From contig CP030868.2 in NCBI GenBank assembly GCA_004010835.2, positions 1,550,001 through 1,614,000 of the forward strand: a DNA stretch of 64,000 nucleotides. Direction: 5' to 3'. The position numbers were made by a program, and so were the translations under genes. Shown one piece after another: positions 1-64,000 of this stretch; position 1 is the first letter of the stretch; each line of letters starts with the position of its first letter. Under the pieces are notes generated by a model. That model was not told the DNA's origin. It worked only from the letters and a program-made list of their open reading frames with translations, and made no database searches. The stretch comes from Oenococcus sp. UCMA 16435. GTDB lineage: Bacteria; Bacillota; Bacilli; Lactobacillales; Lactobacillaceae.

Positions 1-43
1 GAATTGCAAAACAAATCAAAGAGTTATTAAAGGAGGTGACTTT

Positions 44-47
<4 letters not shown>
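1..47 (+). CDS. C-terminal end of the gene upstream of infB (probably YlxQ/L7Ae-like)
   Basis: Frame 3 is open from the window edge and ends [14 protein letters not shown], with a TGA that overlaps the infB ATG as ATGA. The amphipathic Lys-rich tail and the position directly before infB fit the small L7Ae-like protein YlxQ of the nusA-ylxR-ylxQ-infB operon. Only 14 codons are visible, so the identity rests on context. Confidence 0.45.
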
Positions 48-2531
<2,484 letters not shown>

Positions 2532-2539
<8 letters not shown>

Positions 2540-2897
2540 ACATGCCAAATCCGCACGTTTGTTACGTGTTGAAGGTACGATACAACGCGAAATTAGTGAA
2601 ATTCTCGTTAAAGATATTTCTGATACCAGATTAAAAGATGTCACTATTACTGGCATTGATATGACACCTGATTTTTCGATAGCTTATGTTTATTGGACAA
2701 TTTATTCCGACTTGGCAAGTTCTGGTGAAAAAGCTGATGCTGGACTTCAGGCTGCTAAGAGTTTAATTAAACGCCATTTGGCCAAAAAAATGACCACTTT
2801 TAAGATTCCTGATTTGATTTTCAAACGTGATACAGCAATTGAATATGGTGATCATATTGAGCAGCTTATTGCTAAGCTAAATCATCAAAGTAAGTAA
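2532..2897 (+). CDS. rbfA: ribosome-binding factor A
   Basis: RbfA is a KH-like protein that matures the 5' end of 16S rRNA and acts in cold adaptation. The 121-residue product begins [20 protein letters not shown] and contains the family segment [19 protein letters not shown]. An in-frame methionine lies 57 bases upstream. I chose the ATG at 2532 because it gives the family N-terminus and an 8-base overlap with the infB stop, typical of coupled translation. A strong terminator follows the stop directly, so the operon ends here and truB/ribF are not adjacent. Confidence 0.95.
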
Positions 2898-2929
2898 AAA
2901 AGCCTGTGGTTTGAACCACAGGCTTTTTT
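2896..2929. terminator. bidirectional intrinsic terminator, rbfA / LCP gene
   Basis: A 10-bp stem (AAGCCTGTGG / CCACAGGCTT) is flanked by A and T runs on both sides. It serves the convergent rbfA and the LCP gene. Confidence 0.9.
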
Positions 2930-2952
2930 ACTTACTTAAATTTATTATTGAA

Positions 2953-4254
2953 TTATTGTCCGGTACCATTTGTTGTAGTAGTGGTTGTATCTGAGTAGGA
3001 ACTCGTAGCTGCCGGTGCTGTAGGCTGCACGGAAGATGATGAATAAACTGTTGCTGGTGTCGAATAAGTCTGTTGTGTTGATGAAGAACTATAGGTTGCC
3101 GTTGAATCATCAGTTTCCGTAGAACTATCGCTGCCTATGACGACTCCGTTAGTAACTTGGCCAGCATATAATGGACCGGATTTAGCTTTTTTAAGATCAA
3201 GGAATTTTCGGATTTTATTAGTTACACGTTGTTTTTCCTTGCTGGCAACTACTTGGTAGGAAATTCCGGAATAATCATAATCTGTACCTTGTATTGAATC
3301 AGATTTAATATTCTTCAAAGCCTTTCTATAATTGGAAGCCAAGGTAACCATATCATTGAAACTTAAATCGGTTTTCGCTTGTTTTGAGATTGAATTTAAG
3401 AACTTTTTATTAACAATTTGTGGGATTAAAGCAGTCGCCTTTTTTGCAATGGCTTCAAAAACTAAACGCTGACGCAAAGTACGCCCATAATCACCTAGTG
3501 GATCGTTATAACGCATTCTCGTAAAGGCTAGGGCGGCCGCTCCATTCATAACTTTGGAAGTTTTTGTTAGTGTGCTCCCGTTCTTATAATATTTATATCT
3601 AGTAGATCCCTTTGTGAAGGTATACAAATTATTTCCGTAATCATGAGCGGTATCTTCGGAAAAAGTGAAGGTTAAAGGAGATTTCACGGAAACCCCGCCG
3701 GCTTTATTGACGATTTGTTCGAGTGCCTCCATATTGACAATTCCGTAAAAATCAATTGGAATATTTAACCATTTTTCAACTGTTTTAATTGTTGTTTCGG
3801 GATGCCCTTTGCCATTTGCCGGATACTCGTAGGCGGCGTTTATTTTTTGAGGAAAAGTGTACTCATAGCCGGGAATCGAAACCATTGAATCACGTGGAAT
3901 CGACATGAGCAAGGTCTTCTTGGTTTTAGGATTGATTATGATCAGAATCATTGAGTCGGTCCTCCCGACCCAATTTCGACCTAATTCGCCAGTATCTGTT
4001 CCCATAAGAAGTATTGAAACAGGTTTTCCCTTGCTTAATACTGAATCGACATTGCGTTCTTTTTTTATATCGGTTGAAACAAAGGTATTCGAATCAATTG
4101 CTCCCTTTATATTGGAATAAGCCACAAAAAAAACTGTTCCAACACCGACAAAGATTAAACCGAAAACGGTGAGTACTATATTTCTGATTAAATGCCTGCT
4201 TTTACGGCCAGGACGGCGTTCTTTTCCTGCTTTTGGTGATCTGAATTTTCGCAT
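2953..4254 (-). CDS. LytR-CpsA-Psr (LCP) family cell-wall glycopolymer ligase
   Basis: LCP enzymes move undecaprenyl-linked glycopolymers (teichoic acid, capsule) onto peptidoglycan outside the membrane. The 433-residue protein has a basic cytoplasmic start, one membrane anchor (about residues 26-48) and an LCP domain. The domain contains ILLMGTDTG, GRTDSMILIIINP and SIPRDS, whose Asp/Arg residues bind the polyprenyl pyrophosphate, and later FTRMRYNDPLGDYGRTLRQR. The last 70 residues are a Ser/Thr/Tyr-rich tail, probably a wall spacer. It stands alone, divergent from the PAP2-like gene. A -10 box (TAGAAT) ends 8 bases before the ATG and no Shine-Dalgarno is visible, so the mRNA may be leaderless. 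Confidence 0.9.
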   Translation of the reverse strand: MRKFRSPKAGKERRPGRKSRHLIRNIVLTVFGLIFVGVGTVFFVAYSNIKGAIDSNTFVSTDIKKERNVDSVLSKGKPVSILLMGTDTGELGRNWVGRTDSMILIIINPKTKKTLLMSIPRDSMVSIPGYEYTFPQKINAAYEYPANGKGHPETTIKTVEKWLNIPIDFYGIVNMEALEQIVNKAGGVSVKSPLTFTFSEDTAHDYGNNLYTFTKGSTRYKYYKNGSTLTKTSKVMNGAAALAFTRMRYNDPLGDYGRTLRQRLVFEAIAKKATALIPQIVNKKFLNSISKQAKTDLSFNDMVTLASNYRKALKNIKSDSIQGTDYDYSGISYQVVASKEKQRVTNKIRKFLDLKKAKSGPLYAGQVTNGVVIGSDSSTETDDSTATYSSSSTQQTYSTPATVYSSSSVQPTAPAATSSYSDTTTTTTNGTGQ

Positions 4255-4262
4255 ATAGTAAC

Positions 4263-4268
4263 ATTCTA
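4263..4268 (-). promoter_or_regulatory. -10 box of LCP gene, 8 bases from start codon
   Basis: TAGAAT on the minus strand is separated from the ATG at 4254 by 8 bases. Transcription would start at or next to the start codon. No convincing -35 box was found. Confidence 0.5.
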
Positions 4269-4309
4269 TCTAAAGTATTAATTTAATACATTAAAAATTA
4301 TAGCTTTGT

Positions 4310-4315
4310 TACAAT
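4310..4315 (+). promoter_or_regulatory. -10 box of PAP2-like gene
   Basis: TACAAT lies 12 bases before the ATG at 4328. No Shine-Dalgarno is visible between them, so the leader would be about 5 bases. Confidence 0.4.
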
Positions 4316-4327
4316 AGATTTTGAATT

Positions 4328-4996
4328 ATGATAGTTGATCAGGATAGGGCTAGAAAACCGCTCATTTATATTTTTGCAGGGCTTTTTTTATTTGTAATTA
4401 TTTTATCTTGGCTGTATTCGCCTTTGCTTACCCTGCTGGACGACTTTTTTACCGGGTTTCTTTCCTATCAAAATAACAATTTTTTCAACATTCTTTTCTG
4501 GATTGGAGCTAATTTAAGTCGTCCGATTTTCAGCTTCTTGTTAACTCTTTTGTGTGCTTTTCTGCTTTGGGGAAATAATTTTAAAATTCCGGCAGCCTGG
4601 TTCCTTTTTACGATGTTGGGATCGATGTTAGCTGATTCAATTTTGACTTTGTTTCTTCAGCTTCCGGCTCCAGCTGGCAAGCCTTCGTCTATTGGCCGGA
4701 GTTTTCCAAGTTTATCTGTTTTGATGACTTTTTTATTAATTCAGTTTTTCTTCGTTATTGTTGTACCAGAATTTAATAAGCAGGCCAGAAAAGTAAAAAA
4801 CAGAACAATTGTCTTTATAATTTTTTGGTTGATATTAGTCTGCATTGCTGTAATTGCTTATCAATACAATACGGTTACCGATGTTTTCTCTGCTCTGTTA
4901 TTCGGTTATGCCTGGTTTATGTTTTCCGAAGAATTTTATTATAATTACGCACGGATTTTTGTTAAATTAAATATTTTTAGAGGCAGCTGGATTTAA
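4328..4996 (+). CDS. PAP2-superfamily-like membrane protein with degenerate active site
   Basis: A 222-residue polytopic protein with about six hydrophobic segments. The layout recalls membrane PAP2 phosphatases (undecaprenyl pyrophosphate or phosphatidylglycerophosphate phosphatases). Segment RSFPSLSV stands where the family has PSGH, and TVTDVFSALLFGYAW stands where it has SRxxxxxHxxxDVxxG. Both catalytic histidines therefore appear to be missing, with Val and Thr/Val at those places. Catalysis in the usual way is doubtful. A distant paralogue with the same PSxSV change lies at 61232-61870. It is a single gene followed by a kinase gene. Confidence 0.6.
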   Translation: MIVDQDRARKPLIYIFAGLFLFVIILSWLYSPLLTLLDDFFTGFLSYQNNNFFNILFWIGANLSRPIFSFLLTLLCAFLLWGNNFKIPAAWFLFTMLGSMLADSILTLFLQLPAPAGKPSSIGRSFPSLSVLMTFLLIQFFFVIVVPEFNKQARKVKNRTIVFIIFWLILVCIAVIAYQYNTVTDVFSALLFGYAWFMFSEEFYYNYARIFVKLNIFRGSWI

Positions 4997-5120
4997 AACA
5001 ATAAATTTGGATAAAGTTGTCAAGCTAGATCTGCAGTTTTTTAAGTATGCTGAAAACTGTTTGACATTAGAGCAGTATATTGTCAAATTAGATAAGGTAA
5101 AAAAGACAAGGGGATAATTA

Positions 5121-5765
5121 ATGATCGTTTTATCAGGAACAATTGGAGCTGGAAAAACCAGTTTAACGAATTTACTTTCAAATCATTTAGGCAGCAAAGC
5201 GATTTATGAAAGTGTAAGCGACAACCCAATTTTGCCGCTTTTCTATGACGATCCTAAAAAATACGCTTTTCTTTTACAGATATATTTTTTAAATAAACGT
5301 TTGCAAAATATTAAAAATGCTCAAGATAACAAATTGGATGTGATTGACCGCTCGATTTTTGAAGATGCTTTATTATTCCAACTCAATGCCGATCTTGGCC
5401 GTTCGACTCAGACTGAAGTTGATATATATAAATCGCTTTTAAGTAATATGATGGAAAAACTTGACGAATTGCCGTCGAAAGATCCTGATCTTTTGATTCA
5501 TGTGCGGGTTTCTTTTGACAATATGTTGAACAGGATTCAAAAACGTGGTCGTGGTTTTGAACAAATTTCCGTACATCCAGATTTATATAAATACTATCAG
5601 GAGCTGAACCGACGTTATTCTATTTGGTACGCTAGTTACGATCGAGGTCCGAAAATGGAAATTGATGGCGATAAATACGATTTTGTTGAATCTAAAGACG
5701 CTGCTCAAGAAGTTTTAAACCAAATTGATGAAAAGCTTTTTAATTTAGGAATTCTTGTTGGCTGA
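5121..5765 (+). CDS. deoxynucleoside kinase (deoxyadenosine/deoxyguanosine kinase family)
   Basis: It phosphorylates deoxynucleosides for dNTP salvage, a pathway important in lactic acid bacteria. The P-loop GTIGAGKTS is at residues 6-14, YESVSDNP follows as substrate-binding segment, and DRSIFEDALLF is the DRS motif. The lid region carries RIQKRGRGFEQ. The 214-residue length is typical of bacterial dAK/dGK. The ATG follows GGGGATAATTA (spacing 7-8). The sequence does not show which deoxynucleoside is preferred. Lactobacilli often have a tandem dAK/dGK pair, but only one is here. Confidence 0.9.
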   Translation: MIVLSGTIGAGKTSLTNLLSNHLGSKAIYESVSDNPILPLFYDDPKKYAFLLQIYFLNKRLQNIKNAQDNKLDVIDRSIFEDALLFQLNADLGRSTQTEVDIYKSLLSNMMEKLDELPSKDPDLLIHVRVSFDNMLNRIQKRGRGFEQISVHPDLYKYYQELNRRYSIWYASYDRGPKMEIDGDKYDFVESKDAAQEVLNQIDEKLFNLGILVG

Positions 5766-5850
5766 TTTATTTTAAAATTAATTTTCATTTAATATTTGTT
5801 TAAGCACACTTTAATTTTCTGAGAATAATCTGCATTGTAAAGGAGATTTC

Positions 5851-7305
5851 ATGGATTATATCAAGCGTGCTTTTTTGTATCTTCGTCGAAAAATTGGACG
5901 GAGTTTACTATTAACTCTGGTTATTACAGCTATTATGACTTTTGTCTTAGCTGGGTTGATTATCCAAAACGCTGCTCTAACGGCTGTTGATAATAGCAAA
6001 GATTCAGTCGGTACAACAGTGGCCTTATCCGCTAATCGACAAAAACTATTCAAACAAAACCAGAGTCCTACAGGGACTTCAGGCTTTAAAAGCACCAATC
6101 AAGTAATTATTAGTCAAAAAACGGCTAATAAATTGGGTTCTTTAAGTAACGTTGCTGCTTATCAGATTACTGCAACAGCGAGTGTTAATGCTTCGTCGTT
6201 TACATCAGTAGAAACTAGCAGTTCTACTAGCAGCAAAGGCGGTTTTTCCGGTACACAAACTACCGAAACCGGTGACATTAGTATCTCTGGGGTTTCGACA
6301 ACCGCGGCTGATTCGAATTTTAAGAACAAAAATTATGTGATTACCAAGGGTCGTGGAATTAAGGTATCTGATAAAAACACAAATAATGTTGTCATCGAAA
6401 AGACCCTCGCTTCAGATAATAAAATTAAAGTCGGCCAGACAATTAAAGTCAAAGATTCCGACGGGGATGTAAAGTCATTAAAAGTTGTTGGAATTTACCA
6501 AGCAAAGACTTCAAGTTCTACCAGTCTAACAGGAGATGATCCTTCAAATACAATTTATTCCAGCTATACTCTTGCTTCAAGCTTAGCCGGCGATAATGGA
6601 AAAGTTTCCGCTGTTACTTATACTTTGACTAATTCCAGTAAGGAAAAGGCTTTTGTTAAAAAAGCCAAGAAATTAATTTCCAGCAAGTTGCAATTGACGA
6701 CCTCCGACGAAATTTATGAACTATTATCCAGTTCGGTTAAATCGATTGAAAGTATTGCTTCAAAAATTGTTTGGATTGTTGCAATTGCCGGAATTGCTAT
6801 TTTGAGCTTGATTTTGATTCTAATGATTCGCGAACGTAAACATGAAATCGGTGTCTTAATGTCATTAGGTGAAGCAAAAAGCAAAATAGTCGGACAGATT
6901 TTTATCGAAACAATTTCGATTTTAATTATTTCTTTGTTTTTCGCCGGTATTTTCGGCAATTTATTTGGCAATGTAATTGGAAAACAACTGGTTAGCCAAG
7001 AAACAACATCAACACAAACATTGAGCAGCGGAGCCGGCGCCCCAGGTGGCGGTGGAGCACCGAGCCAAGGGAATACGACCAGCAAAGGAACAACTAGAGG
7101 AGCTGGTCGGTCTGCTGGCGGCGTTAGCCAATTAAGTTCAACTCTGACAGGCAGTTCCCAACTTAACAAGCTTTCAACTCATTTGACTATTGGCACATTA
7201 CTAAAACTAGGTGCTTTTGGATTAGTAATTGTCGGAATTGCGACTTTGCTTGGTTCGATACCGATTTTGAGTTTAAAACCAAAAAGAATTCTAATTTCAG
7301 AATAA
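5851..7305 (+). CDS. ABC transporter permease, FtsX/MacB type
   Basis: A 484-residue permease with one N-terminal membrane segment (about residues 17-38), a large Ser/Thr-rich extracytoplasmic domain, and three C-terminal segments (about 305-328, 348-378 and 452-475). This is the MacB/FtsX layout used by lipoprotein, peptide and antimicrobial exporters. RERKHEIGVLMSLGEAKSKI is the typical cytoplasmic coupling stretch. Between the last two segments there is an unusual Gly/Ala/Ser/Thr-rich low-complexity loop (GAGAPGGGGAP) that most relatives lack. The Shine-Dalgarno AAAGGAG precedes the ATG. The ATPase partner starts 10 bases downstream. Confidence 0.9.
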   Translation: MDYIKRAFLYLRRKIGRSLLLTLVITAIMTFVLAGLIIQNAALTAVDNSKDSVGTTVALSANRQKLFKQNQSPTGTSGFKSTNQVIISQKTANKLGSLSNVAAYQITATASVNASSFTSVETSSSTSSKGGFSGTQTTETGDISISGVSTTAADSNFKNKNYVITKGRGIKVSDKNTNNVVIEKTLASDNKIKVGQTIKVKDSDGDVKSLKVVGIYQAKTSSSTSLTGDDPSNTIYSSYTLASSLAGDNGKVSAVTYTLTNSSKEKAFVKKAKKLISSKLQLTTSDEIYELLSSSVKSIESIASKIVWIVAIAGIAILSLILILMIRERKHEIGVLMSLGEAKSKIVGQIFIETISILIISLFFAGIFGNLFGNVIGKQLVSQETTSTQTLSSGAGAPGGGGAPSQGNTTSKGTTRGAGRSAGGVSQLSSTLTGSSQLNKLSTHLTIGTLLKLGAFGLVIVGIATLLGSIPILSLKPKRILISE

Positions 7306-7315
7306 AGGAGCAGCT

Positions 7316-8014
7316 ATGACACTGACAGTTCAAAAATTAACTCATTATTTCAACCATCCTGATGACTACCTATATAAGGATGTTAATTTGAAGTTTGAAT
7401 CCTCAAAATTCTATGCAATTGTTGGTGAATCAGGTTCTGGGAAAACAACTTTTGTTAGTTTTCTGGCCGGACTTGATTCGCCGGTTGCTGGAACGATTAA
7501 CTTTAACGGCAAAGATATCAGGAAAATCGGTTTGACCAAATACCGCAATCAAGATGTGACGATTATTTTTCAAGCCTATAATTTAATGACTTATATGTCA
7601 GCTTTGGAAAACGTTATGTCGGCTTTATCAATTACGAACTCTAAGCATGCCGGCGATAAGCAATATGCGACTGATTTACTGGCTTCAGTTGGTATTAATG
7701 GTGATTTGATAACAAAGAACGTTCAAAAATTATCCGGAGGTCAGCAGCAGCGCGTGGCTATTATCCGTGCTTTAGCCGTTGATGCTCCGGTTGTTGTTGC
7801 CGACGAGCCGACTGGGAATTTGGATTCTCAAAATACGAAAGAAATTACACAAATTTTTAAAAAAGTTGCTCATGATTCCAAGAAAACTGTAATTGTGATT
7901 ACTCATGACCAAAAGGTTGCCAGCGTGGCTGATGTAAAAATAGTTTTGGATGATCGCAAATTTACAGTTAAGAAACCGAGAAAGCGAGTTTCTAAATTAA
8001 GAAAAATAAGCTGA
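7316..8014 (+). CDS. ABC transporter ATP-binding protein (LolD/MacB type)
   Basis: Nucleotide-binding subunit of the exporter encoded just upstream. It has the Walker A GESGSGKTT, Q-loop IFQAYNLM, signature LSGGQQQRVAI, Walker B VVVADEPTGNLDS and H-loop VITHD. The 232-residue length is usual. The Shine-Dalgarno AAAGGAG at 7304-7310 overlaps the end of the permease gene, so the two are coupled. The substrate is unknown. Confidence 0.93.
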   Translation: MTLTVQKLTHYFNHPDDYLYKDVNLKFESSKFYAIVGESGSGKTTFVSFLAGLDSPVAGTINFNGKDIRKIGLTKYRNQDVTIIFQAYNLMTYMSALENVMSALSITNSKHAGDKQYATDLLASVGINGDLITKNVQKLSGGQQQRVAIIRALAVDAPVVVADEPTGNLDSQNTKEITQIFKKVAHDSKKTVIVITHDQKVASVADVKIVLDDRKFTVKKPRKRVSKLRKIS

Positions 8015-8043
8015 ATTACCGGCTTTTTTTTCTTTGCCGAATG

Positions 8044-8049
8044 TATAAT
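8044..8049 (+). promoter_or_regulatory. -10 box of serS, 7 bases from start codon
   Basis: A perfect TATAAT ends 7 bases before the ATG at 8057. No Shine-Dalgarno and no T-box fit in this space. The transcript would begin at the start codon. Confidence 0.6.
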
Positions 8050-8056
8050 CGAATAT

Positions 8057-9376
8057 ATGCTAGATATTAAATATTTACGGAATAATCGAGATGAAGCCAA
8101 TCAACGTTTAATTGATCGAAATGTTGAAGATGGTGTGTTAGATAAATTATTAGCCGATGATGAAAAACGTCGTGCTCTAATTCAAAAATCGGAACAGTTA
8201 AAAGCCAAACGTAATCAGGTTTCTGATCAAATCGGAGCAGCTAAACGGATTAAAGACGATTTGGCCGCTCAAAAAGCTATCAAGGATATGCAAACTGTTT
8301 CTGACCAAATTAAGGATTTGGATAAACAATTGTCGGAGGTCGAAGAGTCTGTTCATTCTCAAGCGGCTCATCTACCTAATCTGGCCGATTCGCGAGTACC
8401 GGTTGGCCCAGATGATTCATACAATATCGAACAAAGAAAGTGGCAGCCAAGTGATCTTCAGGGACGCCCGGCAGCTTTTTCCAAAACACCAGCGTGGTTG
8501 AAAGCTCATTTTGACATCGGTGAAGATCTTGGTATTTTGGATTTTCAACGTGGCGCAAAAGTTTCCGGGGCACGTTTTTTGTATTACGTTGGTGCCGGTG
8601 CCCGTTTGGAACGAGCGGTCTACAATTTTATGCTTGATGAACATCGTCGCGAAGGATATACAGAATTATTGACTCCTTACATGGTCACTAACGAGTCGAT
8701 GTATGCAACTGGGCAGTTTCCAAAATTTGTTGACGATGCTTATGAAGTCGGTAAAAATCAGTCAATGACAATGATTCCGACTGCCGAAGTTGCTTTGGTT
8801 AATTGGCGGCGTGACGAAGTTTTAGATGAATCCGAATTACCTTTGTATATCACTGCTTTATCACCGGCATTTCGTCAAGAAGCTGGCGCTGCCGGAAAGG
8901 ATACCCGTGGCTTAATCCGTTTGCATCAGTTTAATAAAGTTGAGATGGTTAAATTTACCAAGCCGGAAGATTCGTATGACGAATTGGAAAAGATGACTGT
9001 TAATGCAGAAAATATTTTGCAAAAACTTGAATTGCCCTATCATGTGATTCGTCTTTCTACCGGAGATATGGGTTTTGGTTCGGCGATGACTTATGATTTG
9101 GAAGTTTGGTTCCCAACTCAAGACAAATATCGTGAAATTTCTTCTGTTTCCAATGATGAAGATTTTCAGGCACGCCGTGGTCATATCCAGTATCGTGATT
9201 CAAAGACTGGCAAGCTTCATTTTGTTCATACTCTAAACGGCTCTGGTTTAGCTGTTGGCAGAACTGTTGCGGCTATTTTGGAGAATTATCAGAATGAGGA
9301 TGGAACGATTACTATTCCTGAAGCTCTTCGTCCTTATTTTGGTGAGGATAAGATCAGCAAGGAAAACGCGAGATAA
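8057..9376 (+). CDS. serS: seryl-tRNA synthetase
   Basis: Class II synthetase that charges tRNA-Ser. The N-terminal long antiparallel coiled-coil arm (about residues 28-110) grips the tRNA extra arm. The catalytic core has motif 2 ([21 protein letters not shown]) and motif 3 ([16 protein letters not shown]). The 439-residue length is normal. The first methionine matches the family start MLDIKYLR. Unlike many Gram-positive serS genes it has no T-box leader. A near-consensus -10 box adjoins the ATG. Confidence 0.97.
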
Positions 9377-9379
9377 TTT

Positions 9380-9403
9380 AAAATGGATTCTTAACCATTT
9401 TTT
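9380..9403 (+). terminator. intrinsic terminator of serS
   Basis: AAATGG / CCATTT stem with a seven-base loop and a T run, 4 bases after the serS stop. Confidence 0.7.
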
Positions 9404-9427
9404 CCGAAATTACTTTCTTTAGATCTT

Positions 9428-9482
9428 TTTTATCTTCGTTTTATCTCTCTTTTATCTTCCTTTAATCTGTCAATTGAATAAT
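9428..9482 (+). promoter_or_regulatory. phased hexamer array and -10 box of putative sRNA A
   Basis: Four hexamers, TTTTAT at 9428, 9439 and 9450 and TTTAAT at 9461, are each separated by exactly 5 bases (11-bp period, one helical turn). They are followed after 10 bases by the -10 box AATAAT (9477-9482). No -35 box is present, which suggests an activator-dependent promoter. The hexamer-N5-hexamer design is that of OmpR-family response regulators, notably the TTTAAG-N5-TTTAAG box of streptococcal CiaR. Which regulator binds here is unknown. Confidence 0.6.
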
Positions 9483-9488
9483 TAAAAC

Positions 9489-9628
9489 TGTTCCAAAGGA
9501 CAAGTTAGTAAAAAAACAAGTCCCGACGAACACTCTCCAATAATAAAATATCCCTTCCAAATAAATTAAAAACTCTCTTCATAATAATTAATCCCAAAAA
9601 ACGCCACCCCAAAGGCGTTTTTATTTTT
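9489..9628 (+). ncRNA. putative small regulatory RNA A (csRNA-like)
   Basis: Predicted transcript of about 140 nt in the serS - gpm pseudogene gap. A 5' hairpin can form (outer GTTC/GAAC, inner GGAC/GTCC). It is followed by a C- and A-rich stretch with little self-complementarity, containing ACTCTCC, TATCCCTTCC and ACTCTCTTC. The end is an intrinsic terminator (AAAACGCC / GGCGTTTT plus T run). The CCCTTCC and CTCTCC segments could pair with Shine-Dalgarno sequences. A paralogue with the same order of elements lies at 13285-13411 on the other strand. No ORF of note is present. The RNA nature is inferred, not shown. Confidence 0.6.
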
Positions 9629-9667
9629 GCTTAAAATTAAAATAAGCTGTTTATTAATAAGGTATCT

Positions 9668-10320
9668 TTACATAATTGTTGTATTTCCACTGTTATCGAA
9701 ATAATTAAGATAAGCAAAACCGTTATAACTTTCAATTCTGAAATTTTCATCGTCGTTGCTTCCAATAATCGATGTCGACATATTTTTTAATCCGGAAATA
9801 TTTTCGTTATTTGTTAAAGCTTTTATACCTAGCTGGCTGATTGCGCCATGGGAAAAAATCAAAATATTTTTGTTGTCTTCGATTTGACGGATGATTTTAA
9901 GAATTTCATTTTTAAATCTTTTTCGTGCGTGTACGAATTCTTCTATTCCGAGTGCGGATAATCGTGGATCATCTTCTCGAAGGGAGAACTTTGCAAAAAG
10001 TTTCGGATATTTTTGGATTATTGATTCTTTTGTTTGGCCTTCCCAACTTCCAAAGGATACTTCTCTAAAAGCTTGATTGACTATAATTTCTTTTTGGTAA
10101 TGAACTTTGCTTTTTTCGATTGTTGCTCTAGCCGTTTTTATTGATCTGTTTGGGGGCTGGTATAGATTTTTTCAAAGTTGAACTTATCAAGAAATTTTGC
10201 CAGTGCAACATACTCGCTTTGATTGGATTTTAAAAGTGGCGAATCGCCTTTAGCGCCCTGTAATTTCTTTTGTAAATTCCAAATTGTTTTTCCGTGCCTT
10301 ACAATGAATACTTTTTTCAT
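9668..10320 (-). pseudogene. histidine phosphatase (phosphoglycerate mutase-like), single frameshift
   Basis: The gene begins MKKVFIVRHGKTIWNLQ, the RHG phosphohistidine motif of the GpmB-like phosphatase family. The frame breaks after IYTSPQ (about 10155, in GCCCCCAAAC) and goes on in another frame with NRSIKTARATIEKSK. It continues through FREVSFGSWEG to LIFSHGAIS, which carries the second catalytic His, and stops at 9668. One extra base in the C5 or A3 run restores a complete protein of about 216 residues. It is therefore a very recent pseudogene, a slippage allele or a sequencing error. It is divergent from the ComA-like gene. Confidence 0.85.
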
Positions 10321-10363
10321 AGTATTTAAGATACATTTAATTCTGGAATGATAAAAGTGTAGC

Positions 10364-11134
10364 ATGAATGCTTATGAATTTTTGAATTTAAGGAGACCGG
10401 AAAAACCCAGAACATCCGGTTTAACTATGATGCTTGATAAGGGTTTAGGCATCAAAGCACTTGATGATATTTTAAGTACATCCGCTGATTATATTGATTT
10501 TGCCAAATTCGGATGGGGAACCTCAGCTGTAATTAATCGCGATTTGATAATTAAAAAAACCAACAAATACAAGGCTGCCGGAATTATGCCTTATCCAGGC
10601 GGAACATTGCTTGAAGTTGCCATCCTAAAAGGAAAAGTGGACCAATTTTTAGAGGAAAGTCGTGAATTAGGATTTAAAGCAATTGAGGTGAGCGACGGGT
10701 CAACCGAAATCACAACGCCGGAGCGGGCCAAAACGATTAAAAAAGCCAGAGAAGCAGGCTTTTATGTTATTTCCGAAGTTGGCAAGAAAAATCCGGTTTT
10801 AGATCATAAATTATCCGTCTCGGAAAGATTGGAAACAATGAAATCGGATTTAGAATATGGTTCAAACTACGTTCTAATCGAAGCCAGAGAAGCTGGGAAA
10901 GATATTGGAATCTATGATCCGAATGGAAATATTATCGAAGACGAATTAGAACAACTTTCTAGTCTTGGAATATCTAAGTTAGTCTTTGAAGCGCCATTAA
11001 AAAAGCAGCAAGCCGAATTGATTTTAAAATTTGGCAGTCAGATAAATTTGGGTAACATTGCTTCAGATGAGGTTGTCTCTTTAGAAACTCTGCGGGAAGG
11101 GTTAAGGGGAGACACAATCAGCATGCTTAGTTAA
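10364..11134 (+). CDS. phosphosulfolactate synthase-like protein (ComA family)
   Basis: ComA-family TIM-barrel proteins join sulfite to phosphoenolpyruvate, the first step of coenzyme M synthesis in methanogens. Homologues of unclear role (such as Bacillus YitD) occur in bacteria. The 256-residue product shows DFAKFGWGTS, MPYPGGTLLEVA, AIEVSDGS, ISEVGKK and VLIEAREAG, the ordered family motifs whose Lys, Asp, Glu and Arg line the active site. No ComB or ComC gene is nearby, so coenzyme M synthesis is not implied. A -10-like GATAAA ends 8 bases before the ATG and no Shine-Dalgarno is visible. Confidence 0.8.
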   Translation: MNAYEFLNLRRPEKPRTSGLTMMLDKGLGIKALDDILSTSADYIDFAKFGWGTSAVINRDLIIKKTNKYKAAGIMPYPGGTLLEVAILKGKVDQFLEESRELGFKAIEVSDGSTEITTPERAKTIKKAREAGFYVISEVGKKNPVLDHKLSVSERLETMKSDLEYGSNYVLIEAREAGKDIGIYDPNGNIIEDELEQLSSLGISKLVFEAPLKKQQAELILKFGSQINLGNIASDEVVSLETLREGLRGDTISMLS

Positions 11135-11252
11135 AAGATTTTTCTGTTTTCAAAATAAGTTTTCTTGTTTTTACATTTTTACTAGTGAAACATATTTGTC
11201 AAATACTTGGAAAAACAGCCTAATTCAATTGATATTCATGAATTAATTCATT

Positions 11253-11279
11253 AAAAAAAGCTCAAAAATGAGCTTTTTT
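11253..11279 (+). terminator. intrinsic terminator after ComA-like gene
   Basis: AAAGCTC / GAGCTTT stem with A and T runs on both sides. It may also end the tRNA-Thr transcript from the opposite strand. Confidence 0.75.
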
Positions 11280-11290
11280 AATTTATATTA

Positions 11291-11364
11291 TGCCGACTAG
11301 AGGATTCGAACCTCCGACCCCTTCATTACTAGTGAAGTGCTCTAGCCAACTGAGCTAAGTCGGC
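11291..11364 (-). tRNA. tRNA-Thr (anticodon AGT)
   Basis: A full cloverleaf can be drawn: acceptor GCCGACT/AGTCGGC with discriminator A, D arm GCTC/GAGC, anticodon stem CTTCA/TGAAG with loop CTAGTAA, and T arm GGAGG-TTCGAAT-CCTCT. The anticodon AGT reads ACU-type threonine codons. The CCA end is not encoded. Confidence 0.93.
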
Positions 11365-11456
11365 AATTAACCAACCAAAATAGTGTAACAAATTTATTAG
11401 TAACTAGCAATTATGCTTGGTTAATTTTATTAATATTCAAATTTACCAGAAATATT

Positions 11457-12833
11457 TTAATCGTTGACTTGTTGGACGTTTTTGTCCATTAAATTAGTTT
11501 TCTGAGGGCTGGTTTTGAACCTATAAAGTGAAAGGCCAACACAAGCTCCGACCACTGAGGGCAATAGCCAACCAAGTCCCAAAGACGCCAAGGGAATAAA
11601 TTGATGGTAATAATTAACTAAATTGCTGATTATCGGCAGATTCGCTACCGGCAAATTAGCAAAACTATCTAGTATGGCAGCTGGAGCGGCAAAAATAAGT
11701 ACCGCCCTATAGACAATTTTCGAGCGATGGAAAAATTTTGAAAAAAGCGATAAGAAAATTAGGACTAGTGCTAGCGGATACATCAACATTAAAACCGGTG
11801 TTGCCCAAGCAATTATATTTGTTAATCCAACATTGGCTGTTAAAAATGATCCGAATGCAATTACGCGCAGCCAGTTTAGATAACTAACTTTTGGAAAAGT
11901 CCGGTGCATGTCTTGTGAAAAAGAAGCAAAAAGTCCCATCGCCGTTGTAAAGACTGCCAAAGTAACAACCAGACCGGTAAATAAAGTTCCGAAATTTCCA
12001 GCATAATGTCCAACGATTTGAGAAAAGGCAGTTGCACCGTTCGGAGCCAGTTTGAGAAGGCCAAGGCTTGTTGTTCCTAAAAATATAAGTGACAAATATA
12101 ATAAAACTTCAGCTAAAATACTTAATAAACCTGATTTAGCGATCATTTTAGGAACGCGTTCTTTTGAATATCCGAGACCTTCTACTGCATAGACAACTGT
12201 CACTGCCAAAGCTAAAAGGGCGATTCCGTCCATTGTATTGTATCCATCTAAAAATCCTTGAAAAAAAGCATTATTCTGATAAGCCGGTTGAACTGTCTGC
12301 TTTAGGCTTCCCATCGGCAGAACAAAGGAGAGAACAACAATCGAAATGATCAAAACAAGAAATAATGGATTCAGGTATTTAGCAATCCAGGCAACAACGT
12401 TTGATTCTTTAATACTTAAATAGTATGCAAGGGCAAAGAAGATTGCTGAGAAAACCAACATTCCGATTGTTTGATATTTTTCAGGCAAAAATGGTGACAC
12501 TCCCATTGAGAAAGCGGTTGCCGCTGTTCTCGGCGTCCCAAAAAAAGGCCCAATAGTTAAGTGAAGCATTACAAGAAAAAGTGTTCCAAACCAAGGAGCA
12601 ACTGGTTTGGCAATATCGTAAACGCCACGGCTATGGGTCACACTAATTGCCAATATTGCCAAGAAAGGTACAAGAGTACCGGTTAGAAGAAATCCTAATG
12701 CTGCCACTAGCCAGTGGCTTCCGGCCATTTGGCCGAGTTGAACTGGAAAAATTAAGTTTCCGGCTCCAAAAAACATTCCAAATATTAATGATGCAATTAA
12801 AATGATGTTATTTCGTTTTCCATTTTTTAACAT
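11457..12833 (-). CDS. brnQ: branched-chain amino acid transporter (LIVCS family)
   Basis: BrnQ imports Leu, Ile and Val with a cation. The product has about 12 membrane segments and the family start LIFGMFFGAGNLIFPVQLG, then GTPRTAATAFSMGVSPF. An in-frame methionine exists 24 codons upstream, but it would lie above the leader terminator. I place the start at 12833, where GAAGGGA precedes the ATG and the family N-terminus begins. The mRNA leader holds a promoter, a 20-codon peptide rich in Ile/Leu/Val and an intrinsic terminator. This indicates control by transcription attenuation according to branched-chain amino acid supply. Confidence 0.95.
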   Translation of the reverse strand: MLKNGKRNNIILIASLIFGMFFGAGNLIFPVQLGQMAGSHWLVAALGFLLTGTLVPFLAILAISVTHSRGVYDIAKPVAPWFGTLFLVMLHLTIGPFFGTPRTAATAFSMGVSPFLPEKYQTIGMLVFSAIFFALAYYLSIKESNVVAWIAKYLNPLFLVLIISIVVLSFVLPMGSLKQTVQPAYQNNAFFQGFLDGYNTMDGIALLALAVTVVYAVEGLGYSKERVPKMIAKSGLLSILAEVLLYLSLIFLGTTSLGLLKLAPNGATAFSQIVGHYAGNFGTLFTGLVVTLAVFTTAMGLFASFSQDMHRTFPKVSYLNWLRVIAFGSFLTANVGLTNIIAWATPVLMLMYPLALVLIFLSLFSKFFHRSKIVYRAVLIFAAPAAILDSFANLPVANLPIISNLVNYYHQFIPLASLGLGWLLPSVVGACVGLSLYRFKTSPQKTNLMDKNVQQVND

Positions 12834-12860
12834 TTTTATTTTTCCCTTCTTTTCAGCGAT

Positions 12861-12896
12861 AAAAAAAACGACCGTTGCGATTTTCGCAGCAGGTCG
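12861..12896 (-). terminator. attenuator terminator in the brnQ leader
   Basis: On the minus strand CGACC...GGTCG encloses an inner stem TGCGA/TCGCA and is followed by eight T. It lies 28 bases before the brnQ ATG, between promoter and gene, so it can only serve as a conditional terminator. Confidence 0.85.
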
Positions 12897-12922
12897 ATTT
12901 CTCAAGGAATATAACCACTCAG

Positions 12923-12974
12923 CTGCTCATCATTTTAAGATTAATGAAGAGCAGTACAAATCTAGCTCATCATT
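12923..12974 (-). promoter_or_regulatory. three mutually pairing segments of the brnQ leader
   Basis: In transcript order: segment 1 AATGATGAGC (12974-12965) overlaps the leader peptide stop codon, segment 2 CTGCTCTTCATT (12954-12943) follows, and segment 3 is AATGATGAGCAG (12934-12923). Segment 2 can pair with either 1 or 3, with one mismatch. This is a switch between two hairpins upstream of the terminator. How it couples to the terminator was not resolved by eye. Confidence 0.6.
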
Positions 12975-13035
12975 ATTGAATAATAATGACCAAGCTAATG
13001 ACGATTTGTGAAATTAGAGTTTTGTTCTGATACAT
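12973..13035 (-). CDS. brnQ leader peptide, 20 codons, Ile/Leu/Val-rich
   Basis: Short ORF starting MYQNKT and continuing LISQIVISLVIIIQ, then TAA. Ten of 20 residues are branched-chain amino acids, including three consecutive Ile codons just before the end. AAAGGAA lies about 10 bases before the ATG. It begins about 25 bases after the predicted transcription start and ends exactly at the first of three competing RNA segments. Stalling of a ribosome on scarce Ile/Leu/Val-tRNA would thus reshape the leader, as in classic ilv/leu attenuators. Confidence 0.75.
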   Translation of the reverse strand: MYQNKTLISQIVISLVIIIQ

Positions 13036-13067
13036 TGAATTTCAATTCCTTTCAGTGCTTTAGAGAT

Positions 13068-13096
13068 ATTAAAACAAGCTTTGTCCTTTTTGTCAA
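13068..13096 (-). promoter_or_regulatory. promoter of the brnQ leader
   Basis: Minus strand TTGACA (13096-13091), 17-bp spacer, TTTAAT (13073-13068). The start would fall near 13061. Confidence 0.8.
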
Positions 13097-13097
13097 G

Positions 13098-13140
13098 AAA
13101 AAAATAAAAAACATTCTTATTTTTGTTGGGAATGTTTTTT
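13098..13140 (-). terminator. intrinsic terminator after tRNA-Leu
   Basis: ACATTC / GAATGT stem with T-rich tract on the minus strand, between the tRNA-Leu gene and the brnQ promoter. Confidence 0.6.
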
Positions 13141-13162
13141 ATTTTGCATATAAGCATTTTAA

Positions 13163-13244
13163 TGCGGATGACAGGGATCGAACCTGCATGAGTTTCCTCA
13201 CAGGAACCTAAATCCTGCGCGTCTGCCAGTTCCGCCACATCCGC
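13163..13244 (-). tRNA. tRNA-Leu (anticodon TAG)
   Basis: Class II tRNA with a long variable arm: acceptor GCGGATG/CATCCGC, discriminator A, anticodon stem CAGGA/TCCTG with loop TTTAGGT, and T loop TTCGATC. The anticodon TAG reads CUN leucine codons. CCA is not encoded. Confidence 0.95.
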
Positions 13245-13284
13245 AGAACTAATCCATTTTATCATGTGATTAAGTAATATGGCA

Positions 13285-13411
13285 ATAAAAAACACCGAAT
13301 AAAATTCGGTGTCAGGGATTTCTTTTATAGAGAGAGTTTTTATCCATTTGGAAGGGATAGTTAATTTTTATGAAGATTGTTCTCCAGGATTCTGCTTAAC
13401 CCCTTAGAACA
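13285..13411 (-). ncRNA. putative small regulatory RNA B (csRNA-like)
   Basis: Paralogue of the putative RNA at 9489-9628, on the opposite strand and about 127 nt long. The 5' hairpin (TTGTTCT/AGAACAA) is followed by an unpaired stretch sharing CTATCCCTTCCAAAT, ATAAAAACTCTCT and AAATCCC with copy A. It ends in a strong terminator (ACACCGAAT / ATTCGGTGT plus T run, 13285-13312). The terminator stem differs completely in sequence from that of copy A while the single-stranded core is conserved. That is what selection on a regulatory RNA core would give. Confidence 0.6.
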
Positions 13412-13417
13412 AGACCC

Positions 13418-13472
13418 ATTATCAGAATCGAATATTAAAGGAAATTAAAAAGGAAATTAAATGAAGATTAAA
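13418..13472 (-). promoter_or_regulatory. phased hexamer array and -10 box of putative sRNA B
   Basis: Minus strand TTTAAT hexamers begin at 13472, 13461, 13449 and 13439 (spacing 11, 12, 10). After exactly 10 bases comes GATAAT (13423-13418). The 10-base gap is identical to that at sRNA A. The array lies back to back with the rpmB promoter. Confidence 0.6.
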
Positions 13473-13501
13473 ATTTAATCCGAAAGAAAACAAATTTTTA
13501 T

Positions 13502-13530
13502 TTGCATTTATTAGATAAATCGGATAGAAT
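13502..13530 (+). promoter_or_regulatory. promoter of rpmB
   Basis: TTGCAT (13502-13507), 17-bp spacer, TAGAAT (13525-13530), followed by the Shine-Dalgarno AAGGAGG at 13546-13552. Confidence 0.75.
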
Positions 13531-13557
13531 TTAACAGTTACATGTAAGGAGGACGCT

Positions 13558-13758
13558 ATGGCAAAAGATGCTATTACTGGCGCGCGTACTCGTTTTGGTA
13601 ATCAACGTTCACACGCTTTGAATGCCAATCGTCGTTCGTGGAAGCCAAATTTGCAAAAAGTGACCGTTAAAATCAATGGCGACGCTGCCAAAACCGTTTA
13701 TCTGACTGCTCGTACTTTACGTGCAGGCTTGAAGAACGGTTCGATCGAACGAGTATAA
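13558..13758 (+). CDS. rpmB: 50S ribosomal protein L28
   Basis: 66-residue basic protein with the L28 motifs [26 protein letters not shown] and [10 protein letters not shown]. There are no cysteines, so this is the zinc-free form. Strong promoter and Shine-Dalgarno. Monocistronic, with a terminator directly after the stop. Confidence 0.97.
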
Positions 13759-13760
13759 CT

Positions 13761-13784
13761 TAGCCGCCCAGAGCGGCTTTTTTA
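13761..13784 (+). terminator. intrinsic terminator of rpmB
   Basis: AGCCGC / GCGGCT stem with a short loop and a T run. Confidence 0.85.
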
Positions 13785-13844
13785 TATTTATGAGTACAGG
13801 GATCAAGATATAAATACTGTTAGAATTTAGTCAGAGGTAAAATC

Positions 13845-14195
13845 ATGAGTTTGAAGATGAAGACTAAGATTGGTCAAGTAAACATTGGTGATGATGTTAT
13901 TTCAACAATCGTTGGAACGGCAGCTTCTGAGTCTTTTGGTGTTGTTGGTATGGCATCCAAATCTTTTAAGGACGGTGTTAATCACGTGCTTCAGCGCCCC
14001 AACTATGGTCGTGGAATTCTTGTATCGGAAGAAAATGACCAGCTGACGATTGATGTACATATTATTGTTGAATACGGAGCAAAATTATCGGAAGTTTCCA
14101 AGGCGGTTCAAAAGCAAGTCCGTTATTCATTGGAGAAAAATTTGGGTGTTTTAATCAATCAAGTGAATGTGACTATCGAAGGCATCCGCGCTTAA
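13845..14195 (+). CDS. Asp23/Gls24 family envelope stress protein (YloU-like)
   Basis: 116-residue Asp23-family protein, a widespread Gram-positive small protein linked to envelope homeostasis. It contains GQVNIGDDVISTIVGTAA, GVVGMASKS and VDVHIIVEYGAKLSEV-like family segments. A Shine-Dalgarno (AGAGGT) precedes the ATG. The fakA gene starts 9 bases later, the conserved yloU-yloV pairing of Firmicutes. Confidence 0.93.
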   Translation: MSLKMKTKIGQVNIGDDVISTIVGTAASESFGVVGMASKSFKDGVNHVLQRPNYGRGILVSEENDQLTIDVHIIVEYGAKLSEVSKAVQKQVRYSLEKNLGVLINQVNVTIEGIRA

Positions 14196-14204
14196 GGAGA
14201 TCAA

Positions 14205-15869
14205 ATGGAATTAATTACGAGTGTCGAATTTGGTAGGATGATCAATGCTGCTGCCCAGATTTTGACGAAAAATGCACAACATATCAATAAATTAAATGTT
14301 TTTCCGGTTCCCGATGGAGATACAGGTACTAATATGAGTTTGACAATGCAATCAGGGGCTCAATATGAGCGGGATTCAACTGAGACCTCGATTGCTGCTT
14401 TATCAGCGGCAATGTCTAAGGGCTTGTTAATGGGAGCACGCGGCAATTCCGGTGTTATTTTGTCGCAGATTATGCGCGGATTCACGAAGTTTGTTGCAAA
14501 TTTTGATACTTTAGATGCTAAACAGTTTGCTAATGCCCTAAAAACCGGGGCTGAGTCTGCGTACAAGTCTGTTATGAAGCCAACCGAAGGAACCATTTTG
14601 ACCGTTGTCCGTGAAGCTGCAGCAGCAGCGGGTGATGCGGCCGATCAATCCGACGACTTAATTAATGTCACGAAAGCTACATGGGATGCTTCAAAGGAAG
14701 CCCTGGCAAAAACTCCCGATTTGCTGCCGGTTCTTAAAGAAGTTGGTGTAGTTGATTCTGGCGGCCAAGGACTTGTTTTTGTTTTTCAATCCTGGTATGA
14801 AGTTCTTTCCGGAAAAACGACCCAGGAAGATTTGAGTACTCCGCCTGATATGGCTCAATTTGATGAAAAAACAGATGAATTCGATGCACAGGTTTCCTTA
14901 GATCCCAAAGACATTAAATACGGTTATTGCACAACGATTCTTTTTGAGACTGGTAAAGGATCAACTTATGATCGCGAATGGAATTACGATAAATTCTATA
15001 ATTATTTATCAAAAAAAGGTGATTCCTTGCTTGTTATCGCTGATGATGGTTTAGTCAAGACTCATGTTCACACAGAGAATCCAGGTGCTATTTTGACTGA
15101 AGCAACTCATTATGGATCGATTAAGTGGGTCAAGATAGATAACATGCGTGATCAACAGCAGGCAGTGATTGATAGAGTTGCCAAAGAACAGGCTAGTCAA
15201 CCTAAAAAACCAATAGAAACAGCTGTTATCACTGTTGCTTCGGGTCATGGAGTTTCTGAACTTTTCAAATCGATGGGTGTTACTGATGTAATTACTGGTG
15301 GACAGACGATGAATCCTTCGACAAAAGATTTATTAAACGCAATTACATCTAGCAAGGCCAAGAAGGCGATTATTATTCCTAACAATGCCAATATATTTAT
15401 GGCCGCTAGCCAAGCTGCCGAAATGTCCAAGATCCCAGTTGAAATTGTCAAATCAAGAACAATTCAACAAGGTTTGACTGCAATGCTGGGATTTAATCCG
15501 GATGCCGACGTAAAAGAGAATGCGGCTGAAATGACGGCTCAACTCGTTACGGTTAAATCCGCCGAGGTTACCAAAGCTGTTCGTGATACCAGTATTGACG
15601 GAAAAAGTATTAAACGTGGTGAATATATCGGGATCGTTGATGGCAAAATCCAGGCTAATGGTCGACGTCTACGAGATGTGGCGGTTAATTCTGTGAAGAC
15701 GATGCTTGATGATGATTCGGAAATTGTAACAATAATTTATGGTAGTCAATCGAATCAAAAAGAGTCCGAACAATTAACCAAGGCAATTTCCAAACTCAAT
15801 AACAATTTGGAAACGGAAATTCACGAAGGCGATCAACCCTTGTACCCCTTCTTGATTTCAGTTGAATAA
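14205..15869 (+). CDS. fakA: fatty acid kinase catalytic subunit FakA (DhaL + C-terminal domains)
   Basis: FakA (YloV) phosphorylates fatty acids bound to FakB, feeding exogenous acids to the PlsX/PlsY pathway. The N-terminal DhaL domain has NVFPVPDGDTGTNMSLTM (Mg-ATP-binding Asp residues), MGARGNSGVILSQ and DSGGQGL. The middle and C-terminal regions match the family's DegV-like part. 554 residues is normal. PlsX, which works in the same lipid pathway, lies two genes downstream but in the next transcript. Confidence 0.92.
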   Translation: MELITSVEFGRMINAAAQILTKNAQHINKLNVFPVPDGDTGTNMSLTMQSGAQYERDSTETSIAALSAAMSKGLLMGARGNSGVILSQIMRGFTKFVANFDTLDAKQFANALKTGAESAYKSVMKPTEGTILTVVREAAAAAGDAADQSDDLINVTKATWDASKEALAKTPDLLPVLKEVGVVDSGGQGLVFVFQSWYEVLSGKTTQEDLSTPPDMAQFDEKTDEFDAQVSLDPKDIKYGYCTTILFETGKGSTYDREWNYDKFYNYLSKKGDSLLVIADDGLVKTHVHTENPGAILTEATHYGSIKWVKIDNMRDQQQAVIDRVAKEQASQPKKPIETAVITVASGHGVSELFKSMGVTDVITGGQTMNPSTKDLLNAITSSKAKKAIIIPNNANIFMAASQAAEMSKIPVEIVKSRTIQQGLTAMLGFNPDADVKENAAEMTAQLVTVKSAEVTKAVRDTSIDGKSIKRGEYIGIVDGKIQANGRRLRDVAVNSVKTMLDDDSEIVTIIYGSQSNQKESEQLTKAISKLNNNLETEIHEGDQPLYPFLISVE

Positions 15870-15876
15870 CTTTTAA

Positions 15877-15907
15877 AAATAAGATGGATTTTTTCCATCT
15901 TATTTAT
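15877..15907 (+). terminator. intrinsic terminator after fakA
   Basis: AAATAAGATGG / CCATCTTATTT stem around a T-rich loop. Confidence 0.8.
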
Positions 15908-15969
15908 TTTGTTCTTAAAAATCTTTCTGATTGTTTTTTTATTAAATAACCAATCATAAATTTAAGTAA

Positions 15970-15975
15970 TATAAT
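15970..15975 (+). promoter_or_regulatory. -10 box of recG, 6 bases from start codon
   Basis: A perfect TATAAT ends 6 bases before the GTG at 15982. No Shine-Dalgarno is possible in the predicted transcript. Confidence 0.6.
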
Positions 15976-15981
15976 CTTTCT

Positions 15982-18012
15982 GTGAGTCTTTTTGATTCAA
16001 TTACAGAACTTTCCGGCGTTGGACAAAAGCGGTCTGAAATTCTAAAACAGCAGGGAATTTTAAATATCGAAGATCTTTTAACTTATTATCCCTTTCGTTA
16101 TGATGATTTGGAATCTCGCCTTCCAAGCCAGACGGATGATGGCCAAAAAGTAACTTTTAAGGGAACGGTTAGTTCCCAGCCGACTATTTCCAGATTTGGT
16201 TACAAAAAGTCGAGAATTGCTTTTCGACTTTTGGTTGGGCATGACAATATTTCGGTCTCTTTTTTTAATCAGCCTTGGTTAAAAGAACGGATTGAAATTG
16301 GAAAGGAAATGGCGATTTTCGGAAGTTACGATGCTGTTCACGAAGCTTTAAACGGTCAAAGAATCATTCATTCTGAAAATGATTCACTAGCGGCAATTTA
16401 TCCATCAAGTCAAGCAATTCACCAAAAAACAATTCAACAATTGATTGAAAACGCCTATGCGAAATATGCCGATCAAATTATTGATATTCTTCCAAAAAAA
16501 TTGATCCTGGCCTATCGTTTGTTGCCACGAAGAAAGCAAATTCATGATATGCATTTTCCTGATTCGGCCGAAAATGCCAGACTGGCACGACGTTCGGCCG
16601 CTTTCGAAGAGTTTTTCCTCTTTCAGATGCGTCTGCAGTTAATGAGAATTTATGCTGGAAAAAACCGCGGCCGGGAAATTGAATATAATTCAAAAACTAT
16701 CGAGGATTTTATTTCAAAACTTCCTTACCGTTTAACAGCTGCGCAAAAAAAAGTTATTCAAGAAATTTTATTGGATTTAAAACGTCCAATTCACATGAAT
16801 CGCTTGCTTCAGGGGGATGTTGGTTCTGGCAAGACTGTCGTAGCCGCTGTTGCAATGCTGGCCTGCTATAGTGCCGGTCTTCAAGCGGCAATTATGGTAC
16901 CGACAGAAATTCTTGCCCAACAGCATGCAATTAATCTCAGCAATTTATATGAATCAGCTGGGATTAACTTACGGATTGAATTGTTGACCTCAGGTCTAAA
17001 AGCGGCTGCTCGTCGACAGATTTTAGCTGATCTGGCAAACGGTAATATCGATATTGTCGTTGGTACCCACGCTTTGATTCAAGCAGATGTTCATTTCCAC
17101 AATTTGGGTTTGGCCGTCATTGATGAGCAACATCGTTTCGGTGTCAAACAGCGGGCAACATTACGAGAACAAGGACAAAATCCCGATATCCTAGCAATGA
17201 CTGCAACTCCGATTCCGCGTACGTTGGCGATTACTGCTTATGGCGAAATGGATATTTCAACGATTGATCAATTACCAAATGGTCGTCGTCCGATTATTAC
17301 TAAATGGGTTAAAGGCAATCAGTTCGATAATATTTTTGATTGGGTAAAAGATCAATTGTCTGCCGGAGCTCAAGTTTATGTTGTAACACCGTTGATTGAA
17401 GAGTCAGAAACTTTAGATGTCCAGAATGCTGTTTTAATTTATGACCGTTTAAAAGAAGAACTAAAGCCTTATCGAGTCGGCTTGCTTCACGGGCGTTTGA
17501 CAAATGATGAAAAGCAGCAGGTAATTGAAGATTTCTCGACTAATCAGATTCAAGTGCTTGTCACAACGACTGTAATAGAAGTTGGTGTCGATATTAAAAA
17601 TGCCACAATCATGGTAATCTTGGATGCGGACCGTTTTGGAATTGCTCAGCTGCATCAACTGCGTGGCCGGGTTGGTCGTGGAAAAAAGCAGTCTTATGCC
17701 ATTCTTGTTTCTGATCCCAAAACTCAATACGGAATTGATCGGATGGAAGCAATTGTTTCAACGAACGATGGTTTTGCTTTAGCGGAAAAAGATTTAAAAT
17801 TGCGTGGACCGGGTGATGTAATTGGAATTAAACAAGCCGGAATGCCGGAATTTAACGTTGGTGATCCAATTCATGATTTAAGAATGATGGAAACTGCTCA
17901 GCAATCGGCAATTGAAATTACCAGCCAACCTAACTGGGATGCTGACAAAGAAAACGCTGAACTGGTAAAATATTTGTCGTTAACGATGTATCGATATAAG
18001 GACTTTGATTAA
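15982..18012 (+). CDS. recG: ATP-dependent DNA helicase RecG
   Basis: Branch-migrating helicase that remodels stalled forks and Holliday junctions. The N-terminal wedge (OB-fold) domain is followed by helicase motifs: Walker A GDVGSGKT near residue 279, DEQHRFGVKQR near 381, MTATPIPRTL, and the C-terminal QLHQLRGRVGRG. 676 residues is standard. The start GTG (MSLFDSI) is the family start and is placed only 6 bases after a -10 box. The stop overlaps the plsX ATG by one base. First gene of a lipid-synthesis operon. Confidence 0.96.
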   Translation: MSLFDSITELSGVGQKRSEILKQQGILNIEDLLTYYPFRYDDLESRLPSQTDDGQKVTFKGTVSSQPTISRFGYKKSRIAFRLLVGHDNISVSFFNQPWLKERIEIGKEMAIFGSYDAVHEALNGQRIIHSENDSLAAIYPSSQAIHQKTIQQLIENAYAKYADQIIDILPKKLILAYRLLPRRKQIHDMHFPDSAENARLARRSAAFEEFFLFQMRLQLMRIYAGKNRGREIEYNSKTIEDFISKLPYRLTAAQKKVIQEILLDLKRPIHMNRLLQGDVGSGKTVVAAVAMLACYSAGLQAAIMVPTEILAQQHAINLSNLYESAGINLRIELLTSGLKAAARRQILADLANGNIDIVVGTHALIQADVHFHNLGLAVIDEQHRFGVKQRATLREQGQNPDILAMTATPIPRTLAITAYGEMDISTIDQLPNGRRPIITKWVKGNQFDNIFDWVKDQLSAGAQVYVVTPLIEESETLDVQNAVLIYDRLKEELKPYRVGLLHGRLTNDEKQQVIEDFSTNQIQVLVTTTVIEVGVDIKNATIMVILDADRFGIAQLHQLRGRVGRGKKQSYAILVSDPKTQYGIDRMEAIVSTNDGFALAEKDLKLRGPGDVIGIKQAGMPEFNVGDPIHDLRMMETAQQSAIEITSQPNWDADKENAELVKYLSLTMYRYKDFD

Positions 18013-19058
18013 TGGATAAAACATATACAATTGCTATTGATGCAATGGGCGGCGATAATGCGCCGGAAGAAATCGTGAAAGGGGCCTTATTAGCTCGAGA
18101 CAAATACAAGAATTTGCATTTGAATCTATACGGTGACAAAGGAAAGATTCTTGAATTGCTTGGTAAGACAAACCAAGACAGGATTAAGATCATTAATACA
18201 ACTGAAATAATTGAAATGGGTGAAGAACCTGTTAAGGCTGTACGCAAGAAAAAGGATTCTTCTATGGTGGTTGCTGCCAACGCTGTTAAAGATGGCAGTG
18301 CCGATGCTTTATTTTCGGCCGGTAACACCGGAGCACTCTTAGCTAGTGGAATTTTTATTGTTGGACGGATATCCGGAATTGAACGTCCTGGTCTATTGAC
18401 GGTGCTTCCATCGGTCGATGATCCTAAACGGCAATGGGTTTTTATGGATGTTGGCGCTAATGCCGAAGTGAAACCAAGTTATCTTTATCAATTTGCCGTG
18501 CTCGGCAATTTCTATGCGACACATGTTTTAAAAAAACCGAATCCGGAAGTTAAATTATTGAATAATGGGACCGAAGAGGACAAGGGCGATAGAATTCATA
18601 TTCAAGCCTATCAACTTTTAAAAAATAGCAAACAGCTTAATTTCACTGGAAATATTGAAAGTCGGGAATTGTTAAACGGCCATGCCGATGTGGTCGTAGC
18701 TGATGGTTTTTCCGGAAACGCTGCTTTAAAAGCAATTGAAGGAACTGCTCTAACATTGTTTTCCGGTCTAAAAAAGATCCTTGTTAATGGTAGTTTAAGA
18801 ACAAAAATCGGTGCAGCGTTGGTTAAACCAGCCTTAAAAGAATTTTCGTCGGTGCTGGACTATAATAACGCTGGTGGAGCCGTAATTGCCGGTGTAAAAG
18901 CACCAGTTGTTAAGACACACGGATCAGCGAAAGCAAAGGCTGTTTCTAATACAATTGGTCAGATAAAGGTAATGCTGGAGTCGAATTTGGTTCCTGATAT
19001 CACTAAATATGTTGATGAACACAAAGACCGATTCAAGATTAGTTTGGAGGAGAAATGA
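18012..19058 (+). CDS. plsX: phosphate acyltransferase PlsX
   Basis: Converts acyl-ACP to acyl-phosphate for PlsY in phospholipid synthesis. The 348-residue product begins with IAIDAMGGDNAPEEIVKGA, and contains SAGNTGALLASG and VADGFSGNAALKAIEG, the family hallmarks. It overlaps both recG and acpP by a few bases. The plsX-acpP pairing is functional, since acyl-ACP is the PlsX substrate. Confidence 0.96.
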   Translation: MDKTYTIAIDAMGGDNAPEEIVKGALLARDKYKNLHLNLYGDKGKILELLGKTNQDRIKIINTTEIIEMGEEPVKAVRKKKDSSMVVAANAVKDGSADALFSAGNTGALLASGIFIVGRISGIERPGLLTVLPSVDDPKRQWVFMDVGANAEVKPSYLYQFAVLGNFYATHVLKKPNPEVKLLNNGTEEDKGDRIHIQAYQLLKNSKQLNFTGNIESRELLNGHADVVVADGFSGNAALKAIEGTALTLFSGLKKILVNGSLRTKIGAALVKPALKEFSSVLDYNNAGGAVIAGVKAPVVKTHGSAKAKAVSNTIGQIKVMLESNLVPDITKYVDEHKDRFKISLEEK

Positions 19059-19309
19059 ATAAAGATGAAATTGCTGCTCAACTAGCAGACGAAGTTTCTA
19101 AACGTTTTGGTTTACCGAAATCAAAAATTACACCGGATTTGGATTTTACAAAAGATGTCAATGCCGATTCGATTGATTTTGTCGAATTGGTAATGGAATT
19201 AGAAGACAGATACGATATCGAAATCTCCGATGATGACGCTGCTAAGTTGATTACTTTTCAATCGACTGTTGATTATCTCTATGATCATGCGAGTAAAAAA
19301 GCTTCATGA
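19055..19309 (+). CDS. acpP: acyl carrier protein
   Basis: 84-residue acidic four-helix protein. The phosphopantetheine serine lies in NADSIDFVELVME (DSxD/E motif). It begins inside the plsX stop (ATGA), with Shine-Dalgarno GGAGG in the plsX end. It is somewhat longer than the major ACP of fatty acid synthesis, so it may be an accessory ACP, but the pairing with plsX favours phospholipid metabolism. Confidence 0.93.
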   Translation: MNKDEIAAQLADEVSKRFGLPKSKITPDLDFTKDVNADSIDFVELVMELEDRYDIEISDDDAAKLITFQSTVDYLYDHASKKAS

Positions 19310-19896
19310 GAAACACTCAAGAGGCTTCGCAATCTTTAAAAATCATCACGGTCGTTTTGGATTTTCTTGGAATTCTTAGTGGACTATTTTACGGATTGAT
19401 CACATTAGGCAGTAATTATTTAACGTCAGCCGAATTAGCGAATTTTGGAAAAGCCAATTTAGAGACGGCCCTTTTGGTTTGGGGCGTTTTGTTAATGACA
19501 ATTCCTGGTTCAATTATGTTGGTTTTGCATATTATCGGTTTGATAAATTTTCGCCGGGTGGGTTATCCCTTAACTGGCCATATTTTAGGAATAACCGCTG
19601 CAATTTTTTCGATTGTTGCAATCCTCTTTTGGCTGACACCATTTCTTTATTTGCTTGCGGGAATCTTTCTTTTGGTAGCTCACAAAAAAGAGCCATCAAT
19701 TAAGCCCGGCAGCGATTTAAAAAAGGACTCGATTAGTGCCAAGAAAATAACGGCAGCTGATCTATATCCCGACAAAACAGAGGATGCACCGAATACAGAT
19801 AATACGGTTGCCGAAATTAAAGCTTATCTTGATTCAAAAGGAATCAAGTATAAAAAATCATCCAGGAAAGCAGATCTATTAAAATTAATAAAATGA
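19306..19896 (+). CDS. four-helix membrane protein with C-terminal HeH/SAP-like motif
   Basis: The 196-residue product has about four N-terminal membrane segments, similar in layout to DUF4064 proteins. A cytoplasmic linker with acidic and Lys residues follows. The last 30 residues, VAEIKAYLDSKGIKYKKSS and ADLLKLIK, form a helix-extended-helix (HeH, SAP/LEM-like) motif that in other proteins binds DNA or protein. A membrane protein with such a tail could tether nucleic acid. Function unknown. It overlaps acpP by ATGA, so it is translated with the lipid operon, and a terminator follows its stop. Confidence 0.75.
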   Translation: MRNTQEASQSLKIITVVLDFLGILSGLFYGLITLGSNYLTSAELANFGKANLETALLVWGVLLMTIPGSIMLVLHIIGLINFRRVGYPLTGHILGITAAIFSIVAILFWLTPFLYLLAGIFLLVAHKKEPSIKPGSDLKKDSISAKKITAADLYPDKTEDAPNTDNTVAEIKAYLDSKGIKYKKSSRKADLLKLIK

Positions 19897-19932
19897 AAAT
19901 GCCCGTCTATCTTTGTCCGATGGGCATTTTGA
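19894..19932 (+). terminator. intrinsic terminator splitting the recG and rnc operons
   Basis: A 12-bp stem (AAAATGCCCGTC / GATGGGCATTTT with one G-T pair) follows the HeH gene and touches the rnc -10 box. Confidence 0.8.
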
Positions 19933-19938
19933 TATAAT
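19933..19938 (+). promoter_or_regulatory. -10 box of rnc
   Basis: A perfect TATAAT lies 10 bases before the ATG at 19949. It is directly behind the preceding terminator, leaving a leader of about 4 bases. Confidence 0.55.
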
Positions 19939-19948
19939 TGAAGGATTA

Positions 19949-20644
19949 ATGAATAATATTCAAAAAGGTATAAAAGAAGATTTCGGAATTGAATTTTCTA
20001 ACCAGGAATTATTGCTTGAGGCTTTCACTCAAGGCAATTATTTAAATGAGCATCCCGAAGAAAAAGGCCGTGATTATCAACGACTCGAGTTTTTAGGTGA
20101 TTCCGTTATGCAATTGATTGTTGCTGACTATCTATTTACACGCTACCCAAATTGGGAAGAAGGCCAGTTAACGGAAATGCGAATCGCAATGGTTCAAAGC
20201 AAATCTTTTTCTCATTTTGCCAGATTGGCTGGTTTTAATCGTTACATTCGATTAGGAAAAGGTGAAGAACTTTCCGGTGCTCGTAATCGAGACAGTCTTT
20301 TAGAGGACATTTGGGAAGCATTTATCGGTGCTTTGTACAAAGACCAAGGCTCTAAATCGGTTTTTGTTTTTTTGAATAAAGCTTTTTTTCCGGCAATCGA
20401 TGAAGGTTTTTTTGAAGAATTTATTGATTATAAATCTAAATTGCAGGAATTGCTTCAAAAAGCTGGTTCGGTTGATATTGAATATAAAGTCGAAAATGAA
20501 GATCTTTCTGATCCCCAAAAACCGCATTTTGAAGTAACTGTTTTTGTAAATGATAAAGCGATTGGTTCCGGTTCCGGACGTTCTATAAAAATTGCCGAGA
20601 AGCGGGCTGCTAAAAAAGCCTATCAGGATGTGATTCCTAGATGA
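19949..20644 (+). CDS. rnc: ribonuclease III
   Basis: Cuts double-stranded RNA in rRNA processing and antisense control. The signature RLEFLGDSVMQLIVADYLF carries catalytic Glu and Asp, and ARNRDSLLEDIWEAFIGALY the second acidic pair. A dsRNA-binding domain fills the C-terminal third. The frame is open 12 codons further upstream, but that part lies within the terminator. I therefore chose ATG 19949, giving 231 residues. The stop overlaps the smc ATG (ATGA). Confidence 0.95.
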   Translation: MNNIQKGIKEDFGIEFSNQELLLEAFTQGNYLNEHPEEKGRDYQRLEFLGDSVMQLIVADYLFTRYPNWEEGQLTEMRIAMVQSKSFSHFARLAGFNRYIRLGKGEELSGARNRDSLLEDIWEAFIGALYKDQGSKSVFVFLNKAFFPAIDEGFFEEFIDYKSKLQELLQKAGSVDIEYKVENEDLSDPQKPHFEVTVFVNDKAIGSGSGRSIKIAEKRAAKKAYQDVIPR

Positions 20645-23600
20645 AATTAAAGTCACTGGAAATTAACGGTTTTAAATCCTTTGCCGATAAAACAATCATC
20701 GAATTTATGCCTGGCATGACCGGAATTGTTGGCCCGAATGGTTCTGGAAAATCTAATATTATCGAAGCAATTCGCTGGGTAATGGGTGAACAGTCGGCTA
20801 AGGGTTTGCGTGGCAATACTATGGCTGATGTAATTTTTGGCGGTTCAAAAAAACGCCCAGCCCTGGGGCGTGCCTCGGTGTCGATGACAATTGATAACTC
20901 TGATCACTATTTGCATTCGGCCTTTGATGAATTACAGATTTCTCGTCGCCTATATCGCAACGGGGATGCAGAGTACCTAATCAATGGAGTTAAATCCCGG
21001 TTGAAAGATATTACCGATCTTTTCGTCGATACCGGATTGGGTCGCGAATCTTTTTCGATTATTAACCAAGGCAAGGTTGAGGCTATTTTTAATGCTAAAG
21101 CCGAAGATCGTCGAGCAATTATTGAAGATGTTGCCGGTGTTTTTAAATACAAACAAAACAAAAATAAAAGCCAAAATCAATTACTTCAGACCCAAGAAAA
21201 TTTAGATCGTTTACTTGATATTATTAAAGAAATTTCTGATCGTTTACAACCCCTTGAAAAACAGGCTGATGAAGCTGAAGAATTTTTATCGTTACGAAAA
21301 CAATTCGATCAATTAAAACTTGTCAAAATTGTTCGCGTAAAAAAAGACTTGTCTGCAAAAGGGTCAACCATACAAGCTGAGATAACTAATCTTGCAAAAG
21401 AGATCGAGCAGATCGAAAAAAAATTAAGTGATAAAACTTCCGAAGAAAATCAAGCTAATCAACAATCCAATGAATTAGAAAATAAGCTAAATGTTTTAAA
21501 CCATTCGGTTGAAGAATTGACGCAAAGATACGAGCACGCTCTTGGAGAAAATAATTTACAGAAACAAAAACATGATTCTTTGCAAAACAATCGTGATCTG
21601 TTAAATACCGAGCAGACAAAGCTCGATCAGCAATTACAGGAACTTGTCGGTAAGATTGATCATTTGGATCAACAAATTGTTGAGGAGAAAGAATCCCAGC
21701 AAAAAGCCGAACGACAGGTCAAGGAAATTACTGATAAATTGGCTAAAAACGGTCAACTTAGCAAGCAAGATGAGTTGGCTAATTTACGAAATATTTATGT
21801 TCAATCAATGCAGGATGCAGCATCTCTTTCAAACCAATTAATCAATTTGGATAAAGAAAAATTACGTTATGATTCCCGCAAAAAAAATTTGTCGAATCTT
21901 TCCCGGCAATTAAAGGAAAATCTTTCTGAAAAACGTACTGCTTTGAGCAAAATCGAAAATTCGGAATCCAATTCAAATGACAGTAAAAGTTTAGATGAAC
22001 AATCCGAACAATTTTCCAAACAGTTAAATACAAAAAAAGCTGCACTATCTGTTTTGGAAAGAAAGCACAGTGATTTGCTGGCTCGTTATAATCAGATTCG
22101 GATTAGATCCGAGTCATTGCAAAATGCAAATGCTAATTTGGATTTATTTGTCGGTGTAAGAAATTTATTGGCAAATCGTCATCAGTTTCCCGGGCTTTTC
22201 GGGACAGTTGCCGAACTGGTTAAGGTTGATGCTCAGTATGCTCTTGCAATCGAAACAGCCTTAGGTGCTGGTTTGCAAAATATTGTTGTCGATAATCAGT
22301 CAACAGCAAAAGCAGCGATTGATTTTTTAACTTCACGTCGACTTGGCCGAGTAACTTTTTTACCGATTGAAGTTATTAAAGCGCGTTACCTGTCGGCCAA
22401 TATTGCATCCCAACTTGATCGGGAAAAAGATTTCATTGGTGTTGGTGCTGCTTTGATTAGAAGTGACGCAAAATATTCCAATATTGTTGAAAATCTACTC
22501 GGTACGACTCTTATTGCTGCTAATTTAAATGCTGCTTTTGGAATTTCAAAATTATTAAATCAGCGTTATCGAGTTGTAACTATCGATGGTCATATCGTCA
22601 ATGCTGGCGGGTCAATTACCGGTGGGGCCAATCGCCATCAAAGCGGTTTGCTTTCAAAAAGGGCCGAATTGGATCAGTTGAACGAACAGCTTGACGACTT
22701 AAAGAATCAGGGACAACAAACCAACCAACTTATTGATAATTCGCAAAAAGAGATTTCTGCAGATGAAAATAAGTTTATTGAAATAAGAAATTCAATTGTT
22801 GCCCAAAAAGAATCTCTGCAGCTTCGAGCTGGTGGTAAAAAAATTGCTGAAGATGCTTTAAATCAAGCGGAAAAACAATTCCAAGCCAATCAGTTGGAAA
22901 TTAATCAATTAGAAGATGAATTTTCTACTATTCCAAGGACGAGAGAAAAGCTAGCTGCTCAAGTTGAAGATCTTCAGAAGAAAAATGACCAACTTTCCGG
23001 TAAGATCAATACTTTAGAGATTGGTTTAGTCGATGCACGGTCTTCTGTTAATCAACAGAACAGTCGTTTGCTAACATCTCGAGAGAATTTGGCAGCAATT
23101 AAAGTTCAAATGCAGGCCGATTCTAAAAACGCTAGAGAATTAGCTGATCAAAAGGATCGTTTAACGAATGAATTATTCAATAATCAAAAACAGATTGATT
23201 TGTTAATCAATCAATTGAAAGTGCTTGATAATACTTTAAAAAATACTGGAAATGCCGAACAAATTTCTGATAATTTAAAGTTGGTTAATCAAAATCGCGA
23301 TCAATTGGTTCAAAAAAAGCAGAAATTAAATCAAGAAGGAAATAGTTTAAAATCAGAAATTAATCAACTGCAATTGGACTTGCGTCAATTGTTGGATCGT
23401 AAGAACCGTTTTGATACAAAATTGGCGACCATTAAAAGCCGTCTGGATGAAAATGCACAGGACTTAAAGGATATTGGAGAACCGGATATCTCCAAACTTG
23501 ATTTGTTGGAAAAAGAAAACTTTCAAAGCATTTCCAGCCGTTTGAATGCCTTAAAGGGCGAGTTGGCAAAGCATAACGCTGTCAATTTGGCAGCAATCGA

Positions 23601-24195
23601 TGAATTAAAAAGGGTAAAAGAGCGGTATGATTTTCTAACCGGCCAGCGAGACGATTTAATTAACGCTTCGGAAAACTTAAAAGTTGCCATGCAGGAAATG
23701 GATCATGAGGTTGTAACACGCTTTAAAAAGACTTTTGATGCGGTCGCTGAGCAGTTCAAAAAAACATTTGCCGAACTTTTTGCTGGTGGTCAGGCAAGTC
23801 TTGAGTTAACCGATCCAAAAGATTTGTTAACAAGTGGAATTGAAATTCGTGTTCAACCACCTGGAAAAAAACTTCAACGTTTGTCGCTTTTATCAGGTGG
23901 CGAAAAAGCTTTAACAGCAATTGCTTTATTATTGGCGATTTTATTGGTTCATCCAGTACCATTTGCAATTTTGGATGAGACCGAAGCTGCGTTGGATGAA
24001 TCAAATGTTGATAATTTTGGGCGTTTCCTTCGTGATTTTGGCGAGAACACGCAGTTTATTGTGATTACCCATCGCAAAGGAACGATGCGCTATGCTAACG
24101 TTCTATATGGAGTCACGATGCAGGAGCCTGGTATTTCAACAATGGTTTCGGTTGATTTGGAGAAAGCCAGTGCAACCTTGGAGGATGTGAAATGA
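20641..24195 (+). CDS. smc: chromosome segregation protein SMC
   Basis: Condensin ATPase. Walker A GPNGSGKSN is near residue 32. Two long coiled coils flank a hinge at about residues 500-660 (LFGTVAEL, GGSITGGANRH). The C-terminal head has the signature LLSGGEKALTAIALLLAIL and Walker B FAILDETEAALDESNV. The usual LDEVEAALDE carries Thr in place of Val. 1184 residues is normal. Overlaps rnc and ftsY by ATGA. Confidence 0.97.
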   Translation: MKLKSLEINGFKSFADKTIIEFMPGMTGIVGPNGSGKSNIIEAIRWVMGEQSAKGLRGNTMADVIFGGSKKRPALGRASVSMTIDNSDHYLHSAFDELQISRRLYRNGDAEYLINGVKSRLKDITDLFVDTGLGRESFSIINQGKVEAIFNAKAEDRRAIIEDVAGVFKYKQNKNKSQNQLLQTQENLDRLLDIIKEISDRLQPLEKQADEAEEFLSLRKQFDQLKLVKIVRVKKDLSAKGSTIQAEITNLAKEIEQIEKKLSDKTSEENQANQQSNELENKLNVLNHSVEELTQRYEHALGENNLQKQKHDSLQNNRDLLNTEQTKLDQQLQELVGKIDHLDQQIVEEKESQQKAERQVKEITDKLAKNGQLSKQDELANLRNIYVQSMQDAASLSNQLINLDKEKLRYDSRKKNLSNLSRQLKENLSEKRTALSKIENSESNSNDSKSLDEQSEQFSKQLNTKKAALSVLERKHSDLLARYNQIRIRSESLQNANANLDLFVGVRNLLANRHQFPGLFGTVAELVKVDAQYALAIETALGAGLQNIVVDNQSTAKAAIDFLTSRRLGRVTFLPIEVIKARYLSANIASQLDREKDFIGVGAALIRSDAKYSNIVENLLGTTLIAANLNAAFGISKLLNQRYRVVTIDGHIVNAGGSITGGANRHQSGLLSKRAELDQLNEQLDDLKNQGQQTNQLIDNSQKEISADENKFIEIRNSIVAQKESLQLRAGGKKIAEDALNQAEKQFQANQLEINQLEDEFSTIPRTREKLAAQVEDLQKKNDQLSGKINTLEIGLVDARSSVNQQNSRLLTSRENLAAIKVQMQADSKNARELADQKDRLTNELFNNQKQIDLLINQLKVLDNTLKNTGNAEQISDNLKLVNQNRDQLVQKKQKLNQEGNSLKSEINQLQLDLRQLLDRKNRFDTKLATIKSRLDENAQDLKDIGEPDISKLDLLEKENFQSISSRLNALKGELAKHNAVNLAAIDELKRVKERYDFLTGQRDDLINASENLKVAMQEMDHEVVTRFKKTFDAVAEQFKKTFAELFAGGQASLELTDPKDLLTSGIEIRVQPPGKKLQRLSLLSGGEKALTAIALLLAILLVHPVPFAILDETEAALDESNVDNFGRFLRDFGENTQFIVITHRKGTMRYANVLYGVTMQEPGISTMVSVDLEKASATLEDVK

Positions 24196-25340
24196 GTTTA
24201 TTTGATCGTTTGCGCGGACGAAAAAAAGACGAAGAGAATGAAAAAAAATCTTTTTTTAACCGAGTTAAAAATACTTTTGCGCCTTTACCCTTAGACAGCG
24301 ACGAGGACCAACCTGAGAGCAAAGCGCCTCTAGCGGAAACTGAAAAACCTGCGGCTCAGGATAAAAAAGTTACAGAGCCCAAATCCCCCGTTGAAGATAA
24401 ACAGGAACTTGAAGCCAATTCCTATGAGGAGGGCCTGACAAAGACTCGTTCCAGTTTTTCTGAAAAATTTCAGATGTTGATGGCTAATTTCCGGGCTGTT
24501 GATGAGAATTTTTTTGACGAACTTGAAGAAACTTTAATTGCAGCCGATGTTGGTTTTGAAATGGCCTTAAAGATTTCAAACGAACTGCAAGATGAAGTTC
24601 GGCTTAAAAATGCGACTAGCAAAAAAGATGTGCAGAACACAATCATTGAAAAATTAGTCAATGTTTATGATCAGGCTGGTAATGGAGAAAACAACAAAAT
24701 GATCTTCGCTGCAAAAGCTCAACCATCCGTTTTTCTCTTTGTTGGTGTTAATGGGGTTGGTAAAACAACTACAATCGGCAAAATGGCCAGTTTTTATAAA
24801 AAACAGGGTAAAAAAGTTTTGTTGGCTGCGGCTGATACTTTCCGAGCTGGAGCAACTGAACAATTAGTTGAATGGGCTCACCGCGATCAAGTCGATGTTG
24901 TTACTGGTAAAGAAAAGTCCGATCCGGCCTCCGTTGTTTTCGACGGAGTAAAACGGTCGATTGACGAACATTATGATATTTTGTTTGTTGATACTGCTGG
25001 TCGTCTACAAAACAATGATAATTTAATGCGTGAACTGGAAAAAATGAAGAAAATTATCACTCGTCAATTGCCGGCGGCTCCTCAGGAAGTTTTGCTTGTT
25101 TTGGATGCGACAACCGGTCAAAATGCTTTGCAGCAGGCTCGCTTATTTAAGGATTCCACTGATGTTACGGGATTGGTTTTAACTAAATTGGACGGAACGG
25201 CAAAGGGCGGCATTGTCTTGGCAATAAGGCAAGAACTTCATTTACCGGTTAAGTGGGTTGGCTTGGGCGAAAAAGTCGATGATTTAGAACCCTTTGATGC
25301 TGACGAATTTGTTTATGGGCTATTTAAGGATTTGATTTAA
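24192..25340 (+). CDS. ftsY: signal recognition particle receptor FtsY
   Basis: SRP receptor GTPase at the membrane. An acidic N-terminal A region (about 75 residues, Glu/Lys-rich) precedes the four-helix N domain and the G domain, with GVNGVGKTTTIGKMA, DTFRAGATEQL, DTAGR and TKLDGTAKGG. 382 residues. It starts within the smc stop. Its partner Ffh is encoded two genes downstream. Confidence 0.97.
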   Translation: MSLFDRLRGRKKDEENEKKSFFNRVKNTFAPLPLDSDEDQPESKAPLAETEKPAAQDKKVTEPKSPVEDKQELEANSYEEGLTKTRSSFSEKFQMLMANFRAVDENFFDELEETLIAADVGFEMALKISNELQDEVRLKNATSKKDVQNTIIEKLVNVYDQAGNGENNKMIFAAKAQPSVFLFVGVNGVGKTTTIGKMASFYKKQGKKVLLAAADTFRAGATEQLVEWAHRDQVDVVTGKEKSDPASVVFDGVKRSIDEHYDILFVDTAGRLQNNDNLMRELEKMKKIITRQLPAAPQEVLLVLDATTGQNALQQARLFKDSTDVTGLVLTKLDGTAKGGIVLAIRQELHLPVKWVGLGEKVDDLEPFDADEFVYGLFKDLI

Positions 25341-25655
25341 TTGGAATTAGCTGAAAAACAATTGTCAACAGAGTTATTTGCTTTTTATGGTCCTCTTATA
25401 TCGAAAAAGCAGCAGAATGATTTACAGGCTCTTCTTGTTGATGATCTTGGTGTATCAGAAATTGCCGAAAACGAAGGCATCAGTCGTCAGGCAGTTTCGG
25501 ATCAAATCAAACATGCTTTAGACAGCCTTAATGAATTTGAATCTAAGTTGCATTTAAGAGAAAATTATCTTGAACGAAGAAAAATTGAAGATCAATTGGA
25601 TATTCAATTTGATCGACAATTGTTACATAAATTAATTGATTTGGAAGAAAAATAA
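25341..25655 (+). CDS. ylxM: YlxM/p13-like helix-turn-helix protein, SRP-associated
   Basis: 104-residue acidic protein with a sigma-70 region-4-like HTH (LGVSEIAENEGISRQAVSDQI). YlxM is encoded before ffh in most Firmicutes, and in streptococci it modulates SRP GTPase activity. Start codon TTG directly after the ftsY stop. The stop overlaps the ffh ATG. Confidence 0.9.
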   Translation: MELAEKQLSTELFAFYGPLISKKQQNDLQALLVDDLGVSEIAENEGISRQAVSDQIKHALDSLNEFESKLHLRENYLERRKIEDQLDIQFDRQLLHKLIDLEEK

Positions 25656-27178
25656 TGGCATTTGAAAATCTTACATCCAGAATTCAAACAGCAATGAAGA
25701 CTTTGTCCGGAAAAGGCAAAGTTTCCGAAACCGATCTTGATGAGACCTTACGAGAAATTCGCTTGGCTTTGCTTGAGGCCGATGTTAATTTAAAAACGGC
25801 CAGGAATTTCATTAATCAGGTTAGAGACAAGGCTCTTGGCGCTAAAGTTCTGGAAGGATTAAATCCGTCCGAGCAAGTTGTCAAAATTGTTAACGACCAA
25901 TTAACTGAAATGATGGGCGAAAAGGCCGTTCCGTTAAATAAATCATCGAAAATTCCAACGGTTATCATGATGGCTGGACTACAGGGTGCCGGTAAAACGA
26001 CGACCGTCGCTAAATTGGCTAATCGTTTAAAGGAAGAGAGCCATGCCCGCCCGCTTTTAATTGCGGCCGATGTTTATCGTCCGGCTGCGATCGAACAATT
26101 AAAGAGCCTGGGCGACCAGCTTTCAATTCCGGTTTTTGATGAGGGTGTCGGCGAAAATCCTCGTAAAATCGTTGAAGACGGTTTAAAGCGGGCTCGCGAA
26201 GATAAAAATGATTACGTTTTCATTGATACTGCTGGTCGTTTACAAATTGATCAAGTTTTGATGCAGGAACTAAAAGACATTGAAAAGATAGCTAGCCCTG
26301 ATGAAATTCTTTTGACTGTCGATGCGATGACTGGACAAAACGCTACCGAGACAGCTCGTGGCTTCAATGACGCTTTAGGAATCACTGGAGTTGTTTTAAC
26401 AAAACTCGATGGTGATACACGTGGCGGTGCAGCATTGTCAATTCGCGAAGTAACCGGCAAACCGATTAAATTTGTCGGTGAAGGCGAAAAAGTTACCGAC
26501 CTTGATGTCTTTTATCCGGACCGTATGGCAAGCCGAATCCTTGGAATGGGCGATGTTCTTTCGCTAATCGAAAAAACACAAAAAGATTTTGATGAAAAAC
26601 AAGCTTCAGCCCAGTTACAAAAGCTTCAGGAAAATACCTTTGATTTCAATGATTTTCTTGAACAACTTAAGCAGATTCAAAACATGGGCCCGATGGAAGA
26701 CATGTTGAAAATGATTCCCGGAATGGCTAACAACCCAGCTATGGCACAGGCTCAAATTGGTCCAAAAGACTTCAGTCACATGGAAGCAATTGTCTATTCG
26801 ATGACTCCAGGTGAACGTATCGATCCGGAATTGTTGACACCGGCTCGTCGTCGTCGGATTGCGGCTGGTTCTGGTCGACCGGTTATCGATGTTAATAAAA
26901 TGATTAAACAATTTAAACAAATGCGCCAGATGATGTATAAATTTACCAACGGCAAGGGTGGATTACCGGCAGGTATGGAAGACATGCTCGGTGGAATGGA
27001 TCCAAGCGCGATGGGTGTCGATCCATCACAACTCGATAATTTAGCCGGCAGCGGTTTTCCTGGTCTTGGCGGATCTGGCCAAGGTGGTTTAGGTGGCAAG
27101 GTAGCTGATTTTGCCATGAAAAGAGCTTTTAAGAAAATTAAAAAAGCTAAGAAAAAGCGAAATAAAAGACGTAAATGA
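25655..27178 (+). CDS. ffh: signal recognition particle protein Ffh
   Basis: SRP54 GTPase that binds signal peptides and 4.5S RNA. NG domain with GLQGAGKTTTVAKLA near residue 108, DVYRPAAIEQL, DTAGRLQ and TKLDGDTRGGAALS. The Met-rich M domain (about 300-440) contains TPGERIDPELL and the RNA-binding SGRPVIDVNKMIKQF. It ends in a Gly-rich then Lys/Arg-rich tail. 507 residues, normal. Confidence 0.97.
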   Translation: MAFENLTSRIQTAMKTLSGKGKVSETDLDETLREIRLALLEADVNLKTARNFINQVRDKALGAKVLEGLNPSEQVVKIVNDQLTEMMGEKAVPLNKSSKIPTVIMMAGLQGAGKTTTVAKLANRLKEESHARPLLIAADVYRPAAIEQLKSLGDQLSIPVFDEGVGENPRKIVEDGLKRAREDKNDYVFIDTAGRLQIDQVLMQELKDIEKIASPDEILLTVDAMTGQNATETARGFNDALGITGVVLTKLDGDTRGGAALSIREVTGKPIKFVGEGEKVTDLDVFYPDRMASRILGMGDVLSLIEKTQKDFDEKQASAQLQKLQENTFDFNDFLEQLKQIQNMGPMEDMLKMIPGMANNPAMAQAQIGPKDFSHMEAIVYSMTPGERIDPELLTPARRRRIAAGSGRPVIDVNKMIKQFKQMRQMMYKFTNGKGGLPAGMEDMLGGMDPSAMGVDPSQLDNLAGSGFPGLGGSGQGGLGGKVADFAMKRAFKKIKKAKKKRNKRRK

Positions 27179-29562
27179 ATACAAAAATTCTGAAAACTTT
27201 AGAGTTTGACGAAATTAAGAATCAGCTTGATTCTTTTTTAGTGACAGCTAAAGGCAAGGAAAAATTAAATAGTTTAACGCCGGCTGATAATAAAGAAGAT
27301 GTCGCTATTTTATTGAATCAAACAAGCGATGCTTTATTAATCGACCGTCGTCGTGGTGGTTTGCCGATCAAAAAAACCAATGACCTAACAGAAATTTTTA
27401 AGAGATTAAAACTAAAAGCCGTTTTAGGAACGAGCGAGTTAGCCGATCTTAAATCTTCTCTCCAGTCAGGCCAGGCGATTACCGATTTTATTATGACGAT
27501 CAAAGATGAAATTTGGTTTGAAAATCTTCGCCAAATTCTTTTTATTGTTAATAGATTAACGGATTTTTCAGTTTTGTCAAAACGTCTTGCTATTACGGTC
27601 GACGATCAGGGCATGGTTCTCGATACTGCTTCAGAAAAATTAGCCCACATTAGAAAAAATATTTTGACAACACAAAATAATGTCCGTTCCCAGCTTTCTA
27701 AAATGACGAAGGGACACGATGCAAAATATTTATCTGAGCCGATTATTTCAACACGTGATGGAATTCTGGTTTTACCGGTAAAATCGGAAAATCGCAAACA
27801 TTTTGGCGGTGTTGTTCATGACCAAAGCCAATCCGGACTGACTTTATACATCGAGCCGGAAGCAGTGGTTGATCTAAATAATCATCTTCACGATTTGGAG
27901 ATGGAACAGATTCGAGAAATAAATTCGATTTTAATCGACATTTCTCAACAGTTGTTTCCATTTTATGAGCAACTGAGATTAAACAATGAACTGATTGGCG
28001 AATTGGATCTAATTCAAGCTAAAGCGAAACTTGCGAATTCAATGAATGCGATTAAACCGCAATTGAATGACCAAAAAGTTATTGATTTAAAAAACGCTCG
28101 TCATCCCCTGCTTGCTAGTGATTCTGTTGCCAATGATATCCAGCTGGGCAAGGACCATATCTCTTTGATTATTACTGGGCCGAATACGGGCGGTAAGACG
28201 GTTCTTATAAAAACTCTTGGATTAGAGCTCTTAATGGCTCAGGCCGGGATTTTTATTACCGCCGGGGATGATTCTTCACTATATGTTTTTGATAATATTT
28301 TTGCAGACATTGGTGACGAGCAAAGCCTTGAACAGTCGCTTTCAACTTTCTCATCACATATGAAGAACATTAAAAATATTCTGCAGCAAGCCGATCGTGA
28401 TTCACTTGTTCTTCTGGATGAATTGGGAGCCGGAACCGATCCTGGAGAGGGAGCGGCTTTAGCGATGGCAATCGTAGAGAGCTTATCAAGGCGTACGATT
28501 CTTAATTTAACAACGACTCACTATCCAGAATTGAAAATTTTTGCTGATCAGAAGGATTTTGCAATTAATGCCAGTATGGAATTCGATTCACAGACTTTTA
28601 GGCCAACCTATCGTTTGTTGCTTGGTGTTCCTGGACAATCGAATGCAATTGCTATTTCACGACGCTTGGGTCTTAACGAAGATGTTTTACGTTTGGCTGA
28701 ATCCTATGTTGATCCACAGAACCAGGAACTGAATAATTTAATTAGGGGGTTAGTTGCTCAAAGACAGGATTTATCGAGGGAAGAAAGTGATCTTAAGGAT
28801 CGGCTTTCGAAAATTGAACGGGAAAGAAATCAGCTTAATTATCAATTAAACGAATTTGAGCAGACGAAAGCCAAGATGATTATGGATGCTAAAAATAAGG
28901 CTAACCATATTGTTTCTTCGGTTCGTCAGGAATCAAAGCAGCTTTTAGACCAAATCCGTCGTGAACGATTGAGAGCAGGTTCTTCTGCCGGTAAAAACGA
29001 GCAGCAGCTAAAAAAAATAGCTGATCAAATTGATGATCTTCACCAGGATACTTCCCTTGAAAAAAATCGTGTACTAAAAAGAGCCAAATCAGCAAAGCAG
29101 TTTAGGGTTGGCGAAGAGGTGATGGTTAGTTCCTATCATCAAAGCGGAACTATTATAGATAAAATTTCCAATCATGAGTGGCAGGTCCAACTTGGTATTT
29201 TGAAGATGAACGTTGATGAAAACGATCTGGAAAAGTTATCGACCGATCAGGAAAAGAAAATTAACGAACCGGTTCATCGCGTTAAAAATACCAGGGTCTT
29301 TAAAACAGCTTCAAAGAATATTTCTGGTCATATAGATTTGCGCGGAGAACGTTACGAACAAGCGATGATCGATTTGGATCGTTATATCGATCAAGCTATG
29401 CTGAATAATATCGATACAATCGAAATCATTCATGGAAAAGGCACGGGAGCTCTTCGCAAAGGCGTTACACAGATGCTTCGTTCCGATCGACGCATCAAAC
29501 ATTATCAATTCGCCAATCCCAATGGAGCCGGGGATGGAGCAACAATCGTCGAACTCAGTTAG
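27175..29562 (+). CDS. mutS2: endonuclease/ribosome-rescue ATPase MutS2
   Basis: MutS2 suppresses recombination and, in Bacillus, splits collided ribosomes. It is not a mismatch-repair protein. MutS core, Walker A GPNTGGKTVLIK near residue 335, Walker B LVLLDELGAGTDP, a Gln/Glu/Arg-rich coiled coil, and a C-terminal Smr domain with DLRGERYEQAM and IIHGKGTGALRKGV. 795 residues. The start overlaps the ffh stop, an unusual operon place for mutS2. The gene end is convergent with the flavodoxin gene and nearly touches it. Confidence 0.95.
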   Translation: MNTKILKTLEFDEIKNQLDSFLVTAKGKEKLNSLTPADNKEDVAILLNQTSDALLIDRRRGGLPIKKTNDLTEIFKRLKLKAVLGTSELADLKSSLQSGQAITDFIMTIKDEIWFENLRQILFIVNRLTDFSVLSKRLAITVDDQGMVLDTASEKLAHIRKNILTTQNNVRSQLSKMTKGHDAKYLSEPIISTRDGILVLPVKSENRKHFGGVVHDQSQSGLTLYIEPEAVVDLNNHLHDLEMEQIREINSILIDISQQLFPFYEQLRLNNELIGELDLIQAKAKLANSMNAIKPQLNDQKVIDLKNARHPLLASDSVANDIQLGKDHISLIITGPNTGGKTVLIKTLGLELLMAQAGIFITAGDDSSLYVFDNIFADIGDEQSLEQSLSTFSSHMKNIKNILQQADRDSLVLLDELGAGTDPGEGAALAMAIVESLSRRTILNLTTTHYPELKIFADQKDFAINASMEFDSQTFRPTYRLLLGVPGQSNAIAISRRLGLNEDVLRLAESYVDPQNQELNNLIRGLVAQRQDLSREESDLKDRLSKIERERNQLNYQLNEFEQTKAKMIMDAKNKANHIVSSVRQESKQLLDQIRRERLRAGSSAGKNEQQLKKIADQIDDLHQDTSLEKNRVLKRAKSAKQFRVGEEVMVSSYHQSGTIIDKISNHEWQVQLGILKMNVDENDLEKLSTDQEKKINEPVHRVKNTRVFKTASKNISGHIDLRGERYEQAMIDLDRYIDQAMLNNIDTIEIIHGKGTGALRKGVTQMLRSDRRIKHYQFANPNGAGDGATIVELS

Positions 29563-30002
29563 TTGCTGGCGGCAAGTAGCTCGCTAACACATTTTTTGAT
29601 TGCCGGGGCATCCGATTCATCGGGCGCGAGTTGAATTTTAACTGGGCTGGTTGCTAAATTAGCACCGGTTTTTTTAATTTGTTCGGCAAAGGTATCAACG
29701 GCTTTGCAGTAATCCTGGCCGTAAAATTTATCTCCGGAACCAAGAATTGCACAAATTTTGTCTGTCCAATCGATTTCCTGCATATCATCAAAGAAATCCA
29801 AAGATTCGTCAGGAATGGATCCGTTGTCATAGGTATAGCAGACCAGCACAATAATATCCGAATCCTCCAAATCGAAAATATCAGTGTCGTCGAATTCGTG
29901 AATTTCCGGTGTTTGACCTCTTTTTTTGAATTCATTTGCGACTGCATTGGCAAGCAGTTCGTTGTTTCCTGTAATTGTGGCGTAAATTATATCGACTTTC
30001 AC
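29559..30002 (-). CDS. flavodoxin-like protein
   Basis: Small FMN-binding electron carrier family. The protein begins VDIIYATITGNNELLANAVA (phosphate-binding loop TITGN). LVCYTYDNGSIPDE and ILGSGDKFYGQDYCKAVD follow, equivalent to the two FMN-stacking loops. An upstream TTG at 30044 also gives an open frame. I favour the GTG at 30002 because it gives the usual N-terminus and lies 7 bases after a TAAAAT -10 box. It converges with mutS2 (4-base overlap of stops). Confidence 0.85.
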   Translation of the reverse strand: MKVDIIYATITGNNELLANAVANEFKKRGQTPEIHEFDDTDIFDLEDSDIIVLVCYTYDNGSIPDESLDFFDDMQEIDWTDKICAILGSGDKFYGQDYCKAVDTFAEQIKKTGANLATSPVKIQLAPDESDAPAIKKCVSELLAASN

Positions 30003-30009
30003 AGACTCT

Positions 30010-30015
30010 ATTTTA
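30010..30015 (-). promoter_or_regulatory. -10 box of flavodoxin gene, 7 bases from start codon
   Basis: TAAAAT on the minus strand, 7 bases before the GTG at 30002. No leader remains. Confidence 0.4.
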
Positions 30016-30028
30016 GTCGAAAATTTTT

Positions 30029-30057
30029 TTGCAAGCGCTTTCAAATTATGCTATATT
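30029..30057 (+). promoter_or_regulatory. promoter of the structured RNA upstream of thrS
   Basis: TTGCAA (30029-30034), 17-bp spacer, TATATT (30052-30057). The start would be near 30064. Confidence 0.75.
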
Positions 30058-30063
30058 ATCAAT

Positions 30064-30265
30064 AGGCAATGAGTTACCAGCTTCAGTAATGAGGAAGTGA
30101 TGTAGCAATTTGTGACCATGAAATTATATAGATTCTTTTCGAAATATGTTTTTCGACCAAATAATACATTGCTGGTCATAAGAGTTGCGAAATTCAAATA
30201 ATAGCTCATTGCTAGTAGACAATCTTTGTATATATCTGACCTGCCAAATTCGGTAGGTTTTTTAT
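30064..30265 (+). ncRNA. rod-shaped noncoding RNA, candidate 6S RNA
   Basis: An independent unit with its own promoter and its own terminator (ACCTGCC / GGTAGGT plus T run, about 30238-30265), ending before the thrS promoter. The two halves pair as a long rod. The closing stem is GCAATGAGTTA / TAGCTCATTGC. A large internal bubble follows (about 28 nt on the 5' side, 13 on the 3' side). Then come GCAA/TTGC and TGACCA/TGGTCA stems and an imperfect apical stem. Size and closing stem-bubble-rod layout fit 6S RNA (ssrS), the RNA polymerase mimic. I cannot match primary sequence, so another structured RNA is possible. Confidence 0.45.
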
Positions 30266-30310
30266 TTTCCTTGAAATCGATCTTGGTGCTTTCCGACTGT
30301 TTTTTTGGCT

Positions 30311-30338
30311 TTGCAAAGACTTGGATTCGAGTTATACT
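30311..30338 (+). promoter_or_regulatory. promoter of thrS leader
   Basis: TTGCAA (30311-30316), 16-bp spacer, TATACT (30333-30338). Confidence 0.75.
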
Positions 30339-30344
30339 TATAAA

Positions 30345-30540
30345 CATCGAGACCAGAAGCCGTAGTAGTTTGTCAAAGAGAATCGGGTTGGTGAGAACCG
30401 ATACAAATGAGTGCGAAACTGACTAGCTCTAATAAATCATAAACAGAATACCAAAGAGGCCATTACTTTTAATGGTGAAGTTGGGTGGTACCGCGTTGTA
30501 AAAACGTCCCTCGTTAGTTTTAGCGAAGGGCGTTTTTGTT
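30345..30540 (+). promoter_or_regulatory. T-box riboswitch of thrS
   Basis: The leader carries the T-box sequence TTGGGTGGTACCGCG (30481-30495). An intrinsic terminator follows (CGTCCCTCG / CGAAGGGCG with T run, 30504-30538). Stem I begins near 30350. Uncharged tRNA-Thr pairing to the specifier codon and the T-box would form the antiterminator and switch thrS-pepC on. ACC within GAGAACCGATA (about 30395-30405) is the likely specifier, by position. Confidence 0.92.
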
Positions 30541-30551
30541 TTCGAGGAATT

Positions 30552-32543
30552 ATGGCAGATTTAATAAAGATCACAATGCCGGACGGCACGGAAAAAGAAG
30601 TTGAACAAAATACGAAACCAATAGAAATCGCTGAATCGATTAGTCCTTCTTTGGCTAAGAAATCGGTTGTCGCTAAAATTGATGATCATTTTGTCGGCAT
30701 GAATGAAGGAATTCGTTTTAGCGGCAAATTTAGGCTCGTTACCAAAGGAGAAGATGAGGCACTGAAAGTTCTGCGCCATTCGACAACTCATCTTTTAGCA
30801 CAGGCTTTGCGCCGTTTACATCCTAAGATTCATTTTGGCGTAGGCGTGGCGATTGCAAACGGTTTTTACTATGATACAGATGATTCTGATGAATCGGAAA
30901 AGCAGGTCGCAGCCGATGAATTTCCGAAAATTGAAGCGGAAATGAAGAAATTGGTTCAGGCAAATATCCCAATTCAGCATCAGATTGTCAGCCGTAAGGA
31001 AGCTCTGAAAATTTTTGCCGAAGATCCCTATAAAATTGCTCTAATTAATGATTTTCCAGCAGACCAGGAAATAACAATTGTAAAACAAGGCGATTATACG
31101 GATCTTGATCGTGGTGGCTTAGTACCTTCGACCGGTTGGATCAAGCATTTTGCTCTGACTTCTGTTGCCGGTGCTTACTGGCGTGGTATGTCCGATAACC
31201 AAATGATGCAAAGAATTTACGGCCTGTCAGAATGGAATCCTGAGAATCTTGAAGCACAAAAGAAAGCTCTTGAAGAAAGAAAAGAACGCGATCATCGAAC
31301 GATTGGCAAACAAATGGAGCTTTTCTTTACGAACCCGGAAATTGGTGCCGGATTACCGGTTTGGTTGCCGAATGGCGCAGCAATCCGGCGGACAATTGAA
31401 GATTATCTGGTTGAAAAGGAACGCCAAAACGGTTATATGAATGTTTATACCCCGGTTGTTTCCAATCTTGATTTGTATAAACGCTCGGGTCACTGGGATC
31501 ATTATCGCGACGATATGTTTCCAGCTATGACGGCCAATGATGGCGAACAGTTGGAACTTCGGCCGATGAACTGTCCTTCGCATATTGAAATTTTCGAACA
31601 TGAGCCGCGTTCTTACCGTGATTTGCCTTATCGAATAGCTGAATTCGGTCAAATGCATCGTTGGGAGAAATCTGGAGCTTTGACAGGCCTCTCCAGGGTC
31701 CGCGAAATGACCTTAAACGATGGTCATACTGTTGTAGCCCCTGAACAGGTCGAACCGGAATTCAAAGGAATTCTCCAGTTGATTCGTGATGTTTATCATG
31801 ATTTTGGTTTTACGGATCAGGATTACCGTTTTCGTCTTTCTTATCGCGATCCGAAAAATACAAAGAAATATTATGATGACGATGCAATGTGGGAACACGC
31901 TCAAGCTGCTTTGAAACGTGCCATGGATGATATGGGGCTCGATTATTTCGAAGCCGAAGGAGAGGCGGCTTTCTATGGACCAAAGCTCGATATTCAGTTC
32001 AAAACAGCTCTTGGAAACGAAGAGACGATGTCGACGATCCAGTTGGATTTCTTATTGCCGGAACGCTTTGATATGAAATACACCGGCGAGGATGGCAAAG
32101 ATCATCGTCCGGTTTTGATTCACCGCGGCGTAGTCGGCACAATGGAACGCTTCGTGGCTTTCTTGATTGAAAAATACAAGGGTCAGTTCCCGACTTGGTT
32201 GGCTCCGGTACAGGCTGTTGTTATCCCGGTTAATTATGGTGCCCATGGCGATTATGCACGGAATATATATAGTAAATTGATGAAAGACGGTCGCCGAATT
32301 AAGTTGGATAATCGTGATGAAAAGCTCGGATATTTAATCCGCGATGCTCAGGTAAATTTGAAGACACCGTATATTTTGGTTGTTGGCGATCAGGAATTGC
32401 GTGATAATAGTGTTACTGTTCGTTTCCGTGGAAGCGATCAAACCAAAGAAATGAAAATCGATGAATTCGAAGAAATGATTAATGATGATGTTGCCAATTA
32501 TTCCAAAGGCAGCGAAAAAGTTCGGGAGATGTTAAATAAATGA
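30552..32543 (+). CDS. thrS: threonyl-tRNA synthetase
   Basis: Class II synthetase that charges tRNA-Thr. TGS domain (residues 1-62), editing domain with [11 protein letters not shown] (the HxxxH zinc-like site), and catalytic core with RPMNCPSHI near residue 339 (zinc-binding Cys). REMTLNDGH follows, then the class II motif 3 [16 protein letters not shown] and the anticodon-binding domain. 663 residues. Controlled by the T-box upstream. The stop overlaps the pepC ATG. Confidence 0.97.
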
Positions 32544-33880
32544 CAGAAATTTCATTAGAACAAATTAAAGATTTTAATCAAGGCCTTAAAAGTTTTCCGG
32601 CCGCTGACACGATTCGTCGTGCAGTCACCAGCAACGGAATAGATAAGGCGACTCTTGATTCAAAGGCAGCTGTTGATTCGCAAGCAGTTTTCTCAGTCGA
32701 GGTCAAAACCGGTAAGGTTGCTAATCAAATGTCATCTGGACGTTGCTGGATGTTTGCTGCTTTAAATACAATGCGTCATCGGACTGCTGATTTGTTTAAC
32801 ATTTCCGGCAAATTCGAATTGTCGCAAAGTTATACCTTCTTCTGGGATAAATTTGAGAAGGCAAATTATTTCTACAATAATGTCGTTAAAACCGCTGATT
32901 TACCTCTCGATAATCGCAAAGTCGCTTATCTATTGGAAACTCCTCAACAGGATGGTGGCCAATGGGATATGATTTGCGCAATTATTGAAAAGTATGGTCT
33001 TGTTCCACAGGCCGTTTTCCCGGAAAGTTTCGATTCGAGTCATTCGGCAGCTTTGAATCGGATGCTGAATCGTAAACTCCGCAAAGACGCTGTTGAGTTG
33101 CGTGCTTTAGCAGCCCAGAAATCCAATCAGGCTGAAATAGATGAAAAAATTAAAGAATTTAATGCTGATAATTATCGAATGCTGAGTTTGGTATTCGGCA
33201 ATCCAGCCGATGTAGCACATTTTGATTTCGAGTATCGCGACGAAGATAAAAAGTATCATTTGGAAAAAAATTTGACACCAAAATCATTTTTCAAAAAGTT
33301 TGTTGATGAAGATCTTGAAGATTACGTTTCGATTATTAATGCACCAACAAGTGACAAACCATATCACAAGACTTACACAATCGAAAATTTGGGAAACGTT
33401 GTTGGTGGAAGAGAAGTTAAACATTTGAATGTGGAACTCGACGAATTCAAGCAATTAGCAATTTCGCAGTTGAAGGATGGCCAATCTGTTTGGTTTGGCG
33501 TCGACATGGGCCCACAAGTCGATCGTGAATCGGGAATTATGGATCTTAACAATTTTGCTCAAGAAGATGCTTTTGGGATCGATCTAAGTTTGACAAAAGC
33601 CGAGCAACTCGATTATGCAGACTCGTTAATGACTCACGCGATGGTTTTGACCGGTGTTGATCTTGATGAAGATGGAAATCCTTTGCGCTGGAAGGTTGAA
33701 AATTCCTGGGGTGAAAAAGCCGGCAAGAATGGCTACTTTGTTATGTCCGATGATTGGATGAGCCTTTATGCCTATCAAGTAGTTGTCAACAAAAAATATT
33801 TGTCTGCAGAGTTGCAAAAAGCTCAAGCAGAAACGGCAAAGGTTCTTGATCCTTGGGATCCAATGGGAGCTCTTGCTTAA
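32540..33880 (+). CDS. pepC: aminopeptidase C (bleomycin hydrolase family)
   Basis: Cytoplasmic C1-type cysteine aminopeptidase that trims peptides. Catalytic Cys in [15 protein letters not shown] (about residue 71), His in [10 protein letters not shown] (about 366) and Asn in KVENSWGEK (about 388). 446 residues, normal, with C-terminal end at DPMGALA. It overlaps thrS by ATGA. Coupling of a peptidase to a T-box-controlled synthetase makes sense as joint response to threonine shortage, an inference from gene order. Confidence 0.96.
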
Positions 33881-33905
33881 TTAAATTTTCATATGATCCG
33901 ATATT

Positions 33906-33931
33906 AAAAACCGCTCTACTGAGCGGTTTTT
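33906..33931. terminator. bidirectional terminator between pepC and ion channel gene
   Basis: AAAAACCGCTC / GAGCGGTTTTT stem with TACT loop. Confidence 0.9.
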
Positions 33932-33959
33932 AAATTGATAAAAATTATAATCAAACAAG

Positions 33960-34610
33960 CTAATTAGAACTTTTCTTTTGCTTGATCTCGATTGTTTTTA
34001 ACTCTTCTATGACACTATCAAGTTTCTTATTCAAATCTTCATTCGATATCTTCTCTTTGGTCAACCAGCTGGCTAAAGCCCCGGTAAAGTATCCAACTAA
34101 GCCGATTCCTGTAAACATCAGAATGATGTTAAGTATTTTTGAAATTTCAGTATGAGCTTGATATGGCGATCCACTGGTCGTGGCAACGCCTAAAGCCCAT
34201 AATAAACCGTCTAAAAAGCTGTCTCGTTCATCAAGGGAAAATATGATTCCAGAGAATATCAAGATTATGCCGGTAATAATAAAAGCGATGTACACTTTTG
34301 TTTCAATCAAAAATTCTTTTGTTTTAATCAGAAAGCGGCTGGAGAAAGCGAAGATTCTTACTAACCTTAAAATACGAATTGCCGGAAAAGCCTCAAAAGG
34401 AAGAATCGAGATTAATTCAATGATGTGGTGGCGAAAAAAACTTTTTTTATTTACAGCAAGATTGAATTCGTAAAAATAATCAAAAACAAAAATTAGCCAG
34501 ATTGACCAATCAATATAAAGTAATGGTGGTTTAGAAGTATTAAGGAAGGCTAAGGGCACCGACAATGCTGCCATTATGTAGATAAAAATCTTGAAAATCT
34601 GTCTAACCAC
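33960..34610 (-). CDS. voltage-gated-like ion channel protein with atypical filter
   Basis: 216 residues with a Kv-like layout: S1-S3 region, an S4-like helix RILRLVRIFAF with Arg every third position, then two pore helices and a C-terminal coiled coil (KLDSVIEELKTIEIKQ). In the pore loop, where K+ channels have TVGYGD, the sequence reads ATTSGSPYQAHTE, so Gly-Tyr-Gly is missing. The C-terminal helix ends LVGYFTGALASWL. Selectivity cannot be predicted. The Asn/Lys-rich end is cytoplasmic. Single gene. Confidence 0.75.
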   Translation of the reverse strand: MVRQIFKIFIYIMAALSVPLAFLNTSKPPLLYIDWSIWLIFVFDYFYEFNLAVNKKSFFRHHIIELISILPFEAFPAIRILRLVRIFAFSSRFLIKTKEFLIETKVYIAFIITGIILIFSGIIFSLDERDSFLDGLLWALGVATTSGSPYQAHTEISKILNIILMFTGIGLVGYFTGALASWLTKEKISNEDLNKKLDSVIEELKTIEIKQKKSSN

Positions 34611-34778
34611 TATCTCCTCTATCCCCTTGATTATCGATCATATAGGAAAACATTCGCTAAATAAAGTTTTTTTGGAATTTTTTTAAATGTTTTTGAAAAT
34701 ATTTGTTGTTGTTGAGAAAGAAAAGCTATTTCTAATCTTAAAAAACAGTTTTAAAACTAATAATTTGAGTTTATTAAA

Positions 34779-34792
34779 TGTAAGCGTTTACA
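34779..34792 (+). promoter_or_regulatory. cre site (CcpA operator)
   Basis: TGTAAGCGTTTACA fits the cre consensus TGWAANCGNTNWCA at every position. It lies about 430 bases before manL and 190 before the predicted promoter. Confidence 0.75.
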
Positions 34793-34965
34793 AAAAAGTT
34801 AAAAGAGAATAGAATAGATTCTGTAGCAAAAAACCTTTGAAAAAAAGGAAATTAAGGAGGAAGAACATTTATTATCGAATCTTTTTGAGCGGGCAATAAT
34901 ATTTTCTTCTTTCACGGAAAAATTATTGTCTGTAAATTGTTTATCATCTTAGCCTGATATGCTCG

Positions 34966-34995
34966 TGTGAAAAATGTAAGCCTTTGCATTATAAT
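34966..34995 (+). promoter_or_regulatory. promoter of mannose PTS operon with cre-like site in the spacer
   Basis: TATAAT at 34990-34995 has a weak -35 (TGTGAA, 34966-34971; 18-bp spacer). TGTAAGCCTTTGCA (34975-34988) fills the spacer and resembles a cre site with CC in place of CG, so CcpA binding would block the promoter. Confidence 0.55.
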
Positions 34996-35215
34996 GTAAA
35001 CATACTGTTAATTGGCAGTATTGATTAATCGTGGTGCCTAAAAACTTTTGTGCTTCTTCTGATGCAATTATTAATTGACTATTTGAAGTTTTTCTGGGTA
35101 AAAGGCATTGATCTTTAAAAGAGGTGATAAACTAGATAATTTATTTTTGTTATATTTGATCCGTTTGAGACGATTTTTCGTTTTCAATTTATTATCAAGA
35201 TAGGAGATAAAACAA

Positions 35216-36211
35216 ATGGTAGGCATTGTTCTAGCAAGTCACGGCAACTTTGCAGAAGGCATTTACCAATCAGCTGAAATGATTTTTGGCAAACAGCAAA
35301 ATGTTCAAACAGTTACTTTGTCGCCGAATGAAGGTCCCGAGGACTTTTTAAACAAGTTGAAACAAGCCATTGATTCCTTTGATGATCAAAAGCAAGTTTT
35401 GCTGTTGATTGATTTATGGGGTGGGACACCTTTCAATCAGTCCAGTGGGCTTCTTTCTGGGCATGAAGATAGTTGGGCTGTTGTCACGGGCATGAATTTG
35501 CCAATGGTCATTGAAGCTTATGGTTCGCGATCTTCAATGGATTCGGCGCAGGAAATTGCCACTCATATAATCGAAACAGGTAAAGATGGTATTAGAATCA
35601 AGCCTGAATCGTTGGAACCAAAAAAGGCAACGGCAACTGTTAAATCCAGTGGTCAACCACATGGCACAATTGCACCCGGAACAGTTCTTGGAGATGGCAA
35701 AATTAAATATGTTTTGGCTCGAGTGGATTCACGACTCCTACATGGACAGGTAGCAATGTCTTGGACAAAATCTACAAATCCTAATCGGATTCTTGTCGTT
35801 TCTGATTCAGTTGCAAAAGATCGTTTACGCAAGAGTATGATCGTTGAGGCCGCTCCTCCAGGAGTTAACACAAATGTTATTCCGATCAAAAAAATGATCG
35901 AAGTGGCTAAAGACCCACGCTTTGGCAATACAAAAGCATTGGTTCTCTTTGAAAATCCAGAGGACGCTTTAAAGACAATCGAAGGTGGCGTTGATATTAA
36001 AGAATTGAATATCGGTTCTATGTCCCACGCTGTTGGCAAAGTTGCTGTAAATAAAGTTCTTTCTTTGGGTAAAGAAGATGTTGAAGCTTTCGACGGACTT
36101 AAAAAACTAGGTGTTAAATTCGATGTTCGTAAAGTCCCGGGAGATTCTAGTGAAAACATGGACAATATTGTCAATAAAGCTCGAAAAGATTTATCAAGTG
36201 TTAAATCTTAA
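35216..36211 (+). CDS. manL: PTS mannose-family EIIAB component
   Basis: Cytoplasmic phosphotransfer subunit of a mannose/glucose-type PTS. EIIA domain with the phosphorylated His in VLASHGNFAEG (residue 9), an Ala/Pro/Gly-rich linker near 140-155, and an EIIB domain with DSRLLHGQVAMSW (phosphorylated His about 177). 331 residues, normal for the fused form. ATG preceded by TAGGAG. First gene of the four-gene operon. Confidence 0.95.
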   Translation: MVGIVLASHGNFAEGIYQSAEMIFGKQQNVQTVTLSPNEGPEDFLNKLKQAIDSFDDQKQVLLLIDLWGGTPFNQSSGLLSGHEDSWAVVTGMNLPMVIEAYGSRSSMDSAQEIATHIIETGKDGIRIKPESLEPKKATATVKSSGQPHGTIAPGTVLGDGKIKYVLARVDSRLLHGQVAMSWTKSTNPNRILVVSDSVAKDRLRKSMIVEAAPPGVNTNVIPIKKMIEVAKDPRFGNTKALVLFENPEDALKTIEGGVDIKELNIGSMSHAVGKVAVNKVLSLGKEDVEAFDGLKKLGVKFDVRKVPGDSSENMDNIVNKARKDLSSVKS

Positions 36212-36231
36212 AAAGATAAGGAGAGTATAAA

Positions 36232-37047
36232 ATGTCCGCTATATCAATGATTTTAGTGGTGGTGGTTGCCTTTTTTGCAGGTATGGAAGGCATCTTGGAT
36301 GAATTTGAATTTCATCAGCCACTTGTTGCTTGTACACTTATTGGCCTGGTAACAGGTCACTTGGTTCTCGGTGTAATATTAGGTGGATCTTTACAGATGA
36401 TCGCCTTAGGTTGGGCGAATATCGGTGCCGCTGTTGCTCCTGATGCTGCTTTGGCATCGGTTGGCTCAGCAATTATTTTAATAGAAGGTGGTCAAGGAAC
36501 CAAAGGAATTGGTTCGGCGATTGCCGTGGCTGTAACTTTGGCTGTTGCTGGATTGTTCTTAACAATGATCGTTCGAACAATTACTACGTTCATTGTTCAT
36601 ATTATGGATCATGCAGCAGAAGAGGGTAAATCCCGCATTATAGATATGTGGCAAGTGATTGCTATTTGTTTGCAGGGATTAAGAATTGCTATTCCGGCTG
36701 CACTTTTGCTGGTTATTCCATCTTCGGAAGTTCGTGCTGTATTAAATGCCATGCCGTCATGGTTGTCGGATGGTATGACTATCGGTGGTGGCATGGTTGT
36801 TGCCGTTGGTTATGCAATGGTTATCAACATGATGGCCAGCCGTGAAGTTTGGCCGTTTTTCGTCATTGGTTTTGTAATTGCTTCGATTACTGATTTAACA
36901 TTAATTGCTATTGGAGCCCTAGGCGTATCCCTTGCACTTATGTACCTTGCATTGGATAAAGGCGGCTCAAACGGAAATAGCAGTGGAAACAGCGGTGGCG
37001 GAAATAACACCGGTGATCCTTTGGGTGATATTCTCGATGCTTATTAA
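36232..37047 (+). CDS. manM: PTS mannose-family EIIC component
   Basis: Membrane subunit forming the sugar path together with EIID. About eight hydrophobic segments, family start (ISMILVVVVAFFAGMEGILDE) and LGGSLQMIALGWANIGAA with PDAALASV. The tail is Gly/Ser/Asn-rich. 271 residues. Shine-Dalgarno AAGGAGAG before the ATG. Follows manL by 20 bases. Confidence 0.95.
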   Translation: MSAISMILVVVVAFFAGMEGILDEFEFHQPLVACTLIGLVTGHLVLGVILGGSLQMIALGWANIGAAVAPDAALASVGSAIILIEGGQGTKGIGSAIAVAVTLAVAGLFLTMIVRTITTFIVHIMDHAAEEGKSRIIDMWQVIAICLQGLRIAIPAALLLVIPSSEVRAVLNAMPSWLSDGMTIGGGMVVAVGYAMVINMMASREVWPFFVIGFVIASITDLTLIAIGALGVSLALMYLALDKGGSNGNSSGNSGGGNNTGDPLGDILDAY

Positions 37048-37067
37048 AATTAATGGAGAAAAATAGT

Positions 37068-37982
37068 ATGGCAAAAGATAAAATTACCTTAACTAAAGGG
37101 GATCGTCTCCACGTTGCATGGCGTTCAACGTTCATTCAAGGTTCATGGAACTATGAACGAATGCAAAATGGTGGTTGGGTTTATGCCTTGATCCCCGCAT
37201 TAAATAAACTTTATAAAACAAAAGAAGATCGGGCGGCAGCATATAAACGTCACCTGGTATTCTTCAATACTCACCCATATTTGGCTTCTCCGATTATTGG
37301 AGTTACGCTTGCTTTGGAAGAGGACCGTGCCAATGGCGCCCCGGTTGACGATGTGGCCATTCAAGGTGTCAAGGTTGGTATGATGGGGCCTTTGGCAGGT
37401 GTTGGTGACCCTGTCTTCTGGTACACGGTTCGTCCTTTATTGGGGGCTTTAGGTGCAACCCTGGCTCTTAGTGGAAATGTTTTAGGACCAATATTGTTCT
37501 GGGTACTCTGGAACATTATTCGTTGGGCATTTATGTGGTACACCCAGGAATTCGGATATCGTGCCGGTTCGAGAATCACTGATGATCTTTCCGGAGGATT
37601 GCTCAAGACAGTTACTCGTGGTGCTTCGATGATGGGTATGTTTGTTCTGGCGGCTTTGATTGAGCGTTGGGTAAGTATTAAGTTTACCCCGGTTGTTTCC
37701 AAAGTTACCTTAAGTAAAGGTGCCTACATTGATTGGGGGAAACTTCCGTCGGGTACCAAGGGAATCAGAGAAGCCCTGACAGAACAGGCAAATGGTTTGT
37801 CTCTTACTAAAATTCAGACAACCACTTTGCAACAGAATTTGGACTCTTTGATTCCTGGACTAATGGCTTTGCTTTTGACTTTCGCCTGCATGTGGCTATT
37901 AAAGAAAAAAGTATCACCAATTATTATTATCTTAGGAATCTTCGTAATCGGTGTTGGTGGTCATCTACTTGGATTGCTTTAA
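37068..37982 (+). CDS. manN: PTS mannose-family EIID component
   Basis: Membrane partner of EIIC. The family region FIQGSWNYERMQNGGW, HLVFFNTHPYLASPIIGVTLA and GPLAGVGDPVFW is present, with C-terminal membrane segments. The ATG at 37068 is chosen over the in-frame ATG at 37053 because GGAGAAAA stands at the right distance only from the former. 304 residues. Confidence 0.95.
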   Translation: MAKDKITLTKGDRLHVAWRSTFIQGSWNYERMQNGGWVYALIPALNKLYKTKEDRAAAYKRHLVFFNTHPYLASPIIGVTLALEEDRANGAPVDDVAIQGVKVGMMGPLAGVGDPVFWYTVRPLLGALGATLALSGNVLGPILFWVLWNIIRWAFMWYTQEFGYRAGSRITDDLSGGLLKTVTRGASMMGMFVLAALIERWVSIKFTPVVSKVTLSKGAYIDWGKLPSGTKGIREALTEQANGLSLTKIQTTTLQQNLDSLIPGLMALLLTFACMWLLKKKVSPIIIILGIFVIGVGGHLLGLL

Positions 37983-38005
37983 TCGAACTTCGATTACAAA
38001 AAGGT

Positions 38006-38036
38006 AAACCTTATTCATTTGAATAAGGTTTTTATT
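38006..38036 (+). terminator. intrinsic terminator between manN and manO
   Basis: AAACCTTATTC / GAATAAGGTTT stem with ATTT loop and T-rich end. manO follows 64 bases later, so it may depend on read-through or its own promoter. Confidence 0.8.
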
Positions 38037-38099
38037 ATATTATTAATTCGTTGATAAGCTTGAATCTAAGGCATCGACCGATTACTTAAAAAGGGAAAA

Positions 38100-38498
38100 A
38101 TGGTTGAATCAATTAACAGAAAAATAGATTTGGTAGTTCAGGCAACTTCTTATATGGGTCTTGGAGAATATGGAGAAATCATGATCGGTGATGAAGGATT
38201 TGAGTTTTTTAGTGACCGCGATCCTCGTAAATTTATTCAGATTCCGTGGAAAGAAGTCAATCTGGTTGTTGCGTCTCTAATTTTTAAGGGGAAATGGATA
38301 CCCCGTTATGCTATCCAAACGAAACATAATGGAATGTTTAAATTTTCATCCAAACATCCAAAAGAAGTTCTTCGTATGGTGCGGAAGTATATCGATCCCG
38401 ATCATATTGTTCGTTCACTGACTTTTTTTCAAGTTATGCGGCGTAATTTTAAATGGCTATTTGGCAGAATCGGAAAAATTTTAAAAATAAAAAGATAA
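38100..38498 (+). CDS. manO: DUF956 family protein (ManO)
   Basis: 132-residue cytoplasmic protein with the DUF956 features ATSYMGLGEYGEIMIGDEGFEF and IQIPWKEVNLVVASLIFKGK, KFSSKHPKEVLRMVRKYI. ManO genes accompany mannose PTS operons in lactic acid bacteria and a regulatory role has been proposed. The last chromosomal gene before the foreign block that starts at 38538. Confidence 0.9.
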   Translation: MVESINRKIDLVVQATSYMGLGEYGEIMIGDEGFEFFSDRDPRKFIQIPWKEVNLVVASLIFKGKWIPRYAIQTKHNGMFKFSSKHPKEVLRMVRKYIDPDHIVRSLTFFQVMRRNFKWLFGRIGKILKIKR

Positions 38499-38563
38499 AT
38501 TTTCGAATTTTTTATTCAAACAAAAATTTATTTTTGAGAAAAATATAAAGCAGGAGGATTACA

Positions 38564-39471
38564 ATGCTGAAAACTTATTCTTTAACAAAAGATACATTAT
38601 TAGTTTCGTCAGAATCAAATATCAAAAATTCTTCTGTTGTTTATGTTTATGGTGACGAACGAGAATATATCGAATCTTTTGAACATAAATATGACTTTAA
38701 AATAGGCAATATACTAACGTTTGATGATCGAGTTGCATATGACACGATGATAGATCGGAACGATGAAAAAAGTTTGCTCGTAAGTTTTCTGTTTCCCGAG
38801 ATACATGAAGGTGGGCATCTAGATAATCTGACGACATCTGTTGTTTTCTTGGTATTTAAAAATAAGTTGATAATTTTTACAAAACAAAAATTAAAATTCA
38901 TTCCCGAACTCTTATCCAATATGGTTTTACGTGATGTCAATAATTTCATTGAGGAAGTACTTTTAAAGATCATGCAAAAAAAATTCTATGTGATGCTTAA
39001 CGAACTTCGTGGAATCAAGGAAAAAATTGATGATTTAGACTCAAAAATATCAACGTCCGGTCCACGCAGACCAATGTTTGGTGATTTATTGACTCTTCAA
39101 AAATACATGATAGCTTTGTCAACAACTTATGGCGCTAATCACAAAGCGCTGGATTTCATTAAAAAAAATTTCACAACTATTAATGATATTGATTTTACCA
39201 CCAAAAAAATAATTGATGAGATATACGATACAAGTGACACAATGGATAGAATTATTTTAGGTTACAGCCAATATTTGGATGATTTGGAAAATATGATAAA
39301 CAATATGTCTTCGTATCAGCTAAACATGATTATGAAAACTCTAACAGAGCTATCAATCGTTTTGACTATTCCAGCGATTATTTTTGGTTTTTGGGGAATC
39401 AATGTCGATGTCCCGTTTGAAAAATCTTCTTATGGTTTTTTTTGCTGTGCTGATTATCTCTGTTATACTAA
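38564..39471 (+). pseudogene. CorA/ZntB-like metal transporter, frameshifted and IS-interrupted (copy 1)
   Basis: Same gene as at 45129. Residues 1-270 are a cytoplasmic CorA-type domain with long helices, then TM1 (LSIVLTIPAIIFGFWGIN). At the T8 run (39437-39444) the frame shifts, so TM2 falls in another frame. The IS then separates the last 20 codons from the gene. The signature is GIN instead of GMN, as in ZntB zinc transporters. Confidence 0.8.
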
Positions 39472-39532
39472 GAACCTGTCTAGTATCTGCTGAATCTGGT
39501 AGAATTGTGGAAAACCGACTGAGGAGTTTGTC

Positions 39533-39853
39533 ATGCCAGATTATCCAAGCAATATTTCTCGAGCGCAATTTGCGTTAATACAACCTGATTTAGAAAACTT
39601 CCACAAGCATACAAGACCGCGTCGTTATGATCTTTATGACGTATTCAATGCCATCCTTTACTCGCTTACTACAGGGTGTCAATGGCGTGAATTACCGCAC
39701 GATTTCCCGGAATGGCACACTGTCTACCGCTATTACGATATGTGGCGAGATAAACCAGACCCGACAGCTGATTCGCTATTAGAAAGGCTTTTAAAAAAAC
39801 TGTTGCTTCCTATCGCTTTGCACAGGGCCGATCGGCCCGAACGTCGTTTGTGA
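39533..39853 (+). CDS. IS5-family transposase, ORF A
   Basis: 106 residues, N-terminal domain with [32 protein letters not shown] and [12 protein letters not shown]. The zero frame ends after RADRPERRL. At TTTTAAAAAAACTG (about 39790-39803) the A-AAA-AAA heptamer allows a -1 slip. The slip gives [19 protein letters not shown] and runs into ORF B, making one complete DDE transposase. Confidence 0.9.
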
Positions 39854-40320
39854 TTGTTGATGCTCAAAGTGTTAAAACCACTGATTTAACGAAAAATAGT
39901 GGCTACGATGGCGGCAAAAAGATATCAGGGATTAAGCGTCATATGGCGGTTGATATTAATGGTTTACCACAAGCCATTCTCGTGACACGAGCTAATGTAT
40001 CAGATCGTTCAGGTGCATTGGCTATGTTTAGTTTGGCTAGCCAAAATTTAGAGCTGGTTCAGCATGTCATGGTTGATGGTGGCTACACTGGCAATGACTT
40101 TGCGGATCAGGTGAAGCTCATTTTGAATGCTAAGACGACGGTAGCTAAACGCAACGAGTTGCATATGTTCACGGTGTTACCGCAACGATGGATCGTTGAA
40201 CGTTCATGGAGTTGGCTAGACAAATGTCGGCGACTTTGGAAAAACTGTGAACGTGCCCTTAACAGCAGTCTTCAAATGGTCGTATTGGCCTTCCTGAAGA
40301 TAGTTCTTAAAAGATACTAG
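39850..40320 (+). CDS. IS5-family transposase, ORF B (catalytic part)
   Basis: 156 residues beginning [10 protein letters not shown], then [18 protein letters not shown] and [13 protein letters not shown]. The Asp in VDAQS, the Asp in VDGGY and the Glu in [14 protein letters not shown] are the DDE catalytic triad. It is probably expressed as a fusion with ORF A by -1 frameshifting. Internal GTG start also possible. Confidence 0.9.
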
Positions 40321-40505
40321 ACAGGTTCTAAGCCTAATTTGCTGGTTTTGGATGCGACGCAAAACATATTTTTAAAGTATTTGTGATACCCTAATATGAT
40401 TTAAAGCAGAATTGCTTTGTTGACTTTTTAAAAGGCTGATTCCTTTCAATAATTTAATAGCTTTTGTCAGGAATTGTAATATAAATAGACAGTGGTATTT
40501 GTTAT

Positions 40506-40744
40506 TTATCTAAATAGCTTTTTAATGTATTGCACTGTGCGCGGAGAAATATTAAAAGCTTCAGCGGCTTCCTTCACAGTATGAGAGTTAGAATATTCAA
40601 AGATAGCCATATTCCGGCTATCTTTTTTTCTTTTGGGTCTACCCTCCTTATAGTTGGGATTGTGTTGCCTTGCAAATATTTTACCGGCTTGCGTACGCTC
40701 GATAATCATATCACGCTCCATCTCCGCAACCGATAGCAAAGTTC
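40506..40744 (-). pseudogene. serine recombinase (resolvase) C-terminal fragment (copy 1)
   Basis: Holds only the part from RTLLSVAEMERDMIIERTQ through the HTH tail KEAAEAFNISPRTVQYIKKL. The catalytic N-terminal domain is lost at the repeat boundary (40744). It differs from copy 2 by Gly for Ser in the linker. Confidence 0.85.
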
Positions 40745-40946
40745 GCAAGATGTGTACAAAATGTTCATTGCTTGTCTACCGGAGAATCGTGCGTTAAAAA
40801 GCGGGATCGAAACTGCAAAGGTTCAACTTTTTACGCGAGAACAAGCGCTTCAGGTGCCCTTATCGCTACAACGCAATTTGCCGGCCGACATTGAGATGGC
40901 ATTTGACGCACATACGGCTAGTCACTGGATGACAAAGTTTGATTGA
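40745..40946 (+). pseudogene. NUDIX hydrolase C-terminal fragment
   Basis: The open frame from the junction reads KMFIACLPENRALKSGIETA, then FTREQAL, PLSLQRNLPADIEMAF. The ET..V.LF...AL.. PLS..RN...IEMAF pattern is that of the C-terminal half of one NUDIX subfamily. The Nudix box itself is missing. Base composition is more GC-rich than the core genes, pointing to a Lactobacillus-type donor. Confidence 0.5.
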
Positions 40947-40994
40947 GTTTAAAAAGATAATACTTTGATAGCCAAGTAAAGGGCATGGCAACAG

Positions 40995-41039
40995 AAAAGA
41001 GTTTATTTCCCAGTGATGAACACGGAAATAAACTCTTTT
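40995..41039. terminator. bidirectional terminator
   Basis: AAAAGAGTTTATTTCC / GGAAATAAACTCTTTT, 16-bp stem, between the NUDIX fragment and the convergent NAD(P)-binding gene. Confidence 0.9.
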
Positions 41040-41063
41040 TGATTTGGCCGATGACTGGTTACT

Positions 41064-41705
41064 TTAATAGAAGGAAGGCTTATCGCCTTGGGTGTTAGGT
41101 TGGTCAACGCCAAGTGAAGCACCGATGTGTTTGCTTGGATCGTTAATCAGCTTGACGACGAAGTCAGCGATGCTGCGCCGAGAGACTTCTGTGCCCTTAA
41201 ATGGCTCGCCTTTTTCCGTTAATTCATAACTGACAATGTTCTTATTGGAAAGCCAAGCTGGCCGAATGATCGTATATTTTAAGTCAGAATTTTCAATGAC
41301 TTTGGCGGCTGCGGCGTAGGTTTCAAGATAACCACCATCAAGCATTTGATGATTCCACTTGCCAAAAGCGCCGGGGACTTCATCGTAAATTCCCAACGTC
41401 GAAATCCAAATCAATCGACTCACACCTGCAGCATCCATCGCTTTCACGACGGATTTTGCCTGATCTTCAATTCCCTTGTTGCTAAGGTTGGCATAGACAA
41501 CGTCAATGCCAGCAAGCGCCTTGGTCAACTTGGCGGTGTCGGTGACATCCCCGTCAATCACCGTCTCCCGTTGCGGATTGACGTCTTGCAGCCGCCCGGC
41601 ATTGCGTAGAAACAAACTCAGGTGATGATCGGTTTCTTTCAGCAACTGATGCCGCGCTAACGTTGCAATTTGCCCGTGTGCGCCTAAGATCATGATATTT
41701 GCCAT
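41064..41705 (-). CDS. NAD(P)H-binding Rossmann-fold protein (NmrA/YwnB-like)
   Basis: 213-residue atypical SDR with the start MANIMILGAHGQIATLARH (GxxGxxA dinucleotide loop), VIDGDVTD, VYANLSNKG, WISTLGIYDE and TIIRPAWLS. Such proteins act as NAD(P)-dependent epimerase-like reductases or redox sensors. Substrate unknown. The start at 41705 has AAGGAAG upstream, so the longer frame is rejected. Clearly more GC-rich codon use than the chromosomal genes, as in the Lactobacillus casei group. Intact cargo of the foreign block. Confidence 0.8.
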   Translation of the reverse strand: MANIMILGAHGQIATLARHQLLKETDHHLSLFLRNAGRLQDVNPQRETVIDGDVTDTAKLTKALAGIDVVYANLSNKGIEDQAKSVVKAMDAAGVSRLIWISTLGIYDEVPGAFGKWNHQMLDGGYLETYAAAAKVIENSDLKYTIIRPAWLSNKNIVSYELTEKGEPFKGTEVSRRSIADFVVKLINDPSKHIGASLGVDQPNTQGDKPSFY

Positions 41706-41773
41706 TTGAATCTTCCTTTCTTGTTCCCAATACAGTTTTATTGTAACACCGGTATTTGTGGGCGGAACGATCA

Positions 41774-41803
41774 AAAAAGCCCGCGAAGAAATTCGCGGGC
41801 TTC
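41774..41803 (-). terminator. intrinsic terminator upstream of the NAD(P)-binding gene
   Basis: AAGCCCGCGAA / TTCGCGGGCTT stem with T run on the minus strand. It ends whatever was transcribed before this gene. Confidence 0.8.
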
Positions 41804-41943
41804 CTTCTGGTCAAGTGCTGTCCGGTGTTGTTGGCCCGGGCATATGGTTTATCTTGTCATCAAAGCAATTAACGAAACTTCGACAGAGGGTGAGCTTTGC
41901 CGAAACATTGGGGAATGATAAACCCCTGTGACCAGAAGTGATG

Positions 41944-42525
41944 CTATTTTGCGCTGTTCGTTGCTTGATCCTGAATTTTTTCAAGTTGCTGGTATTGGCT
42001 GGTCATCCAAGTCCGATAGTTTTTGCCTTTAGGTAATGTCTCGGTCACTTTCAAAACCGGCACATTATTTTGTTCAGCTAATTTGACGAGTTGATTGACA
42101 GTCTTTGAGCTTGCTTGGATGTTATTGACAAAGAAGGCAATTTTCTTTTCCTTAATATCGGTTTCGATACCATGGATATCTTTTGCGCTGTAGTCTGTGC
42201 CGTCTTCGGTTGACTTCGAGAAGTGATCGTCATTGACTTTGTAGCCCAGATAATCGAGCGCGTACCCAAAGACAGGTTCGGAGACATCAACGAGTTGGCC
42301 ATTTACTTTCGACTTCAACTTGTTGATCAAAGTATTGAGATCGTCCAGTGAAGCGATGTATTTTTTTGCATTCGCCTTGAAGGTCGCTTTGTCGGCTGGA
42401 TCTTTCTTGGCAAACTTATCAGCTAAGGTATTGGCCAGTTTTGGCATGGTTCGCGGATCGTACCAGATATGTTCGTTGTCTCCTTCCTTTTTAATCTTAA
42501 CAAGAACATAGCAGTTGAATTCTTA
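41944..42525 (-). pseudogene. metal ABC transporter substrate-binding protein (ZnuA-like), C-terminal fragment
   Basis: The frame reads NEHIWYDPRTMPKLANTLAD, then EPVFGYALDYLGYKVNDDHF, DIKEKKIAFFVNNIQASSKT and VLKVTETLPKGKNYRTWM. This is the second lobe of a ZnuA/MntA-type lipoprotein with a metal-ligand His in EHIWYDP. Signal peptide and first lobe are absent: the homology stops near 42515 and a stop codon lies just upstream. Non-functional as a secreted protein. Confidence 0.75.
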
Positions 42526-42529
42526 TTGA

Positions 42530-42840
42530 AATTCAAAAAACTAACTGTTTGCTGTCAATGGTAACGTGGGCGCATAAGGAATTGACAGCTCTAAACCAGT
42601 CTTTACACTGAAATGGCGAAAGCCAAAGTTTTATAGAAACTTTGCTTTCCTGCCTAACGGCGAGTGACAAAGCGGTTAAGCTGGCTCAGCTTGGACGGGG
42701 TTCGGGGCATCAGCGCCCGAATTAATGTGGCTTGCCACACCTTTTAGGCAACGAACAGAGTGAGGCGCAAGGAGCATAGCGACTGGAGTTTAATGTGAGC
42801 CGGTTTTTGGCTCACTCCTTTGTGTTTTTTGTTTCTAGAT
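42530..42840 (+). other. noncoding plasmid-type DNA upstream of the replication origin
   Basis: No ORF of note. GC-rich compared with its surroundings and full of short hairpins (for example TGAGCC-GGTTTTT-GGCTCA near 42797-42815). Segments such as GCGCAAGGAGCATAGCGACTG recall noncoding regions I know from Lactobacillus plasmids, but I cannot assign an oriT with confidence. Confidence 0.35.
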
Positions 42841-42860
42841 TTTAATCTCGTACAGTGGTG

Positions 42861-43002
42861 CCTCTTTTATACCTCTTTTATAAACCTTTTTTAAACCTCT
42901 TTTAGGCCCCTTATCAGCCTTACTCTCCCAAGGCTGATAGAAGTTTATCAAGTACCTTTTGTCTGTTTATCAAGTACCTTTATAAATTCTGTACTTGATA
43001 AA
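42861..43002 (+). other. theta-type plasmid replication origin
   Basis: Four CCTCTTTTAT-like repeats occur at 42861, 42872, 42885 and 42896 (AT-rich, 11-13 bp apart). A hairpin TATCAGCCTT/AAGGCTGATA (42912-42939) follows. Two direct iterons TTTATCAAGTACCTTT (42944 and 42966, 22-bp period) and one inverted copy GTACTTGATAAA (42991-43002) come next. An AT-rich region plus 22-bp iterons ahead of a Rep_3 gene is the standard layout; the inverted copy lies where the initiator would repress its own promoter. Confidence 0.8.
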
Positions 43003-43041
43003 AAAGTACTTTTATTTTAATATGTTTTTGAGGTGATAATC

Positions 43042-43977
43042 ATGTCTAATGAGTTAGTTAAGTATGACCCTGAGTTGAATACTATCCCTTTGAGAAAGTT
43101 TACCCCGATTGAGATGAACTTATTCTTTTCAATTGTTTCCCGCATGCGGGATCAAGGTAATAAAACTGTTCGTTTTTCTTTTGAGCAATTAAAAGAGCTC
43201 AGTAACTATAAACCAACCGCAAATAAACGCTTTATTGATGATATTGAAAATACATACCAAAAGATCCTCAGCCTTAAGTTTGGTCGAAGAAGTAAGAGTG
43301 GCTTAAATCGCGAATTTTTTGTCATGTTTACCGAGTTTGAAATTAAGGGTGAGGCTGAAGAACCTTATGTTGATATCCAAATTTATCCCAAAGCGTTGCA
43401 CTTGTTAAACGATTTGGAAAGTTGGGTTCGTTATGCCTTAACAGAATTTAGAAATTTAAAAAGCAGTTACGCAAAAACAATGTTTCGTCTAATTAAGCAA
43501 TTTCGAACTACTGGCTATTCTTATTTCTCTAAAGAAGATTTTTTTGAATTGCTTGATATACCTAAAAGTTATTGGAATAGTCCTTCAAATGTTGATAAAA
43601 AAGTTATTAAGCCAATTAGAGAGGAATTAACCCCGCTTTTTAGAGGTCTAACGATTAGAAAAAAATATGGTAAAGGCCGGGGGAAACCAGTTATCGGTTA
43701 TTCTTTTACTTGGAAACCTGAAAGAAAAGACGCAAATGATTTTTCTCAAGGAAAATTCCAAGATGAGCGTCAAAAACTCTTTAACATTCAGCATAATAGT
43801 GAATTATTAGATAAAGAAAAGTGGCGTGCAATTGACAAAGTTAAATGCTTACCTTTAGGAACAACTGAAAAACAAGCATTGGCTGAAAAGCAGATCGAAC
43901 ATGATAAAAAAATCAGAGATCAGACAAGACAAGAAGTACTTGCTGAACTCCGAAAGGGGTTTGGAAATCATGCCTAA
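43042..43977 (+). CDS. plasmid replication initiator, Rep_3 family
   Basis: 311-residue initiator of iteron-type theta plasmids. It begins MSNELVKYDPELNTIPLRKF and has two winged-helix domains with FTPIEMNLFFSIVSRMRDQG, ALTEFRNLKSSYAKTMFRLI and KVIKPIREEL. The ATG at 43042 has GAGGTGAT upstream. The C-terminal Lys/Glu/Gln-rich helix is normal. The gene looks intact, so the integrated plasmid may still start replication. The next small HTH gene starts within its end. Confidence 0.93.
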   Translation: MSNELVKYDPELNTIPLRKFTPIEMNLFFSIVSRMRDQGNKTVRFSFEQLKELSNYKPTANKRFIDDIENTYQKILSLKFGRRSKSGLNREFFVMFTEFEIKGEAEEPYVDIQIYPKALHLLNDLESWVRYALTEFRNLKSSYAKTMFRLIKQFRTTGYSYFSKEDFFELLDIPKSYWNSPSNVDKKVIKPIREELTPLFRGLTIRKKYGKGRGKPVIGYSFTWKPERKDANDFSQGKFQDERQKLFNIQHNSELLDKEKWRAIDKVKCLPLGTTEKQALAEKQIEHDKKIRDQTRQEVLAELRKGFGNHA

Positions 43978-44053
43978 AACTATTAGAGAACTTACTGATG
44001 AGTTTGGTGTATCAAAACAAGCCATTAGGGAAAAAACTAGATGCAAACTTTAG
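43970..44053 (+). pseudogene. truncated DUF536-type HTH protein
   Basis: 27 codons: MPKTIRELTDEFGVSKQAI then REKTRCKL and a stop. It matches the N-terminal HTH of the next gene (GKTIRQLSEELKLSKQGI). It starts inside the rep gene end with AAAGGGG upstream, the usual place of the plasmid repB/orf2 gene. Probably the stump of a first copy. Confidence 0.65.
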
Positions 44054-44155
44054 TTGTTGTTAATTCGGGATATTTGCTGTTAAAGCAACATTCATTGGTG
44101 GCAACAACCAGAAACAAATCAATTATAGTTTAGCTTGAAGATTGATACCTAGTTT

Positions 44156-44220
44156 AAAAAACGACAAGAACGACAACCAAGTTTAAGCTTTGCTTGTCGA
44201 TTGGTGTTCTTGTCGTTTTT
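44156..44220 (+). terminator. long hairpin terminator between plasmid genes
   Basis: AAAAACGACAAGAAC pairs with GTTCTTGTCGTTTTT over 15 bp, then a two-base bulge and CCAA/TTGG, followed by a T run. The left arm shares CAAGAACGACAACCAA with the coding sequence of the next gene (about 44437-44452). Confidence 0.8.
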
Positions 44221-44260
44221 AACTTATAATTTAAGGCGGATTAATTAGGTGGTGAAACTA

Positions 44261-44830
44261 TTGGGCAAGACTATTCGACAACTTTCAGAAGAATTGAAAT
44301 TATCAAAACAAGGTATTAATCAACGTATTAATAGTATTAATGGTTTTCGAAGCAAACACACTTACAAAGTTAAAAACCATCTAGAAATAGACAACCAAGG
44401 CGTTAAAATGCTTGCTAACTTTGACAAGCAAAAACGCCAAGAACGACAACCAAATCAGCAAGATAAAAACGACAAAAACGACAAGAACGACAAGATTGAT
44501 CACATCTTGCTGAAACAACTTGATGTTAAAGATCAACAAATTGCAAATTTACAACAAGCCTTAGACCAGCAACAAAAATTACAGATAGCAACGGTAACAG
44601 AAAACCATCGATTAAAAGAGCACATTCGGAAATTGAGTGGATTGCTTGAACCTTCTAGTGCAACTCAACAGCAACAATCAAACGACAAGGACGATACCTT
44701 GTCGAATAGTATTAATGCCATTCATGACAATGCTGAAAACGACAAGCAAGATCAAAGTCATGTTGTCGATGAAAAGAAAAAAAGAATACATAAAAATAAA
44801 GTCAATAAGAGTTGGTGGCATTTTTGGTAA
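44261..44830 (+). CDS. DUF536 family plasmid protein with HTH and coiled coil
   Basis: About 189 residues. N-terminal HTH (GKTIRQLSEELKLSKQGIN), a middle Gln/Lys/Asp-rich region with the repeat NDKNDKNDK, then the DUF536-like coiled coil (VKDQQIANLQQALDQQQKL, TVTENHRLKEHIRKL). The tail is basic and ends WWHFW. This family lies downstream of rep on lactobacillus theta plasmids and is linked to copy control or stability. I prefer the TTG at 44261, with AGGTGGTG upstream, because it gives the MGKTIRQL start. A GTG at 44249 also fits. Confidence 0.75.
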   Translation: MGKTIRQLSEELKLSKQGINQRINSINGFRSKHTYKVKNHLEIDNQGVKMLANFDKQKRQERQPNQQDKNDKNDKNDKIDHILLKQLDVKDQQIANLQQALDQQQKLQIATVTENHRLKEHIRKLSGLLEPSSATQQQQSNDKDDTLSNSINAIHDNAENDKQDQSHVVDEKKKRIHKNKVNKSWWHFW

Positions 44831-44850
44831 AAATTAAAGGGTGGATTAGA

Positions 44851-45135
44851 ATGGAAATAGAACCTAAGATAATGTCTCAAGTCAAAAGTATTTTAGGAGA
44901 GTTTGGAAACAAGTATTTAACTAGTAAGGGTTCTCTGAAACGAAATAATGTAATTAATGACTTGGATAAATTTGACCGTGAATTGATGACAAAGCTATTT
45001 AAAGATCCTTTAATACATAAAAATTATGTAGAAAAAATTGCTGACACTGAAGTATTTAGACTCAATCAATTTATTGAAATGTTTGAATATAAAGAATTTT
45101 GGGAAAAATATAAAGCAGGAGGATTACAATGCTGA
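44851..45135 (+). pseudogene. type III DNA methyltransferase (Mod) N-terminal fragment
   Basis: It starts MEIEPKIMSQVKSILGEFG and runs through NNVINDLDKFDRELMTKLF, VFRLNQFIEMFEYKEFWE. The pattern of ELxxxLxxD, VFxxxxFIEM and xYKEFW is the N-terminal region of type III Mod subunits, where the family goes on with DSYT. Here the frame runs across the repeat boundary at 45103 into unrelated codons and stops. No catalytic motifs remain. Confidence 0.55.
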
Positions 45136-46449
45136 AAACTTATTCTTTAACAAAAGATACATTATTAGTTTCGTCAGAATCAAATATCAAAAATTCTTCT
45201 GTTGTTTATGTTTATGGTGACGAACGAGAATATATCGAATCTTTTGAACATAAATATGACTTTAAAATAGGCAATATACTAACGTTTGATGATCGAGTTG
45301 CATATGACACGATGATAGATCGGAACGATGAAAAAAGTTTGCTCGTAAGTTTTCTGTTTCCCGAGATACATGAAGGTGGGCATCTAGATAATCTGACGAC
45401 ATCTGTTGTTTTCTTGGTATTTAAAAATAAGTTGATAATTTTTACAAAACAAAAATTAAAATTCATTCCCGAACTCTTATCCAATATGGTTTTACGTGAT
45501 GTCAATAATTTCATTGAGGAAGTACTTTTAAAGATCATGCAAAAAAAATTCTATGTGATGCTTAACGAACTTCGTGGAATCAAGGAAAAAATTGATGATT
45601 TAGACTCAAAAATATCAACGTCCGGTCCACGCAGACCAATGTTTGGTGATTTATTGACTCTTCAAAAATACATGATAGCTTTGTCAACAACTTATGGCGC
45701 TAATCACAAAGCGCTGGATTTCATTAAAAAAAATTTCACAACTATTAATGATATTGATTTTACCACCAAAAAAATAATTGATGAGATATACGATACAAGT
45801 GACACAATGGATAGAATTATTTTAGGTTACAGCCAATATTTGGATGATTTGGAAAATATGATAAACAATATGTCTTCGTATCAGCTAAACATGATTATGA
45901 AAACTCTAACAGAGCTATCAATCGTTTTGACTATTCCAGCGATTATTTTTGGTTTTTGGGGAATCAATGTCGATGTCCCGTTTGAAAAATCTTCTTATGG
46001 TTTTTTTTGCTGTGCTGATTATCTCTGTTATACTAAGCCTAATTTGCTGGTTTTGGATGCGACGCAAAACATATTTTTAAAGTATTTGTGATACCCTAAT
46101 ATGATTTAAAGCAGAATTGCTTTGTTGACTTTTTAAAAGGCTGATTCCTTTCAATAATTTAATAGCTTTTGTCAGGAATTGTAATATAAATAGACAGTGG
46201 TATTTGTTATTTATCTAAATAGCTTTTTAATGTATTGCACTGTGCGCGGAGAAATATTAAAAGCTTCAGCGGCTTCCTTCACAGTATGAGAGTTAGAATA
46301 TTCAAAGATAGCCATATTCCGGCTATCTTTTTTTCTTTTGGGTCTACTCTCCTTATAGTTGGGATTGTGTTGCCTTGCAAATATTTTACCGGCTTGCGTA
46401 CGCTCGATAATCATATCACGCTCCATCTCCGCAACCGATAGCAAAGTTC
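45103..46449 (+). repeat. direct repeat copy 2 (uninterrupted)
   Basis: 1347-bp twin of 38538-40744 without the IS, in the same orientation. The left boundary cuts the Mod gene. At the right boundary the resolvase gene goes on further than in copy 1. Confidence 0.95.
45129..46080 (+). pseudogene. CorA/ZntB-like divalent metal transporter with T8 frameshift (copy 2)
   Basis: CorA-family channel: cytoplasmic domain with long helices, TM1 LSIVLTIPAIIFGFWGIN, short loop VDVPFEKSSYG, and TM2. The signature is GIN rather than GMN, as in ZntB. In the zero frame the loop is followed by FCCADYLCYTK and a long nonsense tail to 46091. Removing one T from the eight-T run (46002-46009) restores FAVLIISVILSLICWFWMRR, a perfect second helix with basic tail, and a stop at 46078. 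The intact protein would have 316 residues. AGGAGG precedes the ATG. Confidence 0.85.
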
Positions 46450-46680
46450 TGACAATCATACGCCCAATTGGGGTGTTATCTATCGTTCCTAAATTTAAAA
46501 CCTTAATCATTATTTTTTCTTTCAATAAGTCATCAATTAAGTTCAATGCTTCTCTAGTATTACGAGCAAAACGATCTAACTTTGTGACGATCAATGTGTC
46601 ATTGGGTTCAATCAGATGGACCAGTTTTTCAAATTGCGGTTGCCTGGTATTACATTTCAGAGGAGAAGTATAGTTTGCGA
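46211..46680 (-). pseudogene. serine recombinase (resolvase/invertase), N-terminally truncated
   Basis: The frame holds RQPQFEKLVHLIEPNDTLIV, KLDRFARNTREALNLIDDLL, RTLLSVAEMERDMIIERTQ and a C-terminal HTH. The first 40-50 residues, with the catalytic Ser in the YxRxS motif, are missing. Homology stops near 46645 where the restriction-enzyme fragment begins on the other strand. Inactive. Confidence 0.85.
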
Positions 46681-46683
46681 GAG

Positions 46684-47187
46684 TCAATGAACCTTACGCT
46701 GGATTCAGAAGGATTACCTGTGGCACAAGCAGGAGGACAAAAGAAGAAGCAAGATGATAATTCTGGTGACATTACCATAGAATACAAGGATCGTACTTTA
46801 TTGCTTGAAGTAACATTGGTGAATAAGAATGCCATTAAACGTGGGGAGTGGGAACCAGTACTCAGGCATACCGTTAATCTTTCTGCTAGTCGCACTGTTC
46901 CGGTTCAAACATATTTCATTACTGACGCTGTTGATAAGAACACCGAAAATATTTGGCGTTCTGTGGCTGCAACCGATTTAGAGGAAACCGCTGTCCAACA
47001 TTGCTCTACTCGTGCAACCATATATCCTCTGACAATTGATACGTTGATTAAATGGTTACATGATAAAGGTGTAAACGAAAAGGTTATTTGGGATGCCGTA
47101 GATACTTCATATAAACCACTAATCGAAACTGATTTCGACGCTGATTGGAAGACTGACATATTAGCCTCGATATCATCGAATAACTAA
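46684..47187 (+). pseudogene. C-terminal fragment, probably AlwI-family restriction endonuclease
   Basis: The region after the junction reads ITIEYKDRTLLLEVTLVNKN, RGEWEPVLRHTVNL, VQTYFITDAVDKNTENIWRS and PLTIDTLIKWL. EVTL plus EPVxRH and a following transport of PxxF is the pattern I know from the AlwI/type II nuclease family. The N-terminal part is missing, with no matching start or Shine-Dalgarno. Assignment by recall only. Confidence 0.45.
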
Positions 47188-47239
47188 ATACAGAAAAATA
47201 CAACAAATATTATCAGACTAGGGACTATGCTAGAAAACA

Positions 47240-47775
47240 TCAGTACATTCCTTAACTCAGGGTCTATAATCAATATAATAACCCAATTTTTCATTTTGGC
47301 AATCGTATCATTATTAATTAAATCAATTGTTTCTGGTGTTTGGATCACATGCAGACTAAGCACATCAGATTGCCTTAATAGTTCATCAAATGAAACCTGC
47401 TGAATCCATGATTCAGGAACCTTTTTAGGACGATGATTATAGGAAATAACTTTCATAGAAAAAGCGTGTCCTATTTTAGCAACTTTTTGCGCAATATGGC
47501 CATAACCGATTAGTCCTAAAGTTTTCCCTTTTAATTCTAATAGCGGTTTTTCCAAAAAGTAAAATCAGGAGCCTGTGCCCATCGGTTTTCATGAACAAGC
47601 TGATTATGTAATCCAACTTGACTAGTCACTTCTAATAATAACGAGAAAGTAAATTGTGCTACTGCGTCACTTGCATATGTGGGAATGTTAGTCACCACAA
47701 CCTTGTTCTGGTGTGCGCTCTCAATATCAACGACATCATAACCGGTTCCCATGATTCCGATATATTTCAATCGTG
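47240..47775 (-). pseudogene. D-isomer 2-hydroxyacid dehydrogenase fragment, frameshifted
   Basis: It starts abruptly at LKYIGIMGTGYDVVDIESAH (fused in frame to topB) and continues VVTNIPTYASDAVAQFTFSL to APDFTFW. The frame shifts at the T5 run near 47555 and goes on ELKGKTLGLIGYGHIAQKVA (GxGxxA NAD loop), DELLRQSDVLSLH, NDTIAKMKN. It then ends in unrelated codons. Both ends and the active-site region are lost. Confidence 0.8.
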
Positions 47776-49156
47776 ATGTTTTGCTGCTCCATTTCTTGGG
47801 TAGGGTAAAGTCCTCGCCTTGCTTGGGTTTCACAATGTAAAACTTTTGTTTATTTATGACAGTTACTTGTGGTGTTTCTAAGAACACCTCGGCAACTTTT
47901 TGCGCTTGCTGTTGGTGATTGATTTGTTGCTTAATGGCTGCACTGCCAGTTAATTGTGTTGGGACATCAGCGATCAATTTCACTACGAACTTCTTAATTT
48001 GGCTCAAAAAGTTATCCGGGGTGCGTTCTTCGGTACTGATTTGCTGTAACGCTTGCTCCCATTTAGCCGTCATTTCTGGACTAGTTAGCAAGGGTTCGAG
48101 TTCGACCGCTTTACATAGTGTGATCCCAGCTTCACTGACGTGCAGCTTATTTTTTTCAGTGACGAGATAGCCGCGTTGCTTTAACACTTCTAGCACATTG
48201 GCCCGGGTCGCACTTGTCCCAATGCCTTGCACATCTTTGAGAATTGCCTGGGCTGCTTCATCATCAAGCGTTTTGCCGGCAGTCTTCATGGCCGTAATCA
48301 GGGTTCCTTCGGTAAAGGGTACCGGTGGTGTCGTTTCTTTTTGCGGCGTTTGCAGATTCGCTGGAACTTGGTCGCCTTGGTGAACAATCGGTAGGGTGGC
48401 TGCTTCTTGCTGGTCGGCTTTGTTTTCATCAAATAATGCTTGCTAACCTTGCTTAGTTGGGACCTTACCGGTTGCTTTAAAATTAGCATCGCCGACTTGG
48501 GTAACAATGGTGGTTTCTTCATATTCGTAAGGATCAGCAAACATCGCTAACGTCGTCCTTAAAACCAGGTCATAGACTTGTTGCTGTAATTTAGGCAAGC
48601 TGGCTAGTTTCTCTTTCGTCGGCACGACTTTAGTCATAATAATGGCATAGTGTTCTTCAACTTTTTTCCCATCAACATAGCGTTTGTTCGGAGTGGTATT
48701 GGTTAAAGCGACTGGCTTAGAGACCAAACCCAGATACTTCGTCAGATTAGCCACTAAATAATCAAATTCTTCATCAGTGATATAAGCACAATCCGTTCGG
48801 GGATAACTCAGCAACTTGGCTTCATATAAACTTTGAATGGCCGCTAAGGTTTGGCTGGCACTGGCGTGATAACGTTTATTCATGGCACTTTGGAGACTGG
48901 ATAGTGAGAATAGTTGGGGACTAGCACGCTTTTTGCCTTGTTTTTGGACGTCCTTGATTAAACCGTCCTGCGAGCCTTTATGAACGTGTTTAGCTCGCAT
49001 GAATGTCATTAGCCCTGCTTCGTCTTTAAATCGCTGATAGGGGTCTAATTTTGCGACGAATTTTTGCTGATTAGCAAGAATTTCAGCATTTAGTTCAAAA
49101 TAGGGCTCCGGCTTAAAGTTTTTGATTGCCTGGTCTCTTTGATAGACCATACACAA
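47776..49156 (-). pseudogene. type IA topoisomerase (plasmid TopB-like), truncated with nonsense codon
   Basis: Plasmid-type topoisomerase III. Visible are YFELNAEILANQQKF, FSLSSLQSAMNKRYHASASQ, KLLSYPRTDCAYITDEE (active-site Tyr in SYPRTD), VEEHYAIIMT, GIGTSATRANVLEVLKQRGY and FTLPKKWSSKT. The Toprim N-terminus is absent (starts at 49156). A TAG at about 48443-48445 interrupts VPTKQG-ALFDE, where TGG (Trp) is expected. The 3' end is fused to the dehydrogenase fragment. Confidence 0.85.
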
Positions 49157-49269
49157 GGCTGGCAGCTATAGGTAACTAATCGAGCACGCTCTACGTACCA
49201 AATTTTTATCAATATAAAATACATTATGGGCTACCATTCATACCAATTAACCAGTCGCTAATTTTGTGA

Positions 49270-50100
49270 TTACAAGTGCATGCCCCCATCTTCATGCCGG
49301 TTCCGAGTTTGGTGTTGCCGTTGCTTTTTCGTCATTTCCCACTCGGTCTCCTTTAGCCCACGTAGTTGTTGCTTTCTTAGATAGTCCGTATTTTTCGCAT
49401 ATAAAATGGTCATTAAGGCTTCGTCCAAAATATTCATCAGGTAATTTTTCGGGCTGGTTGGGTGGTAATTAATAGCCTGATAGTCTTTAACTTGAGCTTG
49501 CTTATATTGATCAAACCGCGTTGCCTGTTGTTTCAAACGGGTTTGTACCATTTCAATTTGTTTTTGATTAAGCTTAGGATCTTGGCCACATTCGCCGAGA
49601 AACAGTTGCCGGGTGCCGTCGTGTTTTAAGACCCGTTGCAGTCGATGATCCTGAATATCTTTTAATTCAATTTTGCCTGACAGGTAATTCAAACCGGCTT
49701 GGTGTTGCTGACTAGTAAAGACGACGGGCGGCTGCTGTTGTAATTGACTAAGATCATTTGCGCTTAATGGCTTTAATTCTGGATCATAGTAAACCACGGC
49801 GGTATAGATTTGCTCTTTGTCAATTGTCTCTAGCTTATCCAGGTCACTGCCCGGAAAAGCAGTCATTAAAATACTGTTGTATTGGGTTTGCAGCACGGCT
49901 TTAACTTCCCGCATGACCCGTAAATCTTTGACCGCTTTAGAAATGAATGGAAGTTTGTCAAATGGTGTTGAAGGATAGTTTCTATCCTTTGGAGATCTCC
50001 TCGTGTGGGAGATCTTTTTTGTTGTTTTATTAGTTGCGGCGTTTAATCTGGTGTGTTGTCTGAATATCGTACTTGAAGGCATAACAAATAAGCCTACCAT
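49270..50100 (-). pseudogene. hypothetical plasmid protein, C-terminal part
   Basis: The homologous-looking part spans roughly 49270-49960: DKLPFISKAVKDLRVMREVK, YNSILMTAFPGSDLDKLETI, HPTSPKNYLMNILDEALMTI, ending HEDGGMHL. It is Gln/Lys-rich and soluble with no catalytic motif I recognise. In lactobacillus plasmids topB is often next to conjugation genes (LtrC-type), which may be its source. The upstream 130 bases belong to a hairpin (AGATCTCC/GGGAGATCT) and IS border DNA, so the true start is lost. Confidence 0.4.
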
Positions 50101-50124
50101 CGTGACGTTATTGTGGTAGATAAT

Positions 50125-51309
50125 CTAGGCAATCAGCTGGTAGACGCGTGTGAACATATTGGCCTGATTGGAGAAGCCATAACAAGCACGTTTGAGCTCC
50201 TTGATCTTACGGTTGATGCCCTCTATCGGTCCGTTAGAGTAGGACGATTTGGCGGCGTTAATTACTCCATTAAGATTCTTTCGTAGGGTATGCATGGCCG
50301 TATCTAGGGGCGTGCCGTTAGGCTGATAGTTAGTGATGATATTCTTGAGTTCATCAGCGTGACGCCCCATCAAAGCATCGTGGAGATCGATGTAGGTTTC
50401 ATAAGCTGTTTTGAAGGCCGGAAACGTATCGGCTCCAATATCAATAGCGTTCTGTTCGGTCGAGTACTCATTCAGGCCGAAGAGGTAGCGGCTCTTTTGT
50501 GCGTCAGGGTTGGCCTTGTGGAATAGGCGCCATAGTGATTTCAGTACTTTATATTCCCGCGAATGCTTGTCGAGTTGCTTTAAACATTGAGTGCGAATGG
50601 TATCCATCGTCCGGCCCATTAATTGAATAATGTGGAACCGATCAATAATGAGTTCGGCGTTAGGGAATAGTTCGTGCACGAATGCCTGATAGGAGGCGTT
50701 CATGTCTATGATGACGCGTTGAACCGCGGCCCGTTCTGCGGTGCTGTACTGACTAAGAAAGAACTGTTTGATGGTTCTATTAAGGCGGTCGCTAAGTACT
50801 TTAACTGATTTGTGAGTGTCGGCGTCAATGCAAATAAACGACATGGAGCCGTGCGTGGAACGGAATTCATCAAAGCATAGATTAATCGGTAACCGGCGGC
50901 TCGCGTGTGGATGAATATTAGCCGTCAAAATACGCTGAACTGAGTTTGTCGAAATACCGGTGAGACTGGCGATAGTCTTAGCCGGGAGTGATTTACTACT
51001 GGCTAGCTTCAGCACATGAGTCGCTAGTCCGTGACCGATGGCGTGGTTGGTTGATACCACTGGAGTGGTGGCCGTACAAGTGCTATGGCAGTTACTACAA
51101 CGCCAGCGTTGCTTGTTTAGCTCTAGAATTACGGGCCGGTCCATGGGTCCTGCAATGTGGACATGAGTGAGCTTGTGTCCGTTAGGGTGCAACGTATTGT
51201 ATCCACAGCTGGGACAGCGCCTGAGTGTGTAGGTAAGCTCTGCCTGGATGACCAAATACTTTTTGCGACCCGAGCCCCGACCATGAAATTCCTCACGAGT
51301 ACCGAACAC
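50125..51309 (-). mobile_element. ISL3-family transposase
   Basis: 394 codons from the GTG. An N-terminal zinc finger ([27 protein letters not shown]) and an HTH ([20 protein letters not shown]) precede the DDE domain. That domain carries [51 protein letters not shown] and the C-terminal [17 protein letters not shown] (catalytic Glu). The frame is open 19 codons further to 51366, where the family methionine position (followed by SQLDNT) is ATA. The element's inverted ends could not be fixed by eye. Confidence 0.9.
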
Positions 51310-51339
51310 CTGAATGTTTGTGTCTGTAATTCCCAGTAA

Positions 51340-51664
51340 TTTAAGTGTATTATCTAGTTGAGATATCTATTCCTACCCCGCTTATCTTGAGTTTCGTCGC
51401 TTAAAGCATAGCACTAGGGAGGCTTAGATGCCTTTTTTTGTTATCAAAAAGGGCCTAGTACTTTTGGAATGGAAATACTTTCCAACACCAAAAATTCTAG
51501 ACCCGCAATTGTTTTAAAAAGATTAAAAGGGAAAATTAAAGCAGATCAATAAAAAATAATCTTTCAATTAATTTTGTTTCTGAGAAAACTGTTCAAAACA
51601 TAACAAAACTCATTGAAAAAGAATTCGACATCATGTATTCATTAATTAAAACAAAGGAGAAATA
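51340..51664 (+). other. 325-base gap at the foreign/chromosome boundary
   Basis: No gene. It contains the presumed right end of the ISL3 element, a weak hairpin with T run (AGGC/GCCT, 51420-51440), and AT-rich DNA leading to the Shine-Dalgarno AAAGGAG of the ABC gene. Confidence 0.5.
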
Positions 51665-53659
51665 ATGGCCTATTTGGAATTAAAAGACATTCACAAGTCC
51701 TACACACTGAACAAAACTGAGAAATTTCCAGTTTTAAAGGGAATCAATTTAAAATTCGATAAGGGTGAATTTGTCAGTATTTTGGGAGAATCCGGTGGTG
51801 GCAAGTCGACCTTGATGAATATTATCGGTGGATTGGATCACGATTACCAAGGTGATGTTATTTTAAATGGAACATCGACTCGTGATTTCACGGAAAAACA
51901 AATGGATGCCTATCGCCGGCAAACAATTGGTTTCATTTTCCAAAGTTTTAATTTAATTTCTCATCTTACTGTTTTGGATAATATTCTTATTAGTTTGGAC
52001 ATGACAACTTTGACACGGGCCGAGAAAGAAAAACGTGCCAAGGATTTGCTTAAACAAGTCGGTTTGGAAGAACATATCAAGAAGCATCCTAATCAGCTAT
52101 CCGGTGGTCAAAAACAGCGTGTTGCGATCGCAAGGGCTCTTTCGTCGGATCCGGACATTATTATTGCCGATGAACCAACCGGTGCCTTAGACTCAAAAAA
52201 TACCGATGAAATTCTTGAAATTATGGAAGGAATCGCCAAAACCGGAAAGTTGGTTATTGCGGTTACTCACTCTGAAGAGGTCGCTCATTTTGGGACAAGA
52301 ATTGTTCATATGTCTGACGGGGTGATTGATAAAGATCAGACAAATCGAGAGAAATACTCGGTGCCAAGCAAACAATCCAACCGACTTGTTTCTAAAAAAT
52401 TAGGAATGCCGGCCGCTTACAAGAACGCTTATAAACATACAATGTATTACTTCTGGCGTAATTTCCTAATTATGCTGGGAACTGGAATCGGTATTTTTGC
52501 TGTTTTGCTGTTTTCTGGTCTGGGCAATGGAATTACGGCTTTTATTAACAGCCAAATTAATTCACTTGTAAACCCTCGTTCGGTAACGGTTATGAAAAAC
52601 ACTTCCGGAAAGAAAATGAGTCAGGCTCAATTTGAGAAGGCAGTCCAACAGGCGAGTTCAAATCCTTCGTCTATGCTGATTCAAAAAAGTGAGCTGGAGA
52701 AACTTAAAGCCTTAAAAAAGGTTAGTGCTGTTGAACCGGGCTATCAATTTAGTCAATATACCTTGAAGCTAGATGGGGTTAAAAATCCTGTATCGGGAAC
52801 CGGATTGCAGACCTGGACAAAAGCTTATTCCAGTAACACGGTCAAAGTTGGTAAAAAACCGGGTGAAAATCAGATTGTGATTGACAAGTCGCAGGCGCAA
52901 ACTTTTTTGGGAACAAAAAAGTATAAGCAAGCAATCGGCAAAACCGTTACTTTGACTTTTACCTGGATTAATAAAGACCAACAAGCAGTAACTGTGCAAA
53001 AAGATTTGAAGATTGTTAGAATTGCCAATGGCGGGCAATCGGGTGCTATTACCGGTACAAATTATTCAACAATGAAAAGTATGTTGGAGAAGGCCGGTGC
53101 TATAACCGATCCGAATTTTGTTTCCGTGAATGCCGATTCAATCGATTCAACGAAAACAGTGGCTAAAAAAATAAACAATATTAAAACAGACGGCAAGTAT
53201 ACTTTTGGCGCAATTACAGTTGGTGATGTTCTTAACACTGTAAGTTCGTATGTTAAATTAGCAACCAATGTGTTATCGGCAATTGCAGCAATTTCCTTAG
53301 TTGTTTCGGCTTTAATGATTATCGTTTCAATGTACATGAGTGTTTCCGAAAGAACCAAAGAGATTGGTGTGCTGCGTGCTCTTGGAGAAGGCAAAAAAGA
53401 TATAAGTCGCCTATTCACCGGAGAATCTGTTTTGATTGGTTTGTTCTCAGCTGTTTTGGCGTTGGTTCTTGCTTTTGGGATTGGGGCAATCGCTAATAAA
53501 CTGCTTTATGGTTTGGCTAAGGCCAATATGGTTGTCATTACACCTGGCAATGTCGTTTTTGCCTTTGTGATTGCAATTGCTATTTCTTTCTTGGCGGCTT
53601 TGCTGCCTGCTAGAAGAGCAGCAAAACTCGATCCGATTGATTCGCTTGCCACAGAATAA
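51665..53659 (+). CDS. fused ABC exporter, ATPase plus MacB/FtsX permease
   Basis: 664 residues. The ATPase occupies residues 1-235: Walker A GESGGGKST, signature LSGGQKQRVAIARAL, Walker B IIIADEPTGALDS and VTHSEE. The permease has TM1 (about 262-285), a large extracytoplasmic domain and three C-terminal segments ending LLPARRAAKLDPIDSLATE. Single-chain MacB-type exporters pump peptides, bacteriocins or wall-active drugs. ATG with AAAGGAG upstream. Chromosomal base use, in contrast to the block to its left. Confidence 0.93.
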   Translation: MAYLELKDIHKSYTLNKTEKFPVLKGINLKFDKGEFVSILGESGGGKSTLMNIIGGLDHDYQGDVILNGTSTRDFTEKQMDAYRRQTIGFIFQSFNLISHLTVLDNILISLDMTTLTRAEKEKRAKDLLKQVGLEEHIKKHPNQLSGGQKQRVAIARALSSDPDIIIADEPTGALDSKNTDEILEIMEGIAKTGKLVIAVTHSEEVAHFGTRIVHMSDGVIDKDQTNREKYSVPSKQSNRLVSKKLGMPAAYKNAYKHTMYYFWRNFLIMLGTGIGIFAVLLFSGLGNGITAFINSQINSLVNPRSVTVMKNTSGKKMSQAQFEKAVQQASSNPSSMLIQKSELEKLKALKKVSAVEPGYQFSQYTLKLDGVKNPVSGTGLQTWTKAYSSNTVKVGKKPGENQIVIDKSQAQTFLGTKKYKQAIGKTVTLTFTWINKDQQAVTVQKDLKIVRIANGGQSGAITGTNYSTMKSMLEKAGAITDPNFVSVNADSIDSTKTVAKKINNIKTDGKYTFGAITVGDVLNTVSSYVKLATNVLSAIAAISLVVSALMIIVSMYMSVSERTKEIGVLRALGEGKKDISRLFTGESVLIGLFSAVLALVLAFGIGAIANKLLYGLAKANMVVITPGNVVFAFVIAIAISFLAALLPARRAAKLDPIDSLATE

Positions 53660-53756
53660 AAAGTGCAACATCAAAGGCAGGGATGAAAATTCGGCTCGGA
53701 TATAATAATCACTTCTAAATTTTGATCGCGGAGCTTAAATTTTAAAAGATTTAAAA

Positions 53757-53779
53757 AACAGGTGAAGGCCTGTTTTTTT
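53757..53779 (+). terminator. intrinsic terminator after the fused ABC gene
   Basis: AACAGG / CCTGTT stem with a T7 run. Confidence 0.75.
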
Positions 53780-53805
53780 ATTATTTCAATTATCAATTTT
53801 TTTAT

Positions 53806-53819
53806 TGGAAACGATTACA
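53806..53819 (+). promoter_or_regulatory. cre-like site upstream of the Sel1 gene
   Basis: TGGAAACGATTACA matches the CcpA cre consensus at all but the third position. It lies about 175 bases before the Sel1 gene. Confidence 0.45.
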
Positions 53820-53994
53820 ATTAGCGTACTATTTGTATATCAGTAAAATATTTTCACTAACTCTCAAATATTAAGCAAAACCTGGATGATAGTCCAGCAA
53901 GCTAAAATTTTTATTTTTGGTTTTGAAACCTTCATAAGTAATGACTTAATTAATAGGATCTTTAAAATAAAATCTTTTCAGGGGATGATTATTT

Positions 53995-54822
53995 ATGAAA
54001 AAACATAGTTTTTTATTTGTATCTATATGTCTTTTATTGCTCGGAACACGTTTGCCCTTCAGTATCTTTGGCAATAACCAAACTGTTTCTCAAGTATTTG
54101 CTGAGACAACGAATAAAGAAAAAGCCAAGAAACTGTACAATACGGCTGTCAAAGAATTTAATAATGGCAGCGAAACAAAAGCCGTCGCTGATTGGAAAAA
54201 ATCGGCAAAATTGGGATCTGCCTTAGCCGAAAGCCAAGTTGCGTCGCAATATCTTAACGGAATGGGTGTTAAAGAAAATTACCAAAAGGCACTTTATTGG
54301 GCAAAAAGAGCTTATAAACATGGAGAGAATAGCGGCATGGCTGCTAATACGCTTGGAACTGTTTATTTGAACGGTTCAAAAACTGTGAAAAAAGATTACA
54401 AAAAAGCCCTCGCATATTTTAAGAAGGGTATATCTGAAGGCTACATGAAGAGTTATCGCAAATTGGCTTATATGTATTTGAATGGTTATGGAGTAAAGGC
54501 TAATACCACTACGGCCGTAAAATGGTATACAAAAGCAGCGAATAAAGGGGATATAACCAGCGAATATTCTCTGGGGCAGATATATGAAAAAGGACAAGGA
54601 ATAAAACAAGATTATTCAAAAGCCATGAGTTGGTATAAAAAAAGTGCAGCGAATGATGATGATGTTTCAGCACCGGGAGTTATTGAAAGTATGTCGTCAA
54701 TTGCTAATCTTTATGCTAATGGTTTAGGAGTGACAAAAGATTATCAGCAAGCGGAACAGTGGTACCAAAAAGCATTTAATGCTTCGCAAAAAGAAGTCGC
54801 TCTTCTTAAACAGAATTCTTGA
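53995..54822 (+). CDS. secreted Sel1-like repeat protein
   Basis: 275 residues. Signal peptide of about 36 residues (KKHS, hydrophobic LFVSICLLLL, likely cut after QVFA). Then five or six Sel1 repeats (36-residue TPR-like units) such as SQVASQYLNGMGVKENYQKA, YMYLNGYGVKANTTTA and ANLYANGLGVTKDYQQA. Sel1 proteins are protein-protein scaffolds. No LPxTG anchor is seen, so it is probably secreted. Partner unknown. Single gene, possibly under CcpA control. Confidence 0.88.
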   Translation: MKKHSFLFVSICLLLLGTRLPFSIFGNNQTVSQVFAETTNKEKAKKLYNTAVKEFNNGSETKAVADWKKSAKLGSALAESQVASQYLNGMGVKENYQKALYWAKRAYKHGENSGMAANTLGTVYLNGSKTVKKDYKKALAYFKKGISEGYMKSYRKLAYMYLNGYGVKANTTTAVKWYTKAANKGDITSEYSLGQIYEKGQGIKQDYSKAMSWYKKSAANDDDVSAPGVIESMSSIANLYANGLGVTKDYQQAEQWYQKAFNASQKEVALLKQNS

Positions 54823-54894
54823 TAGTATTATTTGCGTTTATTATCAAGCAAAAATGTTTGGTTCCGTTATTTTTATATTATTGATAGTTATAAA

Positions 54895-54925
54895 TAAAAG
54901 CCTGCTTTAAAGCAGGCTTTTATAA
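54895..54925. terminator. bidirectional terminator between Sel1 gene and sugar porter
   Basis: Perfect palindrome AAAAGCCTGC-TTTAAA-GCAGGCTTTT. Confidence 0.92.
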
Positions 54926-54953
54926 TTAGTCTTATAAAACTGAAATAATAAAA

Positions 54954-56396
54954 TCAATGCTTGTTTATTTTCGCTCTAAGTTCCAACTGAACGCGTTCGA
55001 GTGATTTATTTCTTGTTTCCGGAGCGAATTTATAGACGAAAATGAAAGAAATTAAATTGCAAAGGACGAAAATTCCAAAAGTTATCGAAAAACCAAAATA
55101 GGTCAAAAATATTGGAAAAAGAAAACCAACCAGGAAATTTGCCATCCAAAGAAAGAAGGTCGAGATTCCCATTCCCAAGCCACGCAGATTCTGAGGGAAA
55201 ATTTCCGACATTAAAAGCCAAATTGTTGGTGAAATGCATCCTTGAAAGAAACTCAAAAAAATAAGTGTCAGGAAAACGACACATACTGGCAGCAGTTTTG
55301 AATGCGGCAGCATTTGCGAGAATAGTGTAATTAGTGCCAGTGCACCACCGGTACCGGTAATTCCAGTTAGCAACATTTTCCGACGGTTGATGTGATTCAT
55401 TAAGCGCATACCGGTATAGGTTGCCAAGACGGAAACGATTCCGTTGGCTATATTCGTAATTAAAGCGATATTGTGAGTGAAACCAGCCTTAATCAATACG
55501 GTTGTTCCATAATACATAATGATATTGATTCCAACGACTTGCTGAACAATTCCAAGCCCGCTTCCCAGAATAATTAATTTTCTAATCCATGGTTTTTTAA
55601 GATCATGCCAACTTATATGGGAGACTTCTTTTTCTTTTTTTAGAGCAGCCTGAATCTGAGTAATTTCCTGTTGGCTTTCCTGCTTGTTTGAACGAATTCC
55701 TTTTAGTATTTTTAGAGCGGTTTCGGTTTTGCCTTTCATAATCAACCAACGGGGAGATTCGGGAACGATCAATGTCCCAATAAAAAGTAAGGCAGAAGGA
55801 ACCATGCCAAAAGCAATCATGTAACGCCAAATATTGGATACGTTGACAAAAATATTTCCTAAAATCGCATTAACCACAAAAGCTAACAGCTGGCCTCCGG
55901 TGATCATTATTTCATTTTGGGTAACTAGAGGTCCACGTAGTTTAACTGTTGCCACTTCGGATAAGAAAGTTGGGACGATCACCGATGCGCCACCGACAGC
56001 TAGTCCGAGCAAGAACCTAAAAATCATCATAATTATTGCATTGGGTGCCAATGAACAAATTGCAGTACAAAAAAAGAAGATAATCGATAGATAAAATAAA
56101 ATCCTTTTTCGTCCATAACGATCTGCTAATCTTCCAGCAAATATTGCCCCAAAAGCTGCTCCCAAAGTAATGCTGCTCGTAACTAATCCTTCGGTTGCCG
56201 CATTGAGATTCAATTCTTGTTTTTTAGCCATATAGGGCAGTGCCCCATTAATAACTCCGGTGTCAACTCCGAAAAGCAAGCCTCCAAGAGTGACGCAGAG
56301 AGCTATCGTTTTTAAATGTCTTTCGGTTTTGGATTTTGTTATAGAAAAATCCAAATTATAATTTATATTTGATATGTCCGATTCTTTATTCTCCAT
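54954..56396 (-). CDS. MFS sugar:proton symporter (SP family)
   Basis: 480 residues with 12 membrane segments. The sugar-porter signatures are all present: GRLADRYGRKRILF, PESPRWLIMKGK, QQVVGINIIMYYG, and the end PETRNKSLERVQLE. The QQxxGIN motif lines the sugar site of XylE/AraE/GLUT relatives, so pentose or hexose uptake is likely, but the exact sugar cannot be read. AGGAGG lies about 20 bases before the ATG, further than usual. Single gene. Confidence 0.92.
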   Translation of the reverse strand: MENKESDISNINYNLDFSITKSKTERHLKTIALCVTLGGLLFGVDTGVINGALPYMAKKQELNLNAATEGLVTSSITLGAAFGAIFAGRLADRYGRKRILFYLSIIFFFCTAICSLAPNAIIMMIFRFLLGLAVGGASVIVPTFLSEVATVKLRGPLVTQNEIMITGGQLLAFVVNAILGNIFVNVSNIWRYMIAFGMVPSALLFIGTLIVPESPRWLIMKGKTETALKILKGIRSNKQESQQEITQIQAALKKEKEVSHISWHDLKKPWIRKLIILGSGLGIVQQVVGINIIMYYGTTVLIKAGFTHNIALITNIANGIVSVLATYTGMRLMNHINRRKMLLTGITGTGGALALITLFSQMLPHSKLLPVCVVFLTLIFLSFFQGCISPTIWLLMSEIFPQNLRGLGMGISTFFLWMANFLVGFLFPIFLTYFGFSITFGIFVLCNLISFIFVYKFAPETRNKSLERVQLELRAKINKH

Positions 56397-56818
56397 TATT
56401 TTTGTTTCTTTATTTTCCTCCTGAAATCATCCTAAATTTATAAAATATTTAAATTTTTTAGTCACTAAAAAAGCATAAAACTCATTCCTTTTTTATCTAA
56501 AAACTAGTTAAAGAAGATAATTTTCGTAAAACGAATACCTAAGAGAATTAATAAACTTTGTTAAGGGTTTTTAACATCACTCTTTAAAGCTTCTTTTTTC
56601 GTTATACATTTAACAAAACTAAAAAGCAACAAATCAATAGCTTTATTTATGATTTTATTATGCTCGTGAGTTTAATAATTTTTAAATGAAAACATTTCAA
56701 TCACCTGATATTCAGCCTCTATAAGCGACATTGGAATAAATTAGATTAGTTTTCTAATTTAATATGTTTTATACTTCATATGAAATAATATTCATATATT
56801 AAAGGGGTGAATTCTTTT
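56397..56818 (+). other. 422-base divergent gap
   Basis: AT-rich control region between the sugar porter (minus) and the CDF-like gene (plus). It includes ATGAAAACATTTCAA (56686-56700), an imperfect cre-like palindrome, and the CDF promoter/operator described separately. No ORF of note. Confidence 0.5.
56770..56797 (+). promoter_or_regulatory. promoter and inverted-repeat operator of the CDF-czrA operon
   Basis: -10 box TATACT (56770-56775), with a weak TTAGTT 18 bases upstream, followed at once by ATATGAA-N6-TTCATAT (56778-56797). An inverted repeat over the transcription start is where ArsR/SmtB-family sensors bind, and such a gene is second in this operon. Confidence 0.55.
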
Positions 56819-57448
56819 ATGGAAACTATCAGCAACCAACGAAATAATTTTATTAAAGCAAGTATTAATGTTGAATATTTTTCAATTGCTTGGATGACTT
56901 TTGAATTTCTAGTCGCTTTTTATTCCAGCGCTAAGGCAAACTCAATTCTTCTACTGGCTTTTGGTTTAGATAGTTTATTGGAAATTATTTCCGGTACAAC
57001 ACTGATTTGGCGTTTGAAAAAAGAAGTGAAAAATGTTTCTGAACGCGCAATTAAAAAGGCGGAACAAAGATCCTCTTTGATCGTTGGAACGATTCTTTTG
57101 CTACTGTCTGCTTATATAGCCTTAATATCTTTTTATAATCTGTTATCTCATCAAGCAGCCAGGTCAAGTTTTTCTGGGATTGTAATTGCCCTTGCCTCGA
57201 TAATTTTGATGCCGTTTTTAACTTTCAGAAAAAGATTTTTGGGTGAAAAACTGGCTTCTGTTTCATTAAAAAAAGATGGAATGTGTAATATTACTTGTGC
57301 TTATATGGCTGGAACTGTTCTGGTCGGTACTTTACTTACATTTATTTTCGACTGGTGGTGGGCCGACTCTATTTTTGCCTTGATGCTGGTTTATTTTATT
57401 GCCAGTGAAGGGTATGAAACCTTTCAAGAAGCCACCAAAGCCTCTTAA
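56819..57448 (+). CDS. CDF-like membrane protein (cation efflux related)
   Basis: 209 residues with about five or six membrane segments. WWWADSIFALMLVYFIASEG resembles TM5 of cation diffusion facilitators and keeps its Asp. In TM2 the pattern is AFGLDSLLEIISG, where CDF proteins usually have HxxxD, so the first metal ligand is Phe. It also lacks the cytoplasmic domain. It could be a transport relative with altered ligands. I chose ATG 56819 (AAAGGGG upstream) over the GTG at 56807. In operon with a zinc-sensor type regulator. Confidence 0.7.
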   Translation: METISNQRNNFIKASINVEYFSIAWMTFEFLVAFYSSAKANSILLLAFGLDSLLEIISGTTLIWRLKKEVKNVSERAIKKAEQRSSLIVGTILLLLSAYIALISFYNLLSHQAARSSFSGIVIALASIILMPFLTFRKRFLGEKLASVSLKKDGMCNITCAYMAGTVLVGTLLTFIFDWWWADSIFALMLVYFIASEGYETFQEATKAS

Positions 57449-57524
57449 ATTTTGGGTAAAGGTGCTATTTACAGTAATCTATTCTATTATTATTTTAACG
57501 AATTGATTGAGGCCTCATTTTCAC

Positions 57525-57887
57525 ATGAAAGAAAAATTAAATTTAATTTATCAAGCGAAATTAGATGAAATATCCAAAATTGCAAAAGTTCTAGCCAACT
57601 CGACCCGCGTGCAGATTCTTTATCTTTTAGAGCAATCCGAACTCAATGTTAGTGAATTAACTGATATTTTAAACATTGAACAGTCCAATGTTTCCCATCA
57701 ACTTCAACGGCTTAGGGATTATCAATTGATTAGTCAAAAGAGAAAGGGAAAATCAATTTATTATAGTTTAGATGATCCACATATTATCACCACGCTAAAT
57801 CAATTAATGAATCATGTCGACCACATATTATTAGGAAGAAAACACAACGGACAATTAATTGATAACACTTGCGAAGTTGATGATTGA
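57525..57887 (+). CDS. ArsR/SmtB-family metal sensor repressor (CzrA-like)
   Basis: Winged-helix repressor of about 120 residues: KVLANSTRVQILYLLEQSEL, VSELTDILNIEQSNVSHQLQ (recognition helix) and KRKGKSIYYSLDDPHI. The last helix has D-P-H, ten residues, H-V-D-H, that is DxHx10HxxH, exactly the alpha-5 Zn/Co site of CzrA and SmtB. It should release DNA when zinc or cobalt is high and thus induce the CDF-like gene before it. A TTG at 57507 would add six residues. Confidence 0.88.
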   Translation: MKEKLNLIYQAKLDEISKIAKVLANSTRVQILYLLEQSELNVSELTDILNIEQSNVSHQLQRLRDYQLISQKRKGKSIYYSLDDPHIITTLNQLMNHVDHILLGRKHNGQLIDNTCEVDD

Positions 57888-58088
57888 TTTTTTGTTTTAA
57901 AGGTTGAATATAATTGCAATAATATTGAGATTTAAGTATATTCGCTAGGTAATCGTTTATTAGCAATTTTTTAAAGTAAATTAAAATCTCCAGGTCTAAT
58001 CCTGGATATTTTCGTCTTTATTTATATATTAATTTCTTAATTTTCTTGCTATTCCCAAGTTAAATTATCGTATAAGCACTCCTGAGAA

Positions 58089-58772
58089 TCAAAAAAGTTT
58101 TCCAATATAGTAGTGAATTGCAACAGTTATCAGTCCGATCACAATATTTCGAATAATCGCCGGCCGCAAATGAAACTCGCCAAGTTTGGCTGCCAAACTT
58201 CCAGTAAGAGCAACAGCAAAAGTCGTTGCAACGATTGTTCCGGCAAATTTGAGATGGCTCGGCAATAAAAGCATTGCCAGCAGTGGAAACAAACCACCCA
58301 GAGCAGCACTAATCAAAGAGCTAAAAGCCGCCCCCCAAGGATTTACATACTCGCCGATTTTTAAAGTATATTTAGCGGAAACAAGCGACTCAATCTCATG
58401 TTTTTGAATCAATTCATCAGCGATCGAATAGGCCGTCTGTTGATTAACGCCCCGACTAATATAACTTTTGGCAATTGTTTTACGAGCATAGTCTTTATCC
58501 TGGCCGATTTGTTTTTCTTCGATTTGGATAACCGCCCGTTCGATCTCGCGTTGCGCAGAGACGGAGGCATATTCTCCAGCTGCCATCGAAAAAGCGCAGG
58601 ATAACAAATCGGAAAAGCCTGCAACCAGAATTAAAAAATTATTACTCGTTGCTGCAGCCGTTGAAAATAGAACGCCGACAACCGTTAGAATCCCATCATT
58701 GGAACCAAGGACACCAGCTCTAATCTTGTTTAAACGCTGCTCTAAAGTCTGCTTGTTTTTGGAATTTTTCAT
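58089..58772 (-). CDS. VIT/CCC1 family metal transporter, second gene
   Basis: 227 residues with five membrane segments and a cytoplasmic helical insert. RAGVLGSNDGILTVVGVLFS and FSMAAGEYASVSAQREIERA are the TM1 and metal-binding-domain signatures of the VIT1/CCC1 family, which move Fe2+/Mn2+ out of the cytosol. The Glu-rich insert (AQREIERAVIQIEEKQ) carries likely ligands. It overlaps the preceding paralogue by ATGA, so the two may form a heterodimer. Confidence 0.9.
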   Translation of the reverse strand: MKNSKNKQTLEQRLNKIRAGVLGSNDGILTVVGVLFSTAAATSNNFLILVAGFSDLLSCAFSMAAGEYASVSAQREIERAVIQIEEKQIGQDKDYARKTIAKSYISRGVNQQTAYSIADELIQKHEIESLVSAKYTLKIGEYVNPWGAAFSSLISAALGGLFPLLAMLLLPSHLKFAGTIVATTFAVALTGSLAAKLGEFHLRPAIIRNIVIGLITVAIHYYIGKLF

Positions 58773-59449
58773 TTATGCAGCAACCTTCCAATTAAGTATG
58801 TAGCTGTCATTGTAAATAAACCGGAAAGGACATTTCTAGTAATACCTTTTTTTCGGTCATTGTTGCCAATCCGAGCAGCCAGATATCCAGTAATTATCAA
58901 GGCAAGCAGTACCCCAAAATAGGTCGAAGCAACCTTATAAGAACGGTTAACCATTAAAATTGCCAACATTGGCAGGGTAGCACCAATCGGGAAACTAATA
59001 AAAGAAGCCAAAGCGGCATGATAAGGATTTATTTTATCGCTAATATTAAATCCGTGTTTAACGCGGACAGCTGTTTCAATCGGCTTGGTCTTCATCATTT
59101 CGCTGGCAGCCCTTTGAGCGAGTTCTTTTGAAATGTCGTCTTTAATTAAAAAATCTTTTACCAAAGAAATTTGTTGATTAAAAGATTCCTGATTAGCAAT
59201 TTCTTCTTTTTCAATCGCAGCATTTTCGGCATCACGTTGCCCATGTACAGAGACATATTCTCCAGCTGCCATCGAAATCATGCCGGCAATTGTCCCGGAA
59301 AATCCGGCAACAAAAATTACCCAATTATCATTAGTACGACCCTGAGTCGCGGCAAAGACACCCAAAACAATCCCAGCTACTGAAATGATGCCATCATTTG
59401 CCCCCATCACACTTGCCCGGACAACATTTATCTTCTCAGCTAAATTCAT
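58769..59449 (-). CDS. VIT/CCC1 family metal transporter, first gene
   Basis: 226 residues: RASVMGANDGIISVAGIVLG and ISMAAGEYVSVHGQRDAENA define the family. TM2-5 follow after a cytoplasmic insert with Glu residues (AIEKEEIANQESF). The ATG at 59449 (GGAGAG upstream) is preferred to the frame start at 59461. First of a tandem pair with the next gene. A perfect 23-bp palindrome lies 150 bases upstream. Confidence 0.9.
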   Translation of the reverse strand: MNLAEKINVVRASVMGANDGIISVAGIVLGVFAATQGRTNDNWVIFVAGFSGTIAGMISMAAGEYVSVHGQRDAENAAIEKEEIANQESFNQQISLVKDFLIKDDISKELAQRAASEMMKTKPIETAVRVKHGFNISDKINPYHAALASFISFPIGATLPMLAILMVNRSYKVASTYFGVLLALIITGYLAARIGNNDRKKGITRNVLSGLFTMTATYLIGRLLHK

Positions 59450-59601
59450 ATTTCTCTCCATATAAATAAAAATGTTTTTATTTAAATTTTTAAAATAGAA
59501 AATCTATTAATTAGTCAACATAGGATTGATTATATATAAAAGAAGAATTTAATATCTGATATTTTCTCATAAAGTACTTAATTTCCCCTACACCAAAACT
59601 T

Positions 59602-59624
59602 AATTATGATAAATTATCATAATT
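59602..59624 (+). promoter_or_regulatory. 23-bp perfect palindrome, candidate metalloregulator operator
   Basis: AATTATGATAA-A-TTATCATAATT, 11-bp arms around a single base, in the divergent gap between the VIT pair and the DUF347 gene. Fur/PerR and DtxR/MntR-type operators are AT-rich palindromes of this size with an odd centre. The specific regulator cannot be told. Confidence 0.5.
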
Positions 59625-59762
59625 TTCTCATAAAAAATAACGGGACTAATAAAAGTAGATTGTCTATTATTGGAAAGCGTTAAGAGCTGTTTATTATAAC
59701 TTTTAGCAGCTAGATAGTATTTTAACTATTTACTTAATAATTTTTTGAAAGGAGAAAATAAA

Positions 59763-60521
59763 ATGATTAAAAAAACTTTGCCAAATAAAGTTGCTGCAGT
59801 CACAATCATATTTTGGATTACGAAAATTATTTCCACAGCAATGGGAGAGTCTGTCTCAGATTTTCTAAGTCAGACTTTTAATCCTTATTTAGTAGTTATA
59901 TCAACAATTATAGTAACGGCTAGCCTCATTGGAATACAAATTTTTTCACAAAAATATCATATATGGTTATATTGGGGCGCAGTTGGTTTGATTGCTATCT
60001 TTGGGACTATGTTAGCTGATAGTATTCATATTGCTTTAGGAATCCCTTATGAAATATCTGCACTCGGTTTTGCGATTCTGCTTATTGTTAATTTTTCTAT
60101 TTGGTATGGTATTGAAGGCACGCTTTCCGTTCATGAAATTACAACTCGCCGTCGTGAATTATTTTATTGGTTGACAATCTTGTTTACATTTGGTCTTGGA
60201 ACGGCATTAGGCGATTATACTTCGCACGTCTTGAACTGGGGAACTCTAAATTCAGGATTTTTTTTCCTAATTTTATTTGCAATACCTATTATTTGGCGAG
60301 TATTCTCTAAAAAAGCTGAGATTTTGACTTTTTGGTCTGCTTATGTAATGACTAGGCCCCTCGGTGCTTCATTTGCTGATTGGGGTAGTTATGGTCTTTA
60401 TGGCCATAATCCAGAAGGCGTTGGTTTTTTCTTGCTAACAATTTTTCTAATTTTATTAATTGCTTTAAGTGCAAAAAGCTTCTTAGGTATTAAGAGAAAT
60501 GAGACTGTCACTTCTCAATAA
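59763..60521 (+). CDS. DUF347 repeat membrane protein (COG4705)
   Basis: 252 residues with eight hydrophobic segments built from four DUF347 repeats, each with a Thr/Gly/Asp signature: KIISTAMGESVSDFL, FGTMLADSIHIALG, GLGTALGDYTSHV, and TRPLGASFADWGSY. The buried acidic residues repeated in pairs suggest cation transport. Function unproven. AAAGGAG precedes the ATG. It is divergent from VIT-family metal transporters and shares a palindromic operator candidate with them, so a role in metal homeostasis is plausible. Confidence 0.8.
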   Translation: MIKKTLPNKVAAVTIIFWITKIISTAMGESVSDFLSQTFNPYLVVISTIIVTASLIGIQIFSQKYHIWLYWGAVGLIAIFGTMLADSIHIALGIPYEISALGFAILLIVNFSIWYGIEGTLSVHEITTRRRELFYWLTILFTFGLGTALGDYTSHVLNWGTLNSGFFFLILFAIPIIWRVFSKKAEILTFWSAYVMTRPLGASFADWGSYGLYGHNPEGVGFFLLTIFLILLIALSAKSFLGIKRNETVTSQ

Positions 60522-60568
60522 CTTTTAGATTTAAATAAAGGTCTTATACATTGTGAAAGGAAATTTCA

Positions 60569-61222
60569 TTGATTATAAGTTTAATTATCGCTTATTTACA
60601 TTTTGATCAAATTTTACCAGAATTAATGAAAACAAATGCTTTATTAGTATATGGATTTTTATTTTTGATTATCTTTACTGAAACCGGTTTAATTTTTGTA
60701 CCTTTCTTGCCTGGAGATTCAATTATATTTATATCAGGCAATTTATCTAATCTTAGTGGTGGATTTAACTTGTATATAGTCATCTTTGGTTTTATCGTTT
60801 CAGCAGTCATAGGTGATTATGTTAATTTCGAGTTCGGAAGACATTTAGGAATTAAAGTTGCTAAATCAAATAGGCTCAAAAAAATAATTAAATCGAAATA
60901 TCTTATAAAATCTGAGAAATTTTATTTTAAATATGGAAAAATGGCGATATTTTTTGGACGTTTTATACCTATAATTCGTACCGTTATTCCTTTTACAGCT
61001 GGAGTTAGCAAGATGAGTTATGAAAGCTTTTTTAGATACAACGTTTTTGGTGCAATTTGTTGGATTTTATTAATAACATTAAGTGGTTTCTTTTTTGGAA
61101 GCATACCATTTGTTAAAAATAATTTTGATTTATTTTTAATTGGAATTTCTATTACATCATTATTGACGTTGATTATAAATGGTTTTCGTTATTATTTGAA
61201 TAATTATAAATATGGGAAATGA
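60569..61222 (+). CDS. DedA family membrane protein
   Basis: 217 residues, SNARE-assoc/DedA fold. FTETGLIFVPFLPGDSIIFI, GDYVNFEFGRHLG and FYFKYGKMAIFFGRFIPIIR then TVIPFTAGVSKM are the family signatures, with the G-R-F-I-P-x-x-R motif intact. DedA proteins recycle undecaprenyl phosphate or other lipid carriers across the membrane. Start codon TTG with AAAGGA upstream. Followed after 9 bases by a PAP2-like gene and then by a polyprenyl-phosphate glycosyltransferase, so lipid-carrier metabolism is the common theme. Confidence 0.92.
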   Translation: MIISLIIAYLHFDQILPELMKTNALLVYGFLFLIIFTETGLIFVPFLPGDSIIFISGNLSNLSGGFNLYIVIFGFIVSAVIGDYVNFEFGRHLGIKVAKSNRLKKIIKSKYLIKSEKFYFKYGKMAIFFGRFIPIIRTVIPFTAGVSKMSYESFFRYNVFGAICWILLITLSGFFFGSIPFVKNNFDLFLIGISITSLLTLIINGFRYYLNNYKYGK

Positions 61223-61231
61223 TAAATTATT

Positions 61232-61870
61232 ATGATCAAACAATTAAATAAAATTGATAAAATATCTTTATTTGGTGGCTTTGGTTGCCTCTACATTTTA
61301 ATGCTATCTATTTTTTTTCAAAGTAATTGGTTATTTTATTTTGACAATTCATTTCCGTTTTTTTCTGGATCTTCGGAAACTTCTAACTTAATCAAGAAAT
61401 TAAGTGTAATTAATAACTTTAGTAGTCCGATTATTTCATTATTTTTTTGTGTACTAATTATTATATTTTTTCTATGGAACAAACAAAAGTATACTGAGTC
61501 TATTTGGGCTGTTATGCTAATTATTACCGGCAATGCTGCTTGCTTTTTACTTAGAGAACTGGTTAAAAGGCCACATCCTTTTGGAGCTCTGATCCATACA
61601 GCTAGGTATTCTTTCCCGTCGGTTAGCGTATTTAGTATTATGATTTTAGTCTTTCTTATTTGGCATTTTATCGTACCGAATTTTAGCTACTTATTTTCTA
61701 GAATTACTATAAGATTTTTGTTAGTTTTTTGGATAATCGTTATTTCTTTAATTAAGATCTATCTTTGCGCAGTTTTTCCGAGTGATATTTTGGCTAGTAT
61801 TTCTTTGTCGATTGGCATGGAGTCTTTTACAAAACTAGGCTTAAAACCGATGAAACATTATAAAGACTGA
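61232..61870 (+). CDS. PAP2-like membrane protein with altered active site
   Basis: 212 residues with about six membrane segments. LRELVKRPHPFG matches the PAP2 KxxxxxxRP motif, but RYSFPSVSVFS stands for PSGH and LCAVFPSDILASISL for SRxxxxxHxxxD. Both histidines are lacking while the final Asp is kept. The gene at 4328 shows the same PSxSV change. Located between dedA and a glycosyltransferase gene. Perhaps a carrier-lipid binding protein or an unusual enzyme. Confidence 0.65.
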   Translation: MIKQLNKIDKISLFGGFGCLYILMLSIFFQSNWLFYFDNSFPFFSGSSETSNLIKKLSVINNFSSPIISLFFCVLIIIFFLWNKQKYTESIWAVMLIITGNAACFLLRELVKRPHPFGALIHTARYSFPSVSVFSIMILVFLIWHFIVPNFSYLFSRITIRFLLVFWIIVISLIKIYLCAVFPSDILASISLSIGMESFTKLGLKPMKHYKD

Positions 61871-61912
61871 ATACAACTAAAAATAATATTTATTTTTATG
61901 GGAGGAAAAAAT

Positions 61913-62905
61913 ATGCATAAACTTGTTATCGTCATTCCGGCGTATTTCGAAGAAGAGGTTTTGGATTCTACAATTTCAACGCTCACTCAGATTCTTGAAC
62001 AATTATCTGAAGAAAAGAAGATTAGCGGCGGATCGACATTATTAGTAGTTAACGATGGTTCGACCGATCAAACCTGGCCAATTATTGAAAAATACCATAA
62101 AAGTAATCACTTTGTTAGCGGGATCAACCTGAGCCGTAATTATGGCCACCAGAATGCTTTGTGGGCTGGAATGACGGCGGCCAGTGTCGATGCCGATCTG
62201 CTTATTACAATCGATGCCGATTTACAGGATGATCCAAAATCGATTATCGAGATGGTTGATAAGTATCATGCCGGTTACGATGTTGTCTATGGCGTAAGGA
62301 ACAATCGTGAAAGCGATACCTTTTTTAAACGGGCCAGTGCCAATTTGTTTTATAAATTGATGAATAAACTGGGAGTTGATATAATCCCCAACCATGCCGA
62401 TTTTCGTTTAATCGACCGGCGGGTCTTAAAGCAGCTTCTACAGTTTCCGGAAAGAAATCTTTTTTTACGCGGCATGCTTCCGCTGGTCGGCTTCTCGAGT
62501 ACGAAGGTCTTCTATAAGCGCCGAGCCCGTCAGGCCGGAAAATCGAAATATCCTTTGCATAAAATGCTTCTGCTTGCCTGGGATGGCATTACTTCTTTTA
62601 GCGAAGTTCCGATTCGCTCGATCATTGCTTTTGGTTTTCTACTGGTCTTTTTGTCGGCCTTTTACGTCTTGTACGGTCTGATCCGCTGGGCAACCGGGCA
62701 TACCGAAACCGGCTGGACCTCTTTGATGGTTTCAATCTGGCTGCTTGGCGGGATTCAATTAATCGTCATTGGAATCGTTGGCGAATATATCGGCAAGATT
62801 TTTAAAGAGGTCAAACGTCGGCCGCGTTTTATTATCCAAGATGATCTTTATACAAAACCAAAGCTTCCAAGAATGAAGAATTCAGATAGTTCGTCAAATG
62901 TTTAA
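61913..62905 (+). CDS. polyprenyl-phosphate glycosyltransferase, GT2 (GtrB/DPM1-like)
   Basis: Transfers a sugar from a nucleotide to undecaprenyl phosphate at the cytoplasmic face. GT2 domain with VIPAYFEEEVL, VVNDGSTDQTW, LSRNYGHQNALWAGM and TIDADLQDDP (DxD). RRARQAGKSKYPLHKML and two C-terminal membrane helices follow. 330 residues from the ATG at 61913 (GGGAGG upstream); an ATG at 61898 is in frame but lies before the Shine-Dalgarno. The next gene, a membrane GT-C-like protein, overlaps its stop and is probably the user of the lipid-linked sugar. Confidence 0.92.
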   Translation: MHKLVIVIPAYFEEEVLDSTISTLTQILEQLSEEKKISGGSTLLVVNDGSTDQTWPIIEKYHKSNHFVSGINLSRNYGHQNALWAGMTAASVDADLLITIDADLQDDPKSIIEMVDKYHAGYDVVYGVRNNRESDTFFKRASANLFYKLMNKLGVDIIPNHADFRLIDRRVLKQLLQFPERNLFLRGMLPLVGFSSTKVFYKRRARQAGKSKYPLHKMLLLAWDGITSFSEVPIRSIIAFGFLLVFLSAFYVLYGLIRWATGHTETGWTSLMVSIWLLGGIQLIVIGIVGEYIGKIFKEVKRRPRFIIQDDLYTKPKLPRMKNSDSSSNV

Positions 62906-64000
62906 AAGATTAAAAGTTATTTTCGCTTTCAAACAATTACTAATCGTTTTATTGTCAATTGCGATGTTGATCGGGGTTATTTGCAATCTGGTCTATCCCT
63001 TTGAAAATACTAGTTCGCTGATCCTTTTGCCAATTGCTTTTATCGGTCCGCTGTTGGTCTTTTTTCTTTATCGCTATTTAAAAAAACTACCGCCGTTCTT
63101 GTTAAAAAGAATTATCCTGATTGCTTTTTTAATCATGGTGCTAGTTCAGATTTACGTTTTTTCGGCAATGCCGGCCACAATTTACCATGACCCCTTTAGG
63201 GTTATTCAGGAGGCCGAACAGGTCAGTACCGGAGATATCGACTGGACCAGTGATTATTTTTGGCGTTATCCGAATAACGTTCCGCTAACGGCCCTGGTTG
63301 GTTTCTGGTTTAAGTTAACCAACCTTCTGGGCTTGACGCCTAATCTGGCCATTCACATCCTGAGCCTGTTGTTTCTCGATTCAATGATAATCATTTTATT
63401 GATGACGGCGAAGAAAATTACTGGTAATTTGGCTTTGCCGTTTATCGGCCAACTTTTTTTCTTGTTTAGTCCTTATGCCTATACTTATAATCTCCAAGTT
63501 TTCTATTCCGATTTGCCAATTTATTTTACGATATCTGCTTTATTATTCATTGTTCTAAAGTGGCAAAAGTCAGATTTTAAGTCAAAGAAATGGCGTTTTT
63601 CAAGTTTGATAGCTCTATTTTTTGTGTGCTTATTTGCTCAAATTATCAAGCCTAATTTTTTAATCGTCGCAATTGCCGCTTTTCTTACTTTACTTATTTC
63701 CTGGATTGTAAATCGGAAGATAGTTGGTGCTGTAGCAATTCCTATGGCAACGATTATCTTGGCGATTCTGATAGCCTTCCCGGCAACGAAATTTTTGGAC
63801 AATTCAATCAATTTTAAGAATAATGAGCAATATGAGTTACCGATTACACATTGGATATATATGGGGCTGAATCTGAAGAGGGATGGCTCTTATAGTGGGC
63901 GCGACACGAAGTCGGCAGTTAAACGGGTGAATATTAATGCTCGAGAAAAAGCCGATATTAAAGGAATTTCTAGGCGCCTGAAAAAAGCCGGGATTTTTAA
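62898..64000 (+). CDS. polytopic membrane glycosyltransferase-like protein (GT-C type), cut by window end
   Basis: Open to the window edge, 367 codons visible. Starts MFKRLKVIFAFKQLL and has many membrane segments. After the third, MPATIYHDPFRVIQEAEQ with D-W-T-S-D-Y-F-W-R-Y-P-N-N sits where GT-C enzymes carry catalytic acidic residues outside the membrane. LFFLFSPYAYTYNLQVFYSD and IIKPNFLIVAIAA follow as later family-like segments. It starts within the last codons of the preceding glycosyltransferase gene, so the two likely act together in modifying a wall polymer or lipid. Confidence 0.75.
   Translation, partial: MFKRLKVIFAFKQLLIVLLSIAMLIGVICNLVYPFENTSSLILLPIAFIGPLLVFFLYRYLKKLPPFLLKRIILIAFLIMVLVQIYVFSAMPATIYHDPFRVIQEAEQVSTGDIDWTSDYFWRYPNNVPLTALVGFWFKLTNLLGLTPNLAIHILSLLFLDSMIIILLMTAKKITGNLALPFIGQLFFLFSPYAYTYNLQVFYSDLPIYFTISALLFIVLKWQKSDFKSKKWRFSSLIALFFVCLFAQIIKPNFLIVAIAAFLTLLISWIVNRKIVGAVAIPMATIILAILIAFPATKFLDNSINFKNNEQYELPITHWIYMGLNLKRDGSYSGRDTKSAVKRVNINAREKADIKGISRRLKKAGIF

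Follow-up and report, generated by a model that had tools for sequence, protein, structure and literature searches.

The locus described here raises the question whether an array of phased hexamers, followed by a short non-coding unit, is the promoter of a small RNA (sRNA) gene of the kind controlled in streptococci by the stress regulator CiaR. It lies in a stretch of 64,000 nucleotides from Oenococcus sp. UCMA 16435, referred to below as the window, and its predicted RNA is designated RNA A. The positions of all features are collected in Table 1.

Anatomy of RNA A and its sibling copies

The first-pass annotation had listed four hexamers with N5 gaps, a 10-base distance to AATAAT and no -35 box, followed by an unpaired C-rich core, including CTCTCC and TATCCCTTCC, and by a closing intrinsic terminator. 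All these elements were found again: the array, its spacing and the lack of a -35 box were read directly at 9428-9482, the terminator was recovered by a terminator scan, and the core corresponds to the open middle of the predicted fold. The description of array and core was therefore retained, while the view of a single locus had to be abandoned, since the genome has four copies, RNA A among them.

A scan with the sigma-70 consensus detected no promoter at 9428-9482. From the position of the -10 box, transcription would start at about 9489, seven bases past the box, and the unit is about 135 nt long; ATG, GTG and TTG are all absent from 9489-9624. The predicted fold of 9486-9628 is composed of the 5' hairpin and the terminator, separated by the open middle, and has an energy of -21.7 kcal/mol, against a mean of -8.74 (sd 2.56) for 200 shuffled sequences (z -5.06). 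No covariation was observed in the 5' hairpin, where two-sided changes were found in the alignment at none of the 7 pairs. On the basis of the fold, the C-rich segments of the core are proposed to be anti-Shine-Dalgarno segments.

The arrangement goes beyond chance expectation. TTTWAT-N5-TTTWAT is found five times in the window, compared to 0.66 expected, and three of the five occurrences overlap within the RNA A array; three in-phase TTTWAT hexamers with N10-NATAAT were never produced when double strands as long as the window were simulated 20 times with a first-order Markov model. RNA A begins shortly past the stop codon of ORF 8057-9376, read as serS from its translation. On its 3' side, the minus-strand ORFs 10138-10365 and 9668-9862 look, from their translations, like a broken phosphoglycerate-mutase-type gene.

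The genome, of 2.03 Mb, contains the core motif TATCCCTTCC six times, and the reversed control lacks it; four occurrences mark the sRNA copies A to D, and two fall within coding sequence. Around the -10 box, copies A, C and D are identical at 198-200 of 200 positions. The three matching copies of a close genome (G003) agree with each other at 197-199 of 200 positions, while blastn identity between the two genomes is 96%, and the flanks of A, C and D match between them. Since identity is higher within than between genomes, and the flanks match, the pattern is one of concerted evolution of the copies, rather than of movement. Copy B is diverged and contains two ATG triplets. The copies other than A are not located behind serS, and comparison of A with a phage collection by blastn gave no match.

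Table 1. Features of the RNA A locus, its sibling copies and one candidate array. Positions refer to the window, unless preceded by C1.
Feature	Position	Strand	Sequence or structure	Basis or remark
Candidate further member	5777..5829	+	ATTAAT, TTTAAT, TTTAAG, TTTAAT, 11-bp pitch	AATAAT after 8, not 10, bases
RNA A operator, proposed CiaR site	9428..9466	+	TTTTAT 9428-9433, 9439-9444, 9450-9455; TTTAAT 9461-9466; N5 gaps, 11-bp pitch	sequence; 10 bases (9467-9476) to -10 box
RNA A -10 box	9477..9482	+	AATAAT	sequence
Small RNA A (copy A, 9489), predicted transcript	9489..9625	+		fold; covariance-model match 9489-9597; no start codon
RNA A 5' hairpin	9489..9532	+	TGTTC...GAACA, inner GGAC/GTCC	predicted fold; conserved arms
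RNA A core, predicted unpaired	9533..9595	+	CTCTCC 9533-9538, TATCCCTTCC 9549-9558, CTCTCTT, AATCCC 9590-9595	fold; conserved in alignments
RNA A intrinsic terminator	9597..9622	+	9-pair stem and T tail	terminator scan
Small RNA B (copy B, 13411), diverged copy	13287..13412	-		between tRNA gene and ribosomal-protein gene; best-scoring match of model R1
RNA B promoter	13418..13472	-	TTTAAT, TTTAAT, TTTTAA, TTTAAT, 11-bp pitch, N10, GATAAT	
Copy C	C1:1244935			
Copy D	C1:362813-362921	-		

Conservation in Oenococcus and the adjoining ciaR gene

The search was extended to seven Oenococcus genomes, five of which (G000, the source of the window, to G004) are near-complete, while G005 and G006 are 68% and 65% complete; G001 is O. 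kitaharae-like, as judged by its RNAs. With A as query, blastn (E <= 0.01) gave matches in six of the seven genomes, reduced to five after dropping a 21-base chance match in G006. The matches dropped (L048 in G006 and L058 in G002, E 0.007) were devoid of promoter and hairpin. A covariance model, R1, was built on the core, leaving out promoter and terminator, from 10 sequences (103 positions, 6 pairs). It detected 4, 3, 3, 4 and 3 copies in G000-G004, that is 3-4 in every near-complete genome and 17 in all, with E 1.7e-8 or lower, values which are partly low by construction, because most of the 17 copies are in or near the training set. One G002 copy, C1:157616, was outside the training set and had been missed by blastn, its close G001 relative being in the set. 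R1 gave no match in the incomplete genomes G005 and G006, and two weak matches in G003 (E 0.044 and 0.058) were excluded from the counts. Over 301 genomes of the family, R1 matched only the five Oenococcus genomes, one of 40 genera, in a search with stricter filters and 13 candidates scored per genome, by which distant relatives could be lost.

The promoter geometry is shared by all 16 compared copies of the 17: four slots at 11-bp pitch, with TTTAAT nearest the promoter, and, in the -10-box alignment, exactly 10 bases to AATAAT, GATAAT or GATACT. In the remaining slots the sequence differs among copies (CTTAAC, GTTTAT, CTTTAC; TTTTAA in the B copies), and the seventeenth copy has the two near slots and the N10 spacing. 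Even the diverged copies, from genomes resembling O. kitaharae and O. sicerae, retain the promoter slots together with the 5' arm, the core and the terminator, and the C-rich motifs are the best-conserved unpaired part of the RNA in the alignments. Loss of core and hexamer spacing in sister strains had been named in advance as an argument against the reading; both are kept in the sister species, and the reading withstood this test.

In all five near-complete genomes copy C is located directly 5' of a gene for an OmpR-type regulator, with a histidine kinase gene next to it and a ribonucleotide-reductase-like gene further on, beyond extra ORFs in some species. The genome has six genes for OmpR-type regulators. 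The one adjoining copy C is a reciprocal best match of streptococcal CiaR for all five proteins tested, at 48-52% identity. In the regulator tree it forms a group, supported at 100/99, with the five CiaR proteins and a further 15 relatives. The five remaining OmpR-type regulators of the genome fall apart from this group, with a long-branch warning on their placement. By these sequence comparisons it is a CiaR ortholog, and its gene is called ciaR here. Among NCBIfam models the best one, with a cut-off of 279 bits, scored 184, and no CiaR-named model was found in the best 25 of 96; similarly, PDB sequences yielded general OmpR-type relatives, with no CiaR-named entry in the best 60 of 301. For O. 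oeni PSU-1, one system of the Cia cluster is reported in Table 3 of PMC3040137, the cluster being unsupported by the tree of that paper.

The recognition helix differs from the streptococcal one, being VVNIYLNNLRRKL in Oenococcus and VVEVYVSKVRKKL in streptococcal CiaR; the Leuconostoc-group regulators have VVNIY[LI]NNLRRKL. In the best matches from genus g43 of family f4, the helix reads VVEVYVSK[IV]RKKL at eight of nine loci and VVEVYMSKIRKKL at the ninth. This genus was taken as Streptococcus because its helix is the CiaR helix given in Table 1 of PMC3091779.

Sites at ciaR and htrA, and relation to known RNAs

Sites of the same architecture were searched 5' of ciaR. Within 260 bp, NTTAAN-N5-NTTAAN is present at 31 of 36 Leuconostoc-group loci, while spacings of 2-4 and 6-11 give 0-3 of 36; four loci are duplicate contigs, which leaves 28 of 32 distinct ones, and L151, probably from G006, is included. 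All 31 sites have TAnnnT at exactly N10, and their final half-site base is mostly T or C. Among 34 loci from elsewhere in the Lactobacillaceae, N5 was obtained 14 times, but N11 also 12 times and N3 9 times, which makes the scan uninformative for them. At nine streptococcal loci it gave none, so that the known system provides no positive control for it. In the five near-complete Oenococcus genomes (L054, L055, L051, L046, L047), RTTAAT-N5-TTTAAT follows a TGTARAAT box, 3' of the sRNA terminator and just before the start of ciaR, whereas the Leuconostoc site lies upstream; the Oenococcus position would perhaps suit negative feedback.

Two HtrA-type genes are present in each of the seven genomes, and in the five near-complete ones all ten have a site with two half-sites. 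The first has ATTAAT-N5-TTTAAT before GATAAT or TAATAT, the second KTTAAC-N5-TTTTAT before AATAAT, GATAAT or AATGAT. In the two incomplete genomes, none of the four HtrA-type genes has a convincing site. It was the recurrence of the two-half-site pattern in all five near-complete genomes, at the promoter of a trypsin-like protease gene, that pointed to this gene type. On a genome-wide scale, the three-half-site pattern, with two mismatches, was found 90 times in the source genome, compared to 93 in the reversed control, and the two-half-site pattern, with one mismatch, 21 versus 29 times; corresponding values for the latter in G001-G006 are 16 and 6, 14 and 6, 21 and 17, 14 and 9, 9 and 10, 23 and 40. 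As the genome-wide patterns are not above reversed controls, lone half-site matches were not counted as regulon members. The array at 5777-5829, which precedes an FtsX-type permease gene at 5851, may be a further member.

The first-pass annotation had also proposed a CiaR-type regulon outside streptococci. The proposal gains support from the ciaR ortholog beside one copy, from the common geometry at the ciaR loci, from the sites which the two htrA-type genes have in five genomes, from the retention of core and spacing in sister species and from the Rfam comparison reported below, in which csRNA ranks first for RNA A, though under the threshold.

A second class of hexamers at 11-bp pitch, TTTTAT/CTTAAT with N10 and TAnnnT, was observed in the same genome, on the minus strand of G000:C1 near 326503-326568, 449260-449298 and 463651-463689 (L007, L016, L017) and at 486528-486560 (L143). 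Three of these arrays are followed by a hairpin with TGTAGCC and by a stem resembling a terminator, as in a second sRNA family, and a protein ORF is found at the fourth. Within the window, 42551-42598 matches the Bacillus-plasmid RNA of Rfam (RF01691) with 48.1 bits, above the cut-off, and looks like part of an integrated plasmid-type stretch; TTTTAT-N5-TTTTAT occurs nearby, at 42865.

The closest known RNAs are the streptococcal csRNAs, products of the ccn genes. In PMC3091779 they are described as occurring in two to six copies per genome, with half-sites at N5, N10 to the -10 box and a terminator, often with two stem-loops and with unpaired segments complementary to Shine-Dalgarno regions. 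The Oenococcus RNA has the same multiple copies, spacings and terminator, and the same predicted pair of stem-loops and unpaired segments; a CiaR ortholog is encoded as well, and sites are found at htrA and ciaR in the same genus or group, much as csRNAs, htrA and ciaRH are listed as CiaR targets of S. pneumoniae in PMC8317062. The terminator lies within 250 nt of the -10 box, RNA A is noncoding, and the predicted fold leaves free sequence fit to pair with translation start regions. The half-sites set the two apart: csRNA promoters have two TTTAAG half-sites, and the Oenococcus ones four, of the form TTTWAT. In PMC3091779, matches lacking the final G were discarded, this G being reported as essential for pneumococcal CiaR; it is not kept in TTTTAT/TTTAAT. 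The Rfam model of csRNA1, RF02379, is the top match of RNA A, with 27.3 bits against a cut-off of 57 (E 0.1). RNA B has no csRNA match, its lowest E being that of GcvB (0.005, below the cut-off), and at gathering scores no Rfam family was found at A or B. Because of the TTTWAT half-sites and of the missed csRNA cut-off, the Oenococcus RNA is best called a variant resembling csRNAs, short of proof that it is one. It would work like a csRNA, very probably under CiaR.

A second resemblance is to LhrC1-5 of L. monocytogenes, multicopy RNAs dependent on LisR and linked to cell-envelope stress, with three redundant CU-rich (UCCC) motifs, according to PMC4132741. Multiple copies, dependence on a two-component system for envelope stress and redundant CU-rich motifs would be common to both; LhrC, however, depends on LisR and has its motifs in two loops and a linker, while CiaR is proposed here and the motifs are all in one linker. 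Rfam LhrC gave no match in the window, nor at A or B with E up to 10. CiaRH is described as apparently not found outside streptococci (PMC3091779), and the csRNA inventory is of streptococci only (PMC8186281); no paper joining Oenococcus and csRNA was found in the open-access literature.

Proposed action, candidate targets and alternatives

In the mechanism we propose, CiaR would bind the TTTWAT repeats and switch on the sRNA copies, the signal being envelope, acid or ethanol stress. CUCUCC, UAUCCCUUCC and AAUCCC, unpaired between 5' hairpin and terminator, would then pair with the Shine-Dalgarno regions of mRNAs and block their translation, while the same regulator would raise HtrA-type proteases. 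The role assigned to the three motifs is suggested by analogy with the pneumococcal csRNAs, which repress comC additively by pairing near its Shine-Dalgarno sequence and start codon, as reported in PMC4507080 and PMC8186281.

Candidate targets were searched as GGAAGGG-N1-10-ATG and compared with a reversed control. A clear excess is seen only in G000 (9 versus 3) and G003 (14 versus 5); the other five genomes gave 10 versus 10, 8 versus 8, 4 versus 2, 4 versus 2 and 4 versus 3, and at 7 of 15 loci inspected the ORF past the ATG is under 60 codons. The best of seven scored candidates, the start at G000:C1:935894, has a predicted pairing of 13 nt with RNA A at -23.0 kcal/mol; values of -22.0 and -20.9 were obtained for two further candidates, one from G003 and one from G004. 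The background of 48 window starts has a mean of -12.2 (sd 3.5) and a best value of -19.9, a comparison favouring G000:C1:935894, as this candidate was picked for its match. The product, of 217 aa, is a membrane-anchored protein for which Pfam gave no match at E <= 0.01, and its gene precedes that of a protein read as LCP-type. Twelve nt of the pairing are kept in G003, and the pairing is absent in G004 and G001. The Shine-Dalgarno sequence of this candidate (L301, near 1455-1502) is contained in a short ORF of 14 codons, and the stop codon of this ORF overlaps the target ATG, an arrangement which suggests translational coupling; in G003 (L302) the 14-codon frame looks interrupted.

We regard the unit as probably a gene for a trans-acting sRNA, one of a set of CiaR-activated siblings blocking translation by anti-Shine-Dalgarno pairing. 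The sRNA may be real and its TTTWAT repeats read by an OmpR-type regulator other than CiaR (WalR-, Kin- or Ycl-like). Six OmpR-type proteins are indeed encoded, TTTWAT differs from TTTAAG, and direct repeats at 11-bp pitch are usual for the OmpR family. This assignment is nevertheless quite unlikely, given that a copy adjoins ciaR in five genomes, that ciaR of related genera has the same N5 and N10, that N10 is the CiaR promoter rule and that htrA, a reported CiaR target, bears a site. That the unit represents a repeat, a mobile element or merely the end of serS with its terminator, instead of an independent sRNA gene, is very improbable. The near-identity of A, C and D and the start of A near the serS stop would fit such an origin, but matching flanks and the higher identity within genomes indicate concerted evolution, diverged copies retain the elements from the promoter slots through 5' arm and core to the terminator, and the other copies are elsewhere than behind serS.

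A CiaR-driven sRNA could also act by protein binding, RNA sponging, or activation or stabilisation of mRNAs, with no anti-Shine-Dalgarno action. The target search speaks for this, GGAAGGG ahead of ATG clearly exceeding its reversed control in no more than two of the seven genomes and the best pairing being lost in G004 and G001. We consider it unlikely all the same: the C-rich motifs are the best-kept unpaired part of the RNA, and UCCC-type motifs bind Shine-Dalgarno regions in other low-GC bacteria, as stated in PMC4132741.

If the preferred reading, CiaR-activated siblings acting on translation starts, is followed further, CiaR-family regulators could have gained multicopy anti-Shine-Dalgarno sRNAs more than once. 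We put this forward tentatively, as something short of probable: CiaR, sibling sRNAs and htrA would form a circuit common to streptococci and Oenococcus, in which the Oenococcus RNAs would be of independent origin, recognition helix and half-site would have changed together, and the near-identity of the copies would result from gene conversion.

A CiaR circuit with sibling sRNAs in the wine bacterium Oenococcus would extend the streptococcal circuit to a design of the wider lactic acid bacteria, and would offer a non-pathogenic setting in which to study the reason for so many copies of near-identical sequence. As half-site and recognition helix differ in a matched way, they would provide a natural test of specificity change in OmpR-type regulators. 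For malolactic fermentation, the circuit would name concrete RNA regulators of stress tolerance.
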